64,000 bases of DNA from contig NZ_JAGQAZ010000004.1 of the NCBI RefSeq assembly GCF_024345375.1, forward strand, positions 1 through 64,000, given 5' to 3'. The stretch comes from Cyanobium sp. WAJ14-Wanaka. GTDB lineage: Bacteria; Cyanobacteriota; Cyanobacteriia; PCC-6307; Cyanobiaceae. A program made the translations under genes and the position numbers. Below are positions 1 through 64,000 of the stretch, in pieces. Numbering within the stretch: position 1 is the stretch's first letter; every line of letters starts with the position of its first letter. Below the pieces are notes generated by a model that saw only the letters and a program-made list of their open reading frames with translations, was not told the DNA's origin and made no database searches.

Positions 1-138
1 AGAAGCGCCTTGGCGCTGCTGAATTGTGGTTGTCATAAGAACGGGAGAGAGGTGTCTCAAAAGAGACGGGTATGGATGACGGAACCCCGTCGAATTGAAC
101 TGTAACAGAATATTGCGTGGTTTGTGAAGATTCGTTCA
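1..138. other. Intergenic region with two small palindromes
   Basis: No gene is visible before the aspartoacylase stop. There are two short inverted repeats: AGCGCCTTGGCGCT at 4-17 and GTCTC-AAAA-GAGAC at 54-67. Neither is followed by a T-run, so neither is a convincing terminator. In picocyanobacteria aspartoacylase genes often lie near psbA, so this may be part of such an intergenic region, but nothing here proves it. Confidence 0.4.
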
Positions 139-1110
139 TCAAGTTCCGCAAGCAAGCCCCTCGGCCAGGTGCTCCAGGGCAGCTGGCCATGCCGGCGGTA
201 CTGCCCAGATCTCCCTTCGGGTAAGGCTTAGGGCAATGCCCTTCTCCCCGTAGGCAGCCTCATTGATGAATACCGGCCAGACCGTCTGTTCGGCCAAGCC
301 AGGGGGTGGGCTGTAGGGCAAGGCGTCTCCACTGGCGGTGCAAAACAGTTCGTCGCCTGGGGCCATGGGCTGCCAGTTGCGCTGCAGACGGCGGGGGTGC
401 AAGCAGGCCTCGGGTTGGCCGGCCCCATCTCGAGGGATGTCCAAGCTGCCCAAATGGAGGTGAACTTCCAAGCTGGGTGGCAACCGCAAGCTGCCTGCCT
501 GGGCCCGGGCCAGAACGGCCAGACAGGCCTCAACGGCAAGCTGGGTTTGGCGGCAAATCAAGGCCTGCAGAACCCCCTGGGGCACCGGACCCACCTCAAT
601 CACCAGTCCACAGGGCCAGCGCTCCACCAAAAACCCGGTCTGGGCCCCATCTGCCTCATGCAGATAAATGGGCAGGCCCAATTCCGCCTGAATGCCTGCG
701 GCCAGGGCCAGATCGGTTGGCCGCCGGCCATAGAGCACCAGGCAATTCCCCATGGAGCTGGTGGTGCTGTGTAGATCGAGGGCCACGCTGCAGGGGCTGA
801 GGCCCCCTGGGCCGTGGCTGTCGATGAGCTGCCTGGCCCGCTGCACTTCCAGCTCTTGGCAGCTGGGATTGGCCAGCAGAGAGGGCTCAAAACTGCGGTT
901 GAGGTCGCGGTCGATGTAGCGGCTGTTGCGGCCATGGGCCACCGGATTGCCCAGCACCAACTCCAGCTCCAGCCCCGCACAAGCCAGGGCATGGGGCCGT
1001 TGGCCCCAATGCTCCAGTAGCCAGGGCCCATTGCGCTCATTGCCGTGGGTGCCGGCCACCATCAACACCCTTGACCTGGGCCGATTCTCTGGCCCGGTTC
1101 CCACTGCCAT
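139..1110 (-). CDS. Aspartoacylase (succinylglutamate desuccinylase/AspA family)
   Basis: Predicted zinc-dependent amidohydrolase that removes the acyl group from N-acyl-aspartate or a related N-acyl amino acid; cytosolic. The 323-residue protein has the family motifs in order: GTHGNERNG (zinc-ligand His and Glu, about residues 20-28), DLNRSF (about 70), DLHSTTSSMG (second zinc His, about 113-122) and LVIEVGPVPQG with the catalytic Glu (about 170). Length suits bacterial AspA (about 300). The ATG at 1110 keeps the first beta strand before GTHGNE; the internal Met at residue 17 would remove it. The gene is divergent from the GST gene. Physiological substrate in cyanobacteria is not known; the family call is firm, the substrate is inferred. 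Confidence 0.85.
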   Translation of the reverse strand: MAVGTGPENRPRSRVLMVAGTHGNERNGPWLLEHWGQRPHALACAGLELELVLGNPVAHGRNSRYIDRDLNRSFEPSLLANPSCQELEVQRARQLIDSHGPGGLSPCSVALDLHSTTSSMGNCLVLYGRRPTDLALAAGIQAELGLPIYLHEADGAQTGFLVERWPCGLVIEVGPVPQGVLQALICRQTQLAVEACLAVLARAQAGSLRLPPSLEVHLHLGSLDIPRDGAGQPEACLHPRRLQRNWQPMAPGDELFCTASGDALPYSPPPGLAEQTVWPVFINEAAYGEKGIALSLTRREIWAVPPAWPAALEHLAEGLACGT

Positions 1111-1180
1111 GCCCGAAAACCCTGCGCTGGATTTAGGGCCCAGCCTGACGCAGATTCATGGCAGACCGTCTACCCATCCC

Positions 1181-2140
1181 ATGGCCCCACCTGCAGCCCT
1201 TGTGCGCACAGCCCGCTGCCTCTGGCGATGGCAATGGCAGCAACTGATGGGCGGCCTGGCACCCGCCGATGCGGAAGGCAACTACCGGCGTCCTGCCGGG
1301 GCCTTCACGGCCCTACCGCCTTTGCCCGCCGACGCGGCCCAAGCCGGCGCCCACGTCTTGATTGTGGGGAGAAGCTGCCCCTGGGCCCACCGGGCCTGGC
1401 TGGTGTGGTGCCTGCGCCAATTGGGAGAGTCCATTGATCTGGTGGTGGTGGAACCGGATCCAGAGGCTGGCCGCTGGCGATTTACGGAGCCCTTCCAGGG
1501 ATGCCAAACCCTGGCGGAGCTCTACCTGCGCTCCGGGGCAGCTGCGGGCACCCGGGCCACGGTTCCGGCCCTGGTTTCCCTGAAAGATGGCCGCATCCTG
1601 CTCAGCGAAAGCGCCCAACTGATCGAGCTGCTCAACCAGTGGCCCTCAAGCTCAACCGTCGACCTGGATCCGGTCGGGCAAAAGGAACAAAGCCAAGGTT
1701 GGCGAGAGCAGCTGCAGCATGACGTCAACGACGGGGTTTACCGCTGTGGCTTCGCCCGCAACCAGGCCGCCTATGACCGGGCCGAGCGGGCACTCTTTAC
1801 AACCCTTGGCAAGGCAAACGCTGCCCTGGCAGCGGCACCGGGCCAGTGGCTAAGCGGGCCAGAGCTGGGCCTGGCCGATGTGGTGCTGTTTCCAACCCTG
1901 ATCCGCCTAGAGCTGGTTTATGCCCCCCTATTCGGCTGTAGCCGCCAACCGCTCTGGCAACTACCGGCCCTGTGGCAATGGCGATCGCGCTTCTATGCCC
2001 TGCCAGGGGTGGCCGCGAGCTGCGATGACCAGGCCTGGCGCCGGGATTATTTCGGGGCCCTGTTCCCGCTCCATCCCTCGGGGATTGTTCCGGCAGGTCC
2101 GCCGCTCGCCACACTGGTGACAACCCCTCCCTGCAGCTGA
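1181..2140 (+). CDS. Glutathione S-transferase family protein, Xi-class (glutathionyl-hydroquinone reductase-like)
   Basis: The N-terminal thioredoxin-like domain carries SCPWAHRAWLVW, the CPWA motif with catalytic cysteine that is typical of Xi-class GSTs such as YqjG/Ecm4, which reduce glutathionyl-hydroquinones. Further on, TVPALV with the cis-proline and the ESAQLIELL segment complete the glutathione site, and the helical C-terminal domain contains GPELGLADVVLFPTLIRLE. I chose ATG 1181 (319 residues); an in-frame ATG at 1109 would add 24 residues but would overlap the divergent aspartoacylase start codon. The reading frame stays open further upstream, across that start. Substrate is inferred from family only. 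Confidence 0.8.
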   Translation: MAPPAALVRTARCLWRWQWQQLMGGLAPADAEGNYRRPAGAFTALPPLPADAAQAGAHVLIVGRSCPWAHRAWLVWCLRQLGESIDLVVVEPDPEAGRWRFTEPFQGCQTLAELYLRSGAAAGTRATVPALVSLKDGRILLSESAQLIELLNQWPSSSTVDLDPVGQKEQSQGWREQLQHDVNDGVYRCGFARNQAAYDRAERALFTTLGKANAALAAAPGQWLSGPELGLADVVLFPTLIRLELVYAPLFGCSRQPLWQLPALWQWRSRFYALPGVAASCDDQAWRRDYFGALFPLHPSGIVPAGPPLATLVTTPPCS

Positions 2141-2155
2141 GCCCTTCCCCGCCCC

Positions 2156-2809
2156 ATGGCAAGCACCGCATCCATGGCCCCAGGAGATCCTGTCTTTGAG
2201 GGGGTCTATGGGCTCTACAGCATCGATCAGCGGGACCGGCGGGAGGTGCTGGGCTATCGGCTCGCCCTCACGGCCGTGGCCCTGGCCCAGCTGGGCCTCC
2301 TCGTGCAATGGCGCCAACTGGGAAGCTCCAACCTCTGGCCCTGGCTAATCGTGATGGCCGCCGGGCTTGGCCTGGCATTGCGCTGGATTCACATCTATCT
2401 GAAGCCTCTCCACCGGGCCTTGCAGCTGTTCTGGCTATTGGGCTGCCTGGGCTTTGGGGGGCTGGCCTGGGCTGCGGGCCCCGGCCACATGGCGGAAGCA
2501 CTGGGGCAACAGCGCCTTTGGGTGCTGGCGATCGGACCTTTCTTTGCGGCCCTAGCCGGCATCGGCTTCAAGGAGTTTTTCTGCTTCCAGAGGCCCGAAG
2601 CGATTGGCGTCACCCTGCTGCTGCCCCTGGCCCTAATGGGCTACTGGCTGGGCCTGTTTGGCGCCCAGGTCTGCCTGGGCTTAATGGGCGCAGAAGCAGG
2701 CCTTTTGCTACTGCTCTGCCTGCGCAAATTTCCAATGCCTGCCGCCGCTGATGTGGGCGACAAGAGCGTGTTTGCCCATCTCAAGGCCCAACAGGGGATC
2801 GGCAGTTGA
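2156..2809 (+). CDS. DUF2301 integral membrane protein
   Basis: A 217-residue hydrophobic protein with about six membrane segments (for example residues 40-57, 60-80, 88-110, 120-140, 150-170, 170-190). The N-terminal VYGLYSIDQRDRREVLGYR and the GIGFKEFFCFQRPEA segment are typical of the cyanobacterial DUF2301 family. Function is unknown. It starts 15 bases after the GST stop, and its TGA overlaps the TTG start of the ABC-F gene, so the three genes are probably cotranscribed. Confidence 0.75.
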   Translation: MASTASMAPGDPVFEGVYGLYSIDQRDRREVLGYRLALTAVALAQLGLLVQWRQLGSSNLWPWLIVMAAGLGLALRWIHIYLKPLHRALQLFWLLGCLGFGGLAWAAGPGHMAEALGQQRLWVLAIGPFFAALAGIGFKEFFCFQRPEAIGVTLLLPLALMGYWLGLFGAQVCLGLMGAEAGLLLLLCLRKFPMPAAADVGDKSVFAHLKAQQGIGS

Positions 2810-4728
2810 GCCTGATCAGTCTTGTCGGTGCGGCCAAGGATTTCGGGATCCGCACCCTGTTCGCCAACCTGACCCTGCATGTGGCCGATGGGGATCGCAT
2901 TGGCCTGATTGGCGCCAATGGGGCCGGCAAATCAACCCTGCTGAAGGTGCTTGCTGGCAGGGAGCCCCTGGGCGAAGGCAGCCGGCGCTGCGCCCCCCGC
3001 ACCCGGGTGGTGCTGGTGGATCAGGAACCTGACCTAGACCCTGAGTCCACGGTGCTGGAGCAGGTCTACGCCGGCAGTGGCGACAAGATGACCCTGCTGC
3101 GTAGCCACCTAAGCCTCAGCCACCAGATCGCCGCAGACCCCAGCAATGGGGCCCTTCTGTCCCAGCTCAGCGATCTACAGGACCAGATGGACTCGCTCAA
3201 CGCCTGGGACCTGGAACAGCAGTGCCAGGAGGTGCTCCAGCGCCTCGGCATCAACGAGGGCCAGCGCCGAATCGGCGAGCTCTCAGGCGGTTACCGCAAA
3301 CGGGTGGCCCTGGCGGCCGCCCTGGTGGCCGAACCGGATGTGCTGCTGTTGGATGAACCCACCAACCATCTCGATGCCCTGGGGGTGGAGTGGCTACAGA
3401 GCTACCTGGGCCGGTTCCCCGGGGCCCTGGTGCTGGTTACCCACGATCGCTACGTGCTGGATCGGGTGACCCAAAGAATTGTCGAGGTGGACCGGGGCGA
3501 AGCCCGCCAGTACGCCGGCAACTACGCCACCTATCTCACCCACAAAACCGAGGAGGAGGCCTCCGCCGCCGCATCGGCCGCCAAGTTCAAGGGCACCTTG
3601 CGGCGCGAACTGGAATGGCTTAGTCGGGGGCCCCAGGCCCGCAGCACCAAGCAAAAAGCCCGGATCCAGCGCATCGAGGCGATGCAGGAGGCTCCGGTGC
3701 GCCAGGCCAAGGGCAAGGTGAGCCTGGCCACTGCCAGCAGAAGGCTGGGCAAGCGGGCCATCACCGCTGAAGCCTTGTCGGTAGCGGCAGGGGATGGGCA
3801 AGACGCCCCGACCCTGCTGCGCGATTTCAGCTACGACTTCAGTCCGGAGGATCGGGTGGGGATCATCGGCCCCAACGGGGTTGGTAAATCGAGCCTGCTG
3901 GAGGTAATTGCCGGGCGGCGCCAACCCAGTGCCGGCAGCCTGGAACTGGGTTCCACCGTGAAGCTGGCCTACTTCGATCAGCACAGCGATGTGCTGGTCA
4001 AGCCAGAACGGAAGGTGATTGATGTGGTCAGCGATGCAGCTAGCCGGGTGGCCATCGATGGCGTCGAGCTGAGTGCCTCGCAACTGCTGGAGCGCTTCCT
4101 GTTTCCGCCCGCCCAGCAACACCAACCGGTCGGCAAACTTTCTGGCGGCGAACGCCGGCGCCTGCACTTGTGTCGCCTGTTGATCGCGGCGCCCAACGTG
4201 CTGCTACTCGACGAGCCCACCAACGACCTGGATGTTCAAACCCTGAGCGTGCTCGAAGACTTCCTGGAGGATTTTCGCGGCTGTGTGGTGGTGGTCTCCC
4301 ACGACCGCTACTTCCTGGATCGCACCGTGGATCGGCTGTTCAGCTTTGAGGAGGGCCAGCTGAAGCGCTTTGAAGGCAACTACAGCGCCTACTTGGAGTC
4401 CCAAAGCCAAAGGCGCAGCGTCGAGGCCAAATCGGCAGCAGTGAAGCCGGAAGCAGTGAAGGCGAAAGCCAATGGCGCTGCTAAGGCGCCGGCTAATGGC
4501 GCAGCCAAAGCCCGGCGGCGCAGTTTCAAGGAAAACCGCGAATTGGAAAACCTCGAACTGCAACTGCCCCAGTGGGAGCAGCAGCGCCAGGAACTGGAGG
4601 CAGCCCTCGCCAAGGGGGGTGCCGACTATGGGGCCCTGGAAACCCTCACCGGCCAGCTGGCCAGCCTGAGCAGCCAAATCCATGCCGGCGAGGAGCGCTG
4701 GCTGGAGCTGAGTGAGCTGGGGGCCTAG
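2806..4728 (+). CDS. ABC-F family ATPase (Uup/EttA-like)
   Basis: Soluble protein with two ABC ATPase domains and no membrane part, as in ABC-F translation factors that act at the ribosome. Domain 1: Walker A GANGAGKSTLLK near residue 36, LSGGYRKR near 159, Walker B LLLDEPTNHLD near 180. The inter-domain linker is rich in charged residues. Domain 2: GPNGVGKSSLLE near 352, LSGGERRRLHL near 444, LLLDEPTNDLD near 467. A Lys/Ala-rich stretch (about 535-570) leads to a coiled-coil C-terminal end, like the DNA-binding tail of Uup. The start is TTG at 2806, overlapping the previous stop by 4 bases. The last 4 bases overlap the convergent hypothetical gene. Exact ABC-F subgroup is not decided. Confidence 0.9.
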   Translation: MSLISLVGAAKDFGIRTLFANLTLHVADGDRIGLIGANGAGKSTLLKVLAGREPLGEGSRRCAPRTRVVLVDQEPDLDPESTVLEQVYAGSGDKMTLLRSHLSLSHQIAADPSNGALLSQLSDLQDQMDSLNAWDLEQQCQEVLQRLGINEGQRRIGELSGGYRKRVALAAALVAEPDVLLLDEPTNHLDALGVEWLQSYLGRFPGALVLVTHDRYVLDRVTQRIVEVDRGEARQYAGNYATYLTHKTEEEASAAASAAKFKGTLRRELEWLSRGPQARSTKQKARIQRIEAMQEAPVRQAKGKVSLATASRRLGKRAITAEALSVAAGDGQDAPTLLRDFSYDFSPEDRVGIIGPNGVGKSSLLEVIAGRRQPSAGSLELGSTVKLAYFDQHSDVLVKPERKVIDVVSDAASRVAIDGVELSASQLLERFLFPPAQQHQPVGKLSGGERRRLHLCRLLIAAPNVLLLDEPTNDLDVQTLSVLEDFLEDFRGCVVVVSHDRYFLDRTVDRLFSFEEGQLKRFEGNYSAYLESQSQRRSVEAKSAAVKPEAVKAKANGAAKAPANGAAKARRRSFKENRELENLELQLPQWEQQRQELEAALAKGGADYGALETLTGQLASLSSQIHAGEERWLELSELGA

Positions 4729-5270
4729 GCCCGAGACGAACGGCGGCGGCGATGGGCATGGACCACTTCGCCGCAGGATTCAGCCCCAGCGCCAGCCACC
4801 AAGGCAGGCTCCGGTTTGTTGGCAGAGGGCTTGCTAGGCGATCCCAAGCGGGGCGGCAATCCGCAGACGGGGCCCGATGGCTCCGGCAGCAGCCAGGGGG
4901 GACGGCCTCCAGCCTCGCCGCGGTCCTCCGCCTCCTTCATCGCCGTGGGCTTGTAGTCGTCCTGGGCGCGATGGCATGCCATCTGGTCGCCCATGCGCCG
5001 CAGGTAAAGGTCTTGGTACCAGGTGATTTGGTCGCGCTCATAGGCCTCACAGACGGCCTGCAGGGAACCGAAGCGCTGGCTGACCAGGCCACTGGGAGCA
5101 CATTGTTTCCAATCCAACACATCATCGAAGCTCAGGCCGCGGCGCCACTGCCGTTGCTCCGAGAGATAGCAGTGCTCTTCAGGGCCATTTATCCAGAGGA
5201 GCCGGCCGTTCTCATCCATCAAATGCCGTCCCCGGCGCTGCTTGATCCTCACCATCACCGGCCTTTTCAC
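4725..5270 (-). CDS. Conserved hypothetical protein, 181 aa
   Basis: I do not recognise a named domain. The N-terminal 110 residues are well structured and charged (RRGRHLMDENGRLLWINGPE, then SFDDVLDWKQCAPSG and ERDQITWYQDLYLRRMGDQM). The last 70 residues are Pro/Gly/Ala-rich and probably disordered, ending HRRRRSSRA. There is no signal peptide or membrane segment. A second Met at residue 5 is an alternative start. The gene converges with the ABC-F gene with a 4-base overlap. GC-rich codon use like its neighbours suggests a resident gene. Confidence 0.6.
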   Translation of the reverse strand: MKRPVMVRIKQRRGRHLMDENGRLLWINGPEEHCYLSEQRQWRRGLSFDDVLDWKQCAPSGLVSQRFGSLQAVCEAYERDQITWYQDLYLRRMGDQMACHRAQDDYKPTAMKEAEDRGEAGGRPPWLLPEPSGPVCGLPPRLGSPSKPSANKPEPALVAGAGAESCGEVVHAHRRRRSSRA

Positions 5271-5394
5271 TGAGTATTCCCAGGCCTAGCCACTTCTTGG
5301 AAGATCAGCAGCAGGCAACAGAAAGTCAAAAGGTTGGGTGGCGCCCGTATGGTTAGCCGCGGTCAACTCCGGTCTCAGGAAGCCGGCATCCGAA

Positions 5395-5613
5395 ATGAAG
5401 AGCATCGACGAGCACATCCAGAAGGATCAGACCGAAATCGAAGCAGCGCGGGCTGCTGGCGACATGGGCAAGGTCCGCCACCTGGAAGAGGAGCTCAAGG
5501 GGCTGCAGGTGTACAAGGAAAACCACCCTGAGGAGAAGGCAGACCCCAGCCCCCTAGAGGTCTATTGCGACCTCAACCCAGACGCAGCTGAGTGCCTGGT
5601 ATACGACGACTGA
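5395..5613 (+). CDS. cp12: CP12 Calvin-cycle regulator, picocyanobacterial type without the N-terminal cysteine pair
   Basis: Small intrinsically disordered protein that links GAPDH and phosphoribulokinase into an inactive complex in the dark. From the ATG at 5395 it is 72 residues. The C-terminal module CDLNPDAAECLVYDD has the C-x8-C pair (Cys58, Cys67) and the YDD end that inserts into GAPDH. The N-terminal Cys pair that locks PRK in canonical CP12 is absent, and the middle is a charged helix (HLEEELKGL) in place of the usual AWD_VEEL core. This agrees with the marine picocyanobacterial CP12 type as I know it. The frame is open upstream to 5338 but MKSIDEHIQKD is the typical start. Confidence 0.85.
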   Translation: MKSIDEHIQKDQTEIEAARAAGDMGKVRHLEEELKGLQVYKENHPEEKADPSPLEVYCDLNPDAAECLVYDD

Positions 5614-5632
5614 ACCCTGTTCAGCCCCGTTC

Positions 5633-6643
5633 CTAGAGCTCCTTGATGCCGAGCTGCTGCCACACGGCTGACAGCAGCTCCTTGAGGCGCATTGAAGCTG
5701 CTGCGGAGATGGCCAGCACAGGCAGCCCCCCATGGGCTTCCTGCACTGCCGAGATCAGCCCTGGCAGCTCATCTGGATCGACCAGCTCAATCTTGGTCAA
5801 AGAGACCAATCGGGGCCGATCTGAAAGGCCATGGCCATAGGCCACCAACTCCTGCTCCACCACCTGGAGATCGCCAAGCACATCCGAGCTGCTGGCATCG
5901 ATAAGGTGAATCAGCAGCCGGGTGCGCTCGATGTGGCGCAGAAAATCGTGACCCAGGCCAGCTCCTTGGGCAGCACCGGCAATCAGGCCAGGGATATCGG
6001 CAAAAACGGTGCCATCCCCACTTGGCCGGCGCACCACACCCAAGTTGGGCACCAGGGTGGTGAAGGGATAGTCGGCAATCTTGGGCCTAGCAGCCGAGAG
6101 CACCGAGATCAGGGTGCTCTTACCCGCATTGGGCAAGCCGATGATCCCCACTTCGGCGAGCAGCTTGAGCTCGAGGCGCAGCAGCCATTCCTCCCCCTCC
6201 CTGCCCTCGGTGAATTTCTCCGGAGCCCGGTTGCGATTGCTCAGGTAATGGGCATTGCCGAGGCCGCCACGGCCGCCTGCCGCCACCAGCAACTCATCTC
6301 CGGCATCGGTGAGATCCCCCAGCAGGATGCCGGTGCGGGTGTCACGCACCTCGGTGCCGCAGGGAACCTTGATCAGTAGGGGCGTGCCGCTGGCACCAGT
6401 GGAGCGATTTGGTCCGCCACGGCGGCCATCGATGGCCTGGAACAGGCGTTTGTACTTGAAATCGAGCAGGGTTTGAAGGTTGCTGTCTGCCACCAACAAA
6501 ACGTCCGCACCACGGCCCCCATCACCGCCGGACGGACCGCCGGCGGGCACGTACTTCTCTCGGCGAAAGGCGACGATTCCATCGCCGCCGCGGCCAGCCT
6601 TTACGGCAATCCTGGCCTGATCAATGAATTGCATTACGGGCAA
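5633..6643 (-). CDS. obgE: Obg-family GTPase (CgtA/ObgE)
   Basis: Ribosome-associated GTPase in 50S assembly and stringent control. The 336-residue protein has the glycine-rich Obg fold first ([21 protein letters not shown], about 16-36), then the G domain with G1 [11 protein letters not shown] (about 168), the switch II region [16 protein letters not shown] (about 216) and SLTKIELVD as the NKxD-like G4 (TKIE, about 284). The extra C-terminal OCT domain of some Obg proteins is absent, as usual in cyanobacteria. It is convergent with CP12 and divergent from the ABC ATPase gene. Confidence 0.93.
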
Positions 6644-6684
6644 ACCTAGGATCGCGGCTACCTAGAGCCCCTTGGGGAGCCCGC

Positions 6685-7980
6685 TTGGCCGAGGTTCGCT
6701 TCCACCAGGTCAGCAAGACCTACCCACCCCGCCGGCCCCAGGGCGAGCCGGTGCCGGTGCTGCGGCAGCTGGATTTGCACATCCAGGACGGCGAATTTCT
6801 AGTGCTGGTGGGGCCCTCGGGTTGCGGCAAAAGCACCCTGCTGCGCCTGTTGGCGGGCCTTGACCAACCCAGCAGCGGCGAGATCTACGTGGGAGATCGG
6901 CCGGTTAGCCGCCTGCGCTCAGGGCAGCGAGATGTGGCCATGGTGTTCCAGAGCTATGCCCTGTACCCACACCTGAGCGTGGCCGACAACATCGGCTTTG
7001 GCCTGCGGCGCAGCCGGCCGCGCACGGCCCTTCAACAGCTGCAGGACAGCCTCAGCAAGGCCACCGCAGGGCTGCCAGCCCCCCTGCGGGTGGCCTCAAA
7101 GCGAGAAGCGCGCATTGCCGAGCGCATCAGGGAAGTGGCCGAGACCCTCGAGCTCGGCCCCCTGCTGGAGCGACTGCCCAAGGAGCTTTCCGGCGGCCAA
7201 AAGCAGCGGGTTGCCCTGGGCCGTGCCATCGCCCGTCAGCCGGCGGTATTCCTGATGGATGAGCCGCTCAGCAACCTGGATGCCAAGTTGCGCACGGGCA
7301 CCCGCACCCAGATCGTGGAGTTGCAGCGGCGCCTTGGCACCACCACCCTTTACGTCACCCACGACCAGGTGGAGGCGATGACGATGGGCCACCGGATTGC
7401 GGTGCTCAATGGCGGCAAGCTTCAACAGCTCGGCACCCCGATGGAGCTCTATCAATGGCCGGCGAATGTGTTTGTGGCCCAATTCATTGGTAGTCCGCCG
7501 ATGAACCTGCTGACAGTTCAGGTGGTTGGTCCGGGCCAGGTGCAACTGGGGAGCAAAAAATTTGCCGTGCCTGCCCCCCTGGGCGATCTAATTGGCAGTC
7601 CCAACGGCAACCGACCGGGCACCGCTGTTGGCGACCAACTCACGGCTGGCCTAAGGCCCGAGCATTTGCGGCTTGCCCCTGCCACCAACCGCAACCTGGC
7701 CGCTGAAGTGAGCCATTGCGAGGCCCTGGGTAATGAACAACTGATCACCTGCAAGCTGCTCGAATCTGGCCAGCTGGTGCAGGTGCGCATCAGCCCCGAA
7801 GTGCGCGCCAACCCCGGCACCACCATTCACCTCGATGTGGATGGCAGCGGCTGGCGCTTTTTTGACAGCCAGGGCGATGGCTTGGTAGACGCAGCGCAAG
7901 GATTGCCAAATAGTGAACCGAGGCTGCCGACATTAAAGAAAGACCAAGAATCGGCAATCCGCAAAAAAACAGAACAATAA
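6685..7980 (+). CDS. Sugar/glycerol-phosphate-type ABC transporter ATP-binding protein (UgpC/MalK family)
   Basis: The 431-residue protein has a complete ABC domain: Walker [12 protein letters not shown] near residue 44, Q-loop [14 protein letters not shown] near 88, signature [14 protein letters not shown] near 170, Walker [12 protein letters not shown] near 190 and the switch His in [13 protein letters not shown] near 225. A C-terminal TOBE/OB regulatory domain follows (GLRPEHLRL). An insert of about 40 residues after the Q-loop (about 112-150) makes it longer than typical MalK (about 370). The final 30 residues are a low-complexity tail reaching into the AT-rich region. The start is TTG at 6685. 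No permease gene is next to it, so it probably serves distant permeases. Substrate unknown. Confidence 0.85.
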
Positions 7981-7999
7981 GGCAATCCCCAAAGGCGCC

Positions 8000-8989
8000 A
8001 TGCAGAACCCAATAGAAGAATGGCTACTCAACCCAAAGCATGAAACCTACAAGCGCCTACTTATACATCAGCCGACAAAGCAGTGGGAACAGGAATCACA
8101 ACTCGTAGGTTCATATCACAGAGAATCAGACACTTCGCCACAATTTTCAATTGTAATTCCAATTCACAATCAAGAAGATTGCATAGAAGATGTTTTCTTG
8201 AGCATCCTAGAAAACACGCTTGGCAGCTACGAAATAATTGCAATTCTCGATAATTGCACAGACAAATCGAAAGCGATCCTTGAATCACTAATAGATCTAA
8301 TTGAGCCGCCGCAGAGCCTAAAGGGAATTACTATTTTCGAGAATATCGATGGCATGTTCGAGACCTCCTGCGACAACCTAGGCTTTACAAAATCAAGAGG
8401 AGAGTACATAGTAGAAGTGCAAGCAGACATGGAAATGCGAACAGTCGGTTACAATATTAAACTGGCAATTCCCTTGGAAATATTTGAGGACATTATCGCC
8501 ATAAGCGGAAGATGCTGTCACCGCATAAATACAAACTCACACGGGATCAACCTAGGAAAATTATCAGCCAAAATAAATCATCCAGACACTATTCTGCAAT
8601 CATGGGAGAACCATAATTCCACATTCTTATCTCACTCGTCCAACCGTGGTCCAATTGCATTTTCAAAGAAAAAGCTTGCAGTAATGGGTTTTTTAGATGA
8701 ATACCATTATGTGCTTGGCAACGACGATCACGATCTATTCCTCAGGGCATGGGAGCAAAAAAATTGGCGCAATGGCTTTGTTCCTATTGAGTTTTACTCA
8801 CCTTTGAGTCGCGGCTCAACAAGAAAATCTCGCTCTGACGACACAACAGCTCGGCTTTCCCAAAGAAAATCCAAAGAAACACTAGGCTATTATAGCCAAA
8901 ACAAGAAAAAATCAATCTACCCCAGCTCAGAGGTAAGGCATACAACATACAAACAGCGAATCGAAGCAACCCAAAAACTTTTGAGCTAA
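8000..8989 (+). CDS. Family 2 glycosyltransferase
   Basis: GT-A fold glycosyltransferase of 329 residues. FSIVIPIHNQEDCIEDVFLSILENT (about 50-75) is the classic nucleotide-sugar-binding start, VEVQADMEMR (about 143) supplies the DxD-like metal site, and LGNDDHDLFLRAWE (about 238) is the acceptor or base motif. There is no membrane segment. It probably adds a sugar to a surface polysaccharide or lipopolysaccharide chain. The base composition is clearly AT-richer than the flanks, as in the next two genes, which suggests horizontal acquisition. It starts 20 bases after the ABC ATPase and overlaps the convergent downstream gene by 4 bases. Confidence 0.8.
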   Translation: MQNPIEEWLLNPKHETYKRLLIHQPTKQWEQESQLVGSYHRESDTSPQFSIVIPIHNQEDCIEDVFLSILENTLGSYEIIAILDNCTDKSKAILESLIDLIEPPQSLKGITIFENIDGMFETSCDNLGFTKSRGEYIVEVQADMEMRTVGYNIKLAIPLEIFEDIIAISGRCCHRINTNSHGINLGKLSAKINHPDTILQSWENHNSTFLSHSSNRGPIAFSKKKLAVMGFLDEYHYVLGNDDHDLFLRAWEQKNWRNGFVPIEFYSPLSRGSTRKSRSDDTTARLSQRKSKETLGYYSQNKKKSIYPSSEVRHTTYKQRIEATQKLLS

Positions 8990-9879
8990 AATTTACAGAA
9001 TTTAAGCACTATTTTATTAATCCATGGTTTTTGAACCGCAATTATATTAAAAATAAGCCTAATCTTTAATGTCTTTAGAGCAACAATTAGCCTATTCCAA
9101 GACATGACTCGGCGGCCTGGAACGAACAAAAATCTTACCGACTTATTTCTGAGCCGACTAGAGCCCTGATAATAGACAACACTTAGCATTGACTGCTCCT
9201 GCGAATGCCACTTATACTCCTCAAACCGAGATTCAACAGGGACATCTGGCAATGGTGCCAAGTTTTCAATTGAGCAAATCTTATGCCATTTACTGATAAA
9301 TGAAGAGGACGATTTATTTTTTTTAATCGCCATAAATCCAGCCCAAAATCCAGGCAAATAACGACCACACTCTTGATACTGACTCAAGTTAGCAGACAAG
9401 ACTTGATACTTTACGTCTCTACATAATGGCCTATACTTGTCGACCGCCAAAAGAATAGATTTTTTATTCAGCTTGGCCCTGAAATATTCAGGGCCCAAAT
9501 CAATCAATTGTCGATAACAAGGAAACTTATTCAAGTTGCAATCAAGATAAACAAGTACATCTCCTTCCTCCAATTTTTTTTCAAGGGTGTGTTTGATTAT
9601 TGAAGGCTTCCAAAGGAACAAACCTGCATTTAGCCATTGCTTATTTAATCTAACTCCTTGAATCTCGCACTCGTCTGAATAATCTGGATAGTAATCTTTT
9701 AAGATGTCTTGATGATTATCAATTTTTTGGCGAATGAGCTGCTCATTCCAGACAATGACCTCAAATCCACGCTTTCGCCCCAAAGCAATAAATTTTTGAA
9801 CAGAACTTGCCAGCTGCTCTCTGAGAGTTGAATCTGCATTCTCGGCTCCACAATAAGTAATTAAAAACGTTTTTGGCAT
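8986..9879 (-). CDS. Hypothetical protein, glycosyltransferase-like
   Basis: A 297-residue AT-rich gene between two glycosyltransferases. FLITYCGAEN at the start, EGDVLVYLDCNLN (about 123-135) and KWHSQEQSMLSVVYY (about 233) resemble the nucleotide-sugar strand, DxD-like metal site and late HxxQ region of GT-A enzymes that act on galactose or mannose chains. I cannot assign a named family. It has no signal peptide; the last 40 residues are hydrophobic and basic and could sit on the membrane. It lies 9 bases downstream of the GT4 gene on the same strand. The role in glycan synthesis is inferred from context and weak motifs. Confidence 0.5.
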   Translation of the reverse strand: MPKTFLITYCGAENADSTLREQLASSVQKFIALGRKRGFEVIVWNEQLIRQKIDNHQDILKDYYPDYSDECEIQGVRLNKQWLNAGLFLWKPSIIKHTLEKKLEEGDVLVYLDCNLNKFPCYRQLIDLGPEYFRAKLNKKSILLAVDKYRPLCRDVKYQVLSANLSQYQECGRYLPGFWAGFMAIKKNKSSSSFISKWHKICSIENLAPLPDVPVESRFEEYKWHSQEQSMLSVVYYQGSSRLRNKSVRFLFVPGRRVMSWNRLIVALKTLKIRLIFNIIAVQKPWINKIVLKFCKF

Positions 9880-9888
9880 GCACTAAAA

Positions 9889-10887
9889 TCAGCTTATGGA
9901 ATTGATTACCGTAAGAAGTTGCTGGCCAACGACCGGAAGGTTATGGTTCAGAGAAACATCTAGAATTGCTCTTTCGGACAAATCTAAGGCCAGCTGTCTA
10001 TCTAAAATTAGCCTAGAAAGGCCATCACTCCATCCCCTGATAGATGGTTCAACTAGCAAACTATTTTTGTCACTTAAAAAATCCAAAGAGGCTCCGACAA
10101 AATTACCTACTGGCACCACTCCTAACGCCATATACTGAAGTGCCTTAATTGGTGATTTGCATGTGGCAAATTTTGATGCATTCTCCATTGGCAGCAAGCC
10201 TATTTGCAGCTCTTTAACGTAGTCTACTTCGTTTCCACTTTGCCATTTTATAAACTCATAATTGATCAAAAATTTAGGATCCAGGCCTGAATGAATGGTA
10301 AATCTGGTGCCTGGATTTGACATCAAAATCTCATCGATTGCTGGAGCAATACCAGCCAGTAGATGATGATACTCAGGTGAACCTGTCCAGCCAATATTTA
10401 AATCCAAAATGGGAAGAGCCGAGGATGGGCAATGCGGCTTCCAAATCTCCAGGTCAAGGCTCATAGGTATAATAATTGGCTCAATTCTTGTTTTCTCTAA
10501 GATTTTGCGAGCCAAGACTGAATTAGCCACAGTTACTGCCTTTGCCGCTTCTACCCAAGATCTCAGCCTCCTAAGCAACATCTCACGTTTCAGCCAGGAA
10601 TAGTCACGAATAGCGCGGTGCCATATCAAATCATCTAAATCAAACAAAATAGGCAATCCAAGCGCCTGGATACGCTTTAACCAACCATGGGAAAGCAAGC
10701 ACTTCTGATTTAGAATTATATCAGCTTCTGCCATTTGAAGAAGGCTTTGCGCAGATAAATCTTTTTTTGGAAAAAAGACTGTGCGATAACCGTGCTCTTC
10801 CCATAGGGGCTGATATTGCTTTATTCGATAACGGGTACTAGGAGTTGTTGTTGGGTCCCCTGGGCAAATGACCGCAATGGTTTTCAT
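9889..10887 (-). CDS. Family 4 (group 1) glycosyltransferase
   Basis: GT-B glycosyltransferase of 332 residues. The N-terminal domain has TTPSTRYRIKQYQPLW and ILFDLDDLIWHR (about 83-94), and the C-terminal domain has IGWTGSPEYHH (about 176) and KALQYMALGVVPVGNFVGAS (about 255-274), where the usual Glu-containing donor loop is replaced by a Lys/Gln version. It probably transfers a hexose in surface-glycan synthesis. The gene is AT-rich compared with mutS2 upstream and is likely part of the same acquired insert as its two neighbours. The start at 10887 lies 30 bases past the mutS2 stop on the same strand. Confidence 0.75.
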   Translation of the reverse strand: MKTIAVICPGDPTTTPSTRYRIKQYQPLWEEHGYRTVFFPKKDLSAQSLLQMAEADIILNQKCLLSHGWLKRIQALGLPILFDLDDLIWHRAIRDYSWLKREMLLRRLRSWVEAAKAVTVANSVLARKILEKTRIEPIIIPMSLDLEIWKPHCPSSALPILDLNIGWTGSPEYHHLLAGIAPAIDEILMSNPGTRFTIHSGLDPKFLINYEFIKWQSGNEVDYVKELQIGLLPMENASKFATCKSPIKALQYMALGVVPVGNFVGASLDFLSDKNSLLVEPSIRGWSDGLSRLILDRQLALDLSERAILDVSLNHNLPVVGQQLLTVINSIS

Positions 10888-10917
10888 TGCTGCTTGGGAA
10901 CCTGATCTTTGTTCAGA

Positions 10918-13449
10918 TCATCTCACGTAAACCACACTGCAGCCGGCGCCACCGTCGCCCCGCTCTGCATCTGCCACCCGCTCCACGTAGGACACCGTTT
11001 CCAGCCAGGCCCGCAGGCCCCGCTTTAGTTTGCCGGTGCCGATGCCGTGGATAACCCAGAGGGGGCCATTGGCTTGACGCAGCTGTTCCTCCACCTGGGC
11101 TTCCGCCTCATGCACCCTTAGGCCGCGCACATCCACGGTGTTGCGCTCGGTGCGCACCCCGGCGCCGCGGCCACCGAGACCCCTTTGGCCCTTGACCTGC
11201 ACCTGCACCTTTTCCTGGGGAGACGGTGGGGTGGGCTTCTCGCCGTGGAGTCCCTCGATCGCGGTGATCTCCACACTCAGGCGCAACACCCCACAGCGCA
11301 CCGTGAGCTCCTGGCCATCCGGGGAAATTGCCAGCACCTCCGCCGCCTTACCGAGGGCCAACAGGCGCACCCGATCCCCGAGCACAGGCATCCAGCCCGA
11401 ATGTTCGCGCCGCTCCGGACTGGGACGGTGCTGCTCCTCCAAGCGCTTGAGCCTTTGGCCCGCCTGCCTTGCGGTTTCACCGAGGACACTGCTGCTGGCC
11501 TGGGCACCCCGTTCGCCCCTGGAGCGCTCGCCCTGGCGCAGGCGCCGGATGATCCGTTTCACCTCCTGCTGGCCCTGGCGGATGGATTGCTCGAGCTGCT
11601 GGCGGCGCTGTTCCTGCAGTTCGGCCGATTGCTCCTTTTGCTGCTGCCATCGCGACAGCAGCTCCTCGTGCAAGAGCTCAGTGCGGGCCAGTAAAACGAC
11701 CGCCTCCTCTGCCGCTTCCTGCTGGCGCTGGCGCTGATCCTCCAGGCCCGCAATTACCTGGTTCACCTCCCCTTCCCCCAAGGGGGCCAACTGGCTCGCC
11801 GCCTGCTCGATCACGCTCTGCTTCAGGCCGAGGCGGCTGGCAATGGCAAGGGCATTGCTGCGGCCCGGAATCCCCCATTGCAAGTGATAGGTGGGCGAAA
11901 GGGTTTCCCCATCAAAGGCAACGGAGGCATTTTCGAAGCGGTGGTCGGCGTACTTGAGGGCCTTGAGCTCCCCGAAGTGGGTGGTGGCGATGCTCAGCCG
12001 GGCCAGATCAGCCAGGTGCTTGAGCAGGGCCGTGGCCAAGGCCGATCCCTCCTGGGGATCGGTGCCCGCCCCCACCTCATCAAGCAATACCAATGAAGCC
12101 CCGCCCCGCCCAGGTAAAGACTCCAGGATCCGGGCAATTCGGCGGATATGGCCACTGAAGGTGGAGAGGTTTTGCTGCAGGGATTGCTCATCACCGATAT
12201 CTGCCAACACCTGGCCACACCAGGGCAACTGGGGGGTGCCCTGGCAGGGCAAAAACAGCCCCGCCCGCGCCATCAGGGCAGCCAGACCAACGCTCTTGAG
12301 GGTGACGGTCTTACCGCCGGTGTTGGGGCCGGTGATGGCCACCACCCGCAGATCCTTCGCCACCTGAATAGTGACGGGCACCACCTGCTGGCCACCCTCT
12401 CGCTTGTGCTGCCAGAGCAGCAGGGGGTGGCGCAGGTCTCGTAGGGAAAAGGGTGCATCGGCATATTCCACCAACTCAGGGCGAACAGCCCCCAGCCACT
12501 GGCCGTAGCGGGCCCGGGCCAAGCCGCCATCCAGCCGTTCCAGGATTTGCTGCAACAGCGTCAATGCCTGCTCCTGCTCCCCCACCAGGCCACTGAGCTC
12601 GCGCAGGACGGCCAATTCCAGCTCCCGCTCCTGGCCCTCCAACTCGCGCAACCGATTGCCCAGGGCCACAACCGCCTGGGGTTCCACAAACACGGTGCTG
12701 CCCGAAGCGGAGCTGTCATGGACCAGGCCCGCCAGCTGGCTCGCTGCCCCGGCCTTCACCGCCAGGACCGGCCGGCCATTGCGTTCGGCCACCACGTTGT
12801 CCTGCAGCAGGGCAGCGTGGCGCCGCATTAATTCCTGGAGTCGATCGCGGCGATCTGAGCGCACACCCTGCAATTGGCGGCGCAGGCCCGCCAAGGGCGG
12901 GCTGGCCCGATCCGCAACCCGGCCCCCTTCCTCCAGACAAAACAAAAGCCGCTGCTCCAGCTCCGGCAGGGTGCGTAGATCAGCTACCAGGGCAGAACAG
13001 ACCGGACGAAGCTCGGGATCCTCGATCTGGCGCCTCAATCGTCTGGCAGCCGCCAGGGTGCTGGCCACCGCCAACAGGCCCTCCGCTCCGGCGGTGCCGC
13101 CCTTGGCGCAATGGACCACTGTTTCGCCGATATCTGCCACCCCCTGGAAGCTCAGCCCCGCAGTGCCAGCCTCCGCCGTGAGTCCATCAAGGCCCACCAG
13201 TTCGGTGGTTTCGGCCAACAGGCGTTGGCTCCCCCTGAACGATTCCGCCAAGGCCAAATTGAGGCACAAGCGCCGCCCCGCAGCCGTGCTGGCAAAACTG
13301 GCCACCTGCTCCGCCAACCGGGGCCAATCGAGCAGCTCAAGGGTCTCTTGCTGAATACCGCTGAACGGGTCTGCGGCCTGGGTCCGTTCTGCCGGCAGAC
13401 CCACGGGCCCGAGCCCAACCTGCTGTCCGGTTCTCGGTGCGGCAGTCAC
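10918..13449 (-). CDS. mutS2: Endonuclease MutS2
   Basis: MutS2 proteins suppress recombination or rescue collided ribosomes. The 843-residue protein has the MutS core and clamp, Walker A ITGPNTGGKTVTLKS near residue 368, Walker B LLDEVGAGTDPQEGSALAT near 448, a long coiled coil (about 540-660) and a C-terminal Smr domain (NTVDVRGLRVHEAEAQ, HGIGTGKLKRGLR) with nuclease activity. It lacks the mismatch-recognition domain of MutS, as expected. Its ATG overlaps the stop of the upstream VOC gene by four bases (ATGA), which indicates cotranscription. Confidence 0.95.
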   Translation of the reverse strand: MTAAPRTGQQVGLGPVGLPAERTQAADPFSGIQQETLELLDWPRLAEQVASFASTAAGRRLCLNLALAESFRGSQRLLAETTELVGLDGLTAEAGTAGLSFQGVADIGETVVHCAKGGTAGAEGLLAVASTLAAARRLRRQIEDPELRPVCSALVADLRTLPELEQRLLFCLEEGGRVADRASPPLAGLRRQLQGVRSDRRDRLQELMRRHAALLQDNVVAERNGRPVLAVKAGAASQLAGLVHDSSASGSTVFVEPQAVVALGNRLRELEGQERELELAVLRELSGLVGEQEQALTLLQQILERLDGGLARARYGQWLGAVRPELVEYADAPFSLRDLRHPLLLWQHKREGGQQVVPVTIQVAKDLRVVAITGPNTGGKTVTLKSVGLAALMARAGLFLPCQGTPQLPWCGQVLADIGDEQSLQQNLSTFSGHIRRIARILESLPGRGGASLVLLDEVGAGTDPQEGSALATALLKHLADLARLSIATTHFGELKALKYADHRFENASVAFDGETLSPTYHLQWGIPGRSNALAIASRLGLKQSVIEQAASQLAPLGEGEVNQVIAGLEDQRQRQQEAAEEAVVLLARTELLHEELLSRWQQQKEQSAELQEQRRQQLEQSIRQGQQEVKRIIRRLRQGERSRGERGAQASSSVLGETARQAGQRLKRLEEQHRPSPERREHSGWMPVLGDRVRLLALGKAAEVLAISPDGQELTVRCGVLRLSVEITAIEGLHGEKPTPPSPQEKVQVQVKGQRGLGGRGAGVRTERNTVDVRGLRVHEAEAQVEEQLRQANGPLWVIHGIGTGKLKRGLRAWLETVSYVERVADAERGDGGAGCSVVYVR

Positions 13450-13877
13450 GCCGGAAACAACGCGATCGGTTCGGCGTCGGTATTGGAGGGGATGCCTCCA
13501 ACAGGCTCGTAGAGCATCTCCAGCCAGTTGCCCTCCGGATCCTGCATATAAAAGGAAGCCGTGCCGTCACGGTGATCGTGGACCGGCCCACAGCTGTGGC
13601 CCTGCTTCACCAACTGTTCGTGGATCCGATTCACCTCAGCCCGGTCTTTGAAATGGAAAGCGAAGTGGGGACCGGCGGCGCGGTAGCTGGGGCTGAGGAG
13701 GGCAATGCCTTCCCCGGTGGCAGGCCACTGCACGTAACACCAGTCATCAGCATCCCAAGTGAGCTGCAGGCCAAGCCCTAGGTAGAAGCGCTTGGCGCGG
13801 TCCATGTCCTGCACCCGCAGGGCGACATGGCCAAGGCGATGGTGGGCAGACATGGACGAAGACTTGGATAAACCCAT
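13446..13877 (-). CDS. VOC family (glyoxalase/dioxygenase fold) protein
   Basis: A 143-residue protein with two beta-alpha-beta-beta-beta units. LGHVALRVQDMDRAKRFYLGLGL starts the first unit (His as a metal ligand), GPHFAFHFKD the second, and FYMQDPEGNWLEMLYEP ends with the metal-ligand Glu. It could be a lactoylglutathione lyase relative; substrate is unknown. An alternative start is the Met at residue 9 (13853). It overlaps mutS2 by 4 bases and is divergent from the MFS gene with 47 bases between. Confidence 0.8.
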   Translation of the reverse strand: MGLSKSSSMSAHHRLGHVALRVQDMDRAKRFYLGLGLQLTWDADDWCYVQWPATGEGIALLSPSYRAAGPHFAFHFKDRAEVNRIHEQLVKQGHSCGPVHDHRDGTASFYMQDPEGNWLEMLYEPVGGIPSNTDAEPIALFPA

Positions 13878-13924
13878 TGTGATTCTGACTGGGGGAGACT
13901 GAAGCTGCCGCTGCCATCAGCTCC

Positions 13925-15481
13925 GTGTCCCCTGCCCAGCCGGGTCAACCTCGCAGCTTCTGGCTTACCAATCGCGGGGTGGTGGCAATCAGCTTCTTCG
14001 TGCTTGAGCTGGTGTTCTTCTCCACCGACTCCGTCGGCGTGCCGGCCCACGCCTACGTAAGCGGTGATGTAGGGGGAACTCCCTACCTATCGGTGTGGTT
14101 CATGGTGGCCTTCCTCGTGCCAGCAGCGCTGATCATGCCGCTGCTCGGCAATCTTCGGGAGAGGGTGGGTTCGAAGGCGATCGCCACGGTGGGGCCCGGA
14201 CTTTTCGGAGTGGCCAGCTTGATCAGCGCCTGCGCCACCGATCCCCAGCTCTTCATAGGTCTGCAGGTGCTTCAGGGGCTTGGGGCAGGTGTGATTCCGG
14301 CAGCCGCGGGGGGCTACCTGGGAGGCCAGCTGGGCGAGAAATACACGCTCATGGGTAAGGGATTGTTAGCACTCGCCGTGGTCAGCGGATCAAGCCTTGG
14401 CATTCCCCTCTCGGCCTTCGTGACCTGGTACGCCAGCTGGCGTGTGCTGAAGGCGGGGCTGGGCCTTACGGCTTTGGTAGCGGTCGTTGTGATTGCCCGG
14501 TTGATGCCCCCAACCCCCGGGAACCCCAAAGCCAAAATCGACTGGCTTGGCTACGGCTTGATGAGTGGTGGGTTCGGACTCCTGGGACTGTCGCTGGTTG
14601 TGGGTAACCAACGGGAATGGTTCCTCAGTCCCACCTACGTGGTGATGCTGTGGAGCTCAATTCTGCTAATAGGCCTATTCGCCTGGCGAATAGTGGCAGT
14701 ACCAAAACTAATCAATCTACGCATCTTCCAGGACATCAACTACTGCATCAGCCTAGTGAATCTGAGCTCGGTGATGTTCTTTCTGTTCATGATATTCGCA
14801 ATCGTGCCCCAGTTCATGATAGTGGTGCTGGGCAACACGATCGAGAGCTACGCCTGGGCATTCATTCCCTTCCTAGGTACAACCGTGGTCACTGGGCTGA
14901 TGATAACCCCCGGGGTGAGCCCCCACCTCATTGGCGCCACGATAGCTGCCAAAAAAAAACTTTGCTCAGCGGGCATCTTCTGCTTCGCCTGCACCGCACT
15001 GTGGATGGCCAACACCAGCGCACAGCAGGACAACCACACCATGATGCTGCAGATGATGGTTGTGGGCATGTGCTTCGCCATCATCAACTGCCTGGAGATT
15101 CAGATGTCGGTATCGACGATGCCGGCTGAGCTGATGACCAGCGCCAGCTCAGTGCTGTTCTTCTGCACCAACATCTCTAAAGCCCTCTCTGGAGGTGTGA
15201 GCGCGGCCATACTCACCGCCACCAGCCAGGGCAGCTGGGAGCGCTTTCGCGAACAAATTAACGCCGGCAACACGGCACTAGAAGCCTTCCAAAGACCACT
15301 GAACGGCCATCCGACGGGGATCGGCGGGGATGGGTGGTCGCAGGGCTCCTTGGAGCTGATAAACAAGGCGATCAGCCAGCAGGTGGAAGTGGTGTCGTTC
15401 ATCAACGTCGCCACGATGGTGGGAATAGTGCTGCTGGTGCTTGCTGGCCTGCCCCTGATGCATCGCGATAGCACCCCCTAA
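13925..15481 (+). CDS. MFS multidrug transporter, DHA2/EmrB family
   Basis: Inner-membrane drug:proton antiporter of 518 residues with about 14 membrane helices. It has the DHA2 features LNNxD-like first helix (ELVFFSTDSVGVPA), motif A-like loop MPLLGNLRERVGSKA near residue 75, and motif C-like GKGLLALAVVSGSSLGIPLSA near 145. The start is GTG at 13925. HlyD-type and TolC-type genes follow, so the three likely form a tripartite efflux pump across both membranes. The HlyD gene starts 31 bases downstream. Substrate unknown. Confidence 0.85.
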   Translation: MSPAQPGQPRSFWLTNRGVVAISFFVLELVFFSTDSVGVPAHAYVSGDVGGTPYLSVWFMVAFLVPAALIMPLLGNLRERVGSKAIATVGPGLFGVASLISACATDPQLFIGLQVLQGLGAGVIPAAAGGYLGGQLGEKYTLMGKGLLALAVVSGSSLGIPLSAFVTWYASWRVLKAGLGLTALVAVVVIARLMPPTPGNPKAKIDWLGYGLMSGGFGLLGLSLVVGNQREWFLSPTYVVMLWSSILLIGLFAWRIVAVPKLINLRIFQDINYCISLVNLSSVMFFLFMIFAIVPQFMIVVLGNTIESYAWAFIPFLGTTVVTGLMITPGVSPHLIGATIAAKKKLCSAGIFCFACTALWMANTSAQQDNHTMMLQMMVVGMCFAIINCLEIQMSVSTMPAELMTSASSVLFFCTNISKALSGGVSAAILTATSQGSWERFREQINAGNTALEAFQRPLNGHPTGIGGDGWSQGSLELINKAISQQVEVVSFINVATMVGIVLLVLAGLPLMHRDSTP

Positions 15482-15512
15482 GCTCCGACTTAACTGGTCT
15501 TCTGAGATCCCC

Positions 15513-16529
15513 GTGAGCGCATCTATTGACACTCCGGAAGGCGCCTCCAGCCATCCCAGGCGTACCCGGCTGATCGCGGCAGGTGCCGTGAGCCTGGTGG
15601 GAGTTGGCCTGGCGGGTTACTTCACTTACAACCATTACCTCCCCAGCACAAACGACGCCTACGTTCAGGCCTACACCGTGACTGTGTCGCCGTACGTGGA
15701 GGGGTATATCAATAGTATCCACACCGAGCCCAACGCCTTTGTGAAAAAGGGGCAGCTGATCTATGAGATTGTGCCGCTTCCTTTCCAGCTGAGCATGGCT
15801 CAGCAACAGCACCAACTGGAGGCAGCGATTGCCCAGAAGGCAGGACTTGAGGATCAACTGCTCAAGGCACGTCAGGCCTTGAAGGATCAACAGGCCAGCC
15901 AGTGGATCATCAACCTCAACCAGCAGCGCTACGCATACCTACAAAAGCAACAGGTGGTGGCATTAGAGAAAGAACAGCAATTCGAAGCTGCCAAGCTTGA
16001 GGCGAGGGCAGAGGTGAAAAGTGCTGGCTTAGAGATCTCACGCCTGGGCAAGAGAATCAGAGAACAGGAGGCCACCATCAAGTCGCTGCGTGCAGCATTA
16101 GGAAATGCCAAGGTCAACCTGAGCTATACACGTTACTACGCACCAATGGACGCCTTTGTTAGCAACAACTTCAGCATCCGCGCCGGTCAATATGTGAAGC
16201 CGGGACAGGCGATGTTCAAGTTGGTTGACAACACCAAATGGTGGGTAGATGCAAATTACCTAGAATCACAGATTCATCGCATTCGCGATGGCATGCCAGC
16301 CGAGATCAAACTCGACATGTATCCTGGGGTTACGTTTAAAGGCGAAGTGATCAATATTAGTCAGGGCAGCGGTGCCTATTATTCGCTTCTGCCACCCCAG
16401 AACGCCACGGGCAACTGGGTCAAAGTGCCACAGCGTTTCCCTGTGCGTATCCGTTTGCAGCAGAACGGTCGTCATCCTCTCCGGGCCGGCGCAACTGCTT
16501 ACGCCAGAGTCGACACTCTGGCGCGCTAG
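15513..16529 (+). CDS. HlyD/EmrA-type membrane fusion protein
   Basis: Periplasmic adaptor of a tripartite efflux system, 338 residues. One N-terminal membrane helix (about 25-43), a lipoyl half-motif (TVSPYVEGYINSIHTEPNAFVKKGQLIY), a long alpha hairpin rich in Gln/Ala/Glu (about 85-200), the second lipoyl half (YYAPMDAFVSNNFSIRAGQYVKPGQ) and a beta-barrel domain. The GTG at 15513 is the start. It sits directly after the MFS gene and converges with the TolC-like gene 4 bases away. Confidence 0.88.
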   Translation: MSASIDTPEGASSHPRRTRLIAAGAVSLVGVGLAGYFTYNHYLPSTNDAYVQAYTVTVSPYVEGYINSIHTEPNAFVKKGQLIYEIVPLPFQLSMAQQQHQLEAAIAQKAGLEDQLLKARQALKDQQASQWIINLNQQRYAYLQKQQVVALEKEQQFEAAKLEARAEVKSAGLEISRLGKRIREQEATIKSLRAALGNAKVNLSYTRYYAPMDAFVSNNFSIRAGQYVKPGQAMFKLVDNTKWWVDANYLESQIHRIRDGMPAEIKLDMYPGVTFKGEVINISQGSGAYYSLLPPQNATGNWVKVPQRFPVRIRLQQNGRHPLRAGATAYARVDTLAR

Positions 16530-16533
16530 GGGA

Positions 16534-18207
16534 TTAGTTAACAGACAATTGGATCGGCAAACTCACCACTTCACCAGGCTTGCTGGGCACTGGAATCAAC
16601 TCACGCAGCAGCTGGGCGTAACTGAGATTTGCGAGGGTAATCGCTTCGGCCCGCTGCTCCATAGCGGTCGTGAGCGACGTGATCGTTTCGGCAAGATCGG
16701 TATAGTCGTCTAGGCCGAATTCGTAGCGGGCCCGCGAATCGCGATAGGCCTCACGCGACGCGCGGAATGAAGAATTGGCCGCGATGATCTGTTTAAGGGC
16801 GGCGCGATAGTCAAAGTATGCGCTCTCCAGTCTCTGCCGGATTGCATTGCGCTCACCTGCTTCACCCTGGAGGGTGCGCTCAGCAGCGGCCAGATTGGCT
16901 TCCACTGCACCAGCCGTGATGCCTGCATCAAACACGCGCCACTGGAGCAGCACACCTGCAGACCAATCACCGCTTTGGCTGTTGAGTCCAGGGATTAAGG
17001 CGGGTCCACCGCAACAGCCCTGCAAGTTGATCACCGGTGTTGTGGTCTGAGCCGCCCGATAACCGGCGCTGGCAAAGAGACCGATCCGCGGCAGCAGCTC
17101 GGCGGCTCGGCGATCAGCCTGGCGGAGCAGGGCGATGCGGGCAGCCTGAAGCGCTTGGAGCTGCGGGTTATCCGCAAAACCGCGCACGATGGTCTGCTCT
17201 AGGTCAAGGGGCCATGGGGGCTGCAGTTGAACCGCCTCCCTCGCCTCTAACGTCACTGAGAACGGCGTATTCACCAGGTTGCTAAGGCGGCGCTGGCCGC
17301 TAAGTCGCTGAGCCTGCGCCTGTTCCAGCCGGAAAAGGCTTTGCTGCAAACGCGCCTGGGCGCGTAGTAGATCAACCCTGGGTACCAGGGCAACTGTTTT
17401 CAAGGCCTGGACTTGATCCAAGATCACCTGGTTGTTATCAACCACGACCTGGCGGATGCGCAGCAGTTGATCGGCCAGTTGCAACCGGTAGTAGGCCTCG
17501 CTGACCGCGAACTGCAGTTGGCGCAGCCGATCGCCATAGCGCTGACGAGCCGCCTCGAGATCGGCCTTCACCTCCGCCAGGGCTGCACTCCGCTCGAAAC
17601 TGAGCAGCTCGTAGTCGAAGCGCAACTGGGCGAAGCCAGATCCGATGTTGGTCTGATAGTTGCTTGAGCCACCAGTGGGCACATAGAAGGCTGAGTCAGC
17701 CGCATAAATGCCGGCGTTGCCGTTCCAGGCATAGTTTTGCCGCGCCTGCTGTTGATAGCCAACACCAAGATCAAGCCCAAAAACAGGGAAGTAGCGCCCG
17801 CGCACGGAACGCAGCCAGCCTTGCTGCTCCCTCACCCCGGCAATCTGTTGCTGCAGAACAGGGTCGTTTTGCACCGCCAGATCGATCGCTTGCTGCAGAT
17901 CGACCCGCAGGCGACTCGTGATCGACACCTCAGAAGGCTGCACCGGCAGAGCTGCGGGGGCAGGGGATGGCAGAGCAGGAAGCTTCGTTGCCGCTGGAGC
18001 CGCTTTGGCCGGTGGCAAGACCTGATCCAGACGATCGAGATCCCTTTCGTAGGCCTCGAAGCTGCGCAACAAGGGCTTGAGAGCCGCTGGCAGCGATCCC
18101 GCATCGGCAGATGGGGAAGCCAGCAAAATCAGTAGGGAGGTACAGGCTCCGGCAAGGTGCCAACCAGGATCCCGCAAGGCACCCAAAGCCCTGGCTGAGT
18201 GCTTCAT
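16534..18207 (-). CDS. TolC family outer-membrane efflux protein
   Basis: Outer-membrane channel of 557 residues with two OEP repeats. From the ATG at 18207 the N-terminus is a signal peptide (GACTSLLILLASPSADA). A Pro/Ala-rich linker (about 50-85) precedes the first repeat (DLQQAIDLAVQNDPVLQQQIAGVREQQG), and the second repeat runs from LEQTIVRGFADNPQLQALQAARIAL. A TTG at 18228 would overlap hemB, so the ATG is preferred. The gene converges with the EmrA-like gene rather than sharing its operon, but the three adjacent components fit one pump. Confidence 0.85.
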   Translation of the reverse strand: MKHSARALGALRDPGWHLAGACTSLLILLASPSADAGSLPAALKPLLRSFEAYERDLDRLDQVLPPAKAAPAATKLPALPSPAPAALPVQPSEVSITSRLRVDLQQAIDLAVQNDPVLQQQIAGVREQQGWLRSVRGRYFPVFGLDLGVGYQQQARQNYAWNGNAGIYAADSAFYVPTGGSSNYQTNIGSGFAQLRFDYELLSFERSAALAEVKADLEAARQRYGDRLRQLQFAVSEAYYRLQLADQLLRIRQVVVDNNQVILDQVQALKTVALVPRVDLLRAQARLQQSLFRLEQAQAQRLSGQRRLSNLVNTPFSVTLEAREAVQLQPPWPLDLEQTIVRGFADNPQLQALQAARIALLRQADRRAAELLPRIGLFASAGYRAAQTTTPVINLQGCCGGPALIPGLNSQSGDWSAGVLLQWRVFDAGITAGAVEANLAAAERTLQGEAGERNAIRQRLESAYFDYRAALKQIIAANSSFRASREAYRDSRARYEFGLDDYTDLAETITSLTTAMEQRAEAITLANLSYAQLLRELIPVPSKPGEVVSLPIQLSVN

Positions 18208-18217
18208 GTTGCGGGCC

Positions 18218-19219
18218 TCAACCCTCAAGCAACCACTGGGCCGCGTCGCAGGAGTGGTAGGTGAGGATCAAATCAGCCCCAGCCCGCTTAAAGCAGAGCA
18301 GGGTTTCAAGCACCACCGCCCGTTCATCAATCCAGCCCCTTTCGGCCGCCGCCTTGACCATCGAGTACTCGCCGCTGACGTTGTAGGCCGCAATCGGCAA
18401 TTCACTTTCGGCCCGCAGCCGATAGATGATGTCGAGATAGGCCAGGCCAGGCTTGACCATCATGATGTCGGCCCCCTCGGTTTCATCTAGCTGGGCTTCG
18501 GTGATCGCTTCGCGGCCATTGGCCGGATCCATCTGATAAGTGCTCTTGTCCTTGGGAATCGGTTTACCGGCATCGGCCCGGGGCGCCGAATCCAGGGCTT
18601 CTCGAAACGGTCCGTAGTAAGCGGAGGCGTATTTGGCCGTGTAGCTAATGATCCCCACGTGCTCAAAACCCTCCTCGTCGAGGGCTTCGCGGATCGCCGC
18701 GACCCGGCCGTCCATCATGTCGCTCGGGCCAATTAGGTCGGCACCGGCGCGGGCCTGGGCCACGGCCTGCCGGCAGAGGATCGCCACGGTTTCATCGTTG
18801 AGCACCTCGCCCTCGGCACTGACGATGCCGTCGTGGCCATCGCAGGAATAGGGATCAAGGGCCACATCGGTCATGATCGCCATCTCGGGGCAGACCTCCT
18901 TCAAGCGCCGGATCGCCCTGGGGATCAGGCCACCTTCGTTGAAGCATTCGGCCCCATCTTCCGTTTTGAGACCGTCGGCCACCTTGGGGAAAAGCACCAC
19001 ACAGCGGATGCCAAGATCCCAGGCCCTGCCCACCTCCTGCACCAGCCCATCCAAGCTCCAGCGCTGACAGCCGGGCATGGCGCCGATGGGCTCGTTGGTG
19101 GCCCCCTCGTGCACGAACAGGGGGTAAATGAAATCAGCCGCTTTTAGTTGGTTCTCGCGGACCAACGCCCGCAGGGCCGGGGTGCGGCGCAAACGGCGGG
19201 GGCGGTAGGAGAGCTCCAT
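18218..19219 (-). CDS. hemB: Delta-aminolevulinic acid dehydratase (porphobilinogen synthase)
   Basis: Condenses two 5-aminolevulinates to porphobilinogen, the second committed step of haem, chlorophyll and bilin synthesis. The 333-residue protein is full length. LFVHEGATNEPIGAMPG is the N-terminal region, ALDPYSCDGHDGIV (about 120-133) contributes the metal-binding Cys/His/Asp cluster, IGPSDMMDGRV (about 162) and SYTAKYASAYYGPFR (about 193, with the first active-site Lys) follow, and IMMVKPGLAYLDI (about 248) holds the Schiff-base Lys. The stop lies 10 bases before the TolC-like ATG on the same strand. Confidence 0.96.
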   Translation of the reverse strand: MELSYRPRRLRRTPALRALVRENQLKAADFIYPLFVHEGATNEPIGAMPGCQRWSLDGLVQEVGRAWDLGIRCVVLFPKVADGLKTEDGAECFNEGGLIPRAIRRLKEVCPEMAIMTDVALDPYSCDGHDGIVSAEGEVLNDETVAILCRQAVAQARAGADLIGPSDMMDGRVAAIREALDEEGFEHVGIISYTAKYASAYYGPFREALDSAPRADAGKPIPKDKSTYQMDPANGREAITEAQLDETEGADIMMVKPGLAYLDIIYRLRAESELPIAAYNVSGEYSMVKAAAERGWIDERAVVLETLLCFKRAGADLILTYHSCDAAQWLLEG

Positions 19220-19269
19220 ATCGGCAATAAACGCAGGTGGATCCTAGGGAGGCAAGATCCCTGGGCCCA

Positions 19270-20196
19270 CTAAAGGCGAGCTGCTTCCATCCAGCTGGAG
19301 CGCGGATCAATGCTGCGGGCAGTGCGCAGTTGCTCCAGCAGCAGTAGCTCTTGGGGGTTCAGCTGCTCCGGCAGCTTCAGCACCGGCGTGAGCAGCAGAT
19401 CGCCACGGCCCCCCTTAATCGGCCAGCCCTTGCCCTTCAGTCGCAGGCTGCGGCCAAGGGCCAGGCCAGCGGGCACTTGCACCGCCGCTTCGCCATCGGG
19501 GGTTGCCACCCTCACTTCGCCGCCGAGGGCCACCTCATCGAGGCTGAGCGGCAGCTCGGCCCGCAGCTGGTCGCCATCGAGCTTCCAAACCGCATGCTCC
19601 TGGAGCTGCAGATTGAGATAGAGATCGCCGCGGCGGCCGGTGCCGGGCTGCAGGTTGCCCTTGGCCTTCAGCCGCAGGCGACTGCCATTTTTGACCCCAG
19701 CCGGGATACGCACCTGCACCCGTTCGTCGTTCACGGCCAGGGTGCGCTCACAGCCGCGGAAGGCATCGCCAAAGCTGAGGCTGATCGTGGCCTCCGCATC
19801 GAGATTCACCACGGCCTGACGGGCGCCGGGAAAGCCCGAACCAAATCCGCCAAAACCGGCTGAACCCCCGCCCATGCGGCCCAGCAGTTCATTGATGAAG
19901 TCATCGAAATTGCCGTAGCGCCCGAAGTCTCCATCGAAACCACCTGCCCCACCAGCGCCGGCCTGGCTCCAGTACTGGCCGAATTGCTCATAGCGCTGGC
20001 GCTTTTCAGGGTCAGAGAGCACCTCATAGGCCTCGCTCACCTCCTTGAACTTTGCTTCCGCCCCCTTATCGCCTGGGTTTACATCAGGGTGGTACTGACG
20101 GGCGAGCTTGCGAAAGGCCTTCTTGATTGAGTCGGTGTCGGCCCCCCGCTCAACTCCGAGCACCTTGAAGTAATCGCGGTAGCCGCTGGTGCTCAT
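19270..20196 (-). CDS. DnaJ/CbpA-type J-domain chaperone
   Basis: Hsp40 cochaperone that stimulates DnaK ATPase. J domain at residues 6-72 with the essential HPD (QYHPDVNPG). A Gly/Phe-rich linker (about 80-125: [24 protein letters not shown]) follows, then two C-terminal substrate-binding domains ([42 protein letters not shown]). There is no CxxCxGxG zinc finger, so it is a type II DnaJ (CbpA-like), 308 residues. It is divergent from the thioredoxin-like gene. Confidence 0.9.
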
Positions 20197-20317
20197 CGAC
20201 TCCCTTGGCCCGCCATTGATTCAGTTTCTCAGTTTTAGCGGTCCAATGGCAGCCTGGCGAAAGGGCGGAAGGCCGAACGAATTGGCCTAACTTCAAGGCC
20301 GTTGACAAGGCCCCTTG

Positions 20318-20749
20318 ATGGCTCCCCTGCTACCCAAAGGCCTCCCAAGCGCCGCATTTGCCATCGGATTAGCCCTAGCGATGGGGCTTGTTTCGGCGAG
20401 TCCGGCCCCGGCTGCGGCACAAGCTCCCGCCGGCCATGGCGCCATCTCCAGCAAAGACTTCCCCCCCTCCACGGCTGCACAAAAAAGCCTGAGCGAGCAA
20501 CTCAAAGCCAAAGGAGCTCTGTTCTATGGAGCCTGGTGGTGCCCCGCCTGCCACCAGCAAAAGGAGCTGTTTGGCAAGGAGGCGGCGGCAGGGCTTCCCT
20601 ACGTGGAATGCGACAAGACAGCTGAAGGCCGCAAGGCCTGCAGCGCAGCCGAGATAACCGCCTACCCCACCTGGATCCTGAAGGGCAAGCCAAATCTGGT
20701 GGGGGTTCAGAGCCTTGAGGAGCTCAAGGCCTGGCTGGAAACCCCCTAG
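20318..20749 (+). CDS. Exported thioredoxin-fold protein with WCPAC motif
   Basis: A 143-residue protein with an N-terminal signal or anchor (about 10-33, ALAMGLVSASPAPAAAQA) and a thioredoxin-like domain. WWCPACHQQKELFG (about 75-88) is a CxxC redox motif and AYPTWILKGK (about 112) supplies the cis-Pro. It resembles the thioredoxin-like domain attached to VKOR proteins in cyanobacteria, so it may help form or isomerise disulfides in the periplasm or thylakoid lumen. The start is ATG 20318, three bases after an in-frame TTG. Partner unknown. Confidence 0.75.
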   Translation: MAPLLPKGLPSAAFAIGLALAMGLVSASPAPAAAQAPAGHGAISSKDFPPSTAAQKSLSEQLKAKGALFYGAWWCPACHQQKELFGKEAAAGLPYVECDKTAEGRKACSAAEITAYPTWILKGKPNLVGVQSLEELKAWLETP

Positions 20750-20755
20750 CTCTGG

Positions 20756-21070
20756 CTATTTGGCCGCAGCAGGCTGGCTGGCTGGCTGGGGTGTGGCCTG
20801 GGGCGCCAGCTGGGCCTTGGCCTGCTGGGAGCAGGTCACCTTGGACTGGTCGATGCTGACCCCCTGGTTGTACTGCTTAACCACGCAACTGCAGGTGGAA
20901 TCCACCAGCCCAGCGGGGGGGGTGATTCCCTTGGCGGCCAAATCGGCCTTCATGGCGCTTTGGCACTTGCTGTTGATGATGTTGTCGATCATTCCGGCCC
21001 TGGCATGGGGCACCGAAGCCGAGGCAGCACCGACCAAAAGGGCTGCAGCAAGGGCGGAGAGGCGGTTCAT
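20756..21070 (-). CDS. Small exported hypothetical protein with cysteines
   Basis: A 104-residue protein starting at ATG 21070, with a signal peptide (LSALAAALLVGAASASVPHARA). The mature part has four cysteines (KCQSAM, STCSCVV, VTCSQQ) and a Pro/Gln/Ala-rich tail (QATPQPASQPAAAK). No named family is recognised. It converges with the thioredoxin-like gene, 6 bases away, and the cysteines make it a conceivable client, but that is only context. Confidence 0.6.
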   Translation of the reverse strand: MNRLSALAAALLVGAASASVPHARAGMIDNIINSKCQSAMKADLAAKGITPPAGLVDSTCSCVVKQYNQGVSIDQSKVTCSQQAKAQLAPQATPQPASQPAAAK

Positions 21071-21139
21071 GAAAGAAATGCAGATCGCTGGCAAAGGCTG
21101 GCAGGGCCCTTCCAGGCCCCATGGGTCATTTGGGTGATA

Positions 21140-21294
21140 AGGCTGACCTCACCCCATCTCCCTAACTAGGGTCAGGCAGCCACAGGGGCGGTCTGACGGG
21201 AGAAACGAACGATGTTGTTCGCTGTTACGTGTTTGCTCTTACCGAGCAGGCTTCAGTCACCCTCCTTATACCCCGTCGAAACCATTGCAGCCCC
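21140..21294 (-). ncRNA. ssrA: tmRNA coding piece (permuted two-piece ssrA)
   Basis: Reading the minus strand, GGGGCTGCAATGGTTTCGAC starts at 21294 and is the standard tmRNA 5' end, whose first seven bases pair with CAGCTCC of the acceptor piece. The tag frame lies at 21222-21172: resume codon GCG followed by AACAACATC and ending TGA, giving ANNIVRFSRQTAPVAA, the picocyanobacterial-type degradation tag. The 3' end near 21140 is an estimate. In this permuted gene the coding piece lies downstream of the acceptor piece, the reverse of ordinary ssrA. It rescues stalled ribosomes together with SmpB. Confidence 0.9.
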
Positions 21295-21301
21295 AGCAAA
21301 T

Positions 21302-21318
21302 CCCGCCAAATTGGCGGG
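21302..21318 (-). other. Hairpin in the tmRNA intervening segment
   Basis: A perfect inverted repeat, CCCGCCAA-A-TTGGCGGG, lies between the acceptor 3' end (21335) and the coding-piece 5' end (21294). This segment is removed when the permuted precursor is processed; the hairpin may guide or protect processing. Confidence 0.5.
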
Positions 21319-21334
21319 CTAAACCGGAAAAAAA

Positions 21335-21420
21335 TGGAGCTGAGCGGAATCGAACCGCTGTCCGAAGCACTGGTGTGAGCCACCTAGTCCGGCCGAAACC
21401 GGACCTTGTCATTGTGGCAG
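21335..21420 (-). ncRNA. ssrA: tmRNA acceptor piece (permuted two-piece ssrA)
   Basis: On the minus strand this reads a GC hairpin (GTCCGG-TTTC-GGCCGGAC, 21383-21400) and then CAGCGGTTCGATTCCGCTCA, the T-arm, ending CAGCTCCA at 21335. The acceptor strand CAGCTCC pairs with GGGGCTG of the coding piece with one G-U. CCA is not encoded, so it is added after processing. The 5' limit near 21420 is an estimate. Confidence 0.88.
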
Positions 21421-21457
21421 CAGCGGGCCACAAGGCCAAAAGCCGCAGGGAGTGGGC

Positions 21458-22651
21458 ATGACCGAACCAATCACGGGGATTGCGGTGGTGCCACCGGGCC
21501 TCGAGGCACCGGCAGCAGCTGAGCTCACGGCCTTGGGCTGCTGCGCCGTGGCACCCCTGCGCCGAGCCGTGCGCTTCCAAAGCGATCTGGCCGGTTTTTA
21601 CCGGCTGCACCTGCAGGCCCGCCTGCCCTTCCGCCTGTTGAGGGAGCTGGCCCAATTCCCCTGCTACGGCCGCAACGAGCTCTACGACGGTGTGCAAAGC
21701 AGCGTCGATTGGGCCCAATGGCTGCCGCCAGGCCTGAGTTTTCGGGTTGATGCCAGCGGCACTGGCCCGGGCCTCAACCACAGCCACTACAGCGCCCTGC
21801 AGGTCAAAAATGCCCTGGTGGATCTGCAGCGACAGCAGTGGGGACAGCGCTCTTCGGTGGATCTGGACAATCCAGATCTGGCCATCCATCTCCATCTGGG
21901 CCAGGGCCGTGATGGGGGCAATGAAAGGGGCAGCATGGCCACCTTGAGCATCGATGGCAGTGGCGGCAGCCTGCACCGCCGGGGCTACCGGGCCGCCATG
22001 GGCCTGGCCCCCCTCAAGGAAAACCTGGCCGCTGGCCTAATCGCCCTGACGGGCTGGGATGGGCGGGTGCCCCTGGCCGATCCACTCTGTGGATCCGGCA
22101 CCCTCCTAATTGAGGCTGCCTGCATGGCCCTGGGCCGGGCCCCTGGCCTGGGGCGCCATTTTGGTTTTGAGCGCTGGCCCGATTTCGATTTGAAGCTTTG
22201 GCAACAGGAGCGTGAAAGCGCCCAAGCCCTGCGCCGCGACCGGCCACAAAACGATGGGGGCTCCCCGACAGCCGAGCCCCTGGCACCCTTGGTCGGCATG
22301 GAGCACGATCCCGCTGTACTCGCCCAGGCCAAAACCAATGCCGAGGCCGCCGGGGTGTCTCCCTGGCTGGATCTACGCCTTGGCGATTGCCGGGATTTCG
22401 CTCCTCCAGCCCGGCCGGGGATTTTGGTCTGCAATCCCCCCTATGGCGAACGCATCGGCGAGCGGGAAGCCCTTTGGCCCCTCTACTCAGATTTGGGCCA
22501 GATGCTCAAGGAGCGCTGCGGGGGCTGGAGCATGTGGTTGCTGAGCGGCAACCCAGAGCTGACGGGCGCCCTGAAGATGAAGGCCAGTCGGCGGATCCCC
22601 GTGAGCAACGGCGGCATCGACTGTCGCTGGCTGCACTACGAAATTCGCTGA
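21458..22651 (+). CDS. THUMP-domain class I SAM-dependent RNA methyltransferase (RlmL N-half-like)
   Basis: A 397-residue enzyme that probably methylates N2 of a guanosine in 23S rRNA, by similarity to the RlmL/YcbY N-terminal half. A THUMP region (about 1-155) binds RNA; the Rossmann methyltransferase part has LADPLCGSGTLLIEAACMAL (about 206-225) for SAM, VGMEHDPAVLAQAKTNAEAAG (about 282) and the catalytic ILVCNPPYGERIG (about 325). The ATG at 21458 is preferred over GTG 21452. The upstream region is shared with the divergent ssrA promoter. Confidence 0.88.
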   Translation: MTEPITGIAVVPPGLEAPAAAELTALGCCAVAPLRRAVRFQSDLAGFYRLHLQARLPFRLLRELAQFPCYGRNELYDGVQSSVDWAQWLPPGLSFRVDASGTGPGLNHSHYSALQVKNALVDLQRQQWGQRSSVDLDNPDLAIHLHLGQGRDGGNERGSMATLSIDGSGGSLHRRGYRAAMGLAPLKENLAAGLIALTGWDGRVPLADPLCGSGTLLIEAACMALGRAPGLGRHFGFERWPDFDLKLWQQERESAQALRRDRPQNDGGSPTAEPLAPLVGMEHDPAVLAQAKTNAEAAGVSPWLDLRLGDCRDFAPPARPGILVCNPPYGERIGEREALWPLYSDLGQMLKERCGGWSMWLLSGNPELTGALKMKASRRIPVSNGGIDCRWLHYEIR

Positions 22652-22680
22652 GCACCGCTCAGGCTCAGCGGCATTCCAAC

Positions 22681-23100
22681 TCAGCGACCCAGCAGAGCCT
22701 TGGTGGTTTTGCTGATGCCTGCAGTGGTTTCAGGCAGATAGGGGCCCCGGGTAAGCCAGCCGCCAATCCGCAGGGAAAAACCAGCCACAACCAGGTTTAT
22801 GGCAGAAAGCACCAGGGCCGCCTGGATCCAACTCCAGGCCAAAGAGCCGTGGAACCAGATCAACAAAGCCACTTCCGCCGCGATCAGGGAGAGCAGCAGC
22901 AGGGTCAAACCACCGCTAATCAACAGGGCACCGCTGATCAGCCGCCGCTTCTCCCGATCAACCTCCTGCAGGGCAATGCGCACATGCAGGTCCATCACCG
23001 AGGTGACCAGGGCGCCCATGCGTCCAGCCGCCACCTTGGCCGCACCAGGGCGGCGTGGGGCTTGGGCGCTGGCCGGTGGGCTTTCGATCCCATCACTCAT
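22681..23100 (-). CDS. Phage-holin-family-like membrane protein (PF07332 type)
   Basis: A 139-residue protein with a short N-terminal disordered segment, an amphipathic helix (MDLHVRIALQEVDREKRR) and two membrane helices (about 58-80 and 87-108). This is the pattern of the holin-superfamily III proteins found widely in non-phage loci. It overlaps the next upstream gene by four bases. No prophage genes are nearby, so it is probably a cell-envelope protein rather than a lysis protein. Confidence 0.65.
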   Translation of the reverse strand: MSDGIESPPASAQAPRRPGAAKVAAGRMGALVTSVMDLHVRIALQEVDREKRRLISGALLISGGLTLLLLSLIAAEVALLIWFHGSLAWSWIQAALVLSAINLVVAGFSLRIGGWLTRGPYLPETTAGISKTTKALLGR

Positions 23101-23531
23101 GACGAACGGCGACCAGAGGCCAACAGCAGACCCAATAACACCCCAACCCCGGCGGCAATGCCAATCGCCATCAGGGGCTTGGCCCGCACGGGCCGTTCAA
23201 TGCGGGGCCGCAGGGTGGCATTGAGCTCATCGAGCAGGCTCTCGAGCTGGGATTCCAGGGGTTCGAGGCTTTGGGCCAAACGGCTGGTTTGGGCACCGGC
23301 CACCTCCAACAGCTCGTGGAGCTGGTCCTTGACCACCTCAGCGGTGCGGCCGGTTTGGTTGGCGATCACCTCCACTACCTCATCAAAACTGCCCCGGGTT
23401 GCCTCGAGGGTGTGGCGGGCCACCTCGGGCCATTCGCGCTGGATGGTGGGAAGAAGGCTTTCAAAGCGCTCCCTGAAGCCATCAACGGCGCTGCGCGGCG
23501 GTGCATCGGTCATGGGGATGTCGGGGGTCAT
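23097..23531 (-). CDS. YqjD/ElaB (DUF883)-like membrane-anchored protein
   Basis: A 144-residue protein: a long amphipathic helical region (about 20-110, heptad-like Leu/Glu) followed by a C-terminal membrane helix with a glycine-rich core (MAIGIAAGVGVLLGLLLAS) and a short basic end (GRRSS). This is the architecture of ElaB/YqjD tail-anchored proteins. The Met at residue 7 (23513) is an alternative start. It is upstream of the holin-like gene in a two-gene unit (ATGA overlap) and divergent from smc. Confidence 0.6.
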   Translation of the reverse strand: MTPDIPMTDAPPRSAVDGFRERFESLLPTIQREWPEVARHTLEATRGSFDEVVEVIANQTGRTAEVVKDQLHELLEVAGAQTSRLAQSLEPLESQLESLLDELNATLRPRIERPVRAKPLMAIGIAAGVGVLLGLLLASGRRSS

Positions 23532-23626
23532 GGCGGCGACAACTGCCTCTTATGGCATCAGGCTAAGAAAGGGGTTGAGCTTTCGAAAGCCTCCGCTACA
23601 TTTCTGCTGCTCGGCGCACGGGCCTG

Positions 23627-26600
23627 TTGGTTCACATCAATCGGGTCGAGCTAACCCACTTCAAGTCTTTTGGCGGATCGATGTCGATCCCGCTCGAAGA
23701 AGGCTTCACGGTGGTAACTGGCCCCAATGGATCAGGAAAAAGCAATATTCTCGACGCGGTTCTGTTCTGCCTGGGCCTCGCTACGAGCCGCGGCATGCGC
23801 GCCGATCGCCTGCCTGACCTGGTCAATAGCGCCGTGTTGCGGGCCGGCAAGGCCGCCGAAACCGCCGTCACGGTGCACTTCGACCTCGGCGACTGGCAAC
23901 CCGATGAGGCAGAGAGCGGCCTCGACGTGCCCGAGGAGGGCCCCTGGATCAAACCGGGCCAAAAAACCTGGAGCGTGAGCCGGCGGCTGCGGGTGGCCCC
24001 TGGCGGCACCTACAGCAGCAATTTCAACGCCGATGGGGTGGCCTGCAACCTCCAACAGCTACAGACCCAACTGCGGCGCCTGCGGGTCGATCCCGAGGGC
24101 AGCAACGTGGTGATGCAGGGGGATGTCACCCGCATCGTCTCGATGAGCGCCAAGGATCGAAGGGGCATCATCGATGAATTGGCTGGGGTGGCCCTATTCG
24201 ACAGCCGCATCGAACAGAGCCGCGGCAAGCTCGATGAGGTCCTGGAACGGCAAGAGCGTTGCAGCATCGTCCAGCAGGAGCTGCTGGTTAACCGCCAAAA
24301 ACTCGAGCGAGATTGCGCCAAGGCCCGCACCTACCAGGACCTGCGCCAACGCTTCCAAACCGGCCGCCTGCAGGAGCAGGTGTTGGGCTTTGAAACCGCC
24401 CAGCAGCAACTTCGGGAGCTCACCAGCCGCCAAAAGGCCCTGGGCCAGCAACAGCTCAGCGACCGTGAGGCGATCGCCAAGGCCGAAGCGGAAATCAAAA
24501 CAGGGGCAGCCCAGCTCGAGCAGCTGCAAAACGAGGTCAAGGCCCTGGGAGAAGACCAACTGCTTGCGGTCCAAGCCGAGCTGGCCGGCCTGGAGGCCAG
24601 CGGCCGGGAATTGGCGCGGCAGGCTGAAAAACACCAGCTCGATGCCGAGGCCCTGCAACGTCAACGCCACGACCTGGAGCGCAATAAGGGTGATCTGCTC
24701 CAACAGCAACAGCAGCTCCAATCCAGCTCCGATCAACGCCAACTCGAGGACGCCGAGGCCGCCTGTCGCTCCGCCGAGGCCGCCGTGGAGCTCTCCCGCC
24801 GCCGCCTGGGTGAGGTGGCGGGCCGTTCCGGTAGCTGGCTGGAGGAGCAGAAGCAACGCAGCCAGCTCCGCCAAGAGCTAAGCGAGCAGGTGGGGCCGCT
24901 GGAGGCAGAGCGCCAGCAACTGAGCGAAAGGCTTCGCCAAAACCAAGAGCGCATTGGCGAATTGGGGGCCGAGGCCCAGGAAGCCCAGACCTCCAACAGC
25001 GAGGCGCAACAGCAACTACACGCAGCCGATGGCGAATGGCAGCAGTTGCTGAACAGCCTGCAAATGCAACAGCGCAAGGTGCAGGAGCTGGCGGAAGCCC
25101 TGGCCCTGCAACAGCGCACCCGGGCCCGGTTGGAGCAGGAACAGACCAACCTCGAGCGCGACATTGCCAGGCTCGACAGCCGGCGCGAAACCCTCTCAGA
25201 GAGCCGCGGCACGGGTGCCCTACGGGTGCTTTTGGAAGCTGGCCTCGAGGGCATCCATGGCCCAGTGGCCCAACTTGGCGAAGTGGATGAGGCCAGCCGC
25301 CTTGCCCTGGAGGTGGCTGCCGGCGGACGACTGGGCCAGGTGGTGGTCGATGACGACCGGATCGCTGCCAAGGCCATTGAGCTGCTCAAAAATCGCCGGG
25401 CGGGGCGTCTCACCTTCCTGCCGCTCAACAAAATCCGCGGCGGTGGTGCCAATGGCAATCCAAACGGCGGCAGCGCGGCCCTCCAGCGCAGCTCCGGCCC
25501 GGGAGGTGGCGCGGGAGGTGGCCTGGTGGGCAGGGCCGTCGATCTGGTTCGCCATGAACCGGTGTATGCCGAGGTGTTCCGCTACGTCTTTGGCGACACC
25601 CTGGTCTTCGACAACCTGGCCAATGCCCGCCGGGAGCTGGGCCGCTGCCGGGCCGTGACCCTCGATGGTGAATTGCTGGAAAAGAGTGGCGCCATGACCG
25701 GCGGCAGCCTCCAGCAACGGGGCGGCCAACTCAGCTTTGGCAGCAGCCAGGAGGGTGATGAGGCCGAGCCCCTGCGACGGCGCTTGCTGGAGCTGGGTGA
25801 AAGCCTGCTGGCCTGCCGGCGCAGGGAGTCGGAACTGGGCCGAGAACTGGAAAACGTGAGGCCCCAGCTACTCCAGCAGCAGCAGCGCCAGGCAGCCCTG
25901 GAGGCCGAGCGCAGCGCCGCCCAACGGAACCTCGCCCCCCAGCTGCAACGGCTAGAGCAACGCAACAGCCGACTCTCCCTGCTCCAGGAAAACCTCAAGG
26001 CCGATCTACAGCGCCAGCAGGAACTGGAGGCAGCCCTGCAGCCTTTGCAGGAGCGCCTGGCAGCCCTGGTGCAGGCGGAAGCGGGGGCCCAGGCCTCCGG
26101 CGATTCAGCCCGCTGGCAGGGTCTGCAGGCGGAGCTGGAGGCGGCCGATACCGCCCTGGCAGCAGCCCGCCGCCAGCGCGACGACCTGCTGGCTGCCCGC
26201 CGGGAGCGGGCCCTCGCGGCTGAACGCCTCAGCAACCAGCTCGAGGCCCTGGGAGCCGATGAGCAAAGGCTGGTGGGAGCGGTCAATGCCCTAGTGCAGG
26301 AGCGGGGCCAATGGAAGCAACAACACCAAAGCGACCAGGAGCGCCGGGGCGCCCTGGAGAGCCAGCAAAGCGAATTGCAAACCCGTTTTGGCGAAAGTCG
26401 CCGCGCCCGCGATGCCGCCGAAGCCCAGCTGGGCGCCCGCCGCCAGGCCCTCCAGCAACAGCAGTGGGAGCTGCAACGACTGGGCGAGGAACTGGAGGCC
26501 CTGGCCGAGCAAAAGCGGGGAGACCAGCTGCGCCTCGCGCAATTGGAGCGGGAGCTGCCCGATCCCCTGCCCGAGATCCCCGAGGAGGTGCGTGAAAACG

Positions 26601-27247
26601 GCCTCGAAAGTCTGCAAAACGAACTGCGCAGCCTCCAGGCCCGGATGGAAGCCCTGGAGCCCGTCAACATGCTGGCCCTTGAAGAACTGGAGCAACTGGA
26701 AATCCGACTGGCCGATCTCGATGAACGGATGGAGGTCCTGAGCAAGGAGCGCGAGGAGTTGCTGCTGCGCATCGAAACCGTGGCGACCCTGCGCCAGGAG
26801 GCCTTCATGGAGGCCTTTACCGCGGTTGATGGCCATTTCCGCGAAATCTTTGAAGGCCTGTCCGATGGGGAAGGCCACCTGCAGCTGGAAAACCCAGAGG
26901 CGCCATTGGAGGGCGGCCTCACCCTGGTGGCCCATCCCAAGGGCAAGGCCGTACGCCGCCTAAACGCCATGAGTGGCGGCGAGAAATCGCTCACGGCCTT
27001 GAGCTTCCTGTTTTCCCTGCAGCGCTTCCGCCCCTCACCCTTTTATGCCCTCGATGAGGTCGACAGCTTCCTCGATGGCGTCAACGTGGAGAGACTTGCC
27101 GCCCTGATCGCCAGCCAAGCCCACCAGGCCCAATTCATGGTGGTCAGCCACCGCCGGCCAATGATTGCCGCGGCCACCCGCACGATCGGAGTCACCCAGG
27201 CCCGCGGCGCCCACACCCAGGTGGTGGGATTACCGCCTGCTGCCTGA
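23627..27247 (+). CDS. smc: Chromosome segregation protein SMC
   Basis: Condensin ATPase of 1206 residues. The N-terminal head has VTGPNGSGKSNILDAVLFCLG (Walker A, about 28-48), coiled coil I runs about 170-500, the hinge is about 515-690 (GIHGPVAQLGEVDEASRLALE, GRLTFLPLNKIRGG) with a Gly-rich loop, coiled coil II about 690-1010, and the C-terminal head has LNAMSGGEKSLTALSFLF (signature, about 1108) and YALDEVDSFLDGVNVERLA (Walker B and D-loop, about 1138). Start is TTG 23627, giving MVHINRVELTHFKSFGG, typical of cyanobacterial SMC. The adjacent upstream pair is divergent. Confidence 0.97.
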   Translation: MVHINRVELTHFKSFGGSMSIPLEEGFTVVTGPNGSGKSNILDAVLFCLGLATSRGMRADRLPDLVNSAVLRAGKAAETAVTVHFDLGDWQPDEAESGLDVPEEGPWIKPGQKTWSVSRRLRVAPGGTYSSNFNADGVACNLQQLQTQLRRLRVDPEGSNVVMQGDVTRIVSMSAKDRRGIIDELAGVALFDSRIEQSRGKLDEVLERQERCSIVQQELLVNRQKLERDCAKARTYQDLRQRFQTGRLQEQVLGFETAQQQLRELTSRQKALGQQQLSDREAIAKAEAEIKTGAAQLEQLQNEVKALGEDQLLAVQAELAGLEASGRELARQAEKHQLDAEALQRQRHDLERNKGDLLQQQQQLQSSSDQRQLEDAEAACRSAEAAVELSRRRLGEVAGRSGSWLEEQKQRSQLRQELSEQVGPLEAERQQLSERLRQNQERIGELGAEAQEAQTSNSEAQQQLHAADGEWQQLLNSLQMQQRKVQELAEALALQQRTRARLEQEQTNLERDIARLDSRRETLSESRGTGALRVLLEAGLEGIHGPVAQLGEVDEASRLALEVAAGGRLGQVVVDDDRIAAKAIELLKNRRAGRLTFLPLNKIRGGGANGNPNGGSAALQRSSGPGGGAGGGLVGRAVDLVRHEPVYAEVFRYVFGDTLVFDNLANARRELGRCRAVTLDGELLEKSGAMTGGSLQQRGGQLSFGSSQEGDEAEPLRRRLLELGESLLACRRRESELGRELENVRPQLLQQQQRQAALEAERSAAQRNLAPQLQRLEQRNSRLSLLQENLKADLQRQQELEAALQPLQERLAALVQAEAGAQASGDSARWQGLQAELEAADTALAAARRQRDDLLAARRERALAAERLSNQLEALGADEQRLVGAVNALVQERGQWKQQHQSDQERRGALESQQSELQTRFGESRRARDAAEAQLGARRQALQQQQWELQRLGEELEALAEQKRGDQLRLAQLERELPDPLPEIPEEVRENGLESLQNELRSLQARMEALEPVNMLALEELEQLEIRLADLDERMEVLSKEREELLLRIETVATLRQEAFMEAFTAVDGHFREIFEGLSDGEGHLQLENPEAPLEGGLTLVAHPKGKAVRRLNAMSGGEKSLTALSFLFSLQRFRPSPFYALDEVDSFLDGVNVERLAALIASQAHQAQFMVVSHRRPMIAAATRTIGVTQARGAHTQVVGLPPAA

Positions 27248-27300
27248 ACTGGCGGGTTAGGCCACAATGAATCGATTGGGCCGTCGGCACGAGCCTTTCT

Positions 27301-28188
27301 TTGAACTCTTCCTTCCCCCCCTCTGCTGATCCCAGCGCCAACGCGGCCCCCAGCGACCGGCTATGGCTGCGCTCGGAACTAATGGGCACCCAGGTAATCA
27401 CCCGCGACACCGGCCGGCGCCTGGGCGTAGTTGGCGAAGTGGTGGTGGATATCGACCGCCGTGAAGTGGTGGCCCTAGGCCTGCGGGACAACCCACTCAC
27501 CCGCTTTTTGCCAGGCCTACCCCGCTGGATGCCCCTGGAGCGCATTCGCCAGGTGGGCGACGTGATTCTGGTGGATTCGGCGGATTCGCTGGCCGAGGGC
27601 TTCAACCCCGATCGCTACAGCAAGGTGATCAATAGCCAGGTGGTCTCGGAAGCCGGAGAGCAGCTCGGGCGGGTGCTCGGCTTCAGCTTCGACATCGAAA
27701 CCGGCGAACTGGCCACCCTGGTGCTTGGCGCCGTGGGAGTACCCCTGCTCGGCGAGGGGGTCCTCAGCACCTGGGAGCTCACGGTTGAGGAGATCGTCAG
27801 CAGTGGCCCCGATCGAATCATCGTTTATGAGGGCGCGGAGGAAAAACTGAAGCAGCTCGGCACTGGCCTGCTGGAAAAACTGGGCATCGGCGGACCCAGC
27901 TGGGAGCAGGAAGAACGGGACCGCTACCGCACTGGCATGGTGCCGGTGGAGAACCAATTGGCTGCTGGCCAACCAAGCGTCCAGGAGCAACGCCGCATCC
28001 AGCCGGCCACCAATCGGGCCTTTGAACGGGAAGAGGAACTCGACTACGTGGAGCTCGAAGAGCGCCAGCAACGGGAACCCCTCCGCCAACGCCGCTATCT
28101 CGACGAGGAGCCCCAGGAGCGCTATCCCCGCAACCCCAGGCGTGAGCCCCTGGATGTGGAAGCCGAAGACCTGGCCGATCCCTGGTAA
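27301..28188 (+). CDS. PRC-barrel domain protein
   Basis: A 295-residue protein with two PRC-barrel units, LMGTQVITRDTGRRLGVVGEVVVDIDRRE (about 27-55) and VVSEAGEQLGRVLGFSFDIETGELATL (about 115-140). The last 90 residues are highly charged and probably disordered (Glu/Arg-rich). PRC barrels occur in photosynthetic reaction-centre H subunits and RNA-processing factors; the role here is unknown. The TTG at 27301 keeps the conserved RLWLRSEL before the first barrel; ATG 27382 would lose it. It lies 53 bases after smc. Confidence 0.75.
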   Translation: MNSSFPPSADPSANAAPSDRLWLRSELMGTQVITRDTGRRLGVVGEVVVDIDRREVVALGLRDNPLTRFLPGLPRWMPLERIRQVGDVILVDSADSLAEGFNPDRYSKVINSQVVSEAGEQLGRVLGFSFDIETGELATLVLGAVGVPLLGEGVLSTWELTVEEIVSSGPDRIIVYEGAEEKLKQLGTGLLEKLGIGGPSWEQEERDRYRTGMVPVENQLAAGQPSVQEQRRIQPATNRAFEREEELDYVELEERQQREPLRQRRYLDEEPQERYPRNPRREPLDVEAEDLADPW

Positions 28189-28226
28189 CCAGAATTGGGC
28201 TGGCCAGGATTGGGCTGGTGAGAGGC

Positions 28227-28670
28227 CTAGGCCGGGTCTTTTTTGAACTCCAAGGAGGCTGAGTTGACGCAGTAGCGCTGACCGGTTGGGGCAGGTCCGT
28301 CGTTGAACACATGGCCCAAGTGGGCGTCGCAGGTGGTGCAACGAATTTCCGTGCGCACCATGCCATGGCTGGCATCGGTGAGGGTGGTGATCGCGCCGGA
28401 ATTCACCCCATCCCAAAAGCTGGGCCAACCGGTGCCCGAATCGAACTTGGTAGCCGAGCTGAACAGGGGCGTATCGCAGCAAATGCAGTGATACACGCCG
28501 GTGTCTTTGTTATTCCAGTAGGCACCGCTAAAGGCCCGCTCCGTGCCGCCCTGGCGGGCCACGCGAAATTGCTCCGCTGTCAGCCGCTCGCGCCAGGCCT
28601 CCTCAGCCTGGCCCCGGGGTAGGCCGCTTTCAATGCCGCAGGCTGAAGAATCGTTGGGGGAATCGCCCAT
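28227..28670 (-). CDS. msrB: Peptide-methionine (R)-S-oxide reductase MsrB
   Basis: Reduces methionine-R-sulfoxide in proteins. From ATG 28670 it is 147 residues. The two CxxC zinc pairs are visible (CICCDTPLF and [12 protein letters not shown]), with SGTGWPSFW between and the catalytic Cys in [11 protein letters not shown] near the C-terminus. A TTG at 28700 would add 10 residues. It lies just downstream of the glycosyltransferase-like gene on the same strand (35 bases). Confidence 0.93.
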
Positions 28671-28705
28671 GGCGGAAGTCAACTGGCTTGTAAGTGGCAA
28701 TAACC

Positions 28706-29974
28706 CTAGGAAGTAATGCCTCCTTCGGGAGTGGGCAAGAGCGCTTGCACCATCTCCGCCAGGCTGGCCACGGCCCCGGGATTGCCCCTCAGGCTGCGCA
28801 GGTCATCGCGCATGCCCGCCAGCCTTCCTGGGCTGGCGAGCCAATCGGCTGCTTCGGCGGCGATCTCCTCCGGGGTAATCGGCCCGACCCGCTCAGGCAC
28901 CACCAGCCGAGCGGCCGCAATATTTGGCGAACTCAAAAAGCCCCGGTGCCGCAGCCTCCAGGCCGTGAGCAGCACGCCAAAAAGCCCACGCAACAACGGC
29001 AGCCTCCCCAGCACCCCCGCCAGGCCATCCCAGGCCTGCATCACATGCAAATGCTGGGTGGGCAGCAGCACCAACATCGGCAGACCAAGGGCCGCCAACT
29101 CCGCCGTGTTGGCCCCCACGGTGGTTAGGGCCAAGGAGCACTGGCTCAGGGGTCCATGGCAGGGATTTTCAAGCAACAGCTGAATGCGGGTGCCAGCGGG
29201 TGTGAGCAATTGATCCCCCTCTAGTCGGGGCGCCCCAGAGGCGTACTGCCTGGCAATTGGGTTCGTATGGCCGGCGTAATGGATAAGTTCCGCCACGTTG
29301 GTGGTGGGAGCCAAGGGCAGCAAAAAGCGGCAACCGGGCCGTAGGGCGGCCAATCGATCGGCCGTTTCGAGCAAAAAGGGCATGCCCACCCTCAACTTGG
29401 CCCGCTTGGAGCCTGGAAAAAGAGCAACCCATTCCCCCGGCGGCAGTGGGGCATCGCTGCGGACCGCTTCGGAAAGATCGGCCATCAAATCGCCCACTAC
29501 CCTGCAGCGGGAACGCCAGCGTAGGGGCAACTGGCCAGCAGCTCGAGCCCCCATCGCCGCGATCCTGTCGTTCCATTGGGGCCAGCGGGCCACCCATTCG
29601 GCATAGGTGATGTGGCGGTAACCCAGCCGGGCCGAGAGCAGCACGGTCCAGAACTGATCACCCCCTAAAAACACCACCACCCCCTGGGCTGGCCAGGGGC
29701 CATAGCGGCCGGGCCGCAGCAACAAGGACCAAAACCGCCGGGCCGGAATGATGCGCTCAAACAACTGCCAGCCCGCAGCCGCTTGATGCTCCCGGCCGGT
29801 GCCGTTGGGGCAGGGCACCAGCACCAAAGACATGCCCACGGCCGCCCCTGGCTGCTGGGGTCGCAGGGCCATCAGTCGATGGAGCCGCTGGGCAATGGGC
29901 CTTACCCAGGTGCTGAGCTCACCGGGGCCATTGCTAACAAGCACAATGGCCGACTCCCCAACCTGGGGCCGCAC
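28706..29974 (-). CDS. Lipid-A-disaccharide synthase-like (GT-B) glycosyltransferase
   Basis: About 422 residues with a GT-B layout. [17 protein letters not shown] at the start resembles the N-terminal nucleotide-sugar fold of LpxB-like proteins, [28 protein letters not shown] follows, [21 protein letters not shown] begins the C-terminal domain and [24 protein letters not shown] is the donor loop. The cyanobacterial family is annotated as LpxB-like but its product is uncertain. The open frame runs upstream through the tRNA-Leu gene and cannot start there; GTG 29974 or TTG 30007 are the plausible starts. Confidence 0.7.
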
Positions 29975-30032
29975 TGCAGTGGTTGGGGGAGGCTCGCCTG
30001 TACCCAAGGCCTCAGGGCGGGGAAATAAAAAA

Positions 30033-30114
30033 TGCGGATGACGAGACTTGAACTCGTAAGGCCGAAGCCACACGCCCCTCAAACGTGCGTGTCTACCAAT
30101 TCCACCACATCCGC
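30033..30114 (-). tRNA. tRNA-Leu (anticodon GAG)
   Basis: On the minus strand the 5' acceptor GCGGATG (30114) pairs with CATCCGC before the discriminator A at 30033. The D-loop reads GGTGGAATTGGTAGAC, the anticodon loop TTGAGGG between stems CACGT and GCGTG gives GAG, a variable arm (GGCTTCGGCC) marks it as class II, and the T-arm is ACGAGTTCAAGTCTCGT. CCA is not encoded. Confidence 0.93.
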
Positions 30115-30250
30115 TTGTGATACGGACAGCCCATGGGCTTTCCGAGTGAGCAATATACCCATCGACTTGCGCCGGCCCCCTGGCTCGCCCGGACCGCCGT
30201 ATGAGCACTGATACAGTCCGAACTGGCCCACATCAGCTGAGACGCCGCGG

Positions 30251-31609
30251 ATGTCCATCGGCAAGTTGCTGATCGCCAACCGTGGCGAAATTGCCCTCAG
30301 AATCCTGCGTACCTGCCGGGAGCTGGGCATCCCCACCGTGGCCGTTTACAGCACGGTGGACAAGAACGCCCTGCACGTCCAATTGGCCGACGAATCGGTC
30401 TGCGTGGGCGAAGCCCCCAGTAGCAAGAGCTACCTCAATATTCCCAATATCCTGGCCGCAGCCACCTCCCGGGGCGCCGACGCCATTCACCCCGGCTACG
30501 GCTTTCTGGCTGAAAACGATCGTTTTGCCGAAATCTGCGCCGACCACGGCATCACCTTTGTGGGGCCTTCCCCCGAGGCGATTCGCTCGATGGGGGATAA
30601 GTCGACCGCCAAGGCCACGATGCAAAAGGTGGGGGTGCCCACCATCCCAGGCAGCAAGGGACTGCTGGAAACACCTCGAGACGCCGCCGCCCTAGCCGAA
30701 ACCATGGGCTACCCGGTGATGATCAAGGCCACCGCCGGTGGGGGTGGTCGAGGCATGCGCCTGGTGCCTTCCGCCGACGAGCTCGACAACCTATTTAAGG
30801 CTGCCCAGGGAGAGGCCGAGGCTGCCTTTGGCAACCCGGGTCTCTACATGGAGAAATTCATCGACCGGCCAAGGCACGTGGAAGTGCAGGTGTTGGCCGA
30901 TCGCCACGGCAACGTGATTCACCTGGGCGAACGGGACTGCTCGATCCAGCGGCGCCACCAGAAACTGCTGGAAGAGGCCCCGAGCGTGGCGATTAACGCC
31001 GATCTACGCCGCCAAATGGGCGATGCCGCCGTGGCCGCAGCCCGCACCATTGGCTACGAAGGCGCCGGCACGGTTGAGTTCCTGGTGGATCGGGGCGGCA
31101 ACTTCTATTTCATGGAGATGAACACCCGCATACAGGTGGAACATCCAGTCACGGAGATGGTTACGGGGATCGACCTAATCGCCGAGCAGCTGCGAATTGC
31201 CGGCGGTGAGCCAATTTCAGTGAAGCAGGAGGAGATAAAGCTCCGGGGCCACGCCATTGAGTGCCGGATCAACGCCGAAGATTCCCGCCAAAACTTCCGG
31301 CCCGCCCCTGGCAAGATCACCGGCTGGTTACCGCCTGGGGGCCCGGGTGTGCGGGTGGATAGCCACGTCTATACAGGCTATGAAATCCCCCCCTTCTACG
31401 ACTCCTTGATCGGCAAGATCATCGTTTGGGGCACCGACCGCCAGCACGCCCTGAAGCGCATGCGCCGGGCCCTTTCGGAATGCGCCATAACCGGCATTCC
31501 CACCACAATTGAATTCCACCTGAAGTTGCTAGATCGCCCGGAATTTCAAAACGGCGACCTTCACACCAAGTTCGTGGAGCAGGAAATGCTCCCGCCCCCC
31601 AAAAAGTAA
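30251..31609 (+). CDS. accC: Acetyl-CoA carboxylase biotin carboxylase subunit
   Basis: Carboxylates the biotin on BCCP in the first step of fatty-acid synthesis. The 452-residue protein has the biotin-carboxylase N domain ([22 protein letters not shown]), the ATP-grasp Gly loop ([13 protein letters not shown], about 160-172), [18 protein letters not shown] (about 226) and [19 protein letters not shown] (about 290-308) with catalytic Glu/Arg residues. Full length. The stop is directly adjacent to the convergent yggT stop. Confidence 0.96.
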
Positions 31610-31945
31610 CTAGCCAACCAGGGAACTCCGCAGCATCAGCTGGGTAAGCAGACCCTGCTGGCCCACGGCCAATTCCCTAACCAAACTGATCAGTCCCAAC
31701 CAGACCACCGGAGTCACATCGACCCCACCAATCGGTTGAATTAGGCGCCGGGTCAGGCGTAACAGGGGTTCGGTCGGCCCACCGATCAAACGCATCAGCC
31801 CCTTGCTGAGGTCCACCTGGGGGTACCAGGTGAACACGATCCGAAATAAAAACAACAGGCTCCAGGCCGAAAGCAGCAATACCAGGCCCCCATGGATCCA
31901 GGCCAGGGTGGAGTTGGGCAGGTGAAATCCAGCCAAGGCCGTCAC
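31610..31945 (-). CDS. YggT family membrane protein
   Basis: A 111-residue protein with two hydrophobic spans (about 17-38, and 79-97) separated by the YggT signature FRIVFTWYPQVDLSKGLMRLIGGPTEPLLRLTR. In cyanobacteria and plastids YggT/YlmG proteins affect nucleoid distribution and thylakoid cytochrome assembly; the role here is inferred from that. It abuts accC tail to tail with no spacer. Confidence 0.85.
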   Translation of the reverse strand: MTALAGFHLPNSTLAWIHGGLVLLLSAWSLLFLFRIVFTWYPQVDLSKGLMRLIGGPTEPLLRLTRRLIQPIGGVDVTPVVWLGLISLVRELAVGQQGLLTQLMLRSSLVG

Positions 31946-32033
31946 AAAGCTCTAAGCAGCTGAGCCTTCAGCGTAGGAAGTCGCCATCGATGCCTAGGAT
32001 TCCGCGACGCTTATTGCCCAAAGCCGGCTGCCC

Positions 32034-32156
32034 ATGACCCCATCCCTTGCCAACTTCCTGAGCAGCCTCGTGTGGGGCGCGGTGATCGTGGTGGTGCCCA
32101 TCACCATTGCCCTTGTGTTGATCAGCCAAAACGATCGCCTCGATCGCAAACTCTGA
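32034..32156 (+). CDS. psbX: Photosystem II reaction-centre protein X (PsbX)
   Basis: A 40-residue single-span protein: [20 protein letters not shown] then a hydrophobic run and a charged end [10 protein letters not shown]. The MTPSLANF start and one membrane helix match PsbX, a small subunit near the QB site of photosystem II. It is followed by ycf66, a common cyanobacterial order. Too short for standard ORF cutoffs. Confidence 0.9.
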
Positions 32157-32236
32157 GCTTGGCAGTCTTGGCTGGATCCCTAGAGTGTGCTGATAAAGAG
32201 GGCTCCTACCTAGGGCGCCACAACGGGTGACTCACC

Positions 32237-33169
32237 GTGGTTAATGCCAGCCTCAATTGGGCCAGCATCGTGGGCATTGTGCTTGCGGTGGGCGGGGCCC
32301 TGCTCTATTTCATGCGCAGCTTTAAGCCTGCGCTTGCCCGCGATTACGACGTCTTCTTTGCCGCCGTTGGTTTGCTCTGCGGGGGCATTTTGTTTTTCCA
32401 GGGCTGGCGGCTCGATCCGATCCTGCAGTTCGGCCAATTTCTGCTGGCTGGCACGACCGTCTTCTTTGCCTACGAGAGCGTGAGGCTGCGCGGTGTGACC
32501 ACCGAACAGGCGCGCCGCTCCTCCTATTTCGATGACGAAGAGCCGATCCCCGCGGGGCCTAACCGCCCCCGCATGGGTGGCCGCAGCTGGGGAGAGAGCG
32601 AATACGAGCGCCTCGACGAACCCCAACCCCTGCGCCGCAGAATCCCATCCAGGGAAGAGGAAGAAGGGGGAGAGGAAGACTTTTATCGCCCCCGCCGCCC
32701 TAGCCGGGCCGCAATCCCCGAGCGGGCAGCCAGCCGCCGCCCCTCTGAACCAGAAGATTGGAGCACCAGCGAGCCCCCCAGCGACCGCAGCCGATACCGG
32801 GCCGGTGCCGGCAATGGCCCGGCCACCCCTGATTTTGGCGCCCGCAGGCGAGATCGCCAGGAGGGAATGGAAACCCGCCGGGGCAGTCGGCCCAGCCCCA
32901 GCGCAGTAGGCCCTGGCAGCACCGGGCCTAGCAGCAGTGGCTCAAGCCGCCCCGGAGCCATGCCCCAGGGCACCCCGGTTCGGGGCGGACGCCCCAGCTC
33001 GCCTGCGGCCGGTGACATCAGCGATGCAGATTTCAGCCCAATTCGCTCCTCCAGGGCACCCCAGGGCGCACCGCCAGCGGGCACCCCTGCAGCCCCCAGT
33101 GCAGGTCCTAGCCCTGGCACTGCACCAGAAAGTAGGCCTAGGGACAACAGCTCCCGTTTCGACGACTGA
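32237..33169 (+). CDS. ycf66: Ycf66 family protein with long disordered tail
   Basis: The first 85 residues form the Ycf66 domain with three hydrophobic segments (about 8-25, 36-54, 60-78), starting MVNASLNWASIVGIVLAVGG from GTG 32237. The remaining 220 residues are Arg/Ser/Pro/Gly-rich and disordered. Ycf66 is conserved in cyanobacteria and some plastids, function unknown. The tail is longer than in plastid Ycf66 but common in picocyanobacteria. Confidence 0.85.
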   Translation: MVNASLNWASIVGIVLAVGGALLYFMRSFKPALARDYDVFFAAVGLLCGGILFFQGWRLDPILQFGQFLLAGTTVFFAYESVRLRGVTTEQARRSSYFDDEEPIPAGPNRPRMGGRSWGESEYERLDEPQPLRRRIPSREEEEGGEEDFYRPRRPSRAAIPERAASRRPSEPEDWSTSEPPSDRSRYRAGAGNGPATPDFGARRRDRQEGMETRRGSRPSPSAVGPGSTGPSSSGSSRPGAMPQGTPVRGGRPSSPAAGDISDADFSPIRSSRAPQGAPPAGTPAAPSAGPSPGTAPESRPRDNSSRFDD

Positions 33170-33261
33170 AAGCTGATTACCCACGTCTGAAGACTTGGCC
33201 TTTCTGCCCGGACAGGCCAATCGCCCGCTCCCTGGCCCTAGCCCTGGCAACTGCCACGGCA

Positions 33262-33804
33262 GTGGTTACTGCCCTTGGGCTCTCTGGCTGCGATGGCAGT
33301 GGCTGGTTCAGTCGGCGCAGTGCGGGGCCATCGGGGCTACTGGGGGCAGAAAACCGCCAAGAGCCGGCCCTTAGTGGCAATGGGCGCTTCCTGGCTTCCG
33401 TTGTTGAGCAGGGGGGCAAACAAAGGGTGCTGCTGCAGGAACAACCCGGCGGGCGAATAATTCCCCTAAGGCACCTGCGCGGCCATGAACCGCAAAGCTC
33501 CCCATCCTTGAGCTGGAATGGCCGCTACATAGCCGCCGTGGTGCAACAGGGCCAAGAGCGGGTTGCCCTGATTGAAGATCGAGCCACGGGCAACATGGTG
33601 CGAATTCCTGTGCCAGCTGGGAGCCAACCCCTCAAGATCAGCCTGGCGGCCGACGGCCGTCGCCTGGCCCTGGGGGTGATGCAAGCCGGCCAAATGCGCG
33701 TGCAGGTATTGGACCTGGCCGGCCAACTGGAGGCTGATCTCCCGGGCGGCCTGGCAGTTGAAACCAATTCAGGGGCCCAGGCTGGCGCTGGAGCCCCACC
33801 ATGA
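33262..33804 (+). CDS. TolB-like beta-propeller lipoprotein (start uncertain)
   Basis: About 180 residues. Repeats such as EPALSGNGRFLASVVEQGGKQ, SPSLSWNGRYIAAVVQQGQE and KISLAADGRRLALGVMQAGQ are TolB/WD40-like propeller blades. The GTG at 33262 gives only MVTALGLSGC before the lipobox Cys. The same frame upstream reads PIARSLALALATATA, a good lipoprotein signal, but has no ATG, GTG or TTG; see findings. The stop overlaps the next TolB-like gene (ATGA), so they are cotranscribed and may form one assembly. Confidence 0.65.
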   Translation: MVTALGLSGCDGSGWFSRRSAGPSGLLGAENRQEPALSGNGRFLASVVEQGGKQRVLLQEQPGGRIIPLRHLRGHEPQSSPSLSWNGRYIAAVVQQGQERVALIEDRATGNMVRIPVPAGSQPLKISLAADGRRLALGVMQAGQMRVQVLDLAGQLEADLPGGLAVETNSGAQAGAGAPP

Positions 33805-34316
33805 GTGCTCCAGCTGCCAGGGCAAAACCAATGCAGGTGTTGGGCTGGGGCTGCGGCCTGGCCCTACTGGCTGGGGCCCTGGGCGGCTGCATGGGGCCGA
33901 TGCCCACCCCCATGGCCGCCCTGAACAGCCAATTGGAAATGGCTGGCAGCAATCGGGATCCGAGCCTCTCGGGCCGCTGGTTGGCCCTGATCAATGGCCG
34001 GGGCGGCAGGGAGCAGGTGGTGCTTGTGGATATGGGCCGCCAAACTCCCGTGCCAGTGATTGGCCTCAATCGGGGCGATGCCCAGCCCCTCAGCGTCAGT
34101 GTCGACAGCAGCGGCGAAAGGCTTGCCCTGGTGCGCCAGCTGGAGGGACGCACCGAGCTGGTGCTCTACCGCCGCTCCCTGATGAGCCTGGAGCCGATTG
34201 GAATGCAACCACCCGGGGTACCCAGGGGGGTCTCCCTAAGGGCCGATGGGCGCGAACTGGCCGTGGAAGTCAGCAGAAATGGCACCTGGCAAATAGATCT
34301 GATCAGCCTGCCCTAG
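33801..34316 (+). CDS. TolB-like lipoprotein, second of a pair
   Basis: A 171-residue protein with a lipoprotein signal (GCGLALLAGALGGC, Cys at about 30). Blade-like repeats follow: DPSLSGRWLALINGRGGREQ, PLSVSVDSSGERLALVRQLEG, GVSLRADGRELAVEVSRNG. It is shorter than TolB and has no N-terminal domain. Its ATG overlaps the upstream gene stop, and its 3' end overlaps the convergent HLIP gene by 4 bases. Probably an envelope protein; partner unknown. Confidence 0.7.
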   Translation: MSAPAARAKPMQVLGWGCGLALLAGALGGCMGPMPTPMAALNSQLEMAGSNRDPSLSGRWLALINGRGGREQVVLVDMGRQTPVPVIGLNRGDAQPLSVSVDSSGERLALVRQLEGRTELVLYRRSLMSLEPIGMQPPGVPRGVSLRADGRELAVEVSRNGTWQIDLISLP

Positions 34317-34522
34317 GGCACCAGACCAGCCCAATGCAGGAAGGTGTCGCCACTGATCAGCTCGATCACCACCACGGCCACAAAACCCACCATTGCAAAA
34401 CGGCCATTCACCCGCTCGGCGTAGCCACTCCAGCCAAAGGCCGGCACATCGCCGGTGGTGGCACTGGTGGCAGGAGTTGTGCTGGCGGCAGGAGTGGCCT
34501 GCTGGGGTGATTCGTCAGTCAT
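34313..34522 (-). CDS. High-light-inducible protein (HLIP, chlorophyll-binding)
   Basis: A 69-residue single-helix protein. After a disordered Ser/Thr/Ala-rich start, FGWSGYAERVNGRFAMVGFV contains the chlorophyll-binding ExxNGRxAM motif of the LHC/HLIP family and is followed by a hydrophobic helix end. HLIPs protect chlorophyll and photosystem assembly under excess light. Start ATG 34522. It is 4 bases downstream of the ABC exporter gene stop on the same strand. Confidence 0.9.
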   Translation of the reverse strand: MTDESPQQATPAASTTPATSATTGDVPAFGWSGYAERVNGRFAMVGFVAVVVIELISGDTFLHWAGLVP

Positions 34523-34526
34523 CGGA

Positions 34527-36527
34527 TCAGGCATTGGTGCCAACGTCATAGCCGGCCGCAGGTAGCAGCCGCCAATTGCCGCTTCCATCGAGCTCCAGCA
34601 CGGTGTCGTGGAAGGCGGTGAGGGTGGGGCGGTGACCAACGCTCACAAAAGCCATCTCCCGCTCAGCCAGCAGGGAATAAAGGTGACGCTCGGTTGCCAC
34701 ATCCAGGGCGCTGGTGGCCTCATCGAGTACCACAAAACGGGGTGAATTCAGCAGCAGGCGCGCAAAGGCCAAACGCTGCTGCTCGCCCAGGGAAAGCAGG
34801 CGAGGCCAATCCTGAATAATGTCTAGATCTGGATAGCGACCAACCAACTCGGGCAGCCGCACCTGCTCGAGCACATGGCGCAACTGGTCATCGCTAAAGC
34901 GGTCGCTCTGCAGGGGATAGCAGAGCTGCTCGCGCAGACTGCCCAGGATCATGTAGGGCTTTTGGGGAATAAACAGCAGCTCCCCAGACTCTGGCCGCTG
35001 CACCGAGCCCGCTGCAGGGGGCCACAGGCCACTGACCATGCGCAGGAAGGAGGTCTTGCCACAGCCGGATGGGCCCACAACGAGCAAACGCTGATGGCGA
35101 TCCACCTCAACACTGAGGTCGCTGATCAAGGTTCGATTGGTGCGGGGCGGCACCAAATCGACATGGCTCACCAAGATCGTGCCGTCGTCGCGACCGCGAC
35201 TGGTGGCGGCGAGTTGGTCCGCGAGGGCTACAGCCTCCGTGCTGATCGAGTCCACCTTGCTCTGAAAGCCTTCGAGCCGGCTAATCGAAGCCGAGAAGGC
35301 CGCCAGTCGATCAATATTGTTTACAATGTAGCTTACCGAAGACAATACCTGGAAAAAGGCTAGGCTCGCCTGAGCTATAACTCCAAAATCAATCTCTTTT
35401 GCCAAGTAGATCGGGGCAATAACTAGCCAGGGAAGGAAGCGTGAAAAATAATCATAAGACCGCTGTATTACACTAATTAGCGCTTCCCATATAATCAATT
35501 TGTCGTAGTTACGAATCGCTCCCGACAATCTTCGGCCAGCTTCTTGGCCCTCTTGACGCTCCCCACCGTAAAAAGCGATCGATTCGGCATTGTCACGGAT
35601 GTGCACCAAGCCATAACGAAAATCAGCGTCCAACTTGAGCTGTAGATAATTGAAAGCAACCAACTTGCGGCCCGCAAATACAACAGCCGCAGTGCCGACA
35701 ACCGAATACGCAATAAGCAAGAGAGAGAGAGAAGAGCTAATATTCCAAAGAACCAGGATGAAACTAAAAAATGTAAGCAATGAATATACAAGCTCTACGG
35801 AAACCTCTACACTGGTTCGAGTGAACTCCTTGGAATCATCAGCAATACGCTGATCCGGATTATCAATATCCTCGCAAGTCTCATCATTGGGATTTAAAAC
35901 ATAGTAGGCCCTATTGGCAAGATAGCGTGTCAGCAATCTCCCGCTCAGCCATTCCCGCCAGAGCAATCCGAGCTTTTTGCTCAAATAACTCATAACTGCA
36001 CGGACGGGAAGTGCCAAAACCAGGCAAAAAGCGTAGATCGCGACGGTCTTCCAGAAACCGTCGCGGTCATATGCCACCAACGTGTTGTCGACATTCCGCA
36101 CCACAAAACTGATGCCGACATTTATTCCATTAATGACAAGGATCAATAGAGCGATGGCACCCATTAGTGCCCAAGGGATCCAGCGTCCCTGACGCAGACG
36201 ACTGCGGAAGCTGACGAAGCAGGCCATGCCAGCGGCCATCAGCACCACCACGACGATGCCGATAGGCCCCTGCCAGACCGCGGCCACCTGCTGGGCCACC
36301 CCCGGCATAAAGCGATCTCGCAGCTCGGGGACAACAGCCCCGGCCAGGACCACCACACCAGTCAGCAGCAGCAGAGTGCCCCCAACAACCACTGCCAGCA
36401 AAGCCAGAATAAGCAGCACAAATTGCCAGCCGCCTTTGGAGGCCCCTTCCTCGAGAGGCAGGAAGTAGGGCTGCGCCAGTCGCTGCAGCTTGCCAATCTG
36501 GATCCGAAATGCCGTGAATGGATTCAT
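34527..36527 (-). CDS. ABC transporter, fused permease/ATPase (YddA/BacA-like)
   Basis: A 666-residue half-transporter of the SbmA/BacA/YddA type related to peroxisomal ABCD proteins. Several membrane helices (about 35-70, 83-105, 122-150, 165-185, 255-300, 370-405), the EAA-like NNIDRLAAFSASISRLEGF region (about 430) and an ABC domain: Walker [14 protein letters not shown] near 504, LSLGEQQRLAFARLL (signature variant) near 597, Walker B FVVLDEATSALD near 618. Probable substrate: a peptide, fatty acid or cobalamin-like compound. The middle third (about 35380-36060) is visibly AT-richer than both ends. Confidence 0.8.
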   Translation of the reverse strand: MNPFTAFRIQIGKLQRLAQPYFLPLEEGASKGGWQFVLLILALLAVVVGGTLLLLTGVVVLAGAVVPELRDRFMPGVAQQVAAVWQGPIGIVVVVLMAAGMACFVSFRSRLRQGRWIPWALMGAIALLILVINGINVGISFVVRNVDNTLVAYDRDGFWKTVAIYAFCLVLALPVRAVMSYLSKKLGLLWREWLSGRLLTRYLANRAYYVLNPNDETCEDIDNPDQRIADDSKEFTRTSVEVSVELVYSLLTFFSFILVLWNISSSLSLLLIAYSVVGTAAVVFAGRKLVAFNYLQLKLDADFRYGLVHIRDNAESIAFYGGERQEGQEAGRRLSGAIRNYDKLIIWEALISVIQRSYDYFSRFLPWLVIAPIYLAKEIDFGVIAQASLAFFQVLSSVSYIVNNIDRLAAFSASISRLEGFQSKVDSISTEAVALADQLAATSRGRDDGTILVSHVDLVPPRTNRTLISDLSVEVDRHQRLLVVGPSGCGKTSFLRMVSGLWPPAAGSVQRPESGELLFIPQKPYMILGSLREQLCYPLQSDRFSDDQLRHVLEQVRLPELVGRYPDLDIIQDWPRLLSLGEQQRLAFARLLLNSPRFVVLDEATSALDVATERHLYSLLAEREMAFVSVGHRPTLTAFHDTVLELDGSGNWRLLPAAGYDVGTNA

Positions 36528-36565
36528 AGACTGTCCTAGAGAAGCTCATTGTCGCGGGTCCGCGC

Positions 36566-36916
36566 TCAGCCCGGGGGCCAGGCCAGCGGACGACCACCAA
36601 TCACATGCAGATGCAGGTGAAATACGGTTTGGCCAGCCTCCGCACCGGTGTTAATCACGGTGCGCCAACTGCCCAGGCCCTCCTGCTGGGCCACCTTGGC
36701 CGCCACTAAAAGCAAATGGCCGAGCAGGGCCTGGTGCTGCCCATCTGCCTGCGCCAGGTCGCTAATTGATTGGCGGGGAATAACCAGCAAATGCACGGGC
36801 GCCTGGGGCTGCACATCCCGAAAGGCCAGGCATTGGTCGTCTGCATAGACCTGGTCGCAGGGAATTTCACCCCGCAGGATTTTGCCAAAAATCGTGTCGT
36901 TGCTGGGGCTTGCCAT
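36566..36916 (-). CDS. HIT family protein (histidine triad)
   Basis: A 116-residue nucleotide hydrolase or transferase of the HINT branch. DTIFGKILRGEIPCDQVYADD is the N-terminal signature, INTGAEAGQTVFHLHLHVIGG near the end holds the histidine triad HxHxHxx. Start ATG 36916. It lies upstream of the ABC exporter on the same strand. Confidence 0.9.
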   Translation of the reverse strand: MASPSNDTIFGKILRGEIPCDQVYADDQCLAFRDVQPQAPVHLLVIPRQSISDLAQADGQHQALLGHLLLVAAKVAQQEGLGSWRTVINTGAEAGQTVFHLHLHVIGGRPLAWPPG

Positions 36917-37000
36917 GGCAGTTGGGCCGCGAGGCTCCAAAGGAATTGGGGGGCGTGGGACAGGGGGTGGCACTAAGTCCTAGTTACCCCTTTTGGCGTG

Positions 37001-38545
37001 ATGTTGGCACGGTGCAGCAGTGCGGCCCTGGTGGGCCTGGAGGCCCAAGCGGTGACTATCGAGGTGGACATAGCCGCCGGACTCCCAGGCCTGCACATGG
37101 TGGGCTTGGCGGATACCGCCGTGCAGGAATCGCGGGAGCGGGTGCGCTCAGCCCTGCGCCACTGCGGCCTAAATGTGCCCCTAACCCGGGTGGTGGTGAA
37201 TCTTGCCCCTGCGGACCTGCGCAAGGAGGGGCCCGGCTTTGACCTGCCGATTGCCCTAGGGCTGTTGGTTGCCAGCGGCCAACTGGCGCCCCAGCTTTTA
37301 GAAGGGGTGTGGAGCTGTGGTGAGCTCGGCCTCGACGGAGGGCTACGGGCCGTGCGGGGGGTATTGGCCCTGGCACTGCAGGCAAAACGCTCCCAGGCCA
37401 AGGTGTTGGTTGTGCCAGCCGCCAACCTCAGGGAAGCCCAATTGGTGGAGGGGCTCCATGCCTGGGGCGCCGAGAATCTGGCGGCCGTGGTGGCCCAGCT
37501 CAAGGGGGCACCTGCTGCGATCAGCTGCAGCCAGCCTGCGGCCAGGGGCCAGCAGCAGCCGGGCCCAAGCCATGCCGATCTCCAGGATGTGCGCGGCCAA
37601 CCCCATGGCCGTCGAGCCCTGGAAATTGCAGCAGCAGGCGGCCATCATCTGCTGCTTTGCGGTGCCCCTGGCAGTGGCAAAACGATGCTGGCAAAGCGGC
37701 TTGCGAGCCTGTTGCCGCCCCTCGGCCGCGCAGAAGCCCTGGCGATTACGGCCATCCACTCAGTGGCCGGCCAGCTGGGCGCCGAGACAGGCTTAGTGCT
37801 GCAACGGCCCGTTCGCAGCCCCCACCACAGCTGCTCAGCCGCAGCGCTGATCGGGGGTGGCGCCATCCCCAAACCTGGCGAACTTTCCCTGGCCCACCTC
37901 GGTGTGCTGTTCCTAGATGAACTCACGGAATTTCGCCGCAGTGTTTTGGATCAATTGCGGCAACCCCTAGAAGACGGGGAAATTTGGGTGCAGCGGGCCA
38001 GGTACCGCAGCCACTTCCCCTGCCGCGTGACCCTGGTGGCAGCCACCAATCCCTGCCCCTGCGGCTGGCATGGCGATCCCGAACGACTTTGCAGCTGCAG
38101 CGAATCAATCCGTAAACGCTATTGGGCCAAGCTTTCAGGCCCCCTGCTCGACAGGCTTGATTTGCAGGTGGTGATGCGCAGGCCCAACAGCGATGAACTT
38201 GCCGCCCCCTATCGCCGCAGCCACCAAGAGCCAGAGGGCGAATCCACCTCAAAAGTGGCCATGCGGGTCAAACAGGCCCGCCAACGCATGGCAGAGCGCA
38301 ACCCCGCTGGCTGTAGCAATGGGGAGCTGGCATCGGCCAGGCTGAGCGAAGTTATCAAACTCAGCGATGCTGCCCTGGCCCTATGGGAGGGGGCCCTCAA
38401 TCAAAGACAGCTATCGGCAAGGGCAGGGGAGCGGCTGCTGCGGGTTGCCCAGACAATCTGCGATTTAGACGGCAAGGAGCAGATCGGCCCCAGCGCCATT
38501 GCCGAGGCCCTCACTTTCCGCTCCTTCGATCAACTGACTTCTTGA
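37001..38545 (+). CDS. YifB/ComM family Mg-chelatase-like AAA ATPase
   Basis: A 514-residue protein. The N-terminal domain (GLEAQAVTIEVDIAAGLPG, LADTAVQESRERVRSAL) is Lon-substrate-like, the AAA domain has LCGAPGSGKTMLAKRLASLLPP (about 220) and FLDELTEFRRSVLDQLRQPLE (about 304), and NPCPCGWHG plus the CSCSE segment supply the zinc-like cysteines. ComM is a helicase that promotes branch migration during natural transformation. Start ATG 37001, three bases after an in-frame GTG. Confidence 0.88.
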   Translation: MLARCSSAALVGLEAQAVTIEVDIAAGLPGLHMVGLADTAVQESRERVRSALRHCGLNVPLTRVVVNLAPADLRKEGPGFDLPIALGLLVASGQLAPQLLEGVWSCGELGLDGGLRAVRGVLALALQAKRSQAKVLVVPAANLREAQLVEGLHAWGAENLAAVVAQLKGAPAAISCSQPAARGQQQPGPSHADLQDVRGQPHGRRALEIAAAGGHHLLLCGAPGSGKTMLAKRLASLLPPLGRAEALAITAIHSVAGQLGAETGLVLQRPVRSPHHSCSAAALIGGGAIPKPGELSLAHLGVLFLDELTEFRRSVLDQLRQPLEDGEIWVQRARYRSHFPCRVTLVAATNPCPCGWHGDPERLCSCSESIRKRYWAKLSGPLLDRLDLQVVMRRPNSDELAAPYRRSHQEPEGESTSKVAMRVKQARQRMAERNPAGCSNGELASARLSEVIKLSDAALALWEGALNQRQLSARAGERLLRVAQTICDLDGKEQIGPSAIAEALTFRSFDQLTS

Positions 38546-38547
38546 GA

Positions 38548-38718
38548 TCAGCGGCGACGGCGACGCTGCTGGGCCTTGCGCTTGTACTTCTCAACGGGAG
38601 TTTCGTGGTGACGAAGCCGCTTCAGGTCGGCAAAGATGCCCGCCTTGGACACCTGGCGCTTGAAGCGGCGCAGAGCCGATTCAATGCCTTCGTTTTCGCC
38701 GACAGTGACCTGGGTCAT
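38548..38718 (-). CDS. rpsU: 30S ribosomal protein S21
   Basis: A 56-residue basic protein, [20 protein letters not shown] at the start and [13 protein letters not shown] at the end, full length for S21. It helps mRNA base-pair with 16S rRNA at initiation. The open frame continues upstream to 38964 but S21 begins at ATG 38718. Convergent with the ComM-like gene, two bases apart. Confidence 0.95.
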
Positions 38719-38785
38719 GAAGCGCTGTACAAAGCACGGAGTTTGCCAATGTAGCAACTCCCCTGGCCTGGCCTTGCCCAGCAGC

Positions 38786-39430
38786 TCACTGGCGGGTGAC
38801 TGGGCGCGCCGCCGGGGCCTGGATTTCCACAACAGCCGCCGCTGTGTCGCGGTAGACGTATACATGGCCGAGCTTGCGGCCAGCAAAGGCCCGGCGCTTG
38901 AGCTGCCAACCGGGCTCGAAAACCAACTGCATAAAGCCCGCCCCATCGCCCAGGGTGCGGGCAACCAGATATTCGGGGCCCGCGTCCGCCTTGGTGGGGA
39001 TGGCCAGCAGCTGGATGTCTTTGTCCTTACGGATCACCGAAAGGCGGTAGCTGGTGGCCAAATCGGTATCGCCGATCCGCAGGGAATAGCCGTTGGCATC
39101 GATGTAGCGGCTGCAAACGCCGGTGAAATCAAAGGTGGCCAACATCGGATCAACCTTGGCGGGATTGGAGCCGCTCATGGCAAAGCAGGGACGCCGGCCG
39201 CTCACCTGTTCGTAGATGTTCAGTTGCTGCCTGCTGCCATCACCGATGGGGGAAGCCACCAGCACAAATTTTTGTTGGTCGAGATCAGCCGCCTCAAATA
39301 GGGCACCAGCAGCAGCGGGCCTCAGCGCCGACAGTCCATCTGCCGCCACCACCGCAAAGGCCACCGCCGCCAGGGCAAAAACCTTTGCCTTTGCTGGGGT
39401 AAGGGCAGATCGCAGAGCGTTGAACGGCAT
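38786..39430 (-). CDS. DUF3747 exported protein
   Basis: A 214-residue protein with a signal peptide ([16 protein letters not shown]). The mature part [31 protein letters not shown] and [22 protein letters not shown] matches the cyanobacterial DUF3747 family; function unknown. Two Cys (about 81 and 105) could form a disulfide. Start ATG 39430, since TTG and GTG codons lie just before it. Confidence 0.75.
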
Positions 39431-39499
39431 CACCAATCGGACCTGAGGAAACCAATGGTATGGAGCAAAAGCGCCCTAGGCCAGGGGGGAAGGCTGTGG

Positions 39500-39697
39500 T
39501 TAGGCAGGTTTGTTGATGCGGATTGCCACCAGCAGGGCAACAACCGTGCCGGGCACACTCAAACCCAATATCCAGCGGGTGGTGAGTTGGCCCAGGTCAG
39601 GCTCGCCATAGGCCAGCTCAAACACCGAACCGGTGGCGGCAATTCCAAGCAGGCAGGCCAGGGCCAGGAAAAGGCCAGCCAGGGGTTTCATCGGCAT
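39500..39697 (-). CDS. Small membrane protein, hypothetical
   Basis: A 65-residue protein with two hydrophobic helices (PLAGLFLALACLLGIAATG and ILGLSVPGTVVALLVAIRI) and a short polar loop (YGEPDLGQLTTR). Conserved-looking picocyanobacterial small membrane protein; no named family recognised. Start ATG 39697 (or 39691). It sits 25 bases downstream of def on the same strand. Confidence 0.6.
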   Translation of the reverse strand: MPMKPLAGLFLALACLLGIAATGSVFELAYGEPDLGQLTTRWILGLSVPGTVVALLVAIRINKPA

Positions 39698-39722
39698 GGG
39701 TGAAGGGTGGTGGGGCTGGTAT

Positions 39723-40328
39723 TCAGCGAATGGATTTGACGTGGTTGCGGTCGAAACCCTTCTCCTTAAGCCCCTCATTCAGGCTCAATTCATCGGTCAC
39801 CCGATCCACAAACAGCACCCCATTGAGGTGGTCCATTTCGTGCTGAATGCAGCGGGCCAACAGGCCATCGGCCTTGATCCGCTGGGGCCGGCCCATCTCG
39901 CAGCGATAGGTGACCTCCACCACTGAAGGCCGCACCACATGGAGATAAACCCCGGGGATGCTTAGGCAACCCTCCTCGTAGGTCTCAATGCCGACGCCAA
40001 AACTGCTGATCTCGGGATTGATCAGCACCAGGGGGGGCGTGGCTGCATTTTCCGGATCGAGGTCGATCACCAGCAGCTGCTTATGGACGCCCACCTGGGG
40101 CGCCGCCAGGCCAATGCCATTGGCGGTGTACATGCTGCGCAACATTTCACGGGCCAGGTCCCGGACGGTCTCATCCACCTTGCTGATCCGCTTGGCACTT
40201 TTACGCAACGCCTGGTTACCCAGGGTGTGTATTTCAAGCGAAGGCTTCTCAACTGCCTGCTTGGGCACCTGAACGCTGCGGCTGGATTGCTCCGCGTTGC
40301 GTGCCAACTGGGCGAAGCTGCGCGCCAA
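39723..40328 (-). CDS. def: Peptide deformylase
   Basis: Removes the N-formyl group from nascent proteins. The 201-residue protein has motif 1 GIGLAAPQVG (about 70), motif 2 EEGCLSIPG with the metal Cys (about 117) and motif 3 QHEMDHLNG with the metal His pair (about 162). The N-terminus has an extra 28 residues before the usual PSLEIHTLGN start; TTG 40328 is the upstream-most start. Divergent from the peptidase gene, 16 bases apart. Confidence 0.93.
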   Translation of the reverse strand: MARSFAQLARNAEQSSRSVQVPKQAVEKPSLEIHTLGNQALRKSAKRISKVDETVRDLAREMLRSMYTANGIGLAAPQVGVHKQLLVIDLDPENAATPPLVLINPEISSFGVGIETYEEGCLSIPGVYLHVVRPSVVEVTYRCEMGRPQRIKADGLLARCIQHEMDHLNGVLFVDRVTDELSLNEGLKEKGFDRNHVKSIR

Positions 40329-40344
40329 GGTGGTGTCTTAAGGA

Positions 40345-42336
40345 ATGAAACTCCACTTTAGGGCGAGGAGCCAGGGTGATGGTTTGAGCAGGACCACCGA
40401 CCGGGGCCTCCCCGCCGCATCAGTTGTGGGGCGGATCCCCAGCCTGAAGGAGCCCCTACTCGATGGCGGCCGCCTTTTTTGGCTGGAGCAAAGGCCCCAC
40501 GAGCAGGGCCGCAGCACCCTGATGGTCAGGCCCACTGGCAGTGGGCCCACTGGCAGTAAATCCGGCTTGGGAGATGGGGCGATCGAACTAAGCCCAAACA
40601 GCTGGAACCTGCGCAGCCGGGTACACGAGTACGGAGGCGGGGTCTTTGCCGTCAAAGGCCAGGATCTGGTGGTTATCCACGACGGTGATCGCTGCCCCCA
40701 CCACCTGCAGCTGGATCCCGTTAGCGGCGCCCCCCAGGGGGACTTCCGGCGCCTGGTGGCACCGGCTGATCGCGCCTTCGCCGATGGCCTAATCGATCCA
40801 GGCCGCCGGCGTTGGCTTGGGGTGATGGAGGCGGGCGGGATTGACCAACTGGTGGCCATCCCCCTTGCTGGCGGCGAACCGCAACTGCTGCATCAGCCGG
40901 CTGATTTTTGCGGCTACCCCGCCTTGAGCCCCGATGGCAGGCACCTGGCCTGGGTTACCTGGCAGCAGCCAGCCATGCCCTGGCAGCGCAGCCAACTGTG
41001 GCTAGCGGAGCTAAATGGGGACGGCCAATTGGGCGAGGCCCAGGCGATCGCCGGAGCCGGCCCCGATGGGCCCGAGGCCATATCGGTGTTTCAGCCGCTC
41101 TGGATTACCCCCGCTGGTGCCCCCCCCGAACTGGTTTTTTCCAGCGATGTCAGCGGCTGGTGGAATCTGCAGCGCTTCCGGCCCGGCAGCCCCCAAGGCG
41201 AAGCCCTGCTGACGATGGAGGCGGAATTTGGCATGCCCCAATGGGTCTATGGCATGCGGACCACCGCCTGGGATGGCAGCCAGCTGATTGCCGCCACCTG
41301 CCACCAGGGCGAGTGGCAGCTCGGCCGGCTGGATTTGGCCCCAGAACGGGTAGGCACGCCGGCGGCCTGGCAGCCGATCGAGCAGCCCTTCAACGACCTG
41401 GCCGCCCTAAGCGCTGAGGGAGGCCGTCTGGTCTGTGTGGCCAGCAATCCCAGCAGCCCCTCCGGACTGCTGGAGCTGGAAATCAGCAGTGGGCAGTGGC
41501 AGCACCGGCCCGTCGCCCCCAATCCTTTGCCAGCAGGGGCAATCAGCCCACCAGAGGCACTGTGGTTTGCCGGTTTCGACGACCAACCCACCCATGCCTG
41601 GTACTACCCACCAACCGCTGGGGCCTCGGCGAATGCACCGCTGCTGGTCAAAAGCCACAGCGGCCCCACCGCCATGGCCCGCACCGGCCTGAACCTGGCG
41701 ATTCAGTTTTGGACCAGCAGGGGTTGGGGGGTGGTGGATGTGAACTACGGCGGCTCGACGGGTTTTGGCAGGGCCTATCGCCAACGCCTCGATGGCCAAT
41801 GGGGGGTGGTGGATGTGGCCGATTGCGCCGCCGCGGCCCGGGCCCTGGTGGCGGCGGCCAAAGCCGATCCCCAGCGCATCGCCATTGAGGGGGGTAGCGC
41901 CGGGGGCTTCACCACCCTGGCTGCCCTCTGTTTCAGCGATGTCTTCCGAGCCGGTGCCTGCCGCTACGGCGTTGCAGACCTGGGCGCCCTTGCCGCGGAC
42001 AGCCATCGCTTTGAGGCCCACTACCTCGATTCCCTGGTGGGCCCTTGGCCTGCAGCAAAGGACACCTACCTGGCCCGCTCGCCGTTGCAGCATGCGGACC
42101 AAATGAGCTGTCCGGTGATCTTTTTTCAAGGCCTCGACGACCGGGTGGTGCCAGCCGAGCAAACCGAGCAGATGGCGGCAGCCCTCAAGGCCAAGGGGAT
42201 TGCCGTGGAGGTGCACCTGTTTGCGGGAGAGGGCCATGGCTTCAAGCAGAGCAGCACCCAAATCAAGGTGCTGGAAGCCACCGAAGCCTTTTTCGCCAAA
42301 CATTTCGCCCCACCTGCCGGGGCCAATGCCCCCTAA
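40345..42336 (+). CDS. S9 family prolyl-oligopeptidase-like serine peptidase
   Basis: A 663-residue protein: beta-propeller N-terminal part (about 1-400, with VHEYGGGVFAV, YPALSPDGRHLAWVTW) and an alpha/beta-hydrolase catalytic domain. Catalytic residues visible are Ser in IEGGSAGGFTTLAA (about 516), Asp in QGLDDRVVP (about 597) and His in GEGHGFKQ (about 630). Probably an acylaminoacyl or dipeptidyl peptidase. Its stop is immediately followed by the GltS-like ATG. Confidence 0.88.
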   Translation: MKLHFRARSQGDGLSRTTDRGLPAASVVGRIPSLKEPLLDGGRLFWLEQRPHEQGRSTLMVRPTGSGPTGSKSGLGDGAIELSPNSWNLRSRVHEYGGGVFAVKGQDLVVIHDGDRCPHHLQLDPVSGAPQGDFRRLVAPADRAFADGLIDPGRRRWLGVMEAGGIDQLVAIPLAGGEPQLLHQPADFCGYPALSPDGRHLAWVTWQQPAMPWQRSQLWLAELNGDGQLGEAQAIAGAGPDGPEAISVFQPLWITPAGAPPELVFSSDVSGWWNLQRFRPGSPQGEALLTMEAEFGMPQWVYGMRTTAWDGSQLIAATCHQGEWQLGRLDLAPERVGTPAAWQPIEQPFNDLAALSAEGGRLVCVASNPSSPSGLLELEISSGQWQHRPVAPNPLPAGAISPPEALWFAGFDDQPTHAWYYPPTAGASANAPLLVKSHSGPTAMARTGLNLAIQFWTSRGWGVVDVNYGGSTGFGRAYRQRLDGQWGVVDVADCAAAARALVAAAKADPQRIAIEGGSAGGFTTLAALCFSDVFRAGACRYGVADLGALAADSHRFEAHYLDSLVGPWPAAKDTYLARSPLQHADQMSCPVIFFQGLDDRVVPAEQTEQMAAALKAKGIAVEVHLFAGEGHGFKQSSTQIKVLEATEAFFAKHFAPPAGANAP

Positions 42337-43692
42337 ATGAACGCCGACTTGCTGGAATTAGGGCTTAGTGGGGTCGTGCTGGGGGCTCTGGTCCTGTTGG
42401 GGCGCAGCCTGGGCGAAGCCAGTGGCATGCAGAGAATCGGCCTGCCCTCTGCCCTGCTATCTGGATTAATTGGCCTCCTAATTGGGCCCTATGGCCCGGT
42501 GCATTGGCTGCCCGCTGGCCTAACTGAGCGCTGGATCCCCTTCCCGGAGGTGCTGATGACCCTGGTGTTTTCCACCATGCTTTTGGGCAAACCCCTGCCC
42601 AGCGCCGGCTCCCTCTGGCGACCTGCCACGGCCCAGTTGCTGTTGGGCCTCACCCTGGGCTTCGGCCAATACCTGATGGGGGGATTGGTGGTTTTGGGAT
42701 TACTGATCCCCTGGCTCGGTGTCCATCCCCTGATGGCTTGCCTAATTGAGGTGGGCTTCGAGGGGGGCCATGGTTCGGCGGCAGTGATGGGGCCGATCTA
42801 TGCCCAGTGGGGCTTTCTGGGCGGCCGCGACCTGGGCCTGGCGATGGCCACCGTGGGCCTGGTGAGCTCAGTGGTGGTGGGTTCACTGCTGGTGATCCTG
42901 GCCCGATCCCGGGGCTGGCTGGCGGAGTCCGAGTCAGCACCTGAACCAACCCCACTGGCCCCTAAAACCCCTGCTATAGCTGAGCAAACCTGGTTCCGGG
43001 GCCTGGAGCGACTGGCCACCAACCTGGGCTGTTGCGGCCTGGCGGTGCTGCTGGCCCTCGCCTTGCAAAGGCTGCTGCTGGTGATCACACCCAACATCAG
43101 TGGCGGCCTGACTGAGGTGGTGCGAATCATGCCCCTCTTCCCCCTGGCTTTGCTGGGTTCCTTACTGGTGCAAGGGCTGCTGGAGCGGAGCGGGCAAAGC
43201 GGCTTGGCCACGCCACGGCCCCAGGCCCAAACGGCCTCCCTCGCCACCGATCTTTTGATCACCGGAGCCATGGCCGGCCTCAACCTGCCCCTCCTGCTCC
43301 ACGACTGGCTGCCCCTGGCCGTGCTTGCCGGGGTGGGGCTGGCCTGGAATTTGCTGGGCCTGCTGCTGCTAGCCCCGAGGATTTTGCCCAGCCCCTGGTT
43401 TGAGCGGGGCATAACCGAATTTGGCCAGGCCACCGGTGTGGCCGCCAGTGGCCTGCTGTTGCTTGGCCTGGCGGATCCCGAGGGCGACAGCAACACCCTG
43501 GCCCCCTTTTCCTTCAAGCAACTGGCGATGCAACCAATCCTGGCCGGCGGGGTGATCACGGTGGTCGCACCCCTGGCAGTGGAATCGATTGGCCTACCCA
43601 CCTGGACCGGGCTATGCCTGGCGATCACCCTCAGCTTTGCCCTGGGCGGTCTGCTGCTTGCCCGTAGTGCATCGAGCCCATCAGGGCAATAA
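42337..43692 (+). CDS. Sodium:glutamate symporter-like protein (GltS family)
   Basis: A 451-residue membrane protein with about 11-12 helices. IGLPSALLSGLIGLLIGPYG near the start and EVGFEGGHGSAAVMGP (about 138-153) are the GltS motifs, and the second half repeats the fold (LLITGAMAGLNLPLLL, FGQATGVAASGLLLLGLADP). It probably imports glutamate with Na+. The ATG follows the peptidase stop with no spacer. The last 62 bases overlap the convergent aldolase gene. Confidence 0.82.
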   Translation: MNADLLELGLSGVVLGALVLLGRSLGEASGMQRIGLPSALLSGLIGLLIGPYGPVHWLPAGLTERWIPFPEVLMTLVFSTMLLGKPLPSAGSLWRPATAQLLLGLTLGFGQYLMGGLVVLGLLIPWLGVHPLMACLIEVGFEGGHGSAAVMGPIYAQWGFLGGRDLGLAMATVGLVSSVVVGSLLVILARSRGWLAESESAPEPTPLAPKTPAIAEQTWFRGLERLATNLGCCGLAVLLALALQRLLLVITPNISGGLTEVVRIMPLFPLALLGSLLVQGLLERSGQSGLATPRPQAQTASLATDLLITGAMAGLNLPLLLHDWLPLAVLAGVGLAWNLLGLLLLAPRILPSPWFERGITEFGQATGVAASGLLLLGLADPEGDSNTLAPFSFKQLAMQPILAGGVITVVAPLAVESIGLPTWTGLCLAITLSFALGGLLLARSASSPSGQ

Positions 43693-44374
43693 CCCTCTCC
43701 ATCTCTGCAGCGTCCAGCAGCGGCGGTTCCCCCAGGGTCAAAGCCTGGAGATACATGTGGGCAAGGGTTTCCACCTCAATCGCCAGGCGCAGGGCCTGGT
43801 CCAGGTTGCGGCCCAGAGCTACCTGGCCATGCTGGGCCAGCAGGCAGGCCAATTTGCCCTCCAAAGCCCTAACCGCATCAAGGGAGAGGGCCTTGGTGCC
43901 AAAGGTGGAATAGGGCGCACAGGGGATCGTCGCCGTGCCCGCCATCGCCACCATGTAGTGAAAGCTCGGAATCGGCCGTCCATGGCAAGCCAGGGCCGTG
44001 GCGTGGATCGAGTGGCAGTGGAGTACCGCCTCGATTTCCGGGCGACTGCGCAGGATCTCGGCATGGAGTTGCCATTCCGAGGAGGGCCGGCGCGGACTGC
44101 TGTGGTGGCCCTTGGGGTGGCCCGTGGGATTGTCCATGGGGTTGCCCCCAAAGTCGATCGCCACCAGATCCTCGGGTTCCATCTGCTCGTAGGGCAGGGA
44201 GGTGGGGGTGATCAGCAGACCACCGGGAATGCGGGCCGAAAGGTTGCCGGAAGTGCCCTGGTTGATGCCACTTGAGTTCATCCGCCGGGCCACCGCCACC
44301 AGCTGCTGGCGTAATTCAGGCTGAGCGTCAGCAGGCAACGGCAGGTGGGCGATTGGGCCTGAGGCTAGACACAT
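43631..44374 (-). CDS. Class II aldolase/adducin family protein (MtnB or fuculose-phosphate aldolase-like)
   Basis: A 247-residue zinc enzyme. GINQGTSGNLSARIPGG (about 36-52), the catalytic-region EWQLHAEILRSRP (about 99) and zinc-ligand HCHSIHATALAC (about 118-129) are visible; the third zinc His is near QALRLAIEVETLAHMY. Candidates are methylthioribulose-1-phosphate dehydratase (MtnB) or a fuculose-phosphate-type aldolase of the MTA/5'-deoxyribose shunt. mtnA lies 7 kb away on the other side of the integron, which favours this role by inference. Confidence 0.75.
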   Translation of the reverse strand: MCLASGPIAHLPLPADAQPELRQQLVAVARRMNSSGINQGTSGNLSARIPGGLLITPTSLPYEQMEPEDLVAIDFGGNPMDNPTGHPKGHHSSPRRPSSEWQLHAEILRSRPEIEAVLHCHSIHATALACHGRPIPSFHYMVAMAGTATIPCAPYSTFGTKALSLDAVRALEGKLACLLAQHGQVALGRNLDQALRLAIEVETLAHMYLQALTLGEPPLLDAAEMERVIALMGSMHYGQAADRPGQS

Positions 44375-44381
44375 GTGTCAG

Positions 44382-44638
44382 TAGGGTCGGCATCACTTGA
44401 ATCCGAGCCTGGTGCAAAAAGCAATTCGGTGCGCCGTCATTGCGGCAAAGATCAGCAAGCCCGCCACCTCCCACAGCTTCCGCCATTCCTTTGCCACCCA
44501 TCTCCTGGAACGGGGGCATGACATCCGAACCACAATGATTTATACCCACGTGCTCAATCGAGCCAATACGGCATTAGCAGCCCCGCAGACACTCTGTAAC
44601 TTCATGAACACATCTTATGCGGATCCGCCCAAATAGTT
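44382..44638 (+). pseudogene. IntI-type tyrosine recombinase remnant (C-terminal scrap)
   Basis: The frame from the TAG at 44382 to 44636 encodes an integron-integrase C-terminus: [39 protein letters not shown], then directly [10 protein letters not shown]. The His-x-x-Arg and the nucleophile Tyr are present, but the intervening VQELLGHxD box of about 11 residues, with the third catalytic residue, is deleted. The N-terminal 250 residues are absent, cut at the aldolase gene end. It lies just before the first cassette core. Confidence 0.8.
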
Positions 44639-44645
44639 GTTAGCG
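44639..44645 (+). other. Integron core site at the 5' edge of the first cassette
   Basis: GTTAGCG at 44639-44645 fits the GTTRRRY-type recombination core and lies right after the intI remnant. The left arm of a palindrome is not clear, so it may be an attI remnant or the join of the first cassette. Confidence 0.5.
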
Positions 44646-44704
44646 GTACCCAACACCGGACGAAACGGAGTAGGATCTCTTTCTAGGCATCTGGGTTGAG
44701 CGAA

Positions 44705-44932
44705 ATGTCAGCCTTTCTTAAGAGCATTGAGGAGCAGGCACGCGCCCTTAGCCCAGAGGATAGGGCAAGGCTAGCCGAGAGCATGCTGGAGTCACTCCAC
44801 ACATCAATCGCTGAAATCGAGGCTCTTTGGGCTGAAGATATTGAAGAGCGTGTCAGTGCGTTTGACCGGGGCGAAATTACTTCATACTTGGCCGAAGAAG
44901 TATTTGCTGAAGCTCGTCGAACTCTGCAGTGA
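44705..44932 (+). CDS. Putative addiction-module antitoxin (PF09720/Unstab_antitox type)
   Basis: A 75-residue acidic protein: FLKSIEEQARALSPEDRARL is the alpha-helical start typical of this family, and the C-terminal half (IEALWAEDIEERVSAFDRGE) would wrap the toxin. Start ATG 44705 (TTG 44696 possible). It overlaps the next toxin gene by four bases (GTGA). First gene of cassette 1. Confidence 0.8.
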   Translation: MSAFLKSIEEQARALSPEDRARLAESMLESLHTSIAEIEALWAEDIEERVSAFDRGEITSYLAEEVFAEARRTLQ

Positions 44933-45204
44933 AATGCGCACGCTTTGTTGCTCCTGCTAGACGTGAGCTTCTTGCAGAAGTTGCCTACTGCAACAACAAG
45001 GAGTTGGGGCTTGGCAGTCGTTTTCTTGTTGCCGTTGAAGATGCCACTGCTCGCGCCCTCGCTTACCCTCTTACTGGGACGCCAGCGTCAGAAAGCACTC
45101 GGCGAATGTTCCTCAAGGACTTTCCTTTTGCGATTGTATATCGACCGGATGAAGATGACATAGTTGTATTTGCACTTGCTCATCACGCACGCCGCCCAGA
45201 GTAA
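44929..45204 (+). CDS. ParE/RelE-family toxin
   Basis: A 91-residue toxin with the RelE/ParE fold: FVAPARRELLAEVAYCNNKE helical start, FLKDFPFAIVYRPDEDDIVVFALAHHARRPE strands with the typical end. Start GTG 44929, overlapping the antitoxin. ParE toxins act on gyrase and RelE on mRNA in the ribosome; which applies is not clear. The end lies just before attC 1. Confidence 0.85.
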   Translation: MKCARFVAPARRELLAEVAYCNNKELGLGSRFLVAVEDATARALAYPLTGTPASESTRRMFLKDFPFAIVYRPDEDDIVVFALAHHARRPE

Positions 45205-45226
45205 TGGCGGGTCCGCATAGATGACC

Positions 45227-45314
45227 GCTAATAATGCCATTCACCAGACCCGACACCTGAGGGTAACTTCGATGACTACAGCCCTATGCGGCCTGGTGAT
45301 GGCAAGCGTTAGAA
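45227..45314 (+). repeat. attC site 1 (family A)
   Basis: Imperfect palindrome: left arm CTAATAATGCCATTCACCAG, right arm CTGGTGATGGCAAGCGTTAG. The two arms pair apart from one extra T on the left arm, as expected for the extrahelical base of attC. Core GTTAGAA at 45308-45314. Same family as attC 2 and 7. Confidence 0.85.
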
Positions 45315-45437
45315 AGATGCGAGCGCCATACCGAATCAGACTAGATGCTCAGTGTGCCCCGGGTATGGGTCGCAGCTACTGAGTGCTTCCTGTTAATGGC
45401 GGCGGAGTTATCCTGAACGGCAACTTCGGGAGAGCAA

Positions 45438-45677
45438 TTGTCACCAACCGTCTTCCGGGATGGCGAATATCGGTTTTTCTTCTTCTCGCGCGAGGAAAGC
45501 CGAGTTCACATCCATGTGAGCCATCCAGATGGCGAGGCGAAGTTCTGGCTGAAGCCGACCATTGAACTCGCCCGCAACATTGGGCTAAGCTCTTCAAAGA
45601 TTAAAGACGCAGAACGCCTCATCGAGTCCCGTCAACAGGAGATCACCGATGCCTGGAACAACCACTTTAGGAGCTGA
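45438..45677 (+). CDS. DUF4160 domain protein
   Basis: A 79-residue protein: GEYRFFFFSREESRVHIHVS and AKFWLKPTIELARNIGLSSS match DUF4160. Start TTG 45438. Such genes are usually next to DUF2442 genes, often inside mobile regions, and the pair is suspected to be toxin-antitoxin-like, but no activity is established to my knowledge. First gene of cassette 2. Confidence 0.8.
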   Translation: MSPTVFRDGEYRFFFFSREESRVHIHVSHPDGEAKFWLKPTIELARNIGLSSSKIKDAERLIESRQQEITDAWNNHFRS

Positions 45678-45945
45678 GGTAACGAATATATCTGGCCACT
45701 GCGTCTGGATGCTTATTGACGATGAAGAGCTAGCGCTTCCATATTCCGAGTTTCCGTGGTTCAAGGCGGCCACGATTCAGCAGATCCTTAACGTCTTGCG
45801 CCCGACGGCAGACCATCTCTATTGGCCAGATTTAGATGTTGATTTATCTGTTGAGTCTATCCGCCATCCTGAGAGATTTGCGCTGAGGGCGAAGAGCACT
45901 TTCCAACCATGCCATTCACCTGATCCGCCGCCGGAAACTCACTGA
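45649..45945 (+). CDS. DUF2442 domain protein
   Basis: A 98-residue protein, overlapping the DUF4160 gene by 29 bases. HCVWMLIDDEELALPYSEFPWFK and LYWPDLDVDLSVESIRHPERF are the DUF2442 signature. The last 14 codons read into the left arm of attC 2, so the cassette is packed tightly. Partner of the DUF4160 protein by position. Confidence 0.8.
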   Translation: MPGTTTLGAEVTNISGHCVWMLIDDEELALPYSEFPWFKAATIQQILNVLRPTADHLYWPDLDVDLSVESIRHPERFALRAKSTFQPCHSPDPPPETH

Positions 45946-46003
45946 TTCCATGGAGCGGATCGAGGCCGTACTCTCTGCGGCCAGGTGATGGCAAGCGTTA
46001 GAC
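45901..46003 (+). repeat. attC site 2 (family A)
   Basis: Left arm CCAACCATGCCATTCACCTG, right arm CAGGTGATGGCAAGCGTTAG, core GTTAGAC at 45997-46003. Loop about 60 bases. The arms are nearly identical to attC 1 and 7. Confidence 0.85.
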
Positions 46004-46092
46004 GAACATCTGAGACGAAAACTCAACCAGCCAACGGGAGTGGTGTCAATCCCTTTTGGTGTTGCTAAGGTAATGGCATCGGTTCATAGGCT

Positions 46093-46302
46093 ATGAATTT
46101 CACATTGGAGTGCGAGCAAGAGGTTGACGGCCGCTGGATTGCAGAGGTTCCTGAGCTGCCTGGCGTCCTCTCCTATGGCATCTCTGCCGCAGATGCAATG
46201 TCGAAGGCCGAAATCTTGGCACTTCGCGTTATTGCCGAAAGGCTAGAAAATAGCGAGTCTGAGCCTGTGAGTATCAATCTTTCTCTCCCCGTTAGTGCAT
46301 GA
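46093..46302 (+). CDS. HicB-family antitoxin
   Basis: A 69-residue protein: FTLECEQEVDGRWIAEVPEL and PGVLSYGISAADAMSKAEIL are the HicB partial RNase H fold; no DNA-binding domain. Overlaps hicA by 4 bases (ATGA). Cassette 3. Confidence 0.85.
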   Translation: MNFTLECEQEVDGRWIAEVPELPGVLSYGISAADAMSKAEILALRVIAERLENSESEPVSINLSLPVSA

Positions 46303-46511
46303 GTGCATGGCCATCTGTCAAGGCGAGAAGGGTGTTGGCTGCGCTCCAGTCCATTGGGTGGCGAGTCAAGCGTCAGTCAGGATCTCACAAGACACTTGCT
46401 CGAGACGGATGTACTGACTTCATCTTTGCCTTCCATGATGGTGAGGAAATAGGTCCGAGGATGTTGTCCTGAATCGCAAAGAACACCGGTCTACAGCCGA
46501 GTGATCTGTGA
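46299..46511 (+). pseudogene. HicA toxin with premature stop
   Basis: From ATG 46299 the frame reads MSAWPSVKARRVLAALQSIG, the RNA-contact QSGSHKTLARDG with the catalytic His, and EEIGPRMLS, then TGA at 46470-46472. In the same frame the rest of the family C-terminus follows (IAKNTGLQPSDL) to a second TGA at 46509. The first TGA replaces an expected Arg codon. The truncated 57-residue product still carries the catalytic His but lacks the last helix. Sequencing error or true decay cannot be separated here. Confidence 0.8.
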
Positions 46512-46525
46512 GATATACATCAAGT

Positions 46526-46617
46526 CGTCTAAAACACCCCTTGAGTGGACAGGCCACCATCAAATCTCTGATGAACTGCCCCAGCGCCGAGCCTGGCACT
46601 CAGGGGCGGCGTTAGCC
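46526..46617 (+). repeat. attC site 3 (family B)
   Basis: Left arm GTCTAAAACACCCCTTGAGT, right arm CACTCAGGGGCGGCGTTAGC, core GTTAGCC at 46611-46617. The inner GTGGACAGGCCACC next to the left arm is itself a small palindrome. Same family as attC 5. Confidence 0.82.
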
Positions 46618-46684
46618 AGAGCAGAGGCAACGGCTGATGACGGCAGATGTGGCTACAATGTGAGCACGTCGGTCTGAGGTCGCC

Positions 46685-46927
46685 ATGGTTCGGGCGAAGC
46701 TTGTCAAAATTGGGAACTCGCGGGGCATCCGTCTCGCGAAGCCGTTACTTGAGGTGGCGGGGCTTTCTGATGAAGTCGAAATCGAGGCTGCGCCTGGAGT
46801 GCTGACGATCAGACCCTCTGCACATCCAAGAGCAGGCTGGGCAGAAGCAGCAGCAGCATTCGATCCAGATGGTCTTCTCGATGATATGAGCAGCACCCGC
46901 TTTGACGACGAAGAATGGTCGTGGTAA
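46685..46927 (+). CDS. MazE/AbrB-type antitoxin
   Basis: An 80-residue protein: RAKLVKIGNSRGIRLAKPLL is the swapped-hairpin DNA-binding AbrB/MazE domain, and the acidic tail (AAAAFDPDGLLDDMSSTRFD) binds the toxin. Overlaps mazF by 13 bases. Cassette 4. Confidence 0.9.
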   Translation: MVRAKLVKIGNSRGIRLAKPLLEVAGLSDEVEIEAAPGVLTIRPSAHPRAGWAEAAAAFDPDGLLDDMSSTRFDDEEWSW

Positions 46928-47256
46928 CAGAAGCAGCCGTCTCAAGAGGGGCTATCTACCTTGTTTCCCTTAATCCCACGCAAGGATCAGAAATCAGGAA
47001 AACCAGGCCGTGCGTTGTCGTCTCCCCAGATGAGTTGAATGCCCATCTCCGCACGTTTATCGTTGCGCCACTTACAACAGGTGGCCATCCCTATCCTTTT
47101 CGCATACGTTGCAGATTTGATGATAAAGATGGTCATGTGGTTGCCGATCAGCTCAGGGCTGTCGATAGAGACCGGTTGATTAAGCACCTAGGCGTATTGG
47201 ACGAAGACACGCTGGTTGAGGTGCTCAGTGTTTTGCAGGCTATGTTTTCTGTGTAG
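46915..47256 (+). CDS. MazF/PemK-type mRNA interferase toxin
   Basis: A 113-residue protein: SRGAIYLVSLNPTQGSEIRK, TRPCVVVSPDELN and FIVAPLTT are typical of MazF, with the Arg (RKTRP) and Thr catalytic pair present; DQLRAVDRDRLIKHLG follows. Cleaves RNA at short sites. Intact with its antitoxin. Confidence 0.92.
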   Translation: MVVVTEAAVSRGAIYLVSLNPTQGSEIRKTRPCVVVSPDELNAHLRTFIVAPLTTGGHPYPFRIRCRFDDKDGHVVADQLRAVDRDRLIKHLGVLDEDTLVEVLSVLQAMFSV

Positions 47257-47262
47257 CGGCGT

Positions 47263-47347
47263 GGCTAATATCCAGATGCAGAAGACGGGAACAATGGCTG
47301 ACTTCTTTGCCGAGATTTTTACCCGCTTCTTATCTGGAGCGCTGGCC
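47263..47347 (+). repeat. Degenerate attC site 4 (family C)
   Basis: Left arm GCTAATATCCAGATGCAG, right arm CTTATCTGGAGCGCTGG. The right core is GCGCTGGCC where GCGTTRRRC is expected, so it is probably not a working site. Left arm and the following GAAGACGG resemble attC 6. Confidence 0.55.
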
Positions 47348-47413
47348 AGTCCCATTGATGAGATCCCGGAAAGACCAGATCAGAGCTAGTTTGTAGAGAT
47401 GTAGCGGAGGACC

Positions 47414-47623
47414 ATGGCAAGGCAATTTGATGTCGTTGTCGAGAAAGACTCGGATGGATTCTTAGTCGCCAGTGTGCCTGCTCTGTCTGGCTGTCACACA
47501 CAGGCACGCTCTCTTGATGAGATGATGGAGCGCATCAAGGAAGCTATTGAGCTGTGCCTTGAAGTTCAAGAGGGTGATGTTGAGCAACTTGATTTTTTAG
47601 GTATTCAGAGGGTTACGGGATAG
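47414..47623 (+). CDS. HicB-family antitoxin (second)
   Basis: A 69-residue protein: QFDVVVEKDSDGFLVASVPA, LSGCHTQARSLDEMMERIKE. Different enough from the first HicB to be a separate acquisition. Followed immediately by a hicA pseudogene. Cassette 5. Confidence 0.85.
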   Translation: MARQFDVVVEKDSDGFLVASVPALSGCHTQARSLDEMMERIKEAIELCLEVQEGDVEQLDFLGIQRVTG

Positions 47624-47852
47624 GAGTATCGAAGTACTCAGCGGTTACAGGAAAAGCAATGATTATGGCACTCAAGAGGGCTGGCTTTTTGTGCTAAGAG
47701 TGAAGGGTAGCCATCATTTTCTTCGGCATCCAGATGAACGGACAACAGTCGAGCCAGTGCATTCCGGTGAATCAATCGGGCCTGGTTTGCTGGCCAAGGT
47801 ACTACGTGATGTAGATCTCACGAGAAATAAACTTGAAGAGTTGCTTGTGTAA
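47620..47852 (+). pseudogene. HicA toxin with frameshift (second)
   Basis: The first part reads YSAVTGKAMIMALKRAGF, and after one base is lost in the T-run at 47686-47690, the frame must shift to reach VLRVKGSHHFLRHPD and TVEPVHSGESIGPGLLAKVL, ending TAA at 47850. Without the shift a TAA follows at once. The expected start position has ATA (47620) rather than ATG. The toxin is therefore unlikely to be made. Confidence 0.82.
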
Positions 47853-47863
47853 GCGGAAAGGCC

Positions 47864-47956
47864 GGTCAACAAGCCCCTTTAGGTGGACAGGCCACCAGCA
47901 ACTCTCTGCTCCGCCACTACAAGCTCCCTGCCTGCCACTCAGGGGCAGCGTTAGAA
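47864..47956 (+). repeat. attC site 5 (family B)
   Basis: Left arm GGTCAACAAGCCCCTTTAGG, right arm CCACTCAGGGGCAGCGTTAG, core GTTAGAA at 47950-47956. Shares the GTGGACAGGCCACC stretch with attC 3. Confidence 0.82.
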
Positions 47957-47995
47957 GGATAGGAGGGAAGCAGCAAGCGCCGCCGTCTTGGCGCC

Positions 47996-48007
47996 TTGAC
48001 GTCAAGA
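47996..48007. promoter_or_regulatory. Palindrome upstream of the RHH antitoxin (candidate operator)
   Basis: CTTGACGTCAAG is a perfect 12-base palindrome 15-25 bases before the RHH antitoxin frame. RHH antitoxins usually bind such short palindromes to repress their own operon, so it is a likely operator. Confidence 0.5.
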
Positions 48008-48022
48008 CGCTAAGGTCAAGGA

Positions 48023-48158
48023 ATAGACGAAACGAAACGGACCACCATCTACTTTGACATGGATGTTCATCGTGCATTGCGCCTAAGAGCTGCTGCATGT
48101 AGCCGCTCAATATCGGACATGGTCAATGAAGCAGTGCGCATGACATTGGCACGGTGAC
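48023..48158 (+). pseudogene. RHH (CopG/Arc-type) antitoxin, 5' part, cut by an IS element
   Basis: The frame encodes TKRTTIYFDMDVHRALRLRA then SRSISDMVNEAVRMTLA, a ribbon-helix-helix DNA-binding domain. The in-frame triplet at the expected start is ATA (48023), preceded by a stop at 48011. After TLA the IS3-family element begins and a TGA at 48154 stops the frame. The 3' part lies at 49848-49952. RelE toxin follows the 3' part. Confidence 0.78.
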
Positions 48159-48178
48159 TTTCAGGAAAGGTGTCACTC

Positions 48179-49312
48179 CTAGGCTGCCACTAAGGCGGCC
48201 TGGATTAATGGTACCGGCTGGATTGAATTGGGCTCCTCTGGTGGCTTGTTGATCCACACTTCTGCCGGCTGACGCCAGCAGCGGATCTGCCTGCTCCAGC
48301 GCGATGGATTTGCCCGGCGAGCCTTCTCATAGACATCAATGCGCTGCTGGCAAATGGCCGTAGCGGCGCCACTGTGGCGCTGGTGGGGCGTCACGAACTT
48401 GATACCGCTATGGCGGTGCCGGTGGTTGTACCAATCCACAAAGGCCACGACCCACTGGCAGGCCTCGTCTTTGCTGGCAAAAGGCCGGCTGGGGTAGTCG
48501 GGCCGGTATTTGACGGTTCGGAACAGCGATTCCGAGTAGGGGTTGTCATTTGAGACCCGTGGCCTGGAGAAAGATCTGAGCACCCCCAGCTCCTCCAGTC
48601 GGCTTTCCAGCGTTGCGGCACGCATTGCATTGCCGTTATCGGCATGGAGGATCAACGGCTGCTTGCGGCCCTTGCTGATTCGTTCTCTCAGACAAGCCCT
48701 ACTCACCAGATCGGCAGCGATGGCTGGGTCTTCCCGCTCGGCGATATCCCAGGCCACCACCTTCCTGCTCCAGACGTCGATCACCAGGTAGAGGTACAGC
48801 CAAATCCCGCGGACGGTCGTGGGCAGATAGGTGATATCCCAGCTCCAGACCCGGTTGGGCCCAGCCGCCATCAGGCGCGGCACTGAGCGTGGCTCCTGCG
48901 GCAACCTGGCCCGTCCGCGCCGATGGCATTGCCCTGCCTGGTGCAACACCCGATAGAGACTGCTTTCTGAACCTATAAAAAGCCCTTGATCGGCCAAGGC
49001 TGGCACTATCTGAGCCGGCGGCAACGAGGCGTACTCCGCCTGGTTGCACGTCAGCAGGATCCGCTGACGCTCTTCGCCCGTGAGGCGGTGGGAAACTAAG
49101 CGGAGACTGCCTTTACGGCGGTCTTCGCCATCCCCATCACCTGCAAAAGCCTTCCGCCAGCGTTTGAGGGTGCGCAGAGAGATCCCGATCTCGCAGCAGG
49201 CCCTCAGCAACCTGGCGCCAGTGGCATTTGCTTCTGTGATCAGCTCGATCGCCTTCTGCCGGTGGGCGGCGTTGGTCAGCCTTCCGCGTCCTCCGAGCAA
49301 AAGGCATCCCAC
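48179..49312 (-). CDS. IS3-family transposase OrfB (DDE integrase)
   Basis: About 377 residues. An HTH_21-like region (LPPAQIVPALADQGLFIGSE) precedes the rve integrase core with VWSWDITYLP (first Asp), ILHADNGNAMRA (second Asp) and NPYSESLFRT (Glu), the DDE triad. It is in the -1 frame relative to OrfA and is probably made only as an OrfAB fusion by frameshifting at A_AAA_AAG (49312-49318); the GTG at 49312 could alternatively start it alone. Confidence 0.9.
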   Translation of the reverse strand: MGCLLLGGRGRLTNAAHRQKAIELITEANATGARLLRACCEIGISLRTLKRWRKAFAGDGDGEDRRKGSLRLVSHRLTGEERQRILLTCNQAEYASLPPAQIVPALADQGLFIGSESSLYRVLHQAGQCHRRGRARLPQEPRSVPRLMAAGPNRVWSWDITYLPTTVRGIWLYLYLVIDVWSRKVVAWDIAEREDPAIAADLVSRACLRERISKGRKQPLILHADNGNAMRAATLESRLEELGVLRSFSRPRVSNDNPYSESLFRTVKYRPDYPSRPFASKDEACQWVVAFVDWYNHRHRHSGIKFVTPHQRHSGAATAICQQRIDVYEKARRANPSRWSRQIRCWRQPAEVWINKPPEEPNSIQPVPLIQAALVAA

Positions 49313-49782
49313 TTTTTTCGCAGCACCAGCAGGGCTGCCATCTCCGCCATGGCCTTTTCCTTTCGCTGCAGCTCTTTTTTAGGGGCTTTGATTTCCCTTT
49401 GGTCTTGGGCGCGGAGCCTTTCAAGCTCCTTCTGCTCGTCCATCGTCAGCACCGGCTTGGCATTGGCATCAAGTGCCGCCTGTTTCCAAATTCTTACCTG
49501 CTCGGGGAACATCCCTCGCTCGCGGCAGTAACCGCTGAGCTCGGTGGCGTTGAGGCCAGCGGTCTCAACCACCACCGTGAACTTGTCTGCAGCGCTCCAG
49601 GCTTCTGGTTCCCTCTCGGAAGCCGGTACTACCTCTCCCTGCAATCGCCAAGTCCTTCTCCATCTGTAGAGGGTCAAAATATGAATGCCCAGCTCCTTTG
49701 AAATCCGGGCCACGCTCTGTCTTTGTGGCGGACTCATCCGCCTTCTCACATCAGCCCTTACGGCCTCGCTGTAACGACGCAT
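49276..49782 (-). CDS. IS3-family transposase OrfA (helix-turn-helix)
   Basis: A 168-residue protein: helix-turn-helix SVARISKELGIHILTLYRWR (about 23-42) and a second one LNATELSGYCRERGMFPEQV, then a leucine-zipper-like end (ERLRAQDQREIKAPKKELQR). Binds IS ends. The AAA-AAG slippery codons near the end, in correct phase, lead into OrfB. Confidence 0.9.
   Translation of the reverse strand: MRRYSEAVRADVRRRMSPPQRQSVARISKELGIHILTLYRWRRTWRLQGEVVPASEREPEAWSAADKFTVVVETAGLNATELSGYCRERGMFPEQVRIWKQAALDANAKPVLTMDEQKELERLRAQDQREIKAPKKELQRKEKAMAEMAALLVLRKKWDAFCSEDAEG
49312..49318 (-). promoter_or_regulatory. Programmed -1 frameshift site
   Basis: On the minus strand, CG[A AAA AAG]TG in OrfA phase is the canonical A6G slippery heptamer of IS3 elements. 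After a -1 slip the next codons are GTG GGA TGC of OrfB. Confidence 0.75.
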
Positions 49783-49847
49783 TGCTCATGTCCTCAAGCC
49801 CCCTGGTGTACGAATAAAAGGGGTGACATCTTTCCTGAAACAGGGGG

Positions 49848-49952
49848 GCAGAAGATGCTGATGATTTGAGAGATGCTGATCAGAGGCAAGCTGAGCCAAG
49901 CTCCGGCTTCGAAGAGTTTGTCACAAACCTAAGAGATAGTGGCCGAAAATAG
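49848..49952 (+). pseudogene. RHH antitoxin, 3' part, separated from its 5' part by the IS
   Basis: In frame: AEDADDLRDADQRQAEPSSG then FEEFVTNLRDSGRK and TAG. This is the acidic toxin-binding tail that belongs after TLA at 48146. It overlaps the RelE toxin GTG by 14 bases. Confidence 0.78.
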
Positions 49953-50202
49953 CCTCTCTATTAAGCCATCAGCTGCTAAAGAGCTCCAAGCGTTATCAGG
50001 CAAGGCGACGTTGACACGGATGATTGTGAAAATTAAATCACTGGCAACTCAACCGCGGCCATCAGGGTATGAAAAGCTTGCAGGCAGGCCAAACTTTTAT
50101 CGTGTCCGACAAGGTAACTATCGGGTCATTTGCTCCGTCGATGATGAGAGGCATGTTGTCGACGTTGTTAAGGTTGGCCACAGAAGAGATGTCTACCGAT
50201 GA
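49939..50202 (+). CDS. RelE-family mRNA interferase toxin (intact, antitoxin broken)
   Basis: An 87-residue protein: LSIKPSAAKELQALSGKATL, MIVKIKSLATQPRPSGYEKL, YRVRQGNYRVICSVDDERHV, VVDVVKVGHRRDVYR. The conserved basic core and the HRRDVYR end are intact. Start GTG 49939, overlapping the antitoxin remnant. Its antitoxin is split by the IS3 element, so this toxin has no intact partner in the window. Confidence 0.88.
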   Translation: MAENSLSIKPSAAKELQALSGKATLTRMIVKIKSLATQPRPSGYEKLAGRPNFYRVRQGNYRVICSVDDERHVVDVVKVGHRRDVYR

Positions 50203-50210
50203 GTGAACCT

Positions 50211-50294
50211 TCTAACATCAAGATACAGAAGATGGAAGCGGGAGAATTCGGCAATGCCCAAGTTCTATGCCCGCCGCTGATCTTGGCGTTAGTT
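50211..50294 (+). repeat. attC site 6 (family C)
   Basis: Left arm TCTAACATCAAGATACAG, right arm CTGATCTTGGCGTTAG, core GTTAGTT at 50288-50294. Left-arm neighbour GAAGATGG resembles attC 4. Confidence 0.82.
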
Positions 50295-50373
50295 TGACGT
50301 TGCAAAGCCCTTGAAGCACGGTCTCTTGGTGGTCTCCCTGGGTTTCTGGGTACAATGGGCTAGGATGTGGGTT

Positions 50374-50682
50374 ATGTCAGCCATCATTGACGAGAAGCGA
50401 CAGGAGATCGCGGCAGCCTGCCAGCGATATGGGATTGGGCGTTTGTTTGTCTTTGGCTCAGCCCTCAGAGAGGACTTCAGGCCTGGAGAAAGTGATATTG
50501 ACCTTCTTGTTGAATTTGGCCCATTGGAAATCACCAAGCGCTTTCATGTGTAGCTTGACGCTCGCGAGGCGTTTAGGAATATCTTCCAAGCCGACGTTGA
50601 CTTGGTTATGCAGGGAGCGGTGAAGAACAAAGTTATTGCTGGCGAGATTGACCGAACGAAGAAGCTAGTTTATGGCGCGTGA
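50374..50682 (+). pseudogene. MNT-type nucleotidyltransferase with in-frame amber codon
   Basis: From ATG 50374: EKRQEIAAACQRYGIGRLFV, then FGSALREDFRPGESDIDLLV with the GSx10DxD nucleotidyltransferase motif, then TAG at 50551. In the same frame LDAREAFRNIFQADVDLVMQ continues to TGA at 50680, giving the expected 102-residue length if the TAG were read. In MntA/HepT systems the MNT partner AMPylates and silences the HEPN toxin. The motif residues lie before the TAG. Confidence 0.82.
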
Positions 50683-51025
50683 TCTATCTGCATATTTACA
50701 GGATATCCCTGATGCCTGCAACTCGACTGAAGATGTCATGAGCGGCATTTCATTAGAAGATTACCGCAACAAGCGTGCCGTTAGATCTGCTATCGAACGA
50801 GAGTTCATCATTATTGGCAAGGCCCTTAGGAGGGTCAGCTTCCTCGATGAGACGCTGTTTAGTTCTATATCTAATTCTCGTGCGATCGTTGACTTTCGGA
50901 ACCTGCTTGCCCATGACTATGGAGCAATTGATGACGATGCCGTTTTCGGACTTGTCTATTCAGATCTGATCGTTCTTAAGGCAGAAGTTGGCGAGCTGTT
51001 GGATAGCTGGCATGACGCAAACTAA
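50672..51025 (+). CDS. HEPN-domain toxin (HepT-like, DUF86)
   Basis: A 117-residue helical protein: RDLSAYLQDIPDACNSTEDV, RSAIEREFIIIGKALRRVSF, then SRAIVDFRNLLAHDYGAIDD with the Rx4-6H RNase motif (RNLLAH) and the following Tyr that is AMPylated in HepT. It overlaps the MNT read-through frame by 11 bases and is intact, while MNT has a stop. Cassette 7. Confidence 0.88.
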   Translation: MARDLSAYLQDIPDACNSTEDVMSGISLEDYRNKRAVRSAIEREFIIIGKALRRVSFLDETLFSSISNSRAIVDFRNLLAHDYGAIDDDAVFGLVYSDLIVLKAEVGELLDSWHDAN

Positions 51026-51109
51026 CAATGCCATTCACCTGAGCCGCCTCCCGTGTCTCTTGTTTGCCCCCCCCCAACTCACTGCGACCAGGTAATGGCA
51101 AGCGTTGGG
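51022..51109 (+). repeat. attC site 7 (family A), 3' end of the cassette array
   Basis: Left arm CTAACAATGCCATTCACCTG, right arm CAGGTAATGGCAAGCGTTGG, core GTTGGGA at 51103-51109, with a C9 tract in the loop. Same family as attC 1 and 2. Host-like DNA resumes within 60 bases. Confidence 0.87.
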
Positions 51110-51165
51110 AGGCACCCATTGAATGAATTGCTTGTCCGTTTTCATCCAAGGACAGTTGGCGCAGA

Positions 51166-51645
51166 TTACGGCTGCCAAGGCCGGGGCCGGCGCGTCGCTG
51201 GCAGGTAGAGGGGATGGCAGGGCTGACCGCTGCGGGTAAAGCCCAGGCAGTGGCGTTCAGGCAGTAAGGCCAGCACCCGCTCAGCCCTCCCGCCCAGCTG
51301 GCCGCGGGCCCCCCAGGCAACCAGCCGCATCGCCGAACCAGCGGCCAATCGCCTCAACCAGCGGTCGTTTTCCGGGCCCACTGGATCGGCCACACGCTGC
51401 AGCAGCCGAGGGTCGCGGCTGCGCCAGGCAAAAAGATTGGCCAGCCTCACGCCGGCGAAACCCCAATTCCTGGCAAAACCGATGCAGCGGCGCAAGGTAG
51501 CGTCGTCATTAAAGGCGTCCGCAGTACTGGGGTTGAGCCCCACCACCAGCAACTCCCCTTCGCCGCCCTGCCAGCTACGCCAAAGGGCATAGCGATAACA
51601 ACCACAGGGGCTAAAAACAGCGGCGGCGTCAGTCCACTGGGCCAT
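51166..51645 (-). CDS. DUF1643 domain protein
   Basis: A 159-residue protein: VFSPCGCYRYALWRSWQGGE, LLVVGLNPSTADAFNDDATL and RRCIGFARNWGFAGVRLANL are the DUF1643 signature. Function unknown. Overlaps the 3' end of mtnA by 17 bases on the same strand. Confidence 0.85.
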   Translation of the reverse strand: MAQWTDAAAVFSPCGCYRYALWRSWQGGEGELLVVGLNPSTADAFNDDATLRRCIGFARNWGFAGVRLANLFAWRSRDPRLLQRVADPVGPENDRWLRRLAAGSAMRLVAWGARGQLGGRAERVLALLPERHCLGFTRSGQPCHPLYLPATRRPRPWQP

Positions 51646-52756
51646 AAAGCTGCCGCAGTCCCTCTGGGGTGGCAGGAGCCACGCCCCGCTCGGTGATCAG
51701 GCCCGTCACCAGCCGCGCCGGCGTCACGTCAAAGGCCGGGTTGAAGGCGGCGCTGGCGTTGGGGGTGACCTGCACGCTTACCGGCTTGGATCCGGGCGGT
51801 GCATCCGCCAAAAGGCCCTGGATGTGGGTCACCTCGGCGGCACTGCGGGCCTCAATCGGAATCTCAGCCACCCCGTCGGCGATGGTCCAGTCGATGGTGG
51901 AGGCGGGCAGGGCCACGTAGAAGGGCACGCCGTTGTCGTGGGCGGCCAGGGCCTTGAGGTAGGTGCCGATCTTGTTGCAGACGTCGCCGGTGCGGGTGGT
52001 GCGATCGCTGCCCACGATCACCGCATCCACCTGGCCGTGCTGCATTAGGTGGCCGCCCGCGTTGTCAACAATCACCGTATGGGGCACCCCCTCGCGGCCC
52101 AGCTCATAGGCGGTGAGGCTGGCGCCCTGGTTACGCGGACGGGTCTCATCGACCCAGACGTGAATCTTCATGCCGGCGCGGTGGGCCTTGTAAATGGGGG
52201 CCAGGGCCGTGCCCCAGTCCACAGTGGCCAGCCAACCGGCGTTGCAGTGGGTGAGCACATTGAACGGCTCAGCCTGGCGCTCAGCCGGCCGGGCCGCCGC
52301 CAGCTGCTGGAAGATCGCCAAGCCGTGCTCGCCGATCGCTTCGCCCATCGCCACGTCCTCCTCGGCAATCAGCGCCGCCTCCGCCTGGGCCGCCGCGGCC
52401 CGCTCAAGCGGCGGCAGGGGTTGCACCTTGGCGCGCACCCGCTCCAGGGCCCAGCGCAGGTTCACCGCCGTGGGCCTGGTGGCATTGAGCTGTTCAAAGG
52501 CGGCAGCCAGGGCTGCATCGGAGGGATCCACCTGCAGGGCTAACATCAGGCCATAGGCGCCGGTAACACCAATCAGCGGCGCGCCCCGCACCACCATCGT
52601 GCTGATCGCCTCAGCCGCCTGATCGCAGCTGCGCAGGATTCGGGTGGTGAATTGGTGGGGCAGCAGGGTCTGGTCGATTACGCCGACCGCGCTAAGGCCC
52701 GATCCGCCATCAGGCTCCAGCCAGATCGTGCGCCAGGCCTTGCCGTCGATGTTCAT
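51629..52756 (-). CDS. mtnA: S-methyl-5-thioribose-1-phosphate isomerase
   Basis: Converts methylthioribose-1-phosphate to methylthioribulose-1-phosphate in methionine salvage. The 375-residue protein has VVRGAPLIGVTGAYGL (about 53-68), LTHCNAGWLATVDWGTALAP with the catalytic Cys (about 167), DETRPRNQGASLTAYEL (about 203) and VIVGSDRTTRTGDVCNKIGT with the catalytic Asp (about 246). eIF2B-alpha-like fold. The downstream step could be the class II aldolase on the other side of the integron. Confidence 0.92.
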   Translation of the reverse strand: MNIDGKAWRTIWLEPDGGSGLSAVGVIDQTLLPHQFTTRILRSCDQAAEAISTMVVRGAPLIGVTGAYGLMLALQVDPSDAALAAAFEQLNATRPTAVNLRWALERVRAKVQPLPPLERAAAAQAEAALIAEEDVAMGEAIGEHGLAIFQQLAAARPAERQAEPFNVLTHCNAGWLATVDWGTALAPIYKAHRAGMKIHVWVDETRPRNQGASLTAYELGREGVPHTVIVDNAGGHLMQHGQVDAVIVGSDRTTRTGDVCNKIGTYLKALAAHDNGVPFYVALPASTIDWTIADGVAEIPIEARSAAEVTHIQGLLADAPPGSKPVSVQVTPNASAAFNPAFDVTPARLVTGLITERGVAPATPEGLRQLYGPVD

Positions 52757-52824
52757 GGAGCGCGCCTGCCGGGTGACCTGATCATCCTTGGAGGCCCGCA
52801 GGCAGGCAACCCAACTAAATCAAA

Positions 52825-53388
52825 TCAGATGGGCCGATAACCAAACCAATCGGGCACCTGGCTCTGGCTGAGACCCTCGGGGTGGGGGCTGAGCTGCACG
52901 TGCCAGCAGGTGTCGCCCCACAACTCCAGCTGCTCCAAGGCCAGGCAATCGTCTACGGCCAGCAGGTCATCTTTGTGCTGTTGCAACGCCCCCGCAAGCC
53001 ACTGGCGTTTGGCGGCCCCCTTGGCAGCCGCGGCGGAAGGGGCCACCACTAGGCCGAAGTGGTGCAACTCGGCCAAGGAATCGGGGCGGTAGGCGCCCAA
53101 GTTCACAAACCACAGTCGCTCGGGCCTGGGCACCGCGGGTTCGCGGCCCAAGCTCACCTCCCAGCCATCCACCGCCTGCACCTTCACATAGGCATCCAGG
53201 TGCAAACCCTCACGCTTCCCGAACCATTGGCGCCGCAGCTCCGGGATAGCCGCCTCGATGTCTGCCGCCGCCACGAAACGCACGTCGTGCAGCTCGATAT
53301 GGCAGCCCGGTGCTCGGCCGCCCAGCACCACCAGCCACAGCTGGGGCACGCCGGGGTTGCCAGAGTGAAATTGCTCCCCCACTTCCAT
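52825..53388 (-). CDS. DUF1543 domain protein
   Basis: A 187-residue protein with two DUF1543 units, LWLVVLGGRAPGCHIELHDV and LWFVNLGAYRPDSLAELHHF. Each has the LHx/ELH core. Function unknown. It is divergent from the methyltransferase gene and lies upstream of mtnA on the same strand (68 bases). Confidence 0.8.
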   Translation of the reverse strand: MEVGEQFHSGNPGVPQLWLVVLGGRAPGCHIELHDVRFVAAADIEAAIPELRRQWFGKREGLHLDAYVKVQAVDGWEVSLGREPAVPRPERLWFVNLGAYRPDSLAELHHFGLVVAPSAAAAKGAAKRQWLAGALQQHKDDLLAVDDCLALEQLELWGDTCWHVQLSPHPEGLSQSQVPDWFGYRPI

Positions 53389-53452
53389 TAATCCCTCTGC
53401 GCCGCCCAGGCATCAGTCTGGGATGGGTAATGGGCCCGATTAGGCACGCAGC

Positions 53453-54172
53453 ATGGATTTCTTCAATCGGCAGTGGAGCTCCTACCGGGCCGTGGTGGAG
53501 CACGATCTGATGGAACACCAGGCCGTGGCCACAGCCACAGCCCTCACCATCAACGACTGGCTGGCCGCCCGCCCCGGCCATGCCCCGGCCGCAACCATGC
53601 TGGATTTGGGCTGCGGTGATTTGGCCCTACTGGCACCGCTGCTGAAAAAATTGCCCCTGGGCCGTTACACCGGCCTAGACCTGGCAGCGGTGGTGCTGCC
53701 CCTGGCCGCCCAGGCCCTGGGCACAGTGCCCTACCCCAGCCACTGGCGCGAAGGCGACCTCCTGGGCTGGTCGACGGGAATCGATGGGAGCGATCCAGCC
53801 CTTGATCAACCCGACATCCTCCACTCAGCCTTCGCCATTCACCACCTCAGCGACGGGGATAAGGAAAGGTTTCTAGGGGGTGCCCGCCGGCGCATCCAAC
53901 CCGGAGGGATGTTCCTGTGGGTGGATGTGTTTCGCGAGCCGGGAGAAACGCGCCAGGCCTACATCGATCGCTATGTCCAACGCATCACTGGCGGCTGGCA
54001 AGCCCTCAGCAGCGAGCAAAAAGATCACGTGATCAACCACCTCAGCCAGTTCGACATGCCGGCAGACCGGGAGGCCATCCAGGCCAGCGCCGAGGCGGCG
54101 GGCTGGCATTGGCACTGGGCCTGGCAGGGCAAACACCGGGCCGAGGCCATGGCCCTACTTACTCCGGCTTAG
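53453..54172 (+). CDS. Class I SAM-dependent methyltransferase
   Basis: A 239-residue protein. TMLDLGCGDLALLAPLLKKL (about 44) is SAM motif I, YTGLDLAAVVLPLAAQAL motif II, DILHSAFAIHHLSDGDKERF motif III-IV and PGGMFLWVDVFREPGETRQA the last. Substrate unknown. It converges with sufS; between them is a short tandem AT-rich repeat (TTTTTAAACCGGC twice at about 54176-54208). Confidence 0.8.
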   Translation: MDFFNRQWSSYRAVVEHDLMEHQAVATATALTINDWLAARPGHAPAATMLDLGCGDLALLAPLLKKLPLGRYTGLDLAAVVLPLAAQALGTVPYPSHWREGDLLGWSTGIDGSDPALDQPDILHSAFAIHHLSDGDKERFLGGARRRIQPGGMFLWVDVFREPGETRQAYIDRYVQRITGGWQALSSEQKDHVINHLSQFDMPADREAIQASAEAAGWHWHWAWQGKHRAEAMALLTPA

Positions 54173-54175
54173 TCA

Positions 54176-54208
54176 TTTTTAAACCGGCTTGGTTATTTTT
54201 AAACCGGC
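54176..54208 (+). repeat. Short direct repeat between methyltransferase and sufS
   Basis: TTTTTAAACCGGCTTGGT is followed by TATTTTTAAACCGGCCTAG, two copies of a roughly 20-base unit. No clear hairpin, so not an obvious terminator. Confidence 0.5.
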
Positions 54209-55477
54209 CTAGCTGTGTTCGCGCAGGAAGCTGATCGCCCCCTGTAATTCCTCGCCAAAGCGGTCGATTTCCTCAGGGGTGGTGGTGAAGCTCAAGCTGG
54301 CCCGCGCCGAGCCGCTGAGGCCATAGTGGCGATGCAGGGGCTGGGTGCAGTGGTGGCCACTGCGGATGCAGATTCCCGCTGAATCGAGCAGGGCGGCGAT
54401 GTCGTTGGTGTGCAAATCCGCCACCGTGAAGGCCGCCAGGGCCGCACGATCGGGCTGCTGATCCGGGCTTGGACCCAACACTTCGACGCCCTCGATGGCC
54501 CTAAGGCGATCAAAGAGTTGGCGGGTGAGCTGCTGCTCGTAGGCGTGGATCCGATCCAGGCCAATGGCCTGCAGGTAATCGAGGCCAGCCCCCATGCCAA
54601 TCGCTTCCCCGATGGCGGGGGTCCCAGCCTCAAATTTGTGGGGCAAGCCAGCCCAGGTGCTGTGGTCGAGATAGACGTCCTGGATCATTTCGCCACCACC
54701 CAAAAACGGGGGCATCGCCTCAAGTAGCGCCTCCCTTCCCCACAAAAAGCCCATGCCCGTGGGGCCGCAGAGCTTGTGGGAGCTGCCCACCAAAAAATCA
54801 GCCCCCAGCTCAACCACGTCCACAGGCAGGTGCGGCAGGCTCTGGCAGGCATCCACCAGCACCAGGGCCCCAACCTGGTGGGCCAGGGAAGTGATTTCGG
54901 CAATCGGATTAAGGCAGCCCAGGGTGTTGCTCACCTGCACCAGGCTCACCAACTTGGTGCGCTCGCTGAGCTTGGAGCGCAAATCCTCGAGATCTAGCTC
55001 CCCGGTGCCAGTAAGGCCCACGTGCAGCAGCTTGCAGCCCGTGCGCTGGGCGAGCAGTTGCCAGGGCACCAGGTTGCTGTGGTGCTCCATCAGCGTGAGC
55101 AACACCTCATCGCCGGGGCCCAGGTGCGCCTCTCCCCAGGTGCGGGCCACCAGGTTGATCGCCTCACTGGCATTGCGGGTGAAGACGATCTCATTGGGGC
55201 TGGCGGCCCCCACAAAGGCGGCCGTCTTGGCGCGGGCAGCCTCAAAACCTTCGGTGGCCCTGGCACTGAGCTGGTGGGCGCCACGGTGCACATTGGCGTT
55301 GTCGTGGTCGTAGTAGCGCTGCAACGCCTCGAGCACCTGCCTGGGTTTTTGGCTCGTGGCGGCGTAGTCGAGATAGATCAGCGGCTGGCCCAGGCAGGCG
55401 GTTTGGGCCAGCAGGGGGAAATCGGGGCGGGTTAGGGCCGCAAGATTCGCCAGCTTTGGTGCAGCCGCCATGGTCAT
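54209..55477 (-). CDS. sufS: Cysteine desulfurase SufS
   Basis: Takes sulfur from cysteine for Fe-S cluster assembly. The 422-residue PLP enzyme has YLDYAATSQKPRQVLEAL (about 36), THxx-like EHHSNLVPWQLLA (about 125), the PLP Lys in FLVGSSHKLCGPTGMG (about 235) and the persulfide Cys in IRSGHHCTQPLHRHYG (about 371). Group II. Its ATG lies within the sufD 3' end (4-base overlap). Confidence 0.95.
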   Translation of the reverse strand: MTMAAAPKLANLAALTRPDFPLLAQTACLGQPLIYLDYAATSQKPRQVLEALQRYYDHDNANVHRGAHQLSARATEGFEAARAKTAAFVGAASPNEIVFTRNASEAINLVARTWGEAHLGPGDEVLLTLMEHHSNLVPWQLLAQRTGCKLLHVGLTGTGELDLEDLRSKLSERTKLVSLVQVSNTLGCLNPIAEITSLAHQVGALVLVDACQSLPHLPVDVVELGADFLVGSSHKLCGPTGMGFLWGREALLEAMPPFLGGGEMIQDVYLDHSTWAGLPHKFEAGTPAIGEAIGMGAGLDYLQAIGLDRIHAYEQQLTRQLFDRLRAIEGVEVLGPSPDQQPDRAALAAFTVADLHTNDIAALLDSAGICIRSGHHCTQPLHRHYGLSGSARASLSFTTTPEEIDRFGEELQGAISFLREHS

Positions 55478-56562
55478 CGGTTCGACTCCCCCAGGAGCGT
55501 GGCCAAGGGTTTCCAGGCCCCAGCTGCCGCCGGCATGGCGCGCAGCACCTCATCGCAATAGCCCCGCAACAACAGGCGGGCAGCTTGATCGGCACCAATG
55601 CCCCGGCTTTGCAGATAAAACAGCTCGTTTTGCTGGAGCCGGCTCACCGTCGCCCCATGGGCGCACTTCACATCGTCGGCGACGATCTCCAGCTCGGGCT
55701 TGGTATCCACCCGGGCGCGATCGGAGAGCAACAGGCTGCGGCTGAGCTGGGAGGCGTTGGTCTGTTGGGCTGCCTGCGGCACCTGCACCGCCCCATTAAA
55801 AACGCTGCGGCCTGCACCATCTGCCACCACCTTGTGCAGCTGGTCCAGTTCCCCGCCAGGGCCTCCAAAGACCACCCGGCTATGGGTATCGGCCATCTGC
55901 TTGCCATCCACCAGCTGCAGGCTGCGCAGCTGGGTATGGGCCTCGCCCCGGGTTTGCTCCACTTCCGGCTCGAGCCTCACCAACCCCCAGCCCCCTGTGG
56001 CCGTGGTCAGCTCCAGGCGACTCGCCGGCGCCTGGCGAATCACCAGCTGGGCCAGCAGGCTGGCCTGGGCGTTGCCCAAACCCAACACTCCCAACTTCAG
56101 CTCAGAACCTTCCGCCAGCTCCACCTCACTCAGCATGCTGGTCACATTGGCTCCACTGGAGCGATGCACCTGTAGCAACTCCAGACTGGCGCCAGGCTCC
56201 AGCACCAGCCGCACCTGCAGGGGCAACAGGCCGGGGGCCGAACCCGCATCCCAGGCCAATTCCAGGGGGCCCACCTCGCCGCTCACCTGCAGCGCCAGCA
56301 CCTGGGGTTTGGCCGCCTGGTTTAGCTGCTGGAGCCAACCGCCAGGCCCCCGCAGCTCAGTAGGGGGTGCGATCCGACTAATCCCTGGGGGCAACTCGAG
56401 CCCCGCCAAAGGATCACTGGCGGCGAGCACCACCGGTTCCACGGCCTGCAAGAGGGCGAGATCCGTGAAGCGCCAAGCCTCATGGCGACGCCCCGGCAGG
56501 GGGGCACCGGCCACCTGGGCCAGCCAGCTGGTTTGGGGCTCAGCCGAAATCAAGGGCATCAA
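55474..56562 (-). CDS. sufD: Fe-S cluster assembly protein SufD
   Basis: Scaffold partner of SufB and SufC. The 362-residue protein shows the beta-helix core ending [20 protein letters not shown] with the SufD-type His, followed by [20 protein letters not shown]. The N-terminus ([19 protein letters not shown]) is typical. Overlaps sufC and sufS by 4 bases each. Confidence 0.93.
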
Positions 56563-57362
56563 ACCACCTCCGCCGGTTCCCGCTCGAGCCGGGCCAACTC
56601 CTGATCCACCCAGTCGTAGCCATCGCGCTCTAGCTCTAGGGCCAATTCCTTGGAGCCGGTGCGCAAAATTCGGCCCGCCGCCATTACATGCACGTAATCG
56701 GGGGTGATCAAGTCGAGAAGGCGCTGGTAGTGGGTCACCAACAGGGTGGCGTTATCGGCCGTCGCCAATTGGTTGACCCCAGCGGCCACGATCCGCAGGG
56801 CGTCGATGTCCAGGCCGGAATCGGTTTCATCAAGGATCGCCACCGCAGGCTCCAACAAGGCCATCTGCAGGATCTCGTTGCGCTTTTTCTCGCCACCGGA
56901 AAACCCCTCGTTCACTCCCCGCTCCAGGAAGGCCGCATCCATCTGAACAACGCCAAGGCGCCCGTGCACCAGATCTTCGAAGGCAAAGGTGTCGAGTTCT
57001 TCCTTGCCCAGCTCAACCCTGCGGGCATTGCTGGAAACCCGCAGAAATTCCAAGTTGCTGACCCCCGGAATCTCCACCGGATACTGGAAACCAAGAAACA
57101 GGCCCAGCCTTGAGCGCTGCTCTGGGGCCAGGGCAAGTAGATCTTCCCCCCGATAACGAACCGAGCCGGCAGTAACCGTGTAGGCAGGGTGGCCAGCTAG
57201 CACCTTGGAGAGGGTGCTTTTGCCACTGCCATTACGACCCATCACGGCATGGATTTCACCAGCACGCACCGTGAGGTTTACCCCCTTAAGGATCGGCTGA
57301 TCCTCCACTCGGGCATGGAGATCAGAGATCTCAAGCAGAACTGGGGCGTCAGAGCGAATCAC
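56559..57362 (-). CDS. sufC: Fe-S cluster assembly ATPase SufC
   Basis: ABC-type ATPase of the SufBCD scaffold. The 267-residue protein has [20 protein letters not shown] (Walker A, about 38-57), Q-loop [15 protein letters not shown], signature [16 protein letters not shown] (about 153) and Walker [21 protein letters not shown] (about 173). Confidence 0.95.
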
Positions 57363-57445
57363 AGGGAAGCAAAAGAGAAAAGCTAATTAAATAGAGATTT
57401 TGCAAAAGGGAAGCTGCCCACCGAAACCTGGGCAACTGGCGGGCC
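57363..57445. other. sufB-sufC spacer with small hairpin
   Basis: 83 bases between sufC start and sufB stop. On the minus strand GCCCA-GGTTTCGG-TGGGC can form a 5-base stem. It is not followed directly by a T-run, so a role in mRNA stability or processing is as likely as termination. Confidence 0.4.
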
Positions 57446-58888
57446 CTAACCCACCGAACCCTCCAACTTCAAGGCGAGCAGTTTGTCGGCTTCAGCCGCA
57501 AATTCCATCGGCAACTGGTTAAACACATCTCTGCAAAAACCACTAACCATCATCGAAACCGCCTCTTCAAAACCGATGCCTCGGCTCTGCAGATAGAAGA
57601 GTTGGTCGGCGGAAATGCGACTGGTGCTGGCCTCATGCTCTACGGCCGCATCTGGCTGCTGAGAGCGGATATAGGGGTAGGTGTTGGCTGAGGCCTGATC
57701 ACCAATCAACATCGAATCGCACTGGCTGTAGTTCTTTGCCCCTACGGCCTTTGGACCAATCTGCACCAACCCGCGATAGCTATTTGATGAGCGGCCAGCA
57801 CTGATCCCCTTGCTCACAATCGTGGAGCGGGTGCGGGGCCCCACATGGATCATCTTGGTGCCGGTGTCTGCCTGTTGACAGTTATTAGTGAGGGCCACGG
57901 AATAAAATTCTCCCACCGAATCGGCACCCTGCAGCACACAACTTGGGTACTTCCAAGTAATTGCCGAGCCGGTTTCCACCTGGGTCCAGCTGATTTTGCT
58001 GCGATCGCCCCGGCACTGGCCCCGCTTAGTCACGAAGTTGTAAATACCGCCCACCCCATTTTCATCGCCCGCATACCAGTTCTGAACGGTCGAGTACTTG
58101 ATCGAAGCGTCTTCCAAGGTCACCAGCTCCACCACCGCTGCGTGTAGCTGGTTGGTATCAAACATCGGGGCAGTGCAGCCCTCCAAATAACTGACCGTCG
58201 CCCCCTCTTCCGCCACTATCAAGGTGCGCTCGAATTGGCCAGTGTCGGCGGAATTAATCCTGAAGTAGGTGGAAAGCTCCATCGGGCAATCGACGCCCTT
58301 GGGAATAAATACGAAAGAGCCGTCACTGAAAACAGCAGAATTTAGTGCCGAGAAATAGTTGTCATTACTTGGCACAACCGTACCCAAATAACGCTCAATC
58401 AGATCAGGACGCTCCTTAACTGCTTCATTGAAGGAGCAGAAAATTACCCCATGCTTAGCAAGCTTTTCCCTATAGGTGGTAGCAATCGAAACACTGTCAA
58501 AAACCGCATCTACGGCCACATTCGAGAGCCGCTTTTGCTCAGTTAAGGGAATTCCTAGCTTCTCAAAGGTCTCCAGCAGCTTGGGATCCACCTCGTCGAG
58601 GCTGGCCTTCTTTTCTTGCTGCTTAGGAGCTGCGTAATAAATAATATTTTGATAATCAATCTCAGGGTGACCCAAGGCAGCCCAATCGGGCTCCTCCATC
58701 TGCAGCCATTGGCTGTAGGCCCGCAAGCGGAAATCAAGGAGGAAGGCAGGCTCCTCCTTTTTTGCCGAAATTAATCGCACCACCTCTTCACTGAGACCCT
58801 TGGCAATCTTTTCGGTTTCAATATCAGTGACAAAGCCATGCTTATACGGCTGTGAAACTAGATCCCCAACGGTGGCAGTGCTGCTCAT
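57446..58888 (-). CDS. sufB: Fe-S cluster assembly protein SufB
   Basis: Main scaffold on which the cluster is built. The 480-residue protein has the N-terminal [60 protein letters not shown], and the C-terminal [20 protein letters not shown]. Conserved Cys in [11 protein letters not shown] and the core are present. Its ATG lies 12 bases after the ftrC stop. Confidence 0.96.
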
Positions 58889-58900
58889 GGGTGGTGTTGC

Positions 58901-59305
58901 CTATTCGGCGGCAAGCGATTTCACTTCTTCGAGGCTGATGGTCTGCTGTTCGCCACGGAAGGGGTTGTCTTCGGTAAGGAACAGCATGCAGTGGCAATCC
59001 TTGCGCTCGCGCATCGGCACGCAGGGGCAATTCCAAAAAGCCTGGGCAACCTCCGCTTCCTTGTCTTCGTAGTGGCGGCAGGGGCAGAGCGCTCCACCCA
59101 ACTCATCCTTGTGGCGGGCCAAGCCGAGCAACACCACGGAGGTCACTCCGGGATCACTACAGAAATAGGTGCCTGTGCGCTGGGCGTAGGTCTCGGCAAA
59201 CTTGCGGATTACCTCCAAGCTGTCTCCGGCGCCAGACTTGCCACCAGAGGGGTTAGCACCTGAAGCAGGTTGGGAGTCAGCAGGGGTGGCCGCAGCGTCG
59301 GACAT
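58901..59305 (-). CDS. ftrC: Ferredoxin-thioredoxin reductase catalytic chain
   Basis: Passes electrons from ferredoxin to thioredoxin through a 4Fe-4S cluster and an active-site disulfide. The 134-residue protein has the seven conserved cysteines: YFCSDPGVTSVVLLGLARHK, LCPCRHYEDK, FWNCPCVPMRERKDCHCMLF. The first 25 residues are a Ser/Gly/Ala-rich extension. First gene of the ftrC-sufBCDS cluster. Confidence 0.92.
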   Translation of the reverse strand: MSDAAATPADSQPASGANPSGGKSGAGDSLEVIRKFAETYAQRTGTYFCSDPGVTSVVLLGLARHKDELGGALCPCRHYEDKEAEVAQAFWNCPCVPMRERKDCHCMLFLTEDNPFRGEQQTISLEEVKSLAAE

Positions 59306-59365
59306 GGCGTCAGGGGATCTCGGGAAGGGCGCTATCGAGATGGCCCAGGGCCATCAAACCCAGTT

Positions 59366-59385
59366 ACGAAACATGGCCGTTTCGT
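59366..59385. promoter_or_regulatory. Candidate SufR operator between ftrC/suf and sufR
   Basis: ACGAAAC-N6-GTTTCGT, a perfect 7-base inverted repeat with a 6-base spacer, midway between the divergent ftrC and sufR starts. The known cyanobacterial SufR site is described as CAAC-N6-GTTG; AAC-N6-GTT is shared here. Repression of both directions is inferred. Confidence 0.6.
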
Positions 59386-59489
59386 TACCAAACCAGCCTA
59401 GGGCAAAGGCCCGGACCCTGGTGGGTCAGGCAACCACCCTCCCCAAGCCCTGCAGGGCCGTGGCAAGGTGTATGTGAACGCTGATTCCG

Positions 59490-60107
59490 ATGAGCGCCAC
59501 CACCCGGGAAGCCTGCCTCACACTGCTGCTGCGCCAGGGTGAAGCGACCGCCGCTGCCTTGGCCCAGCAATTGGAGGTGTCGGTGCAGGTGACGCGGCGC
59601 CACCTGCGCAGCCTCGAAGAAGACGGCCTGGTGCAGGCAAGCCCCGCTACAGAGGGCCCAGGCAGGCCCAGCAACCGCTGGCAGCTGACCGCCCACGGTC
59701 AGAACCATTTCCCCGATGGCAGCGAAAACTTTGCCCTCGGGCTCCTGAGCTCGATGGCCGGCAGCCTGCCCCCGGAACAGCTGCAGGGCCTACTTGCTCA
59801 CCAGGCCCTGCAAAAAGCCGGTGACTACCGCGACCGAGTCGGCCAGGGAGACCTCCAACATCGCCTACAGCGCATGGTGGAGCTACGGCGCGACGAGGGC
59901 TATGTGGCCGAATTTGCCGCCGATGGGGATGGCTGGCTGATGAGCGAGTTTCACTGCTCCGTAGTGCGCATCGCCGAACAATTTCCCTGTATCTGCGACC
60001 AGGAACTGCAACTGATCCGCCACACCTTTCCCGATTGCGATGTGCAGCGGGTGCAGTGGCGGCTGGAGTCGGGCCACAGCTGCGGCTTCCGCCTGGCACC
60101 GCGGTGA
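59490..60107 (+). CDS. sufR: SufR transcriptional regulator of Fe-S assembly
   Basis: A 205-residue protein: winged helix-turn-helix (ATAAALAQQLEVSVQVTRRH then LRSLEEDGLVQ, about 19-50) and a C-terminal domain with cysteines for a cluster (FPCICDQELQLIRHTFPDCD, SGHSCGF). It represses the suf genes when clusters are sufficient. Start ATG 59490. Its stop overlaps the next gene (GTGA). Confidence 0.92.
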   Translation: MSATTREACLTLLLRQGEATAAALAQQLEVSVQVTRRHLRSLEEDGLVQASPATEGPGRPSNRWQLTAHGQNHFPDGSENFALGLLSSMAGSLPPEQLQGLLAHQALQKAGDYRDRVGQGDLQHRLQRMVELRRDEGYVAEFAADGDGWLMSEFHCSVVRIAEQFPCICDQELQLIRHTFPDCDVQRVQWRLESGHSCGFRLAPR

Positions 60108-60565
60108 CTGCCGAAATAATCCCAAATGCGCCGGATGGCAGCCCCCTGAGCCTGGCCGAATTGGCAGAGCTCGAGGCCACCCTGCTGCCGGCCCTGGAGC
60201 GCCACCAGCTGCGGCTACTGGCCCATGGCCTACGCACCCTGCAGACCATCTCCGGTCGGCGTGATGGCGCAGTGCCCAACCGCGATGCAATCGAAGCCTG
60301 GGCCCTTAAGCAGCCCGCCTGCGCCGGGGATGCCAGCTTTGCCGGCGCCCTGGCAGAGCAATTGCTACTGACGGCCGACCAACTGCAACGAATCCGCGAA
60401 TTCCATAAAAAACCCACCGGCGCCGTAGGCGGTGAGGGCGCCCTAGGCAGGGAGGGGCCCCTCGAGCTGGAACTGGCCGAGCTCTGCAGCTGGGCCCAGC
60501 ACCAAGCCAATCAGCGGCTTGCGATCATCCCTGCAGCAGTTACCGCCACTTCAGCGCCGCCATGA
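60104..60565 (+). CDS. Conserved hypothetical protein between sufR and the CpcS-type lyase
   Basis: A 153-residue helical protein starting at GTG 60104, overlapping sufR by 4 bases and the lyase gene by 4 bases (ATGA). LSLAELAELEATLLPALERH and SFAGALAEQLLLTADQLQRI suggest amphipathic helices; the middle has a short GAVGGEGALGREG linker. No named family recognised, no signal peptide. The tight coupling to both neighbours is the only clue to its role. Confidence 0.6.
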   Translation: MTAEIIPNAPDGSPLSLAELAELEATLLPALERHQLRLLAHGLRTLQTISGRRDGAVPNRDAIEAWALKQPACAGDASFAGALAEQLLLTADQLQRIREFHKKPTGAVGGEGALGREGPLELELAELCSWAQHQANQRLAIIPAAVTATSAPP

Positions 60566-61092
60566 GCCAAAGCATTGCCGATGCGCTCAGCTTCTTTCGC
60601 TTGAGCTGTGGCCGCTGGCGCTCCCAGCGCAGTAGCCACCACCTGCTGCATCGCCGCGCCGAAGCCGGGGGCTCCTTTATTGAGGTGGTGGAGCTCGATG
60701 GCAGCGACCCCCGCTTGATCGCCATCGCCGAACTGCACGGCAAAAATCCCAAGGAGCTAGTGGGCGGCTGCCGGGTTACATGGAACGCATCAATGGCCTG
60801 GGACAGGGCTGGGGAAGACCATCAGGGCGAAAGCGTTTTTGGCCTGATCCCCACCGATAGCCAGGGGCGCAAGGGCCTGCTTTTACGGGATCGTGGCTAC
60901 GCCGAAACCGCGCCGGTGGCAGGCCATTTCGCCATGGATGGCCGCGATGAACTGCTGCTCACCACTGGCTACGAAATGATGAACAGCCTGGAGCGCTTCA
61001 GCTTCGCCGGGCCCAATGTGCGCCTGCGCACCAGCACGGTCGAAGGCCTCTCCAACACGGCCTCATTTTGCGTGGAAACTCGCCTGGCCTGA
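60562..61092 (+). CDS. CpcS/CpeS-type phycobiliprotein lyase
   Basis: Attaches phycobilin to a cysteine of a phycobiliprotein. The 176-residue lipocalin-fold protein shows FFRLSCGRWRSQRSSHHLLH near the start, then EAGGSFIEVVELDGSDPRLI, VTWNASMAWDRAG, and TTGYEMMNSLERFSFAGPNV with LRTSTVEGLSNTASFCVETR at the end. Which pigment and subunit it serves is not clear. Confidence 0.88.
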   Translation: MSQSIADALSFFRLSCGRWRSQRSSHHLLHRRAEAGGSFIEVVELDGSDPRLIAIAELHGKNPKELVGGCRVTWNASMAWDRAGEDHQGESVFGLIPTDSQGRKGLLLRDRGYAETAPVAGHFAMDGRDELLLTTGYEMMNSLERFSFAGPNVRLRTSTVEGLSNTASFCVETRLA

Positions 61093-61213
61093 GCTCGCTG
61101 GCGGCGGCAAAAGCAAGGCTCTAAAACGTTACGGACTGTGAGTCCTGCCCCAGGCTGGCGAATCCTGCCTAGGGCACACTTCTACGATCACCGGATTCGG
61201 ATGCCGATGACGC
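61093..61213. other. Intergenic region upstream of cpcG
   Basis: 121 bases between the lyase stop and cpcG GTG. It contains a GCCTAGG stretch and likely the cpcG promoter, but I see no clear -10/-35 or hairpin. Confidence 0.4.
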
Positions 61214-61975
61214 GTGGCCCTGCCTCTCCTTAAGTACGCACCCACCACCCAAAACGCCCGGGTGAACCCCCTTCGGGTGGGTTCGGATGAGGATCCAAAG
61301 ACTGGCTCCCTAGACCAGGCCATGGGTTACGAAGACCAGAACTTCGTGATCGAAACGGCCTACCGCCAAATCTTTTTCCATGCCTTCAAGGTCGACAGGG
61401 ATCCCTACCTGCAGAGTCAGCTGAGAAATGGCCAGATTTCTGTGCGCGACTTCATTCGCGCCCTGTGCCTCTCAGACACCTTTACCCGCAGCTTCTACAA
61501 CCTGAACAGCAACTACCGGGTGGCCCGCCACCTGGTCGAGAAGCTGCTCGGGCGACCGGTTTACGGCAAGAGCGAAGAAATTGCCTGGGCGGCCGTGATC
61601 ATGTCCCGCGGCATCAAGGGGGCTGTCGATGACATCCTCAACAGCCAGGAATACCTCGACAACTTCGGCTACGACAAGGTTCCTTTCCAACGCAACCGCG
61701 TGGTGGGCTCCCGCGACCTGGGCGAAACCCCCTTCAACATCACCAGCCCCCGCTACGAGGCCTACTACCGCAGCATCAAGGGCTTCCCCCAAATGGTCTA
61801 CACAGGGGTCGCCAAGGCACTCCCCGAACGGGCCCGCCAGCGCCGTGGCGGCTCTCCGGAGGACTATCTGCCCTGGGTGCGCTCCATGCCCGCCATGCGA
61901 ACCCGTGGTGGCGGATCCGGCAACATCGGCATGGATTACATGGCCAAAGTCCCATACCGCAGCATCGGCAAATAG
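61214..61975 (+). CDS. cpcG: Phycobilisome rod-core linker CpcG
   Basis: Links phycocyanin rods to the allophycocyanin core. The 253-residue protein starts MALPLLKYAPTTQNARVN and has the PBS linker domain (about 35-185): VIETAYRQIFFHAFKVDRDP, RNGQISVRDFIRALCLSDTF, VEKLLGRPVYGKSEE, NSQEYLDNFGYDKVPFQRNR. Start GTG 61214. Confidence 0.95.
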   Translation: MALPLLKYAPTTQNARVNPLRVGSDEDPKTGSLDQAMGYEDQNFVIETAYRQIFFHAFKVDRDPYLQSQLRNGQISVRDFIRALCLSDTFTRSFYNLNSNYRVARHLVEKLLGRPVYGKSEEIAWAAVIMSRGIKGAVDDILNSQEYLDNFGYDKVPFQRNRVVGSRDLGETPFNITSPRYEAYYRSIKGFPQMVYTGVAKALPERARQRRGGSPEDYLPWVRSMPAMRTRGGGSGNIGMDYMAKVPYRSIGK

Positions 61976-62012
61976 GGGTAGCAAGGCAGCCACGAAGTTG
62001 GCATCAGCTTGC

Positions 62013-62039
62013 AAAAGGCGGCCCCTAGGCCGCCTTTTT
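62013..62039 (+). terminator. Rho-independent terminator of cpcG
   Basis: GGCGGCC-CCTA-GGCCGCC (62017-62034) followed by TTTTT, with four extra A-T pairs at the base. Strong. Confidence 0.9.
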
Positions 62040-62157
62040 AATGGAAAAAAGGCGTGTCGAATTGCACCCAGACGAGTCAGAAAATCCTGACGGGCTGCCT
62101 GAAACCAGGCCAAGGATGGCAAAGTCGCGTCACTGATCCCGAAAAAATCCTGAAGCC

Positions 62158-63249
62158 GTGACCCAGACCCTCGCCTCCCTAGCTCTCATGACCCTGCGAC
62201 AGCTCCGCGAGGTCGCCAGCGAGGCGGGCGTCAGTCTTTACAGCCGCAAGTCCAAGGAAGAACTGCTCGAGGCCATCTCCTCCCGCAAGGAGACATCGAA
62301 GCGCAACCTCAAGGCGATCGAAGCTGAGATGGGCCCCGCAAAGCGGCCTGCGGCCTTCACCAATGTGGTGTTTCTGCCCCGTGATCCCCAGTGGGCCTAC
62401 GTGTTCTGGGAAATCTCAGATGTGGATCGGGCCCAGGCAATTGCAGCTGGCGCCACCCAGCTTTGCCTGCGGGTCGCTGACGTGACCGGTCTTAACGGCG
62501 GCTCCTCCCATCCCCACACCCTCCAGGAAGTTGTGGTCAACAGCCATGCCACTGAGTGGTACTTGCCTGTCCCCATGAGCGACCGGGATTACCGGGTGGA
62601 GCTCGGCTACCGCACCGCCATGAATGCCAGTGGTGGTGGCTGGATCTCTCTGGCCTTCTCCTCCGTGGCCCGGGTGCCTGCCCTGCACCCCAGCGAGCAG
62701 ATCCTTGACCAATTTGTTCCCTTTTCGCTCGACACTCCCCCCGCAGCCATGCCGGGAGCAACGCAAGCCCCGGCTTCCACCCCCACGGACACCGGCTTGC
62801 ACGAGCGCCTTTATCAAACGGCCACTTCCCAATTCCGCCGCCTCGGCCGGGGCTCTGAAGCCTTCCACGAATTGGAAGCAGCTGGCCTCGATACAAGCGA
62901 GCTAAATGCTTCGGGAGCGGGCCTCTGGGCCAGCGGCCGCAATGAATCCGGAGTTGGCGGTGTGGCCAGCCGTCAGCGTTCTTTCTGGTTGGTGGCCGAT
63001 GCGGAATTGATCGTTTACGGCGCCACCGATCCCTCGGCCCGGCTGACCATCGGCGGTGAGGTGGTGCCCCTCTCAGCCGATGGCACCTTCCGGGTGCAGG
63101 TGCCCTTCCGCGACGGTGAGCAGCTCTATCCGATCGAGGCTGTGGCAGCCGATGGGGTCCAGAAGCGCAACATCACCCTCCAGTTCAATCGCATCACCCC
63201 CGAAGACAACAGCAACCCAGCCGATAAGGCCATCGCCGAATGGTTCTAG
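62158..63249 (+). CDS. DUF4912 domain protein
   Basis: A 363-residue protein. The first 40 residues (MTLRQLREVASEAGVSLYSR) resemble the Rho N-terminal/SAP-like helix pair; DUF4912 follows (VVFLPRDPQWAYVFWEISD, about 69-87; VPMSDRDYRVELGYR). A Pro/Ala/Thr linker (about 197-215) leads to a C-terminal beta domain (LIVYGATDPSARLTIGGEVV) that looks like a small Ig-like domain. Start GTG 62158. Function unknown. Confidence 0.8.
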   Translation: MTQTLASLALMTLRQLREVASEAGVSLYSRKSKEELLEAISSRKETSKRNLKAIEAEMGPAKRPAAFTNVVFLPRDPQWAYVFWEISDVDRAQAIAAGATQLCLRVADVTGLNGGSSHPHTLQEVVVNSHATEWYLPVPMSDRDYRVELGYRTAMNASGGGWISLAFSSVARVPALHPSEQILDQFVPFSLDTPPAAMPGATQAPASTPTDTGLHERLYQTATSQFRRLGRGSEAFHELEAAGLDTSELNASGAGLWASGRNESGVGGVASRQRSFWLVADAELIVYGATDPSARLTIGGEVVPLSADGTFRVQVPFRDGEQLYPIEAVAADGVQKRNITLQFNRITPEDNSNPADKAIAEWF

Positions 63250-63300
63250 GGGCCTGAAATAGGGCCAGTGGGAAACCTGGGCTCTGGCGCCCCAGGTCCA

Positions 63301-64000
63301 TTGAGAGCCCGAAACCTTTTCTGGTTGCTACTTGCTGCCTGCGGCTTGGCCGCACTGACCAGCTGCAGTGCCAATGGGCGCATATCCGGCTCTGCCCCCC
63401 CGGATCGCCCCCTGCCGGCGGGCATTGAGCTGGCTTTTAACCACCACCAGAATCACCACTACCGAAGCCCGATCAGTGGCCAGCTGCGGGAAGGTGACGA
63501 CCTCGAAGCCTTCGTGCTTGAAAGCATTGCGGCTGCCCGGCAGGAAATTTTGGTGGCCGTCCAGGAGCTATCTCTGCCCAAGGTGGCCGAAGCCCTGGCC
63601 GCCAAAAGACAGCAGGGGGTGGTGGTGAAGGTGGTGCTTGAGAACACCTACAGCACGCCCTGGAGCCAGGAACACATGGCAGACCTGGTGCCCCACCAGC
63701 GCAAACGCCATCAGCAGATGGTGGCCCTGGGCTGGGGAGATGCGGTGCTGATCCTGCAGCGCGGTGGGGTGCCCCTCATCGACGACACCGCCGATGGCAG
63801 CGCCGGCAGCGGGCTGATGCACCACAAATTCATGGTCATCGACCGAAAAGTGGTGGTGACTGGCTCAACCAATTTCACCCCTTCGTGCATTCATGGCGAT
63901 CCCGACGATCCCCAAACCCGCGGCAACGTAAACCACCTGCTGAGATTTCACAGCCCCGAACTTGCGGCGGTATTTGCGGCTGAATTTGAGCGCATGTGGG
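63301..64000 (+). CDS. Phospholipase D-like lipoprotein, cut by the window end
   Basis: From TTG 63301, a lipoprotein signal with lipobox (LAACGLAALTSCS). The mature part begins with IELAFNHHQNHHYRSPISG and has one HKD motif, MHHKFMVIDRKVVVTGSTNF (about 173-192). PLD-family nucleases or lipases have two HKD motifs or dimerise; the rest of the protein lies outside the window. Exported, role unknown. Confidence 0.85.
   Translation, partial: MRARNLFWLLLAACGLAALTSCSANGRISGSAPPDRPLPAGIELAFNHHQNHHYRSPISGQLREGDDLEAFVLESIAAARQEILVAVQELSLPKVAEALAAKRQQGVVVKVVLENTYSTPWSQEHMADLVPHQRKRHQQMVALGWGDAVLILQRGGVPLIDDTADGSAGSGLMHHKFMVIDRKVVVTGSTNFTPSCIHGDPDDPQTRGNVNHLLRFHSPELAAVFAAEFERMW

Follow-up and report, generated by a model that had tools for sequence, protein, structure and literature searches.

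An IS3-family insertion sequence was found to divide the antitoxin gene of a RelE-type toxin-antitoxin pair in Cyanobium sp. WAJ14-Wanaka and, judged from its sequence, this pair is an integron gene cassette. We consider it probable (roughly 70%) that the cassette is decaying and silenced, with its toxin gene cut off from a damaged promoter. The analysis covered a stretch of 64,000 nucleotides (referred to as the window) on contig 4 of a draft genome (2.14 Mb, 7 contigs, 99.93% complete), and the antitoxin, RelE, and integrase searches were performed on a family sample of 300 genomes, in which this genome was included.

Interrupted antitoxin and the IS3-family element

The antitoxin, the inserted element, and the toxin gene were located as follows.

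48023..48157 (+): antitoxin 5' part; the first codon is ATA, not ATG, and the frame runs one codon into the IS before a TGA
48149..48151: target-site duplication GCA, left copy
48152..49847 (-): IS3-family insertion sequence of 1,696 bp, with imperfect inverted ends CGGTGACTTTCAGG and CCCCCTGTTTCAGG (the latter on the other strand)
48179..49312 (-): transposase OrfB (integrase core; PF00665, 2.2e-18), with candidate DDE motifs located
49276..49782 (-): OrfA (HTH; PF01527, 4.4e-9), overlapping OrfB
49848..49850: target-site duplication GCA, right copy
49851..49952 (+): antitoxin 3' part (acidic tail), in which TTG 49866 is the sole in-frame start among ATG, GTG, and TTG
49939..50202 (+): RelE/ParE-type toxin gene, with a GTG start overlapping the end of the antitoxin and an open frame

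The IS sits between codons 43 and 44 of a 76-codon RHH-like antitoxin, and separates its N-terminal part, which is DNA-binding-like as is usual in this family, from its C-terminal tail. Because the RHH families of Pfam matched the 5' part weakly and below their cut-offs in every case (best, 2.9e-4), as they also did for four uninterrupted relative antitoxins (best, 6.8e-5), we call the antitoxin only likely to be of the RHH type. The 3' part overlaps the first 14 bases of the RelE frame, and the same overlap was found in the relatives.

When the two parts were joined into a query of 73 residues, matches were obtained in 25 of the 300 family genomes at E ≤ 0.001, including 19 places with 82-93% identity. 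Matches spanning 60 residues or more were present at 26 of 31 relative loci, five of these 26 being second views of the same genomes. A preliminary description of this DNA had proposed that an IS3 insertion splits the antitoxin and had suggested a comparison with strains that do not carry the element: the split, with both parts correctly placed, was borne out, and all 26 loci were uninterrupted at the codons of the IS site. These 26 loci also had ATG at the start-codon position, where the window has ATA (48023). ATA may rarely serve as a translation start. With the insertion and this ATA, the antitoxin gene is no longer complete and translatable and is therefore a pseudogene. A search of this genome at E ≤ 1 revealed no second copy of the antitoxin and no other sequence related to it.

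The larger frame of the IS scored 188.3 bits against the IS3 transposase model NF033516 (curated cut-off, 160). OrfA and OrfB overlap at 49276-49312, and a candidate -1 slippery site, A AAA AAG, was read from the sequence at 49318-49312, distinct from a separate slippery-type motif at 49380-49374. A target duplication of 3-5 bp, as expected of the IS3 family, was present as GCA (3 bp). Nineteen related copies from other family genomes were examined, two of which were unaligned at the left end; among the 17 usable copies, 13 had a duplication of 3-4 bp at the same ends, and 16 started with CGGT. The terminal dinucleotides TG...CA are usual in IS3 elements and were not treated as defining; they are absent from the window element, the ends of which are CGGTGAC and CCCCCTG. 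Ends of the form CGG.../...GGG were seen both in this element and in most of the related copies (L085-L103). Only one full-length match to the IS was found in this genome among the matches listed.

Integron cassette and surrounding array

The elements assigned to the integron were as follows.

44379..44636 (+): integron integrase remnant, C-terminal part, lacking a stretch of the motif region (TIGR02249, PF00589)
47864..47954 (+): attC-like site ending the preceding cassette, GGTCAAC...GCGTTAG, read from the sequence
47951..50288 (+): integron gene cassette (RHH-like antitoxin and RelE), enlarged by the IS; the relatives are alike inside these limits and unlike outside them
50209..50292 (+): attC-like site of the RelE cassette, with a 17-pair stem containing one unpaired base

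The limits of the cassette are boundaries of the GCGTTAG type, G^TT(AG), the letters of which are degenerate in some relatives. Among the 21 distinct loci compared, two were dropped for want of an upstream anchor and seven for want of a match to the downstream pattern. At the upstream limit, the mean pairwise identity was 0.68 over the opening 25 nt of the cassette versus 0.46 over the preceding 25 nt (20 sequences). At the downstream limit, it was 0.77 over the closing 25 nt versus 0.33 over the following 25 nt (15 sequences); the loci for this second comparison were selected with a pattern for this type of attC, and such a selection biases towards similarity ahead of the boundary. With the stem drawn from the consensus of the sequences, 92.9% of cells were paired over 15 sequences, versus 34-47% when the stem was slid. 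Covariation was not found in the stem of these 15 sequences, at least as many cells being paired in 500 of 500 shuffles. A local-alignment scan of the window for attC-like inverted repeats was set aside as unspecific: sites outside the array scored equal to those inside it, and the maxima in 20 shuffles ranged from 11.5 to 15. A stricter scan of the window returned one site, at 46611. Since the scan was unspecific, the attC claim rests on the shared limits and the stem count, by which the antitoxin-RelE pair is identified as an integron gene cassette, its recombination by an integrase being predicted. Arms similar to those of the attC-like site at 47864-47954 precede the cassette in several relatives, and an attC with arms like those of the 47950 site occurs in the array downstream of the integrase (itself with one stop) of genome G003; at one locus (L045), the cassette ends in a different attC type.

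The integrase beside the array is a remnant, and an intact gene was not found there. Its match to TIGR02249 (71.9 bits) spans 44379-44585 and covers model positions 231-311 of 315, with one TAG, and the frame 44397-44636 within it matched PF00589 (1.6e-9); one other, weak match to TIGR02249 was detected in this genome (30.9 bits, contig 5). Predicted integron integrase genes are common in the picocyanobacterial family Cyanobiaceae: 72 of the 300 genomes had a TIGR02249 match at E ≤ 1e-30 (60 above the cut-off), versus none of 14 controls. Some of the family matches contain stops or are fragments only. An integrase was found in 17 of the 19 other RelE genomes (E ≤ 1e-13) versus 55 of the remaining 280 (Fisher p = 7e-10, unadjusted for genome size or completeness). 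In three of these 19 genomes (G213, G090, and G153), an integrase gene in the same orientation precedes the pair by approximately 2, 3, and 10 kb, respectively; among the coordinates listed for the remaining 16, many with short contigs, no integrase was seen that close.

The array extends from approximately 44.6 to 51.1 kb, and contains, in this order, PF09720/PF05016, DUF4160/DUF2442, a gene without an assigned family together with HicA, PemK accompanied by a weak match to MazE and then HicB and HicA, the broken pair, and MntA-like/HepT. By eye, attC-like sites were placed near 45308, 45997, 46611, 47950, 50288, and 51104. The overlapping DUF4160 and DUF2442 genes (45438-45945) are bracketed by two attC-like sites, as a two-gene cassette would be. 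In 47414-47852, the match to HicA that comes after a HicB-like antitoxin sets in at profile position 17 and has no standard start upstream. In the last pair (50311-51025), an in-frame TAG (50551-50553) interrupts the MntA-like antitoxin frame, and the HepT-like toxin frame (50672-51025), which includes an RNLLAHDY stretch, is open, so that the array contains one more toxin whose antitoxin is damaged. The toxin-antitoxin-rich stretch 44379-51104 is flanked by genes that presumably correspond to mtnB and mtnA of methionine salvage; no mtnB- or mtnA-like genes were detected in the sequence extracted around the integrases of G006, G003, and G001. The three Rfam matches within the window were tmRNA (two models) and one tRNA.

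RelE toxin and its likely promoter

The RelE frame, which the preliminary description had reported as complete, is indeed open and matched PF05016 with 4.2e-12 (46.9 bits; curated cut-off, 23). A structure model built from 16 aligned sequences (pLDDT 78.8) had E. coli RelE (4fxh_B) as its best match (Z 10.7, rmsd 2.4, 82 residues), where rows within 1 of this Z count as tied; the predicted fold is that of RelE, and RelE structures are among the best matches. Arg55, Arg62, Arg82, and Tyr86 are conserved and align with Lys52, Arg61, Arg81, and Tyr87 of E. coli RelE, which we take to be active-site residues. RelE is probably competent, in that it can still fold and cut mRNA.

Close RelE relatives are encoded at five named loci: three from Synechococcus, one from Cyanobium, and one from an uncultured cyanobacterium. 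Sixty-five plasmid records had RelE relatives, all distant (<60% identity). An adjacent antitoxin match accompanied 20 of the 21 RelE places outside this genome. At the exception (L083, 1501-1749, in G267), RelE carries many changes, including some at conserved positions, and a count of its stops gave one. Of the two partners, the toxin is broken at L064 (nonsense) and L057 (truncation), and both are damaged at L053 and L080. At L036, on the same contig as L058, it is likewise the toxin, and not the antitoxin, that is broken by a nonsense codon.

For the comparison of RelE, 27 sequences including that of the window were extracted and 17 were kept, after sequences with stops and those that were incomplete, misframed, or identical had been dropped. 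Nine residues of the window protein were private, occurring in none of the 16 relatives (Asn4, Gly21, Met28, Val30, Tyr44, Phe53, Cys65, Arg71, and His72); several fall where the other sequences are invariant or nearly so, and eight of the nine are outside the overlap with the antitoxin. The mean pairwise dN/dS was ordinary (0.16; rank 5 of 17), whereas the private changes outside the overlap (eight amino-acid to one silent, versus 83:93 pooled over the 16 others) gave a Fisher p of 0.017 in a post hoc test. Because these two tests gave differing answers, relaxed selection on RelE is not claimed, and any relaxation of constraint would be recent or slight. The preliminary description had regarded a second intact copy of the antitoxin in the genome, or a mutation inactivating RelE, as grounds for abandoning its account: the former is absent at the threshold given above, and a plainly inactivating mutation was not found in the 17-sequence comparison, but the nine private residues were.

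The sequence upstream of the antitoxin was compared with 21 distinct upstream sequences of relatives.

47988..48016 (+): likely promoter TTGGCG-17-TAAGGT, with the palindrome CTTGACGTCAAG at 47995-48006

The -35 position is TTGACG in 17 of the 21 relatives and TTGGCG in none, versus TTGGCG in the window; the other four have CTGACG (one), TTAACG (two), or an unrelated upstream sequence (one). In the relatives, TTGACG stands approximately 17 bases before a second hexamer, which is often TAAGGT and, in most of them, matches TATAAT at no more than three of six bases. This spacing and conservation suggest that TTGGCG-17-TAAGGT is the promoter of the pair. A consensus promoter scan of 47850-50400 returned a single site, located on the - strand, where chance alone would give 0.9, and none on the + strand; this is weak evidence because the same rule overlooks the likely promoter in most of the intact relatives. 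Compared with its relatives, the window locus thus differs in three respects: the likely promoter, the antitoxin start codon, and the antitoxin reading frame. In addition, the IS places 1.7 kb between RelE and the likely promoter, with transposase genes that run the opposite way.

These observations are best accommodated by the following reading. The locus is a once-complete type II pair of the RHH-RelE kind, carried as an integron cassette in a picocyanobacterium, and an IS3-family element has inserted in its antitoxin, parting the N-terminal part from the C-terminal tail. RelE has lost its likely promoter, translational coupling, and antitoxin together, and its frame would persist because expression is too low to matter, with the cassette presumably decaying within an array whose integrase is itself a remnant. 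The preliminary description had held that the toxin should be silent, weakened, or neutralized by another antitoxin. Silence is favoured, since the likely promoter has a changed -35 and lies 1.7 kb away behind opposite-running IS genes; the proposal of neutralization gained no support. It is unlikely, if the most plausible of the alternatives, that RelE is expressed but is too weak to harm because the private substitutions have cut its activity or stability. The absence of these nine residues from all relatives, several of them at (nearly) invariant positions and eight outside the overlap, would fit such a weakening, but the four residues aligned with the E. coli active site are conserved, the aligned solved structure 2khe likewise has a Cys where the window protein has Cys65, and the mean dN/dS is ordinary.

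Neutralization could come from the cassette itself, if the antitoxin 3' part were translated alone from TTG 49866 into a peptide of 28 residues that neutralizes RelE. The frame is open from this codon to the stop at 49950, and 2kc8 is, by its title, a structure of E. coli RelE with the antitoxin peptide K47-L79; nevertheless, TTG is an uncommon start, a strong ribosome-binding site was not seen by eye, a promoter was not found by the (insensitive) scan, and no such arrangement was seen among the comparative cases, making this improbable. A bolder form, in which the insertion made a peptide-toxin pair whose 28-residue tail, translated immediately before RelE, checks the toxin and whose DNA-binding part no longer matters, is more improbable still. 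It is very doubtful that a neighbouring or distant antitoxin neutralizes RelE: several further antitoxin-like genes are present in the array, but the neighbours that could be assigned belong to other families (PF09720, PF15919, weak MazE, and PF01909/MntA-like), and no relative of the antitoxin turned up in the rest of the genome at E ≤ 1. That the insertion is an artefact of assembly is hardly credible, in spite of the draft state of the genome (7 contigs), since the duplication of 3 bp is perfect, the site is uninterrupted in 26 of 26 relative loci, and a single full-length IS match was present among the matches listed.

Relation to known systems

With its RHH-like antitoxin N-terminus followed by an overlapping RelE, for which the RelE fold is predicted, the pair resembles type II systems of the RelBE type (RHH-RelE); it differs from them in that the antitoxin is interrupted, the start codon and likely promoter are changed, and no functional pair remains. 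In the available parts of a study on Vibrio cholerae (PMC11023631), toxin-antitoxin cassettes of the integron are described that, similar to the present one, have two genes, their own likely promoter, and a terminal attC within an array, and IS3 and IS911 are reported inside cassettes of the chromosomal integrons. In contrast to those cassettes, the host here is a picocyanobacterium, the array is short, and the integrase is only a remnant. Cassettes that outlast the loss of the integrase are also known from CALIN (clusters of attC without integrase), as presented in the accessible portion of PMC8618304; unlike in CALIN, a piece of the integrase is still recognizable beside the array. In lacking a working partner, this type II toxin gene recalls the orphan toxins of a marine-genome survey, one catalogue of which, in the part of the article at hand (PMC12654330), comprises 4,386 cases; here, unlike in that survey as far as available, the cause is directly readable as an IS inside the antitoxin.

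Several components have been in print before. According to the available sections of PMC8618304, PMC2426708, and PMC3108266, integrons occur in Cyanobacteria, integrase pseudogenes make up approximately one-third of cases, and a Synechococcus integrase is part of a published set; cassettes of toxin-antitoxin genes with their own promoter, IS3 in cassettes, and widespread orphan toxins are covered by the corresponding sections of PMC11023631 and PMC12654330. On the other hand, the word integron is absent from the main text, as available, of two papers on toxin-antitoxin systems in estuarine picocyanobacteria (PMC5498466 and PMC12413379), and a paper devoted to picocyanobacterial integron cassettes was not among the matches listed in a search of the cyanobacterial integron and picocyanobacterial toxin-antitoxin literature that covered few subscription papers. 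The finding is a well-documented new example whose components are of known kinds, and not a new kind of system. Its before-and-after comparison shows a way for a toxin gene to survive the loss of its antitoxin: with the likely promoter, the start codon, and the antitoxin damaged together, the frame of the toxin is able to persist. A further indication is that picocyanobacterial toxin-antitoxin pairs are able to move as integron cassettes.
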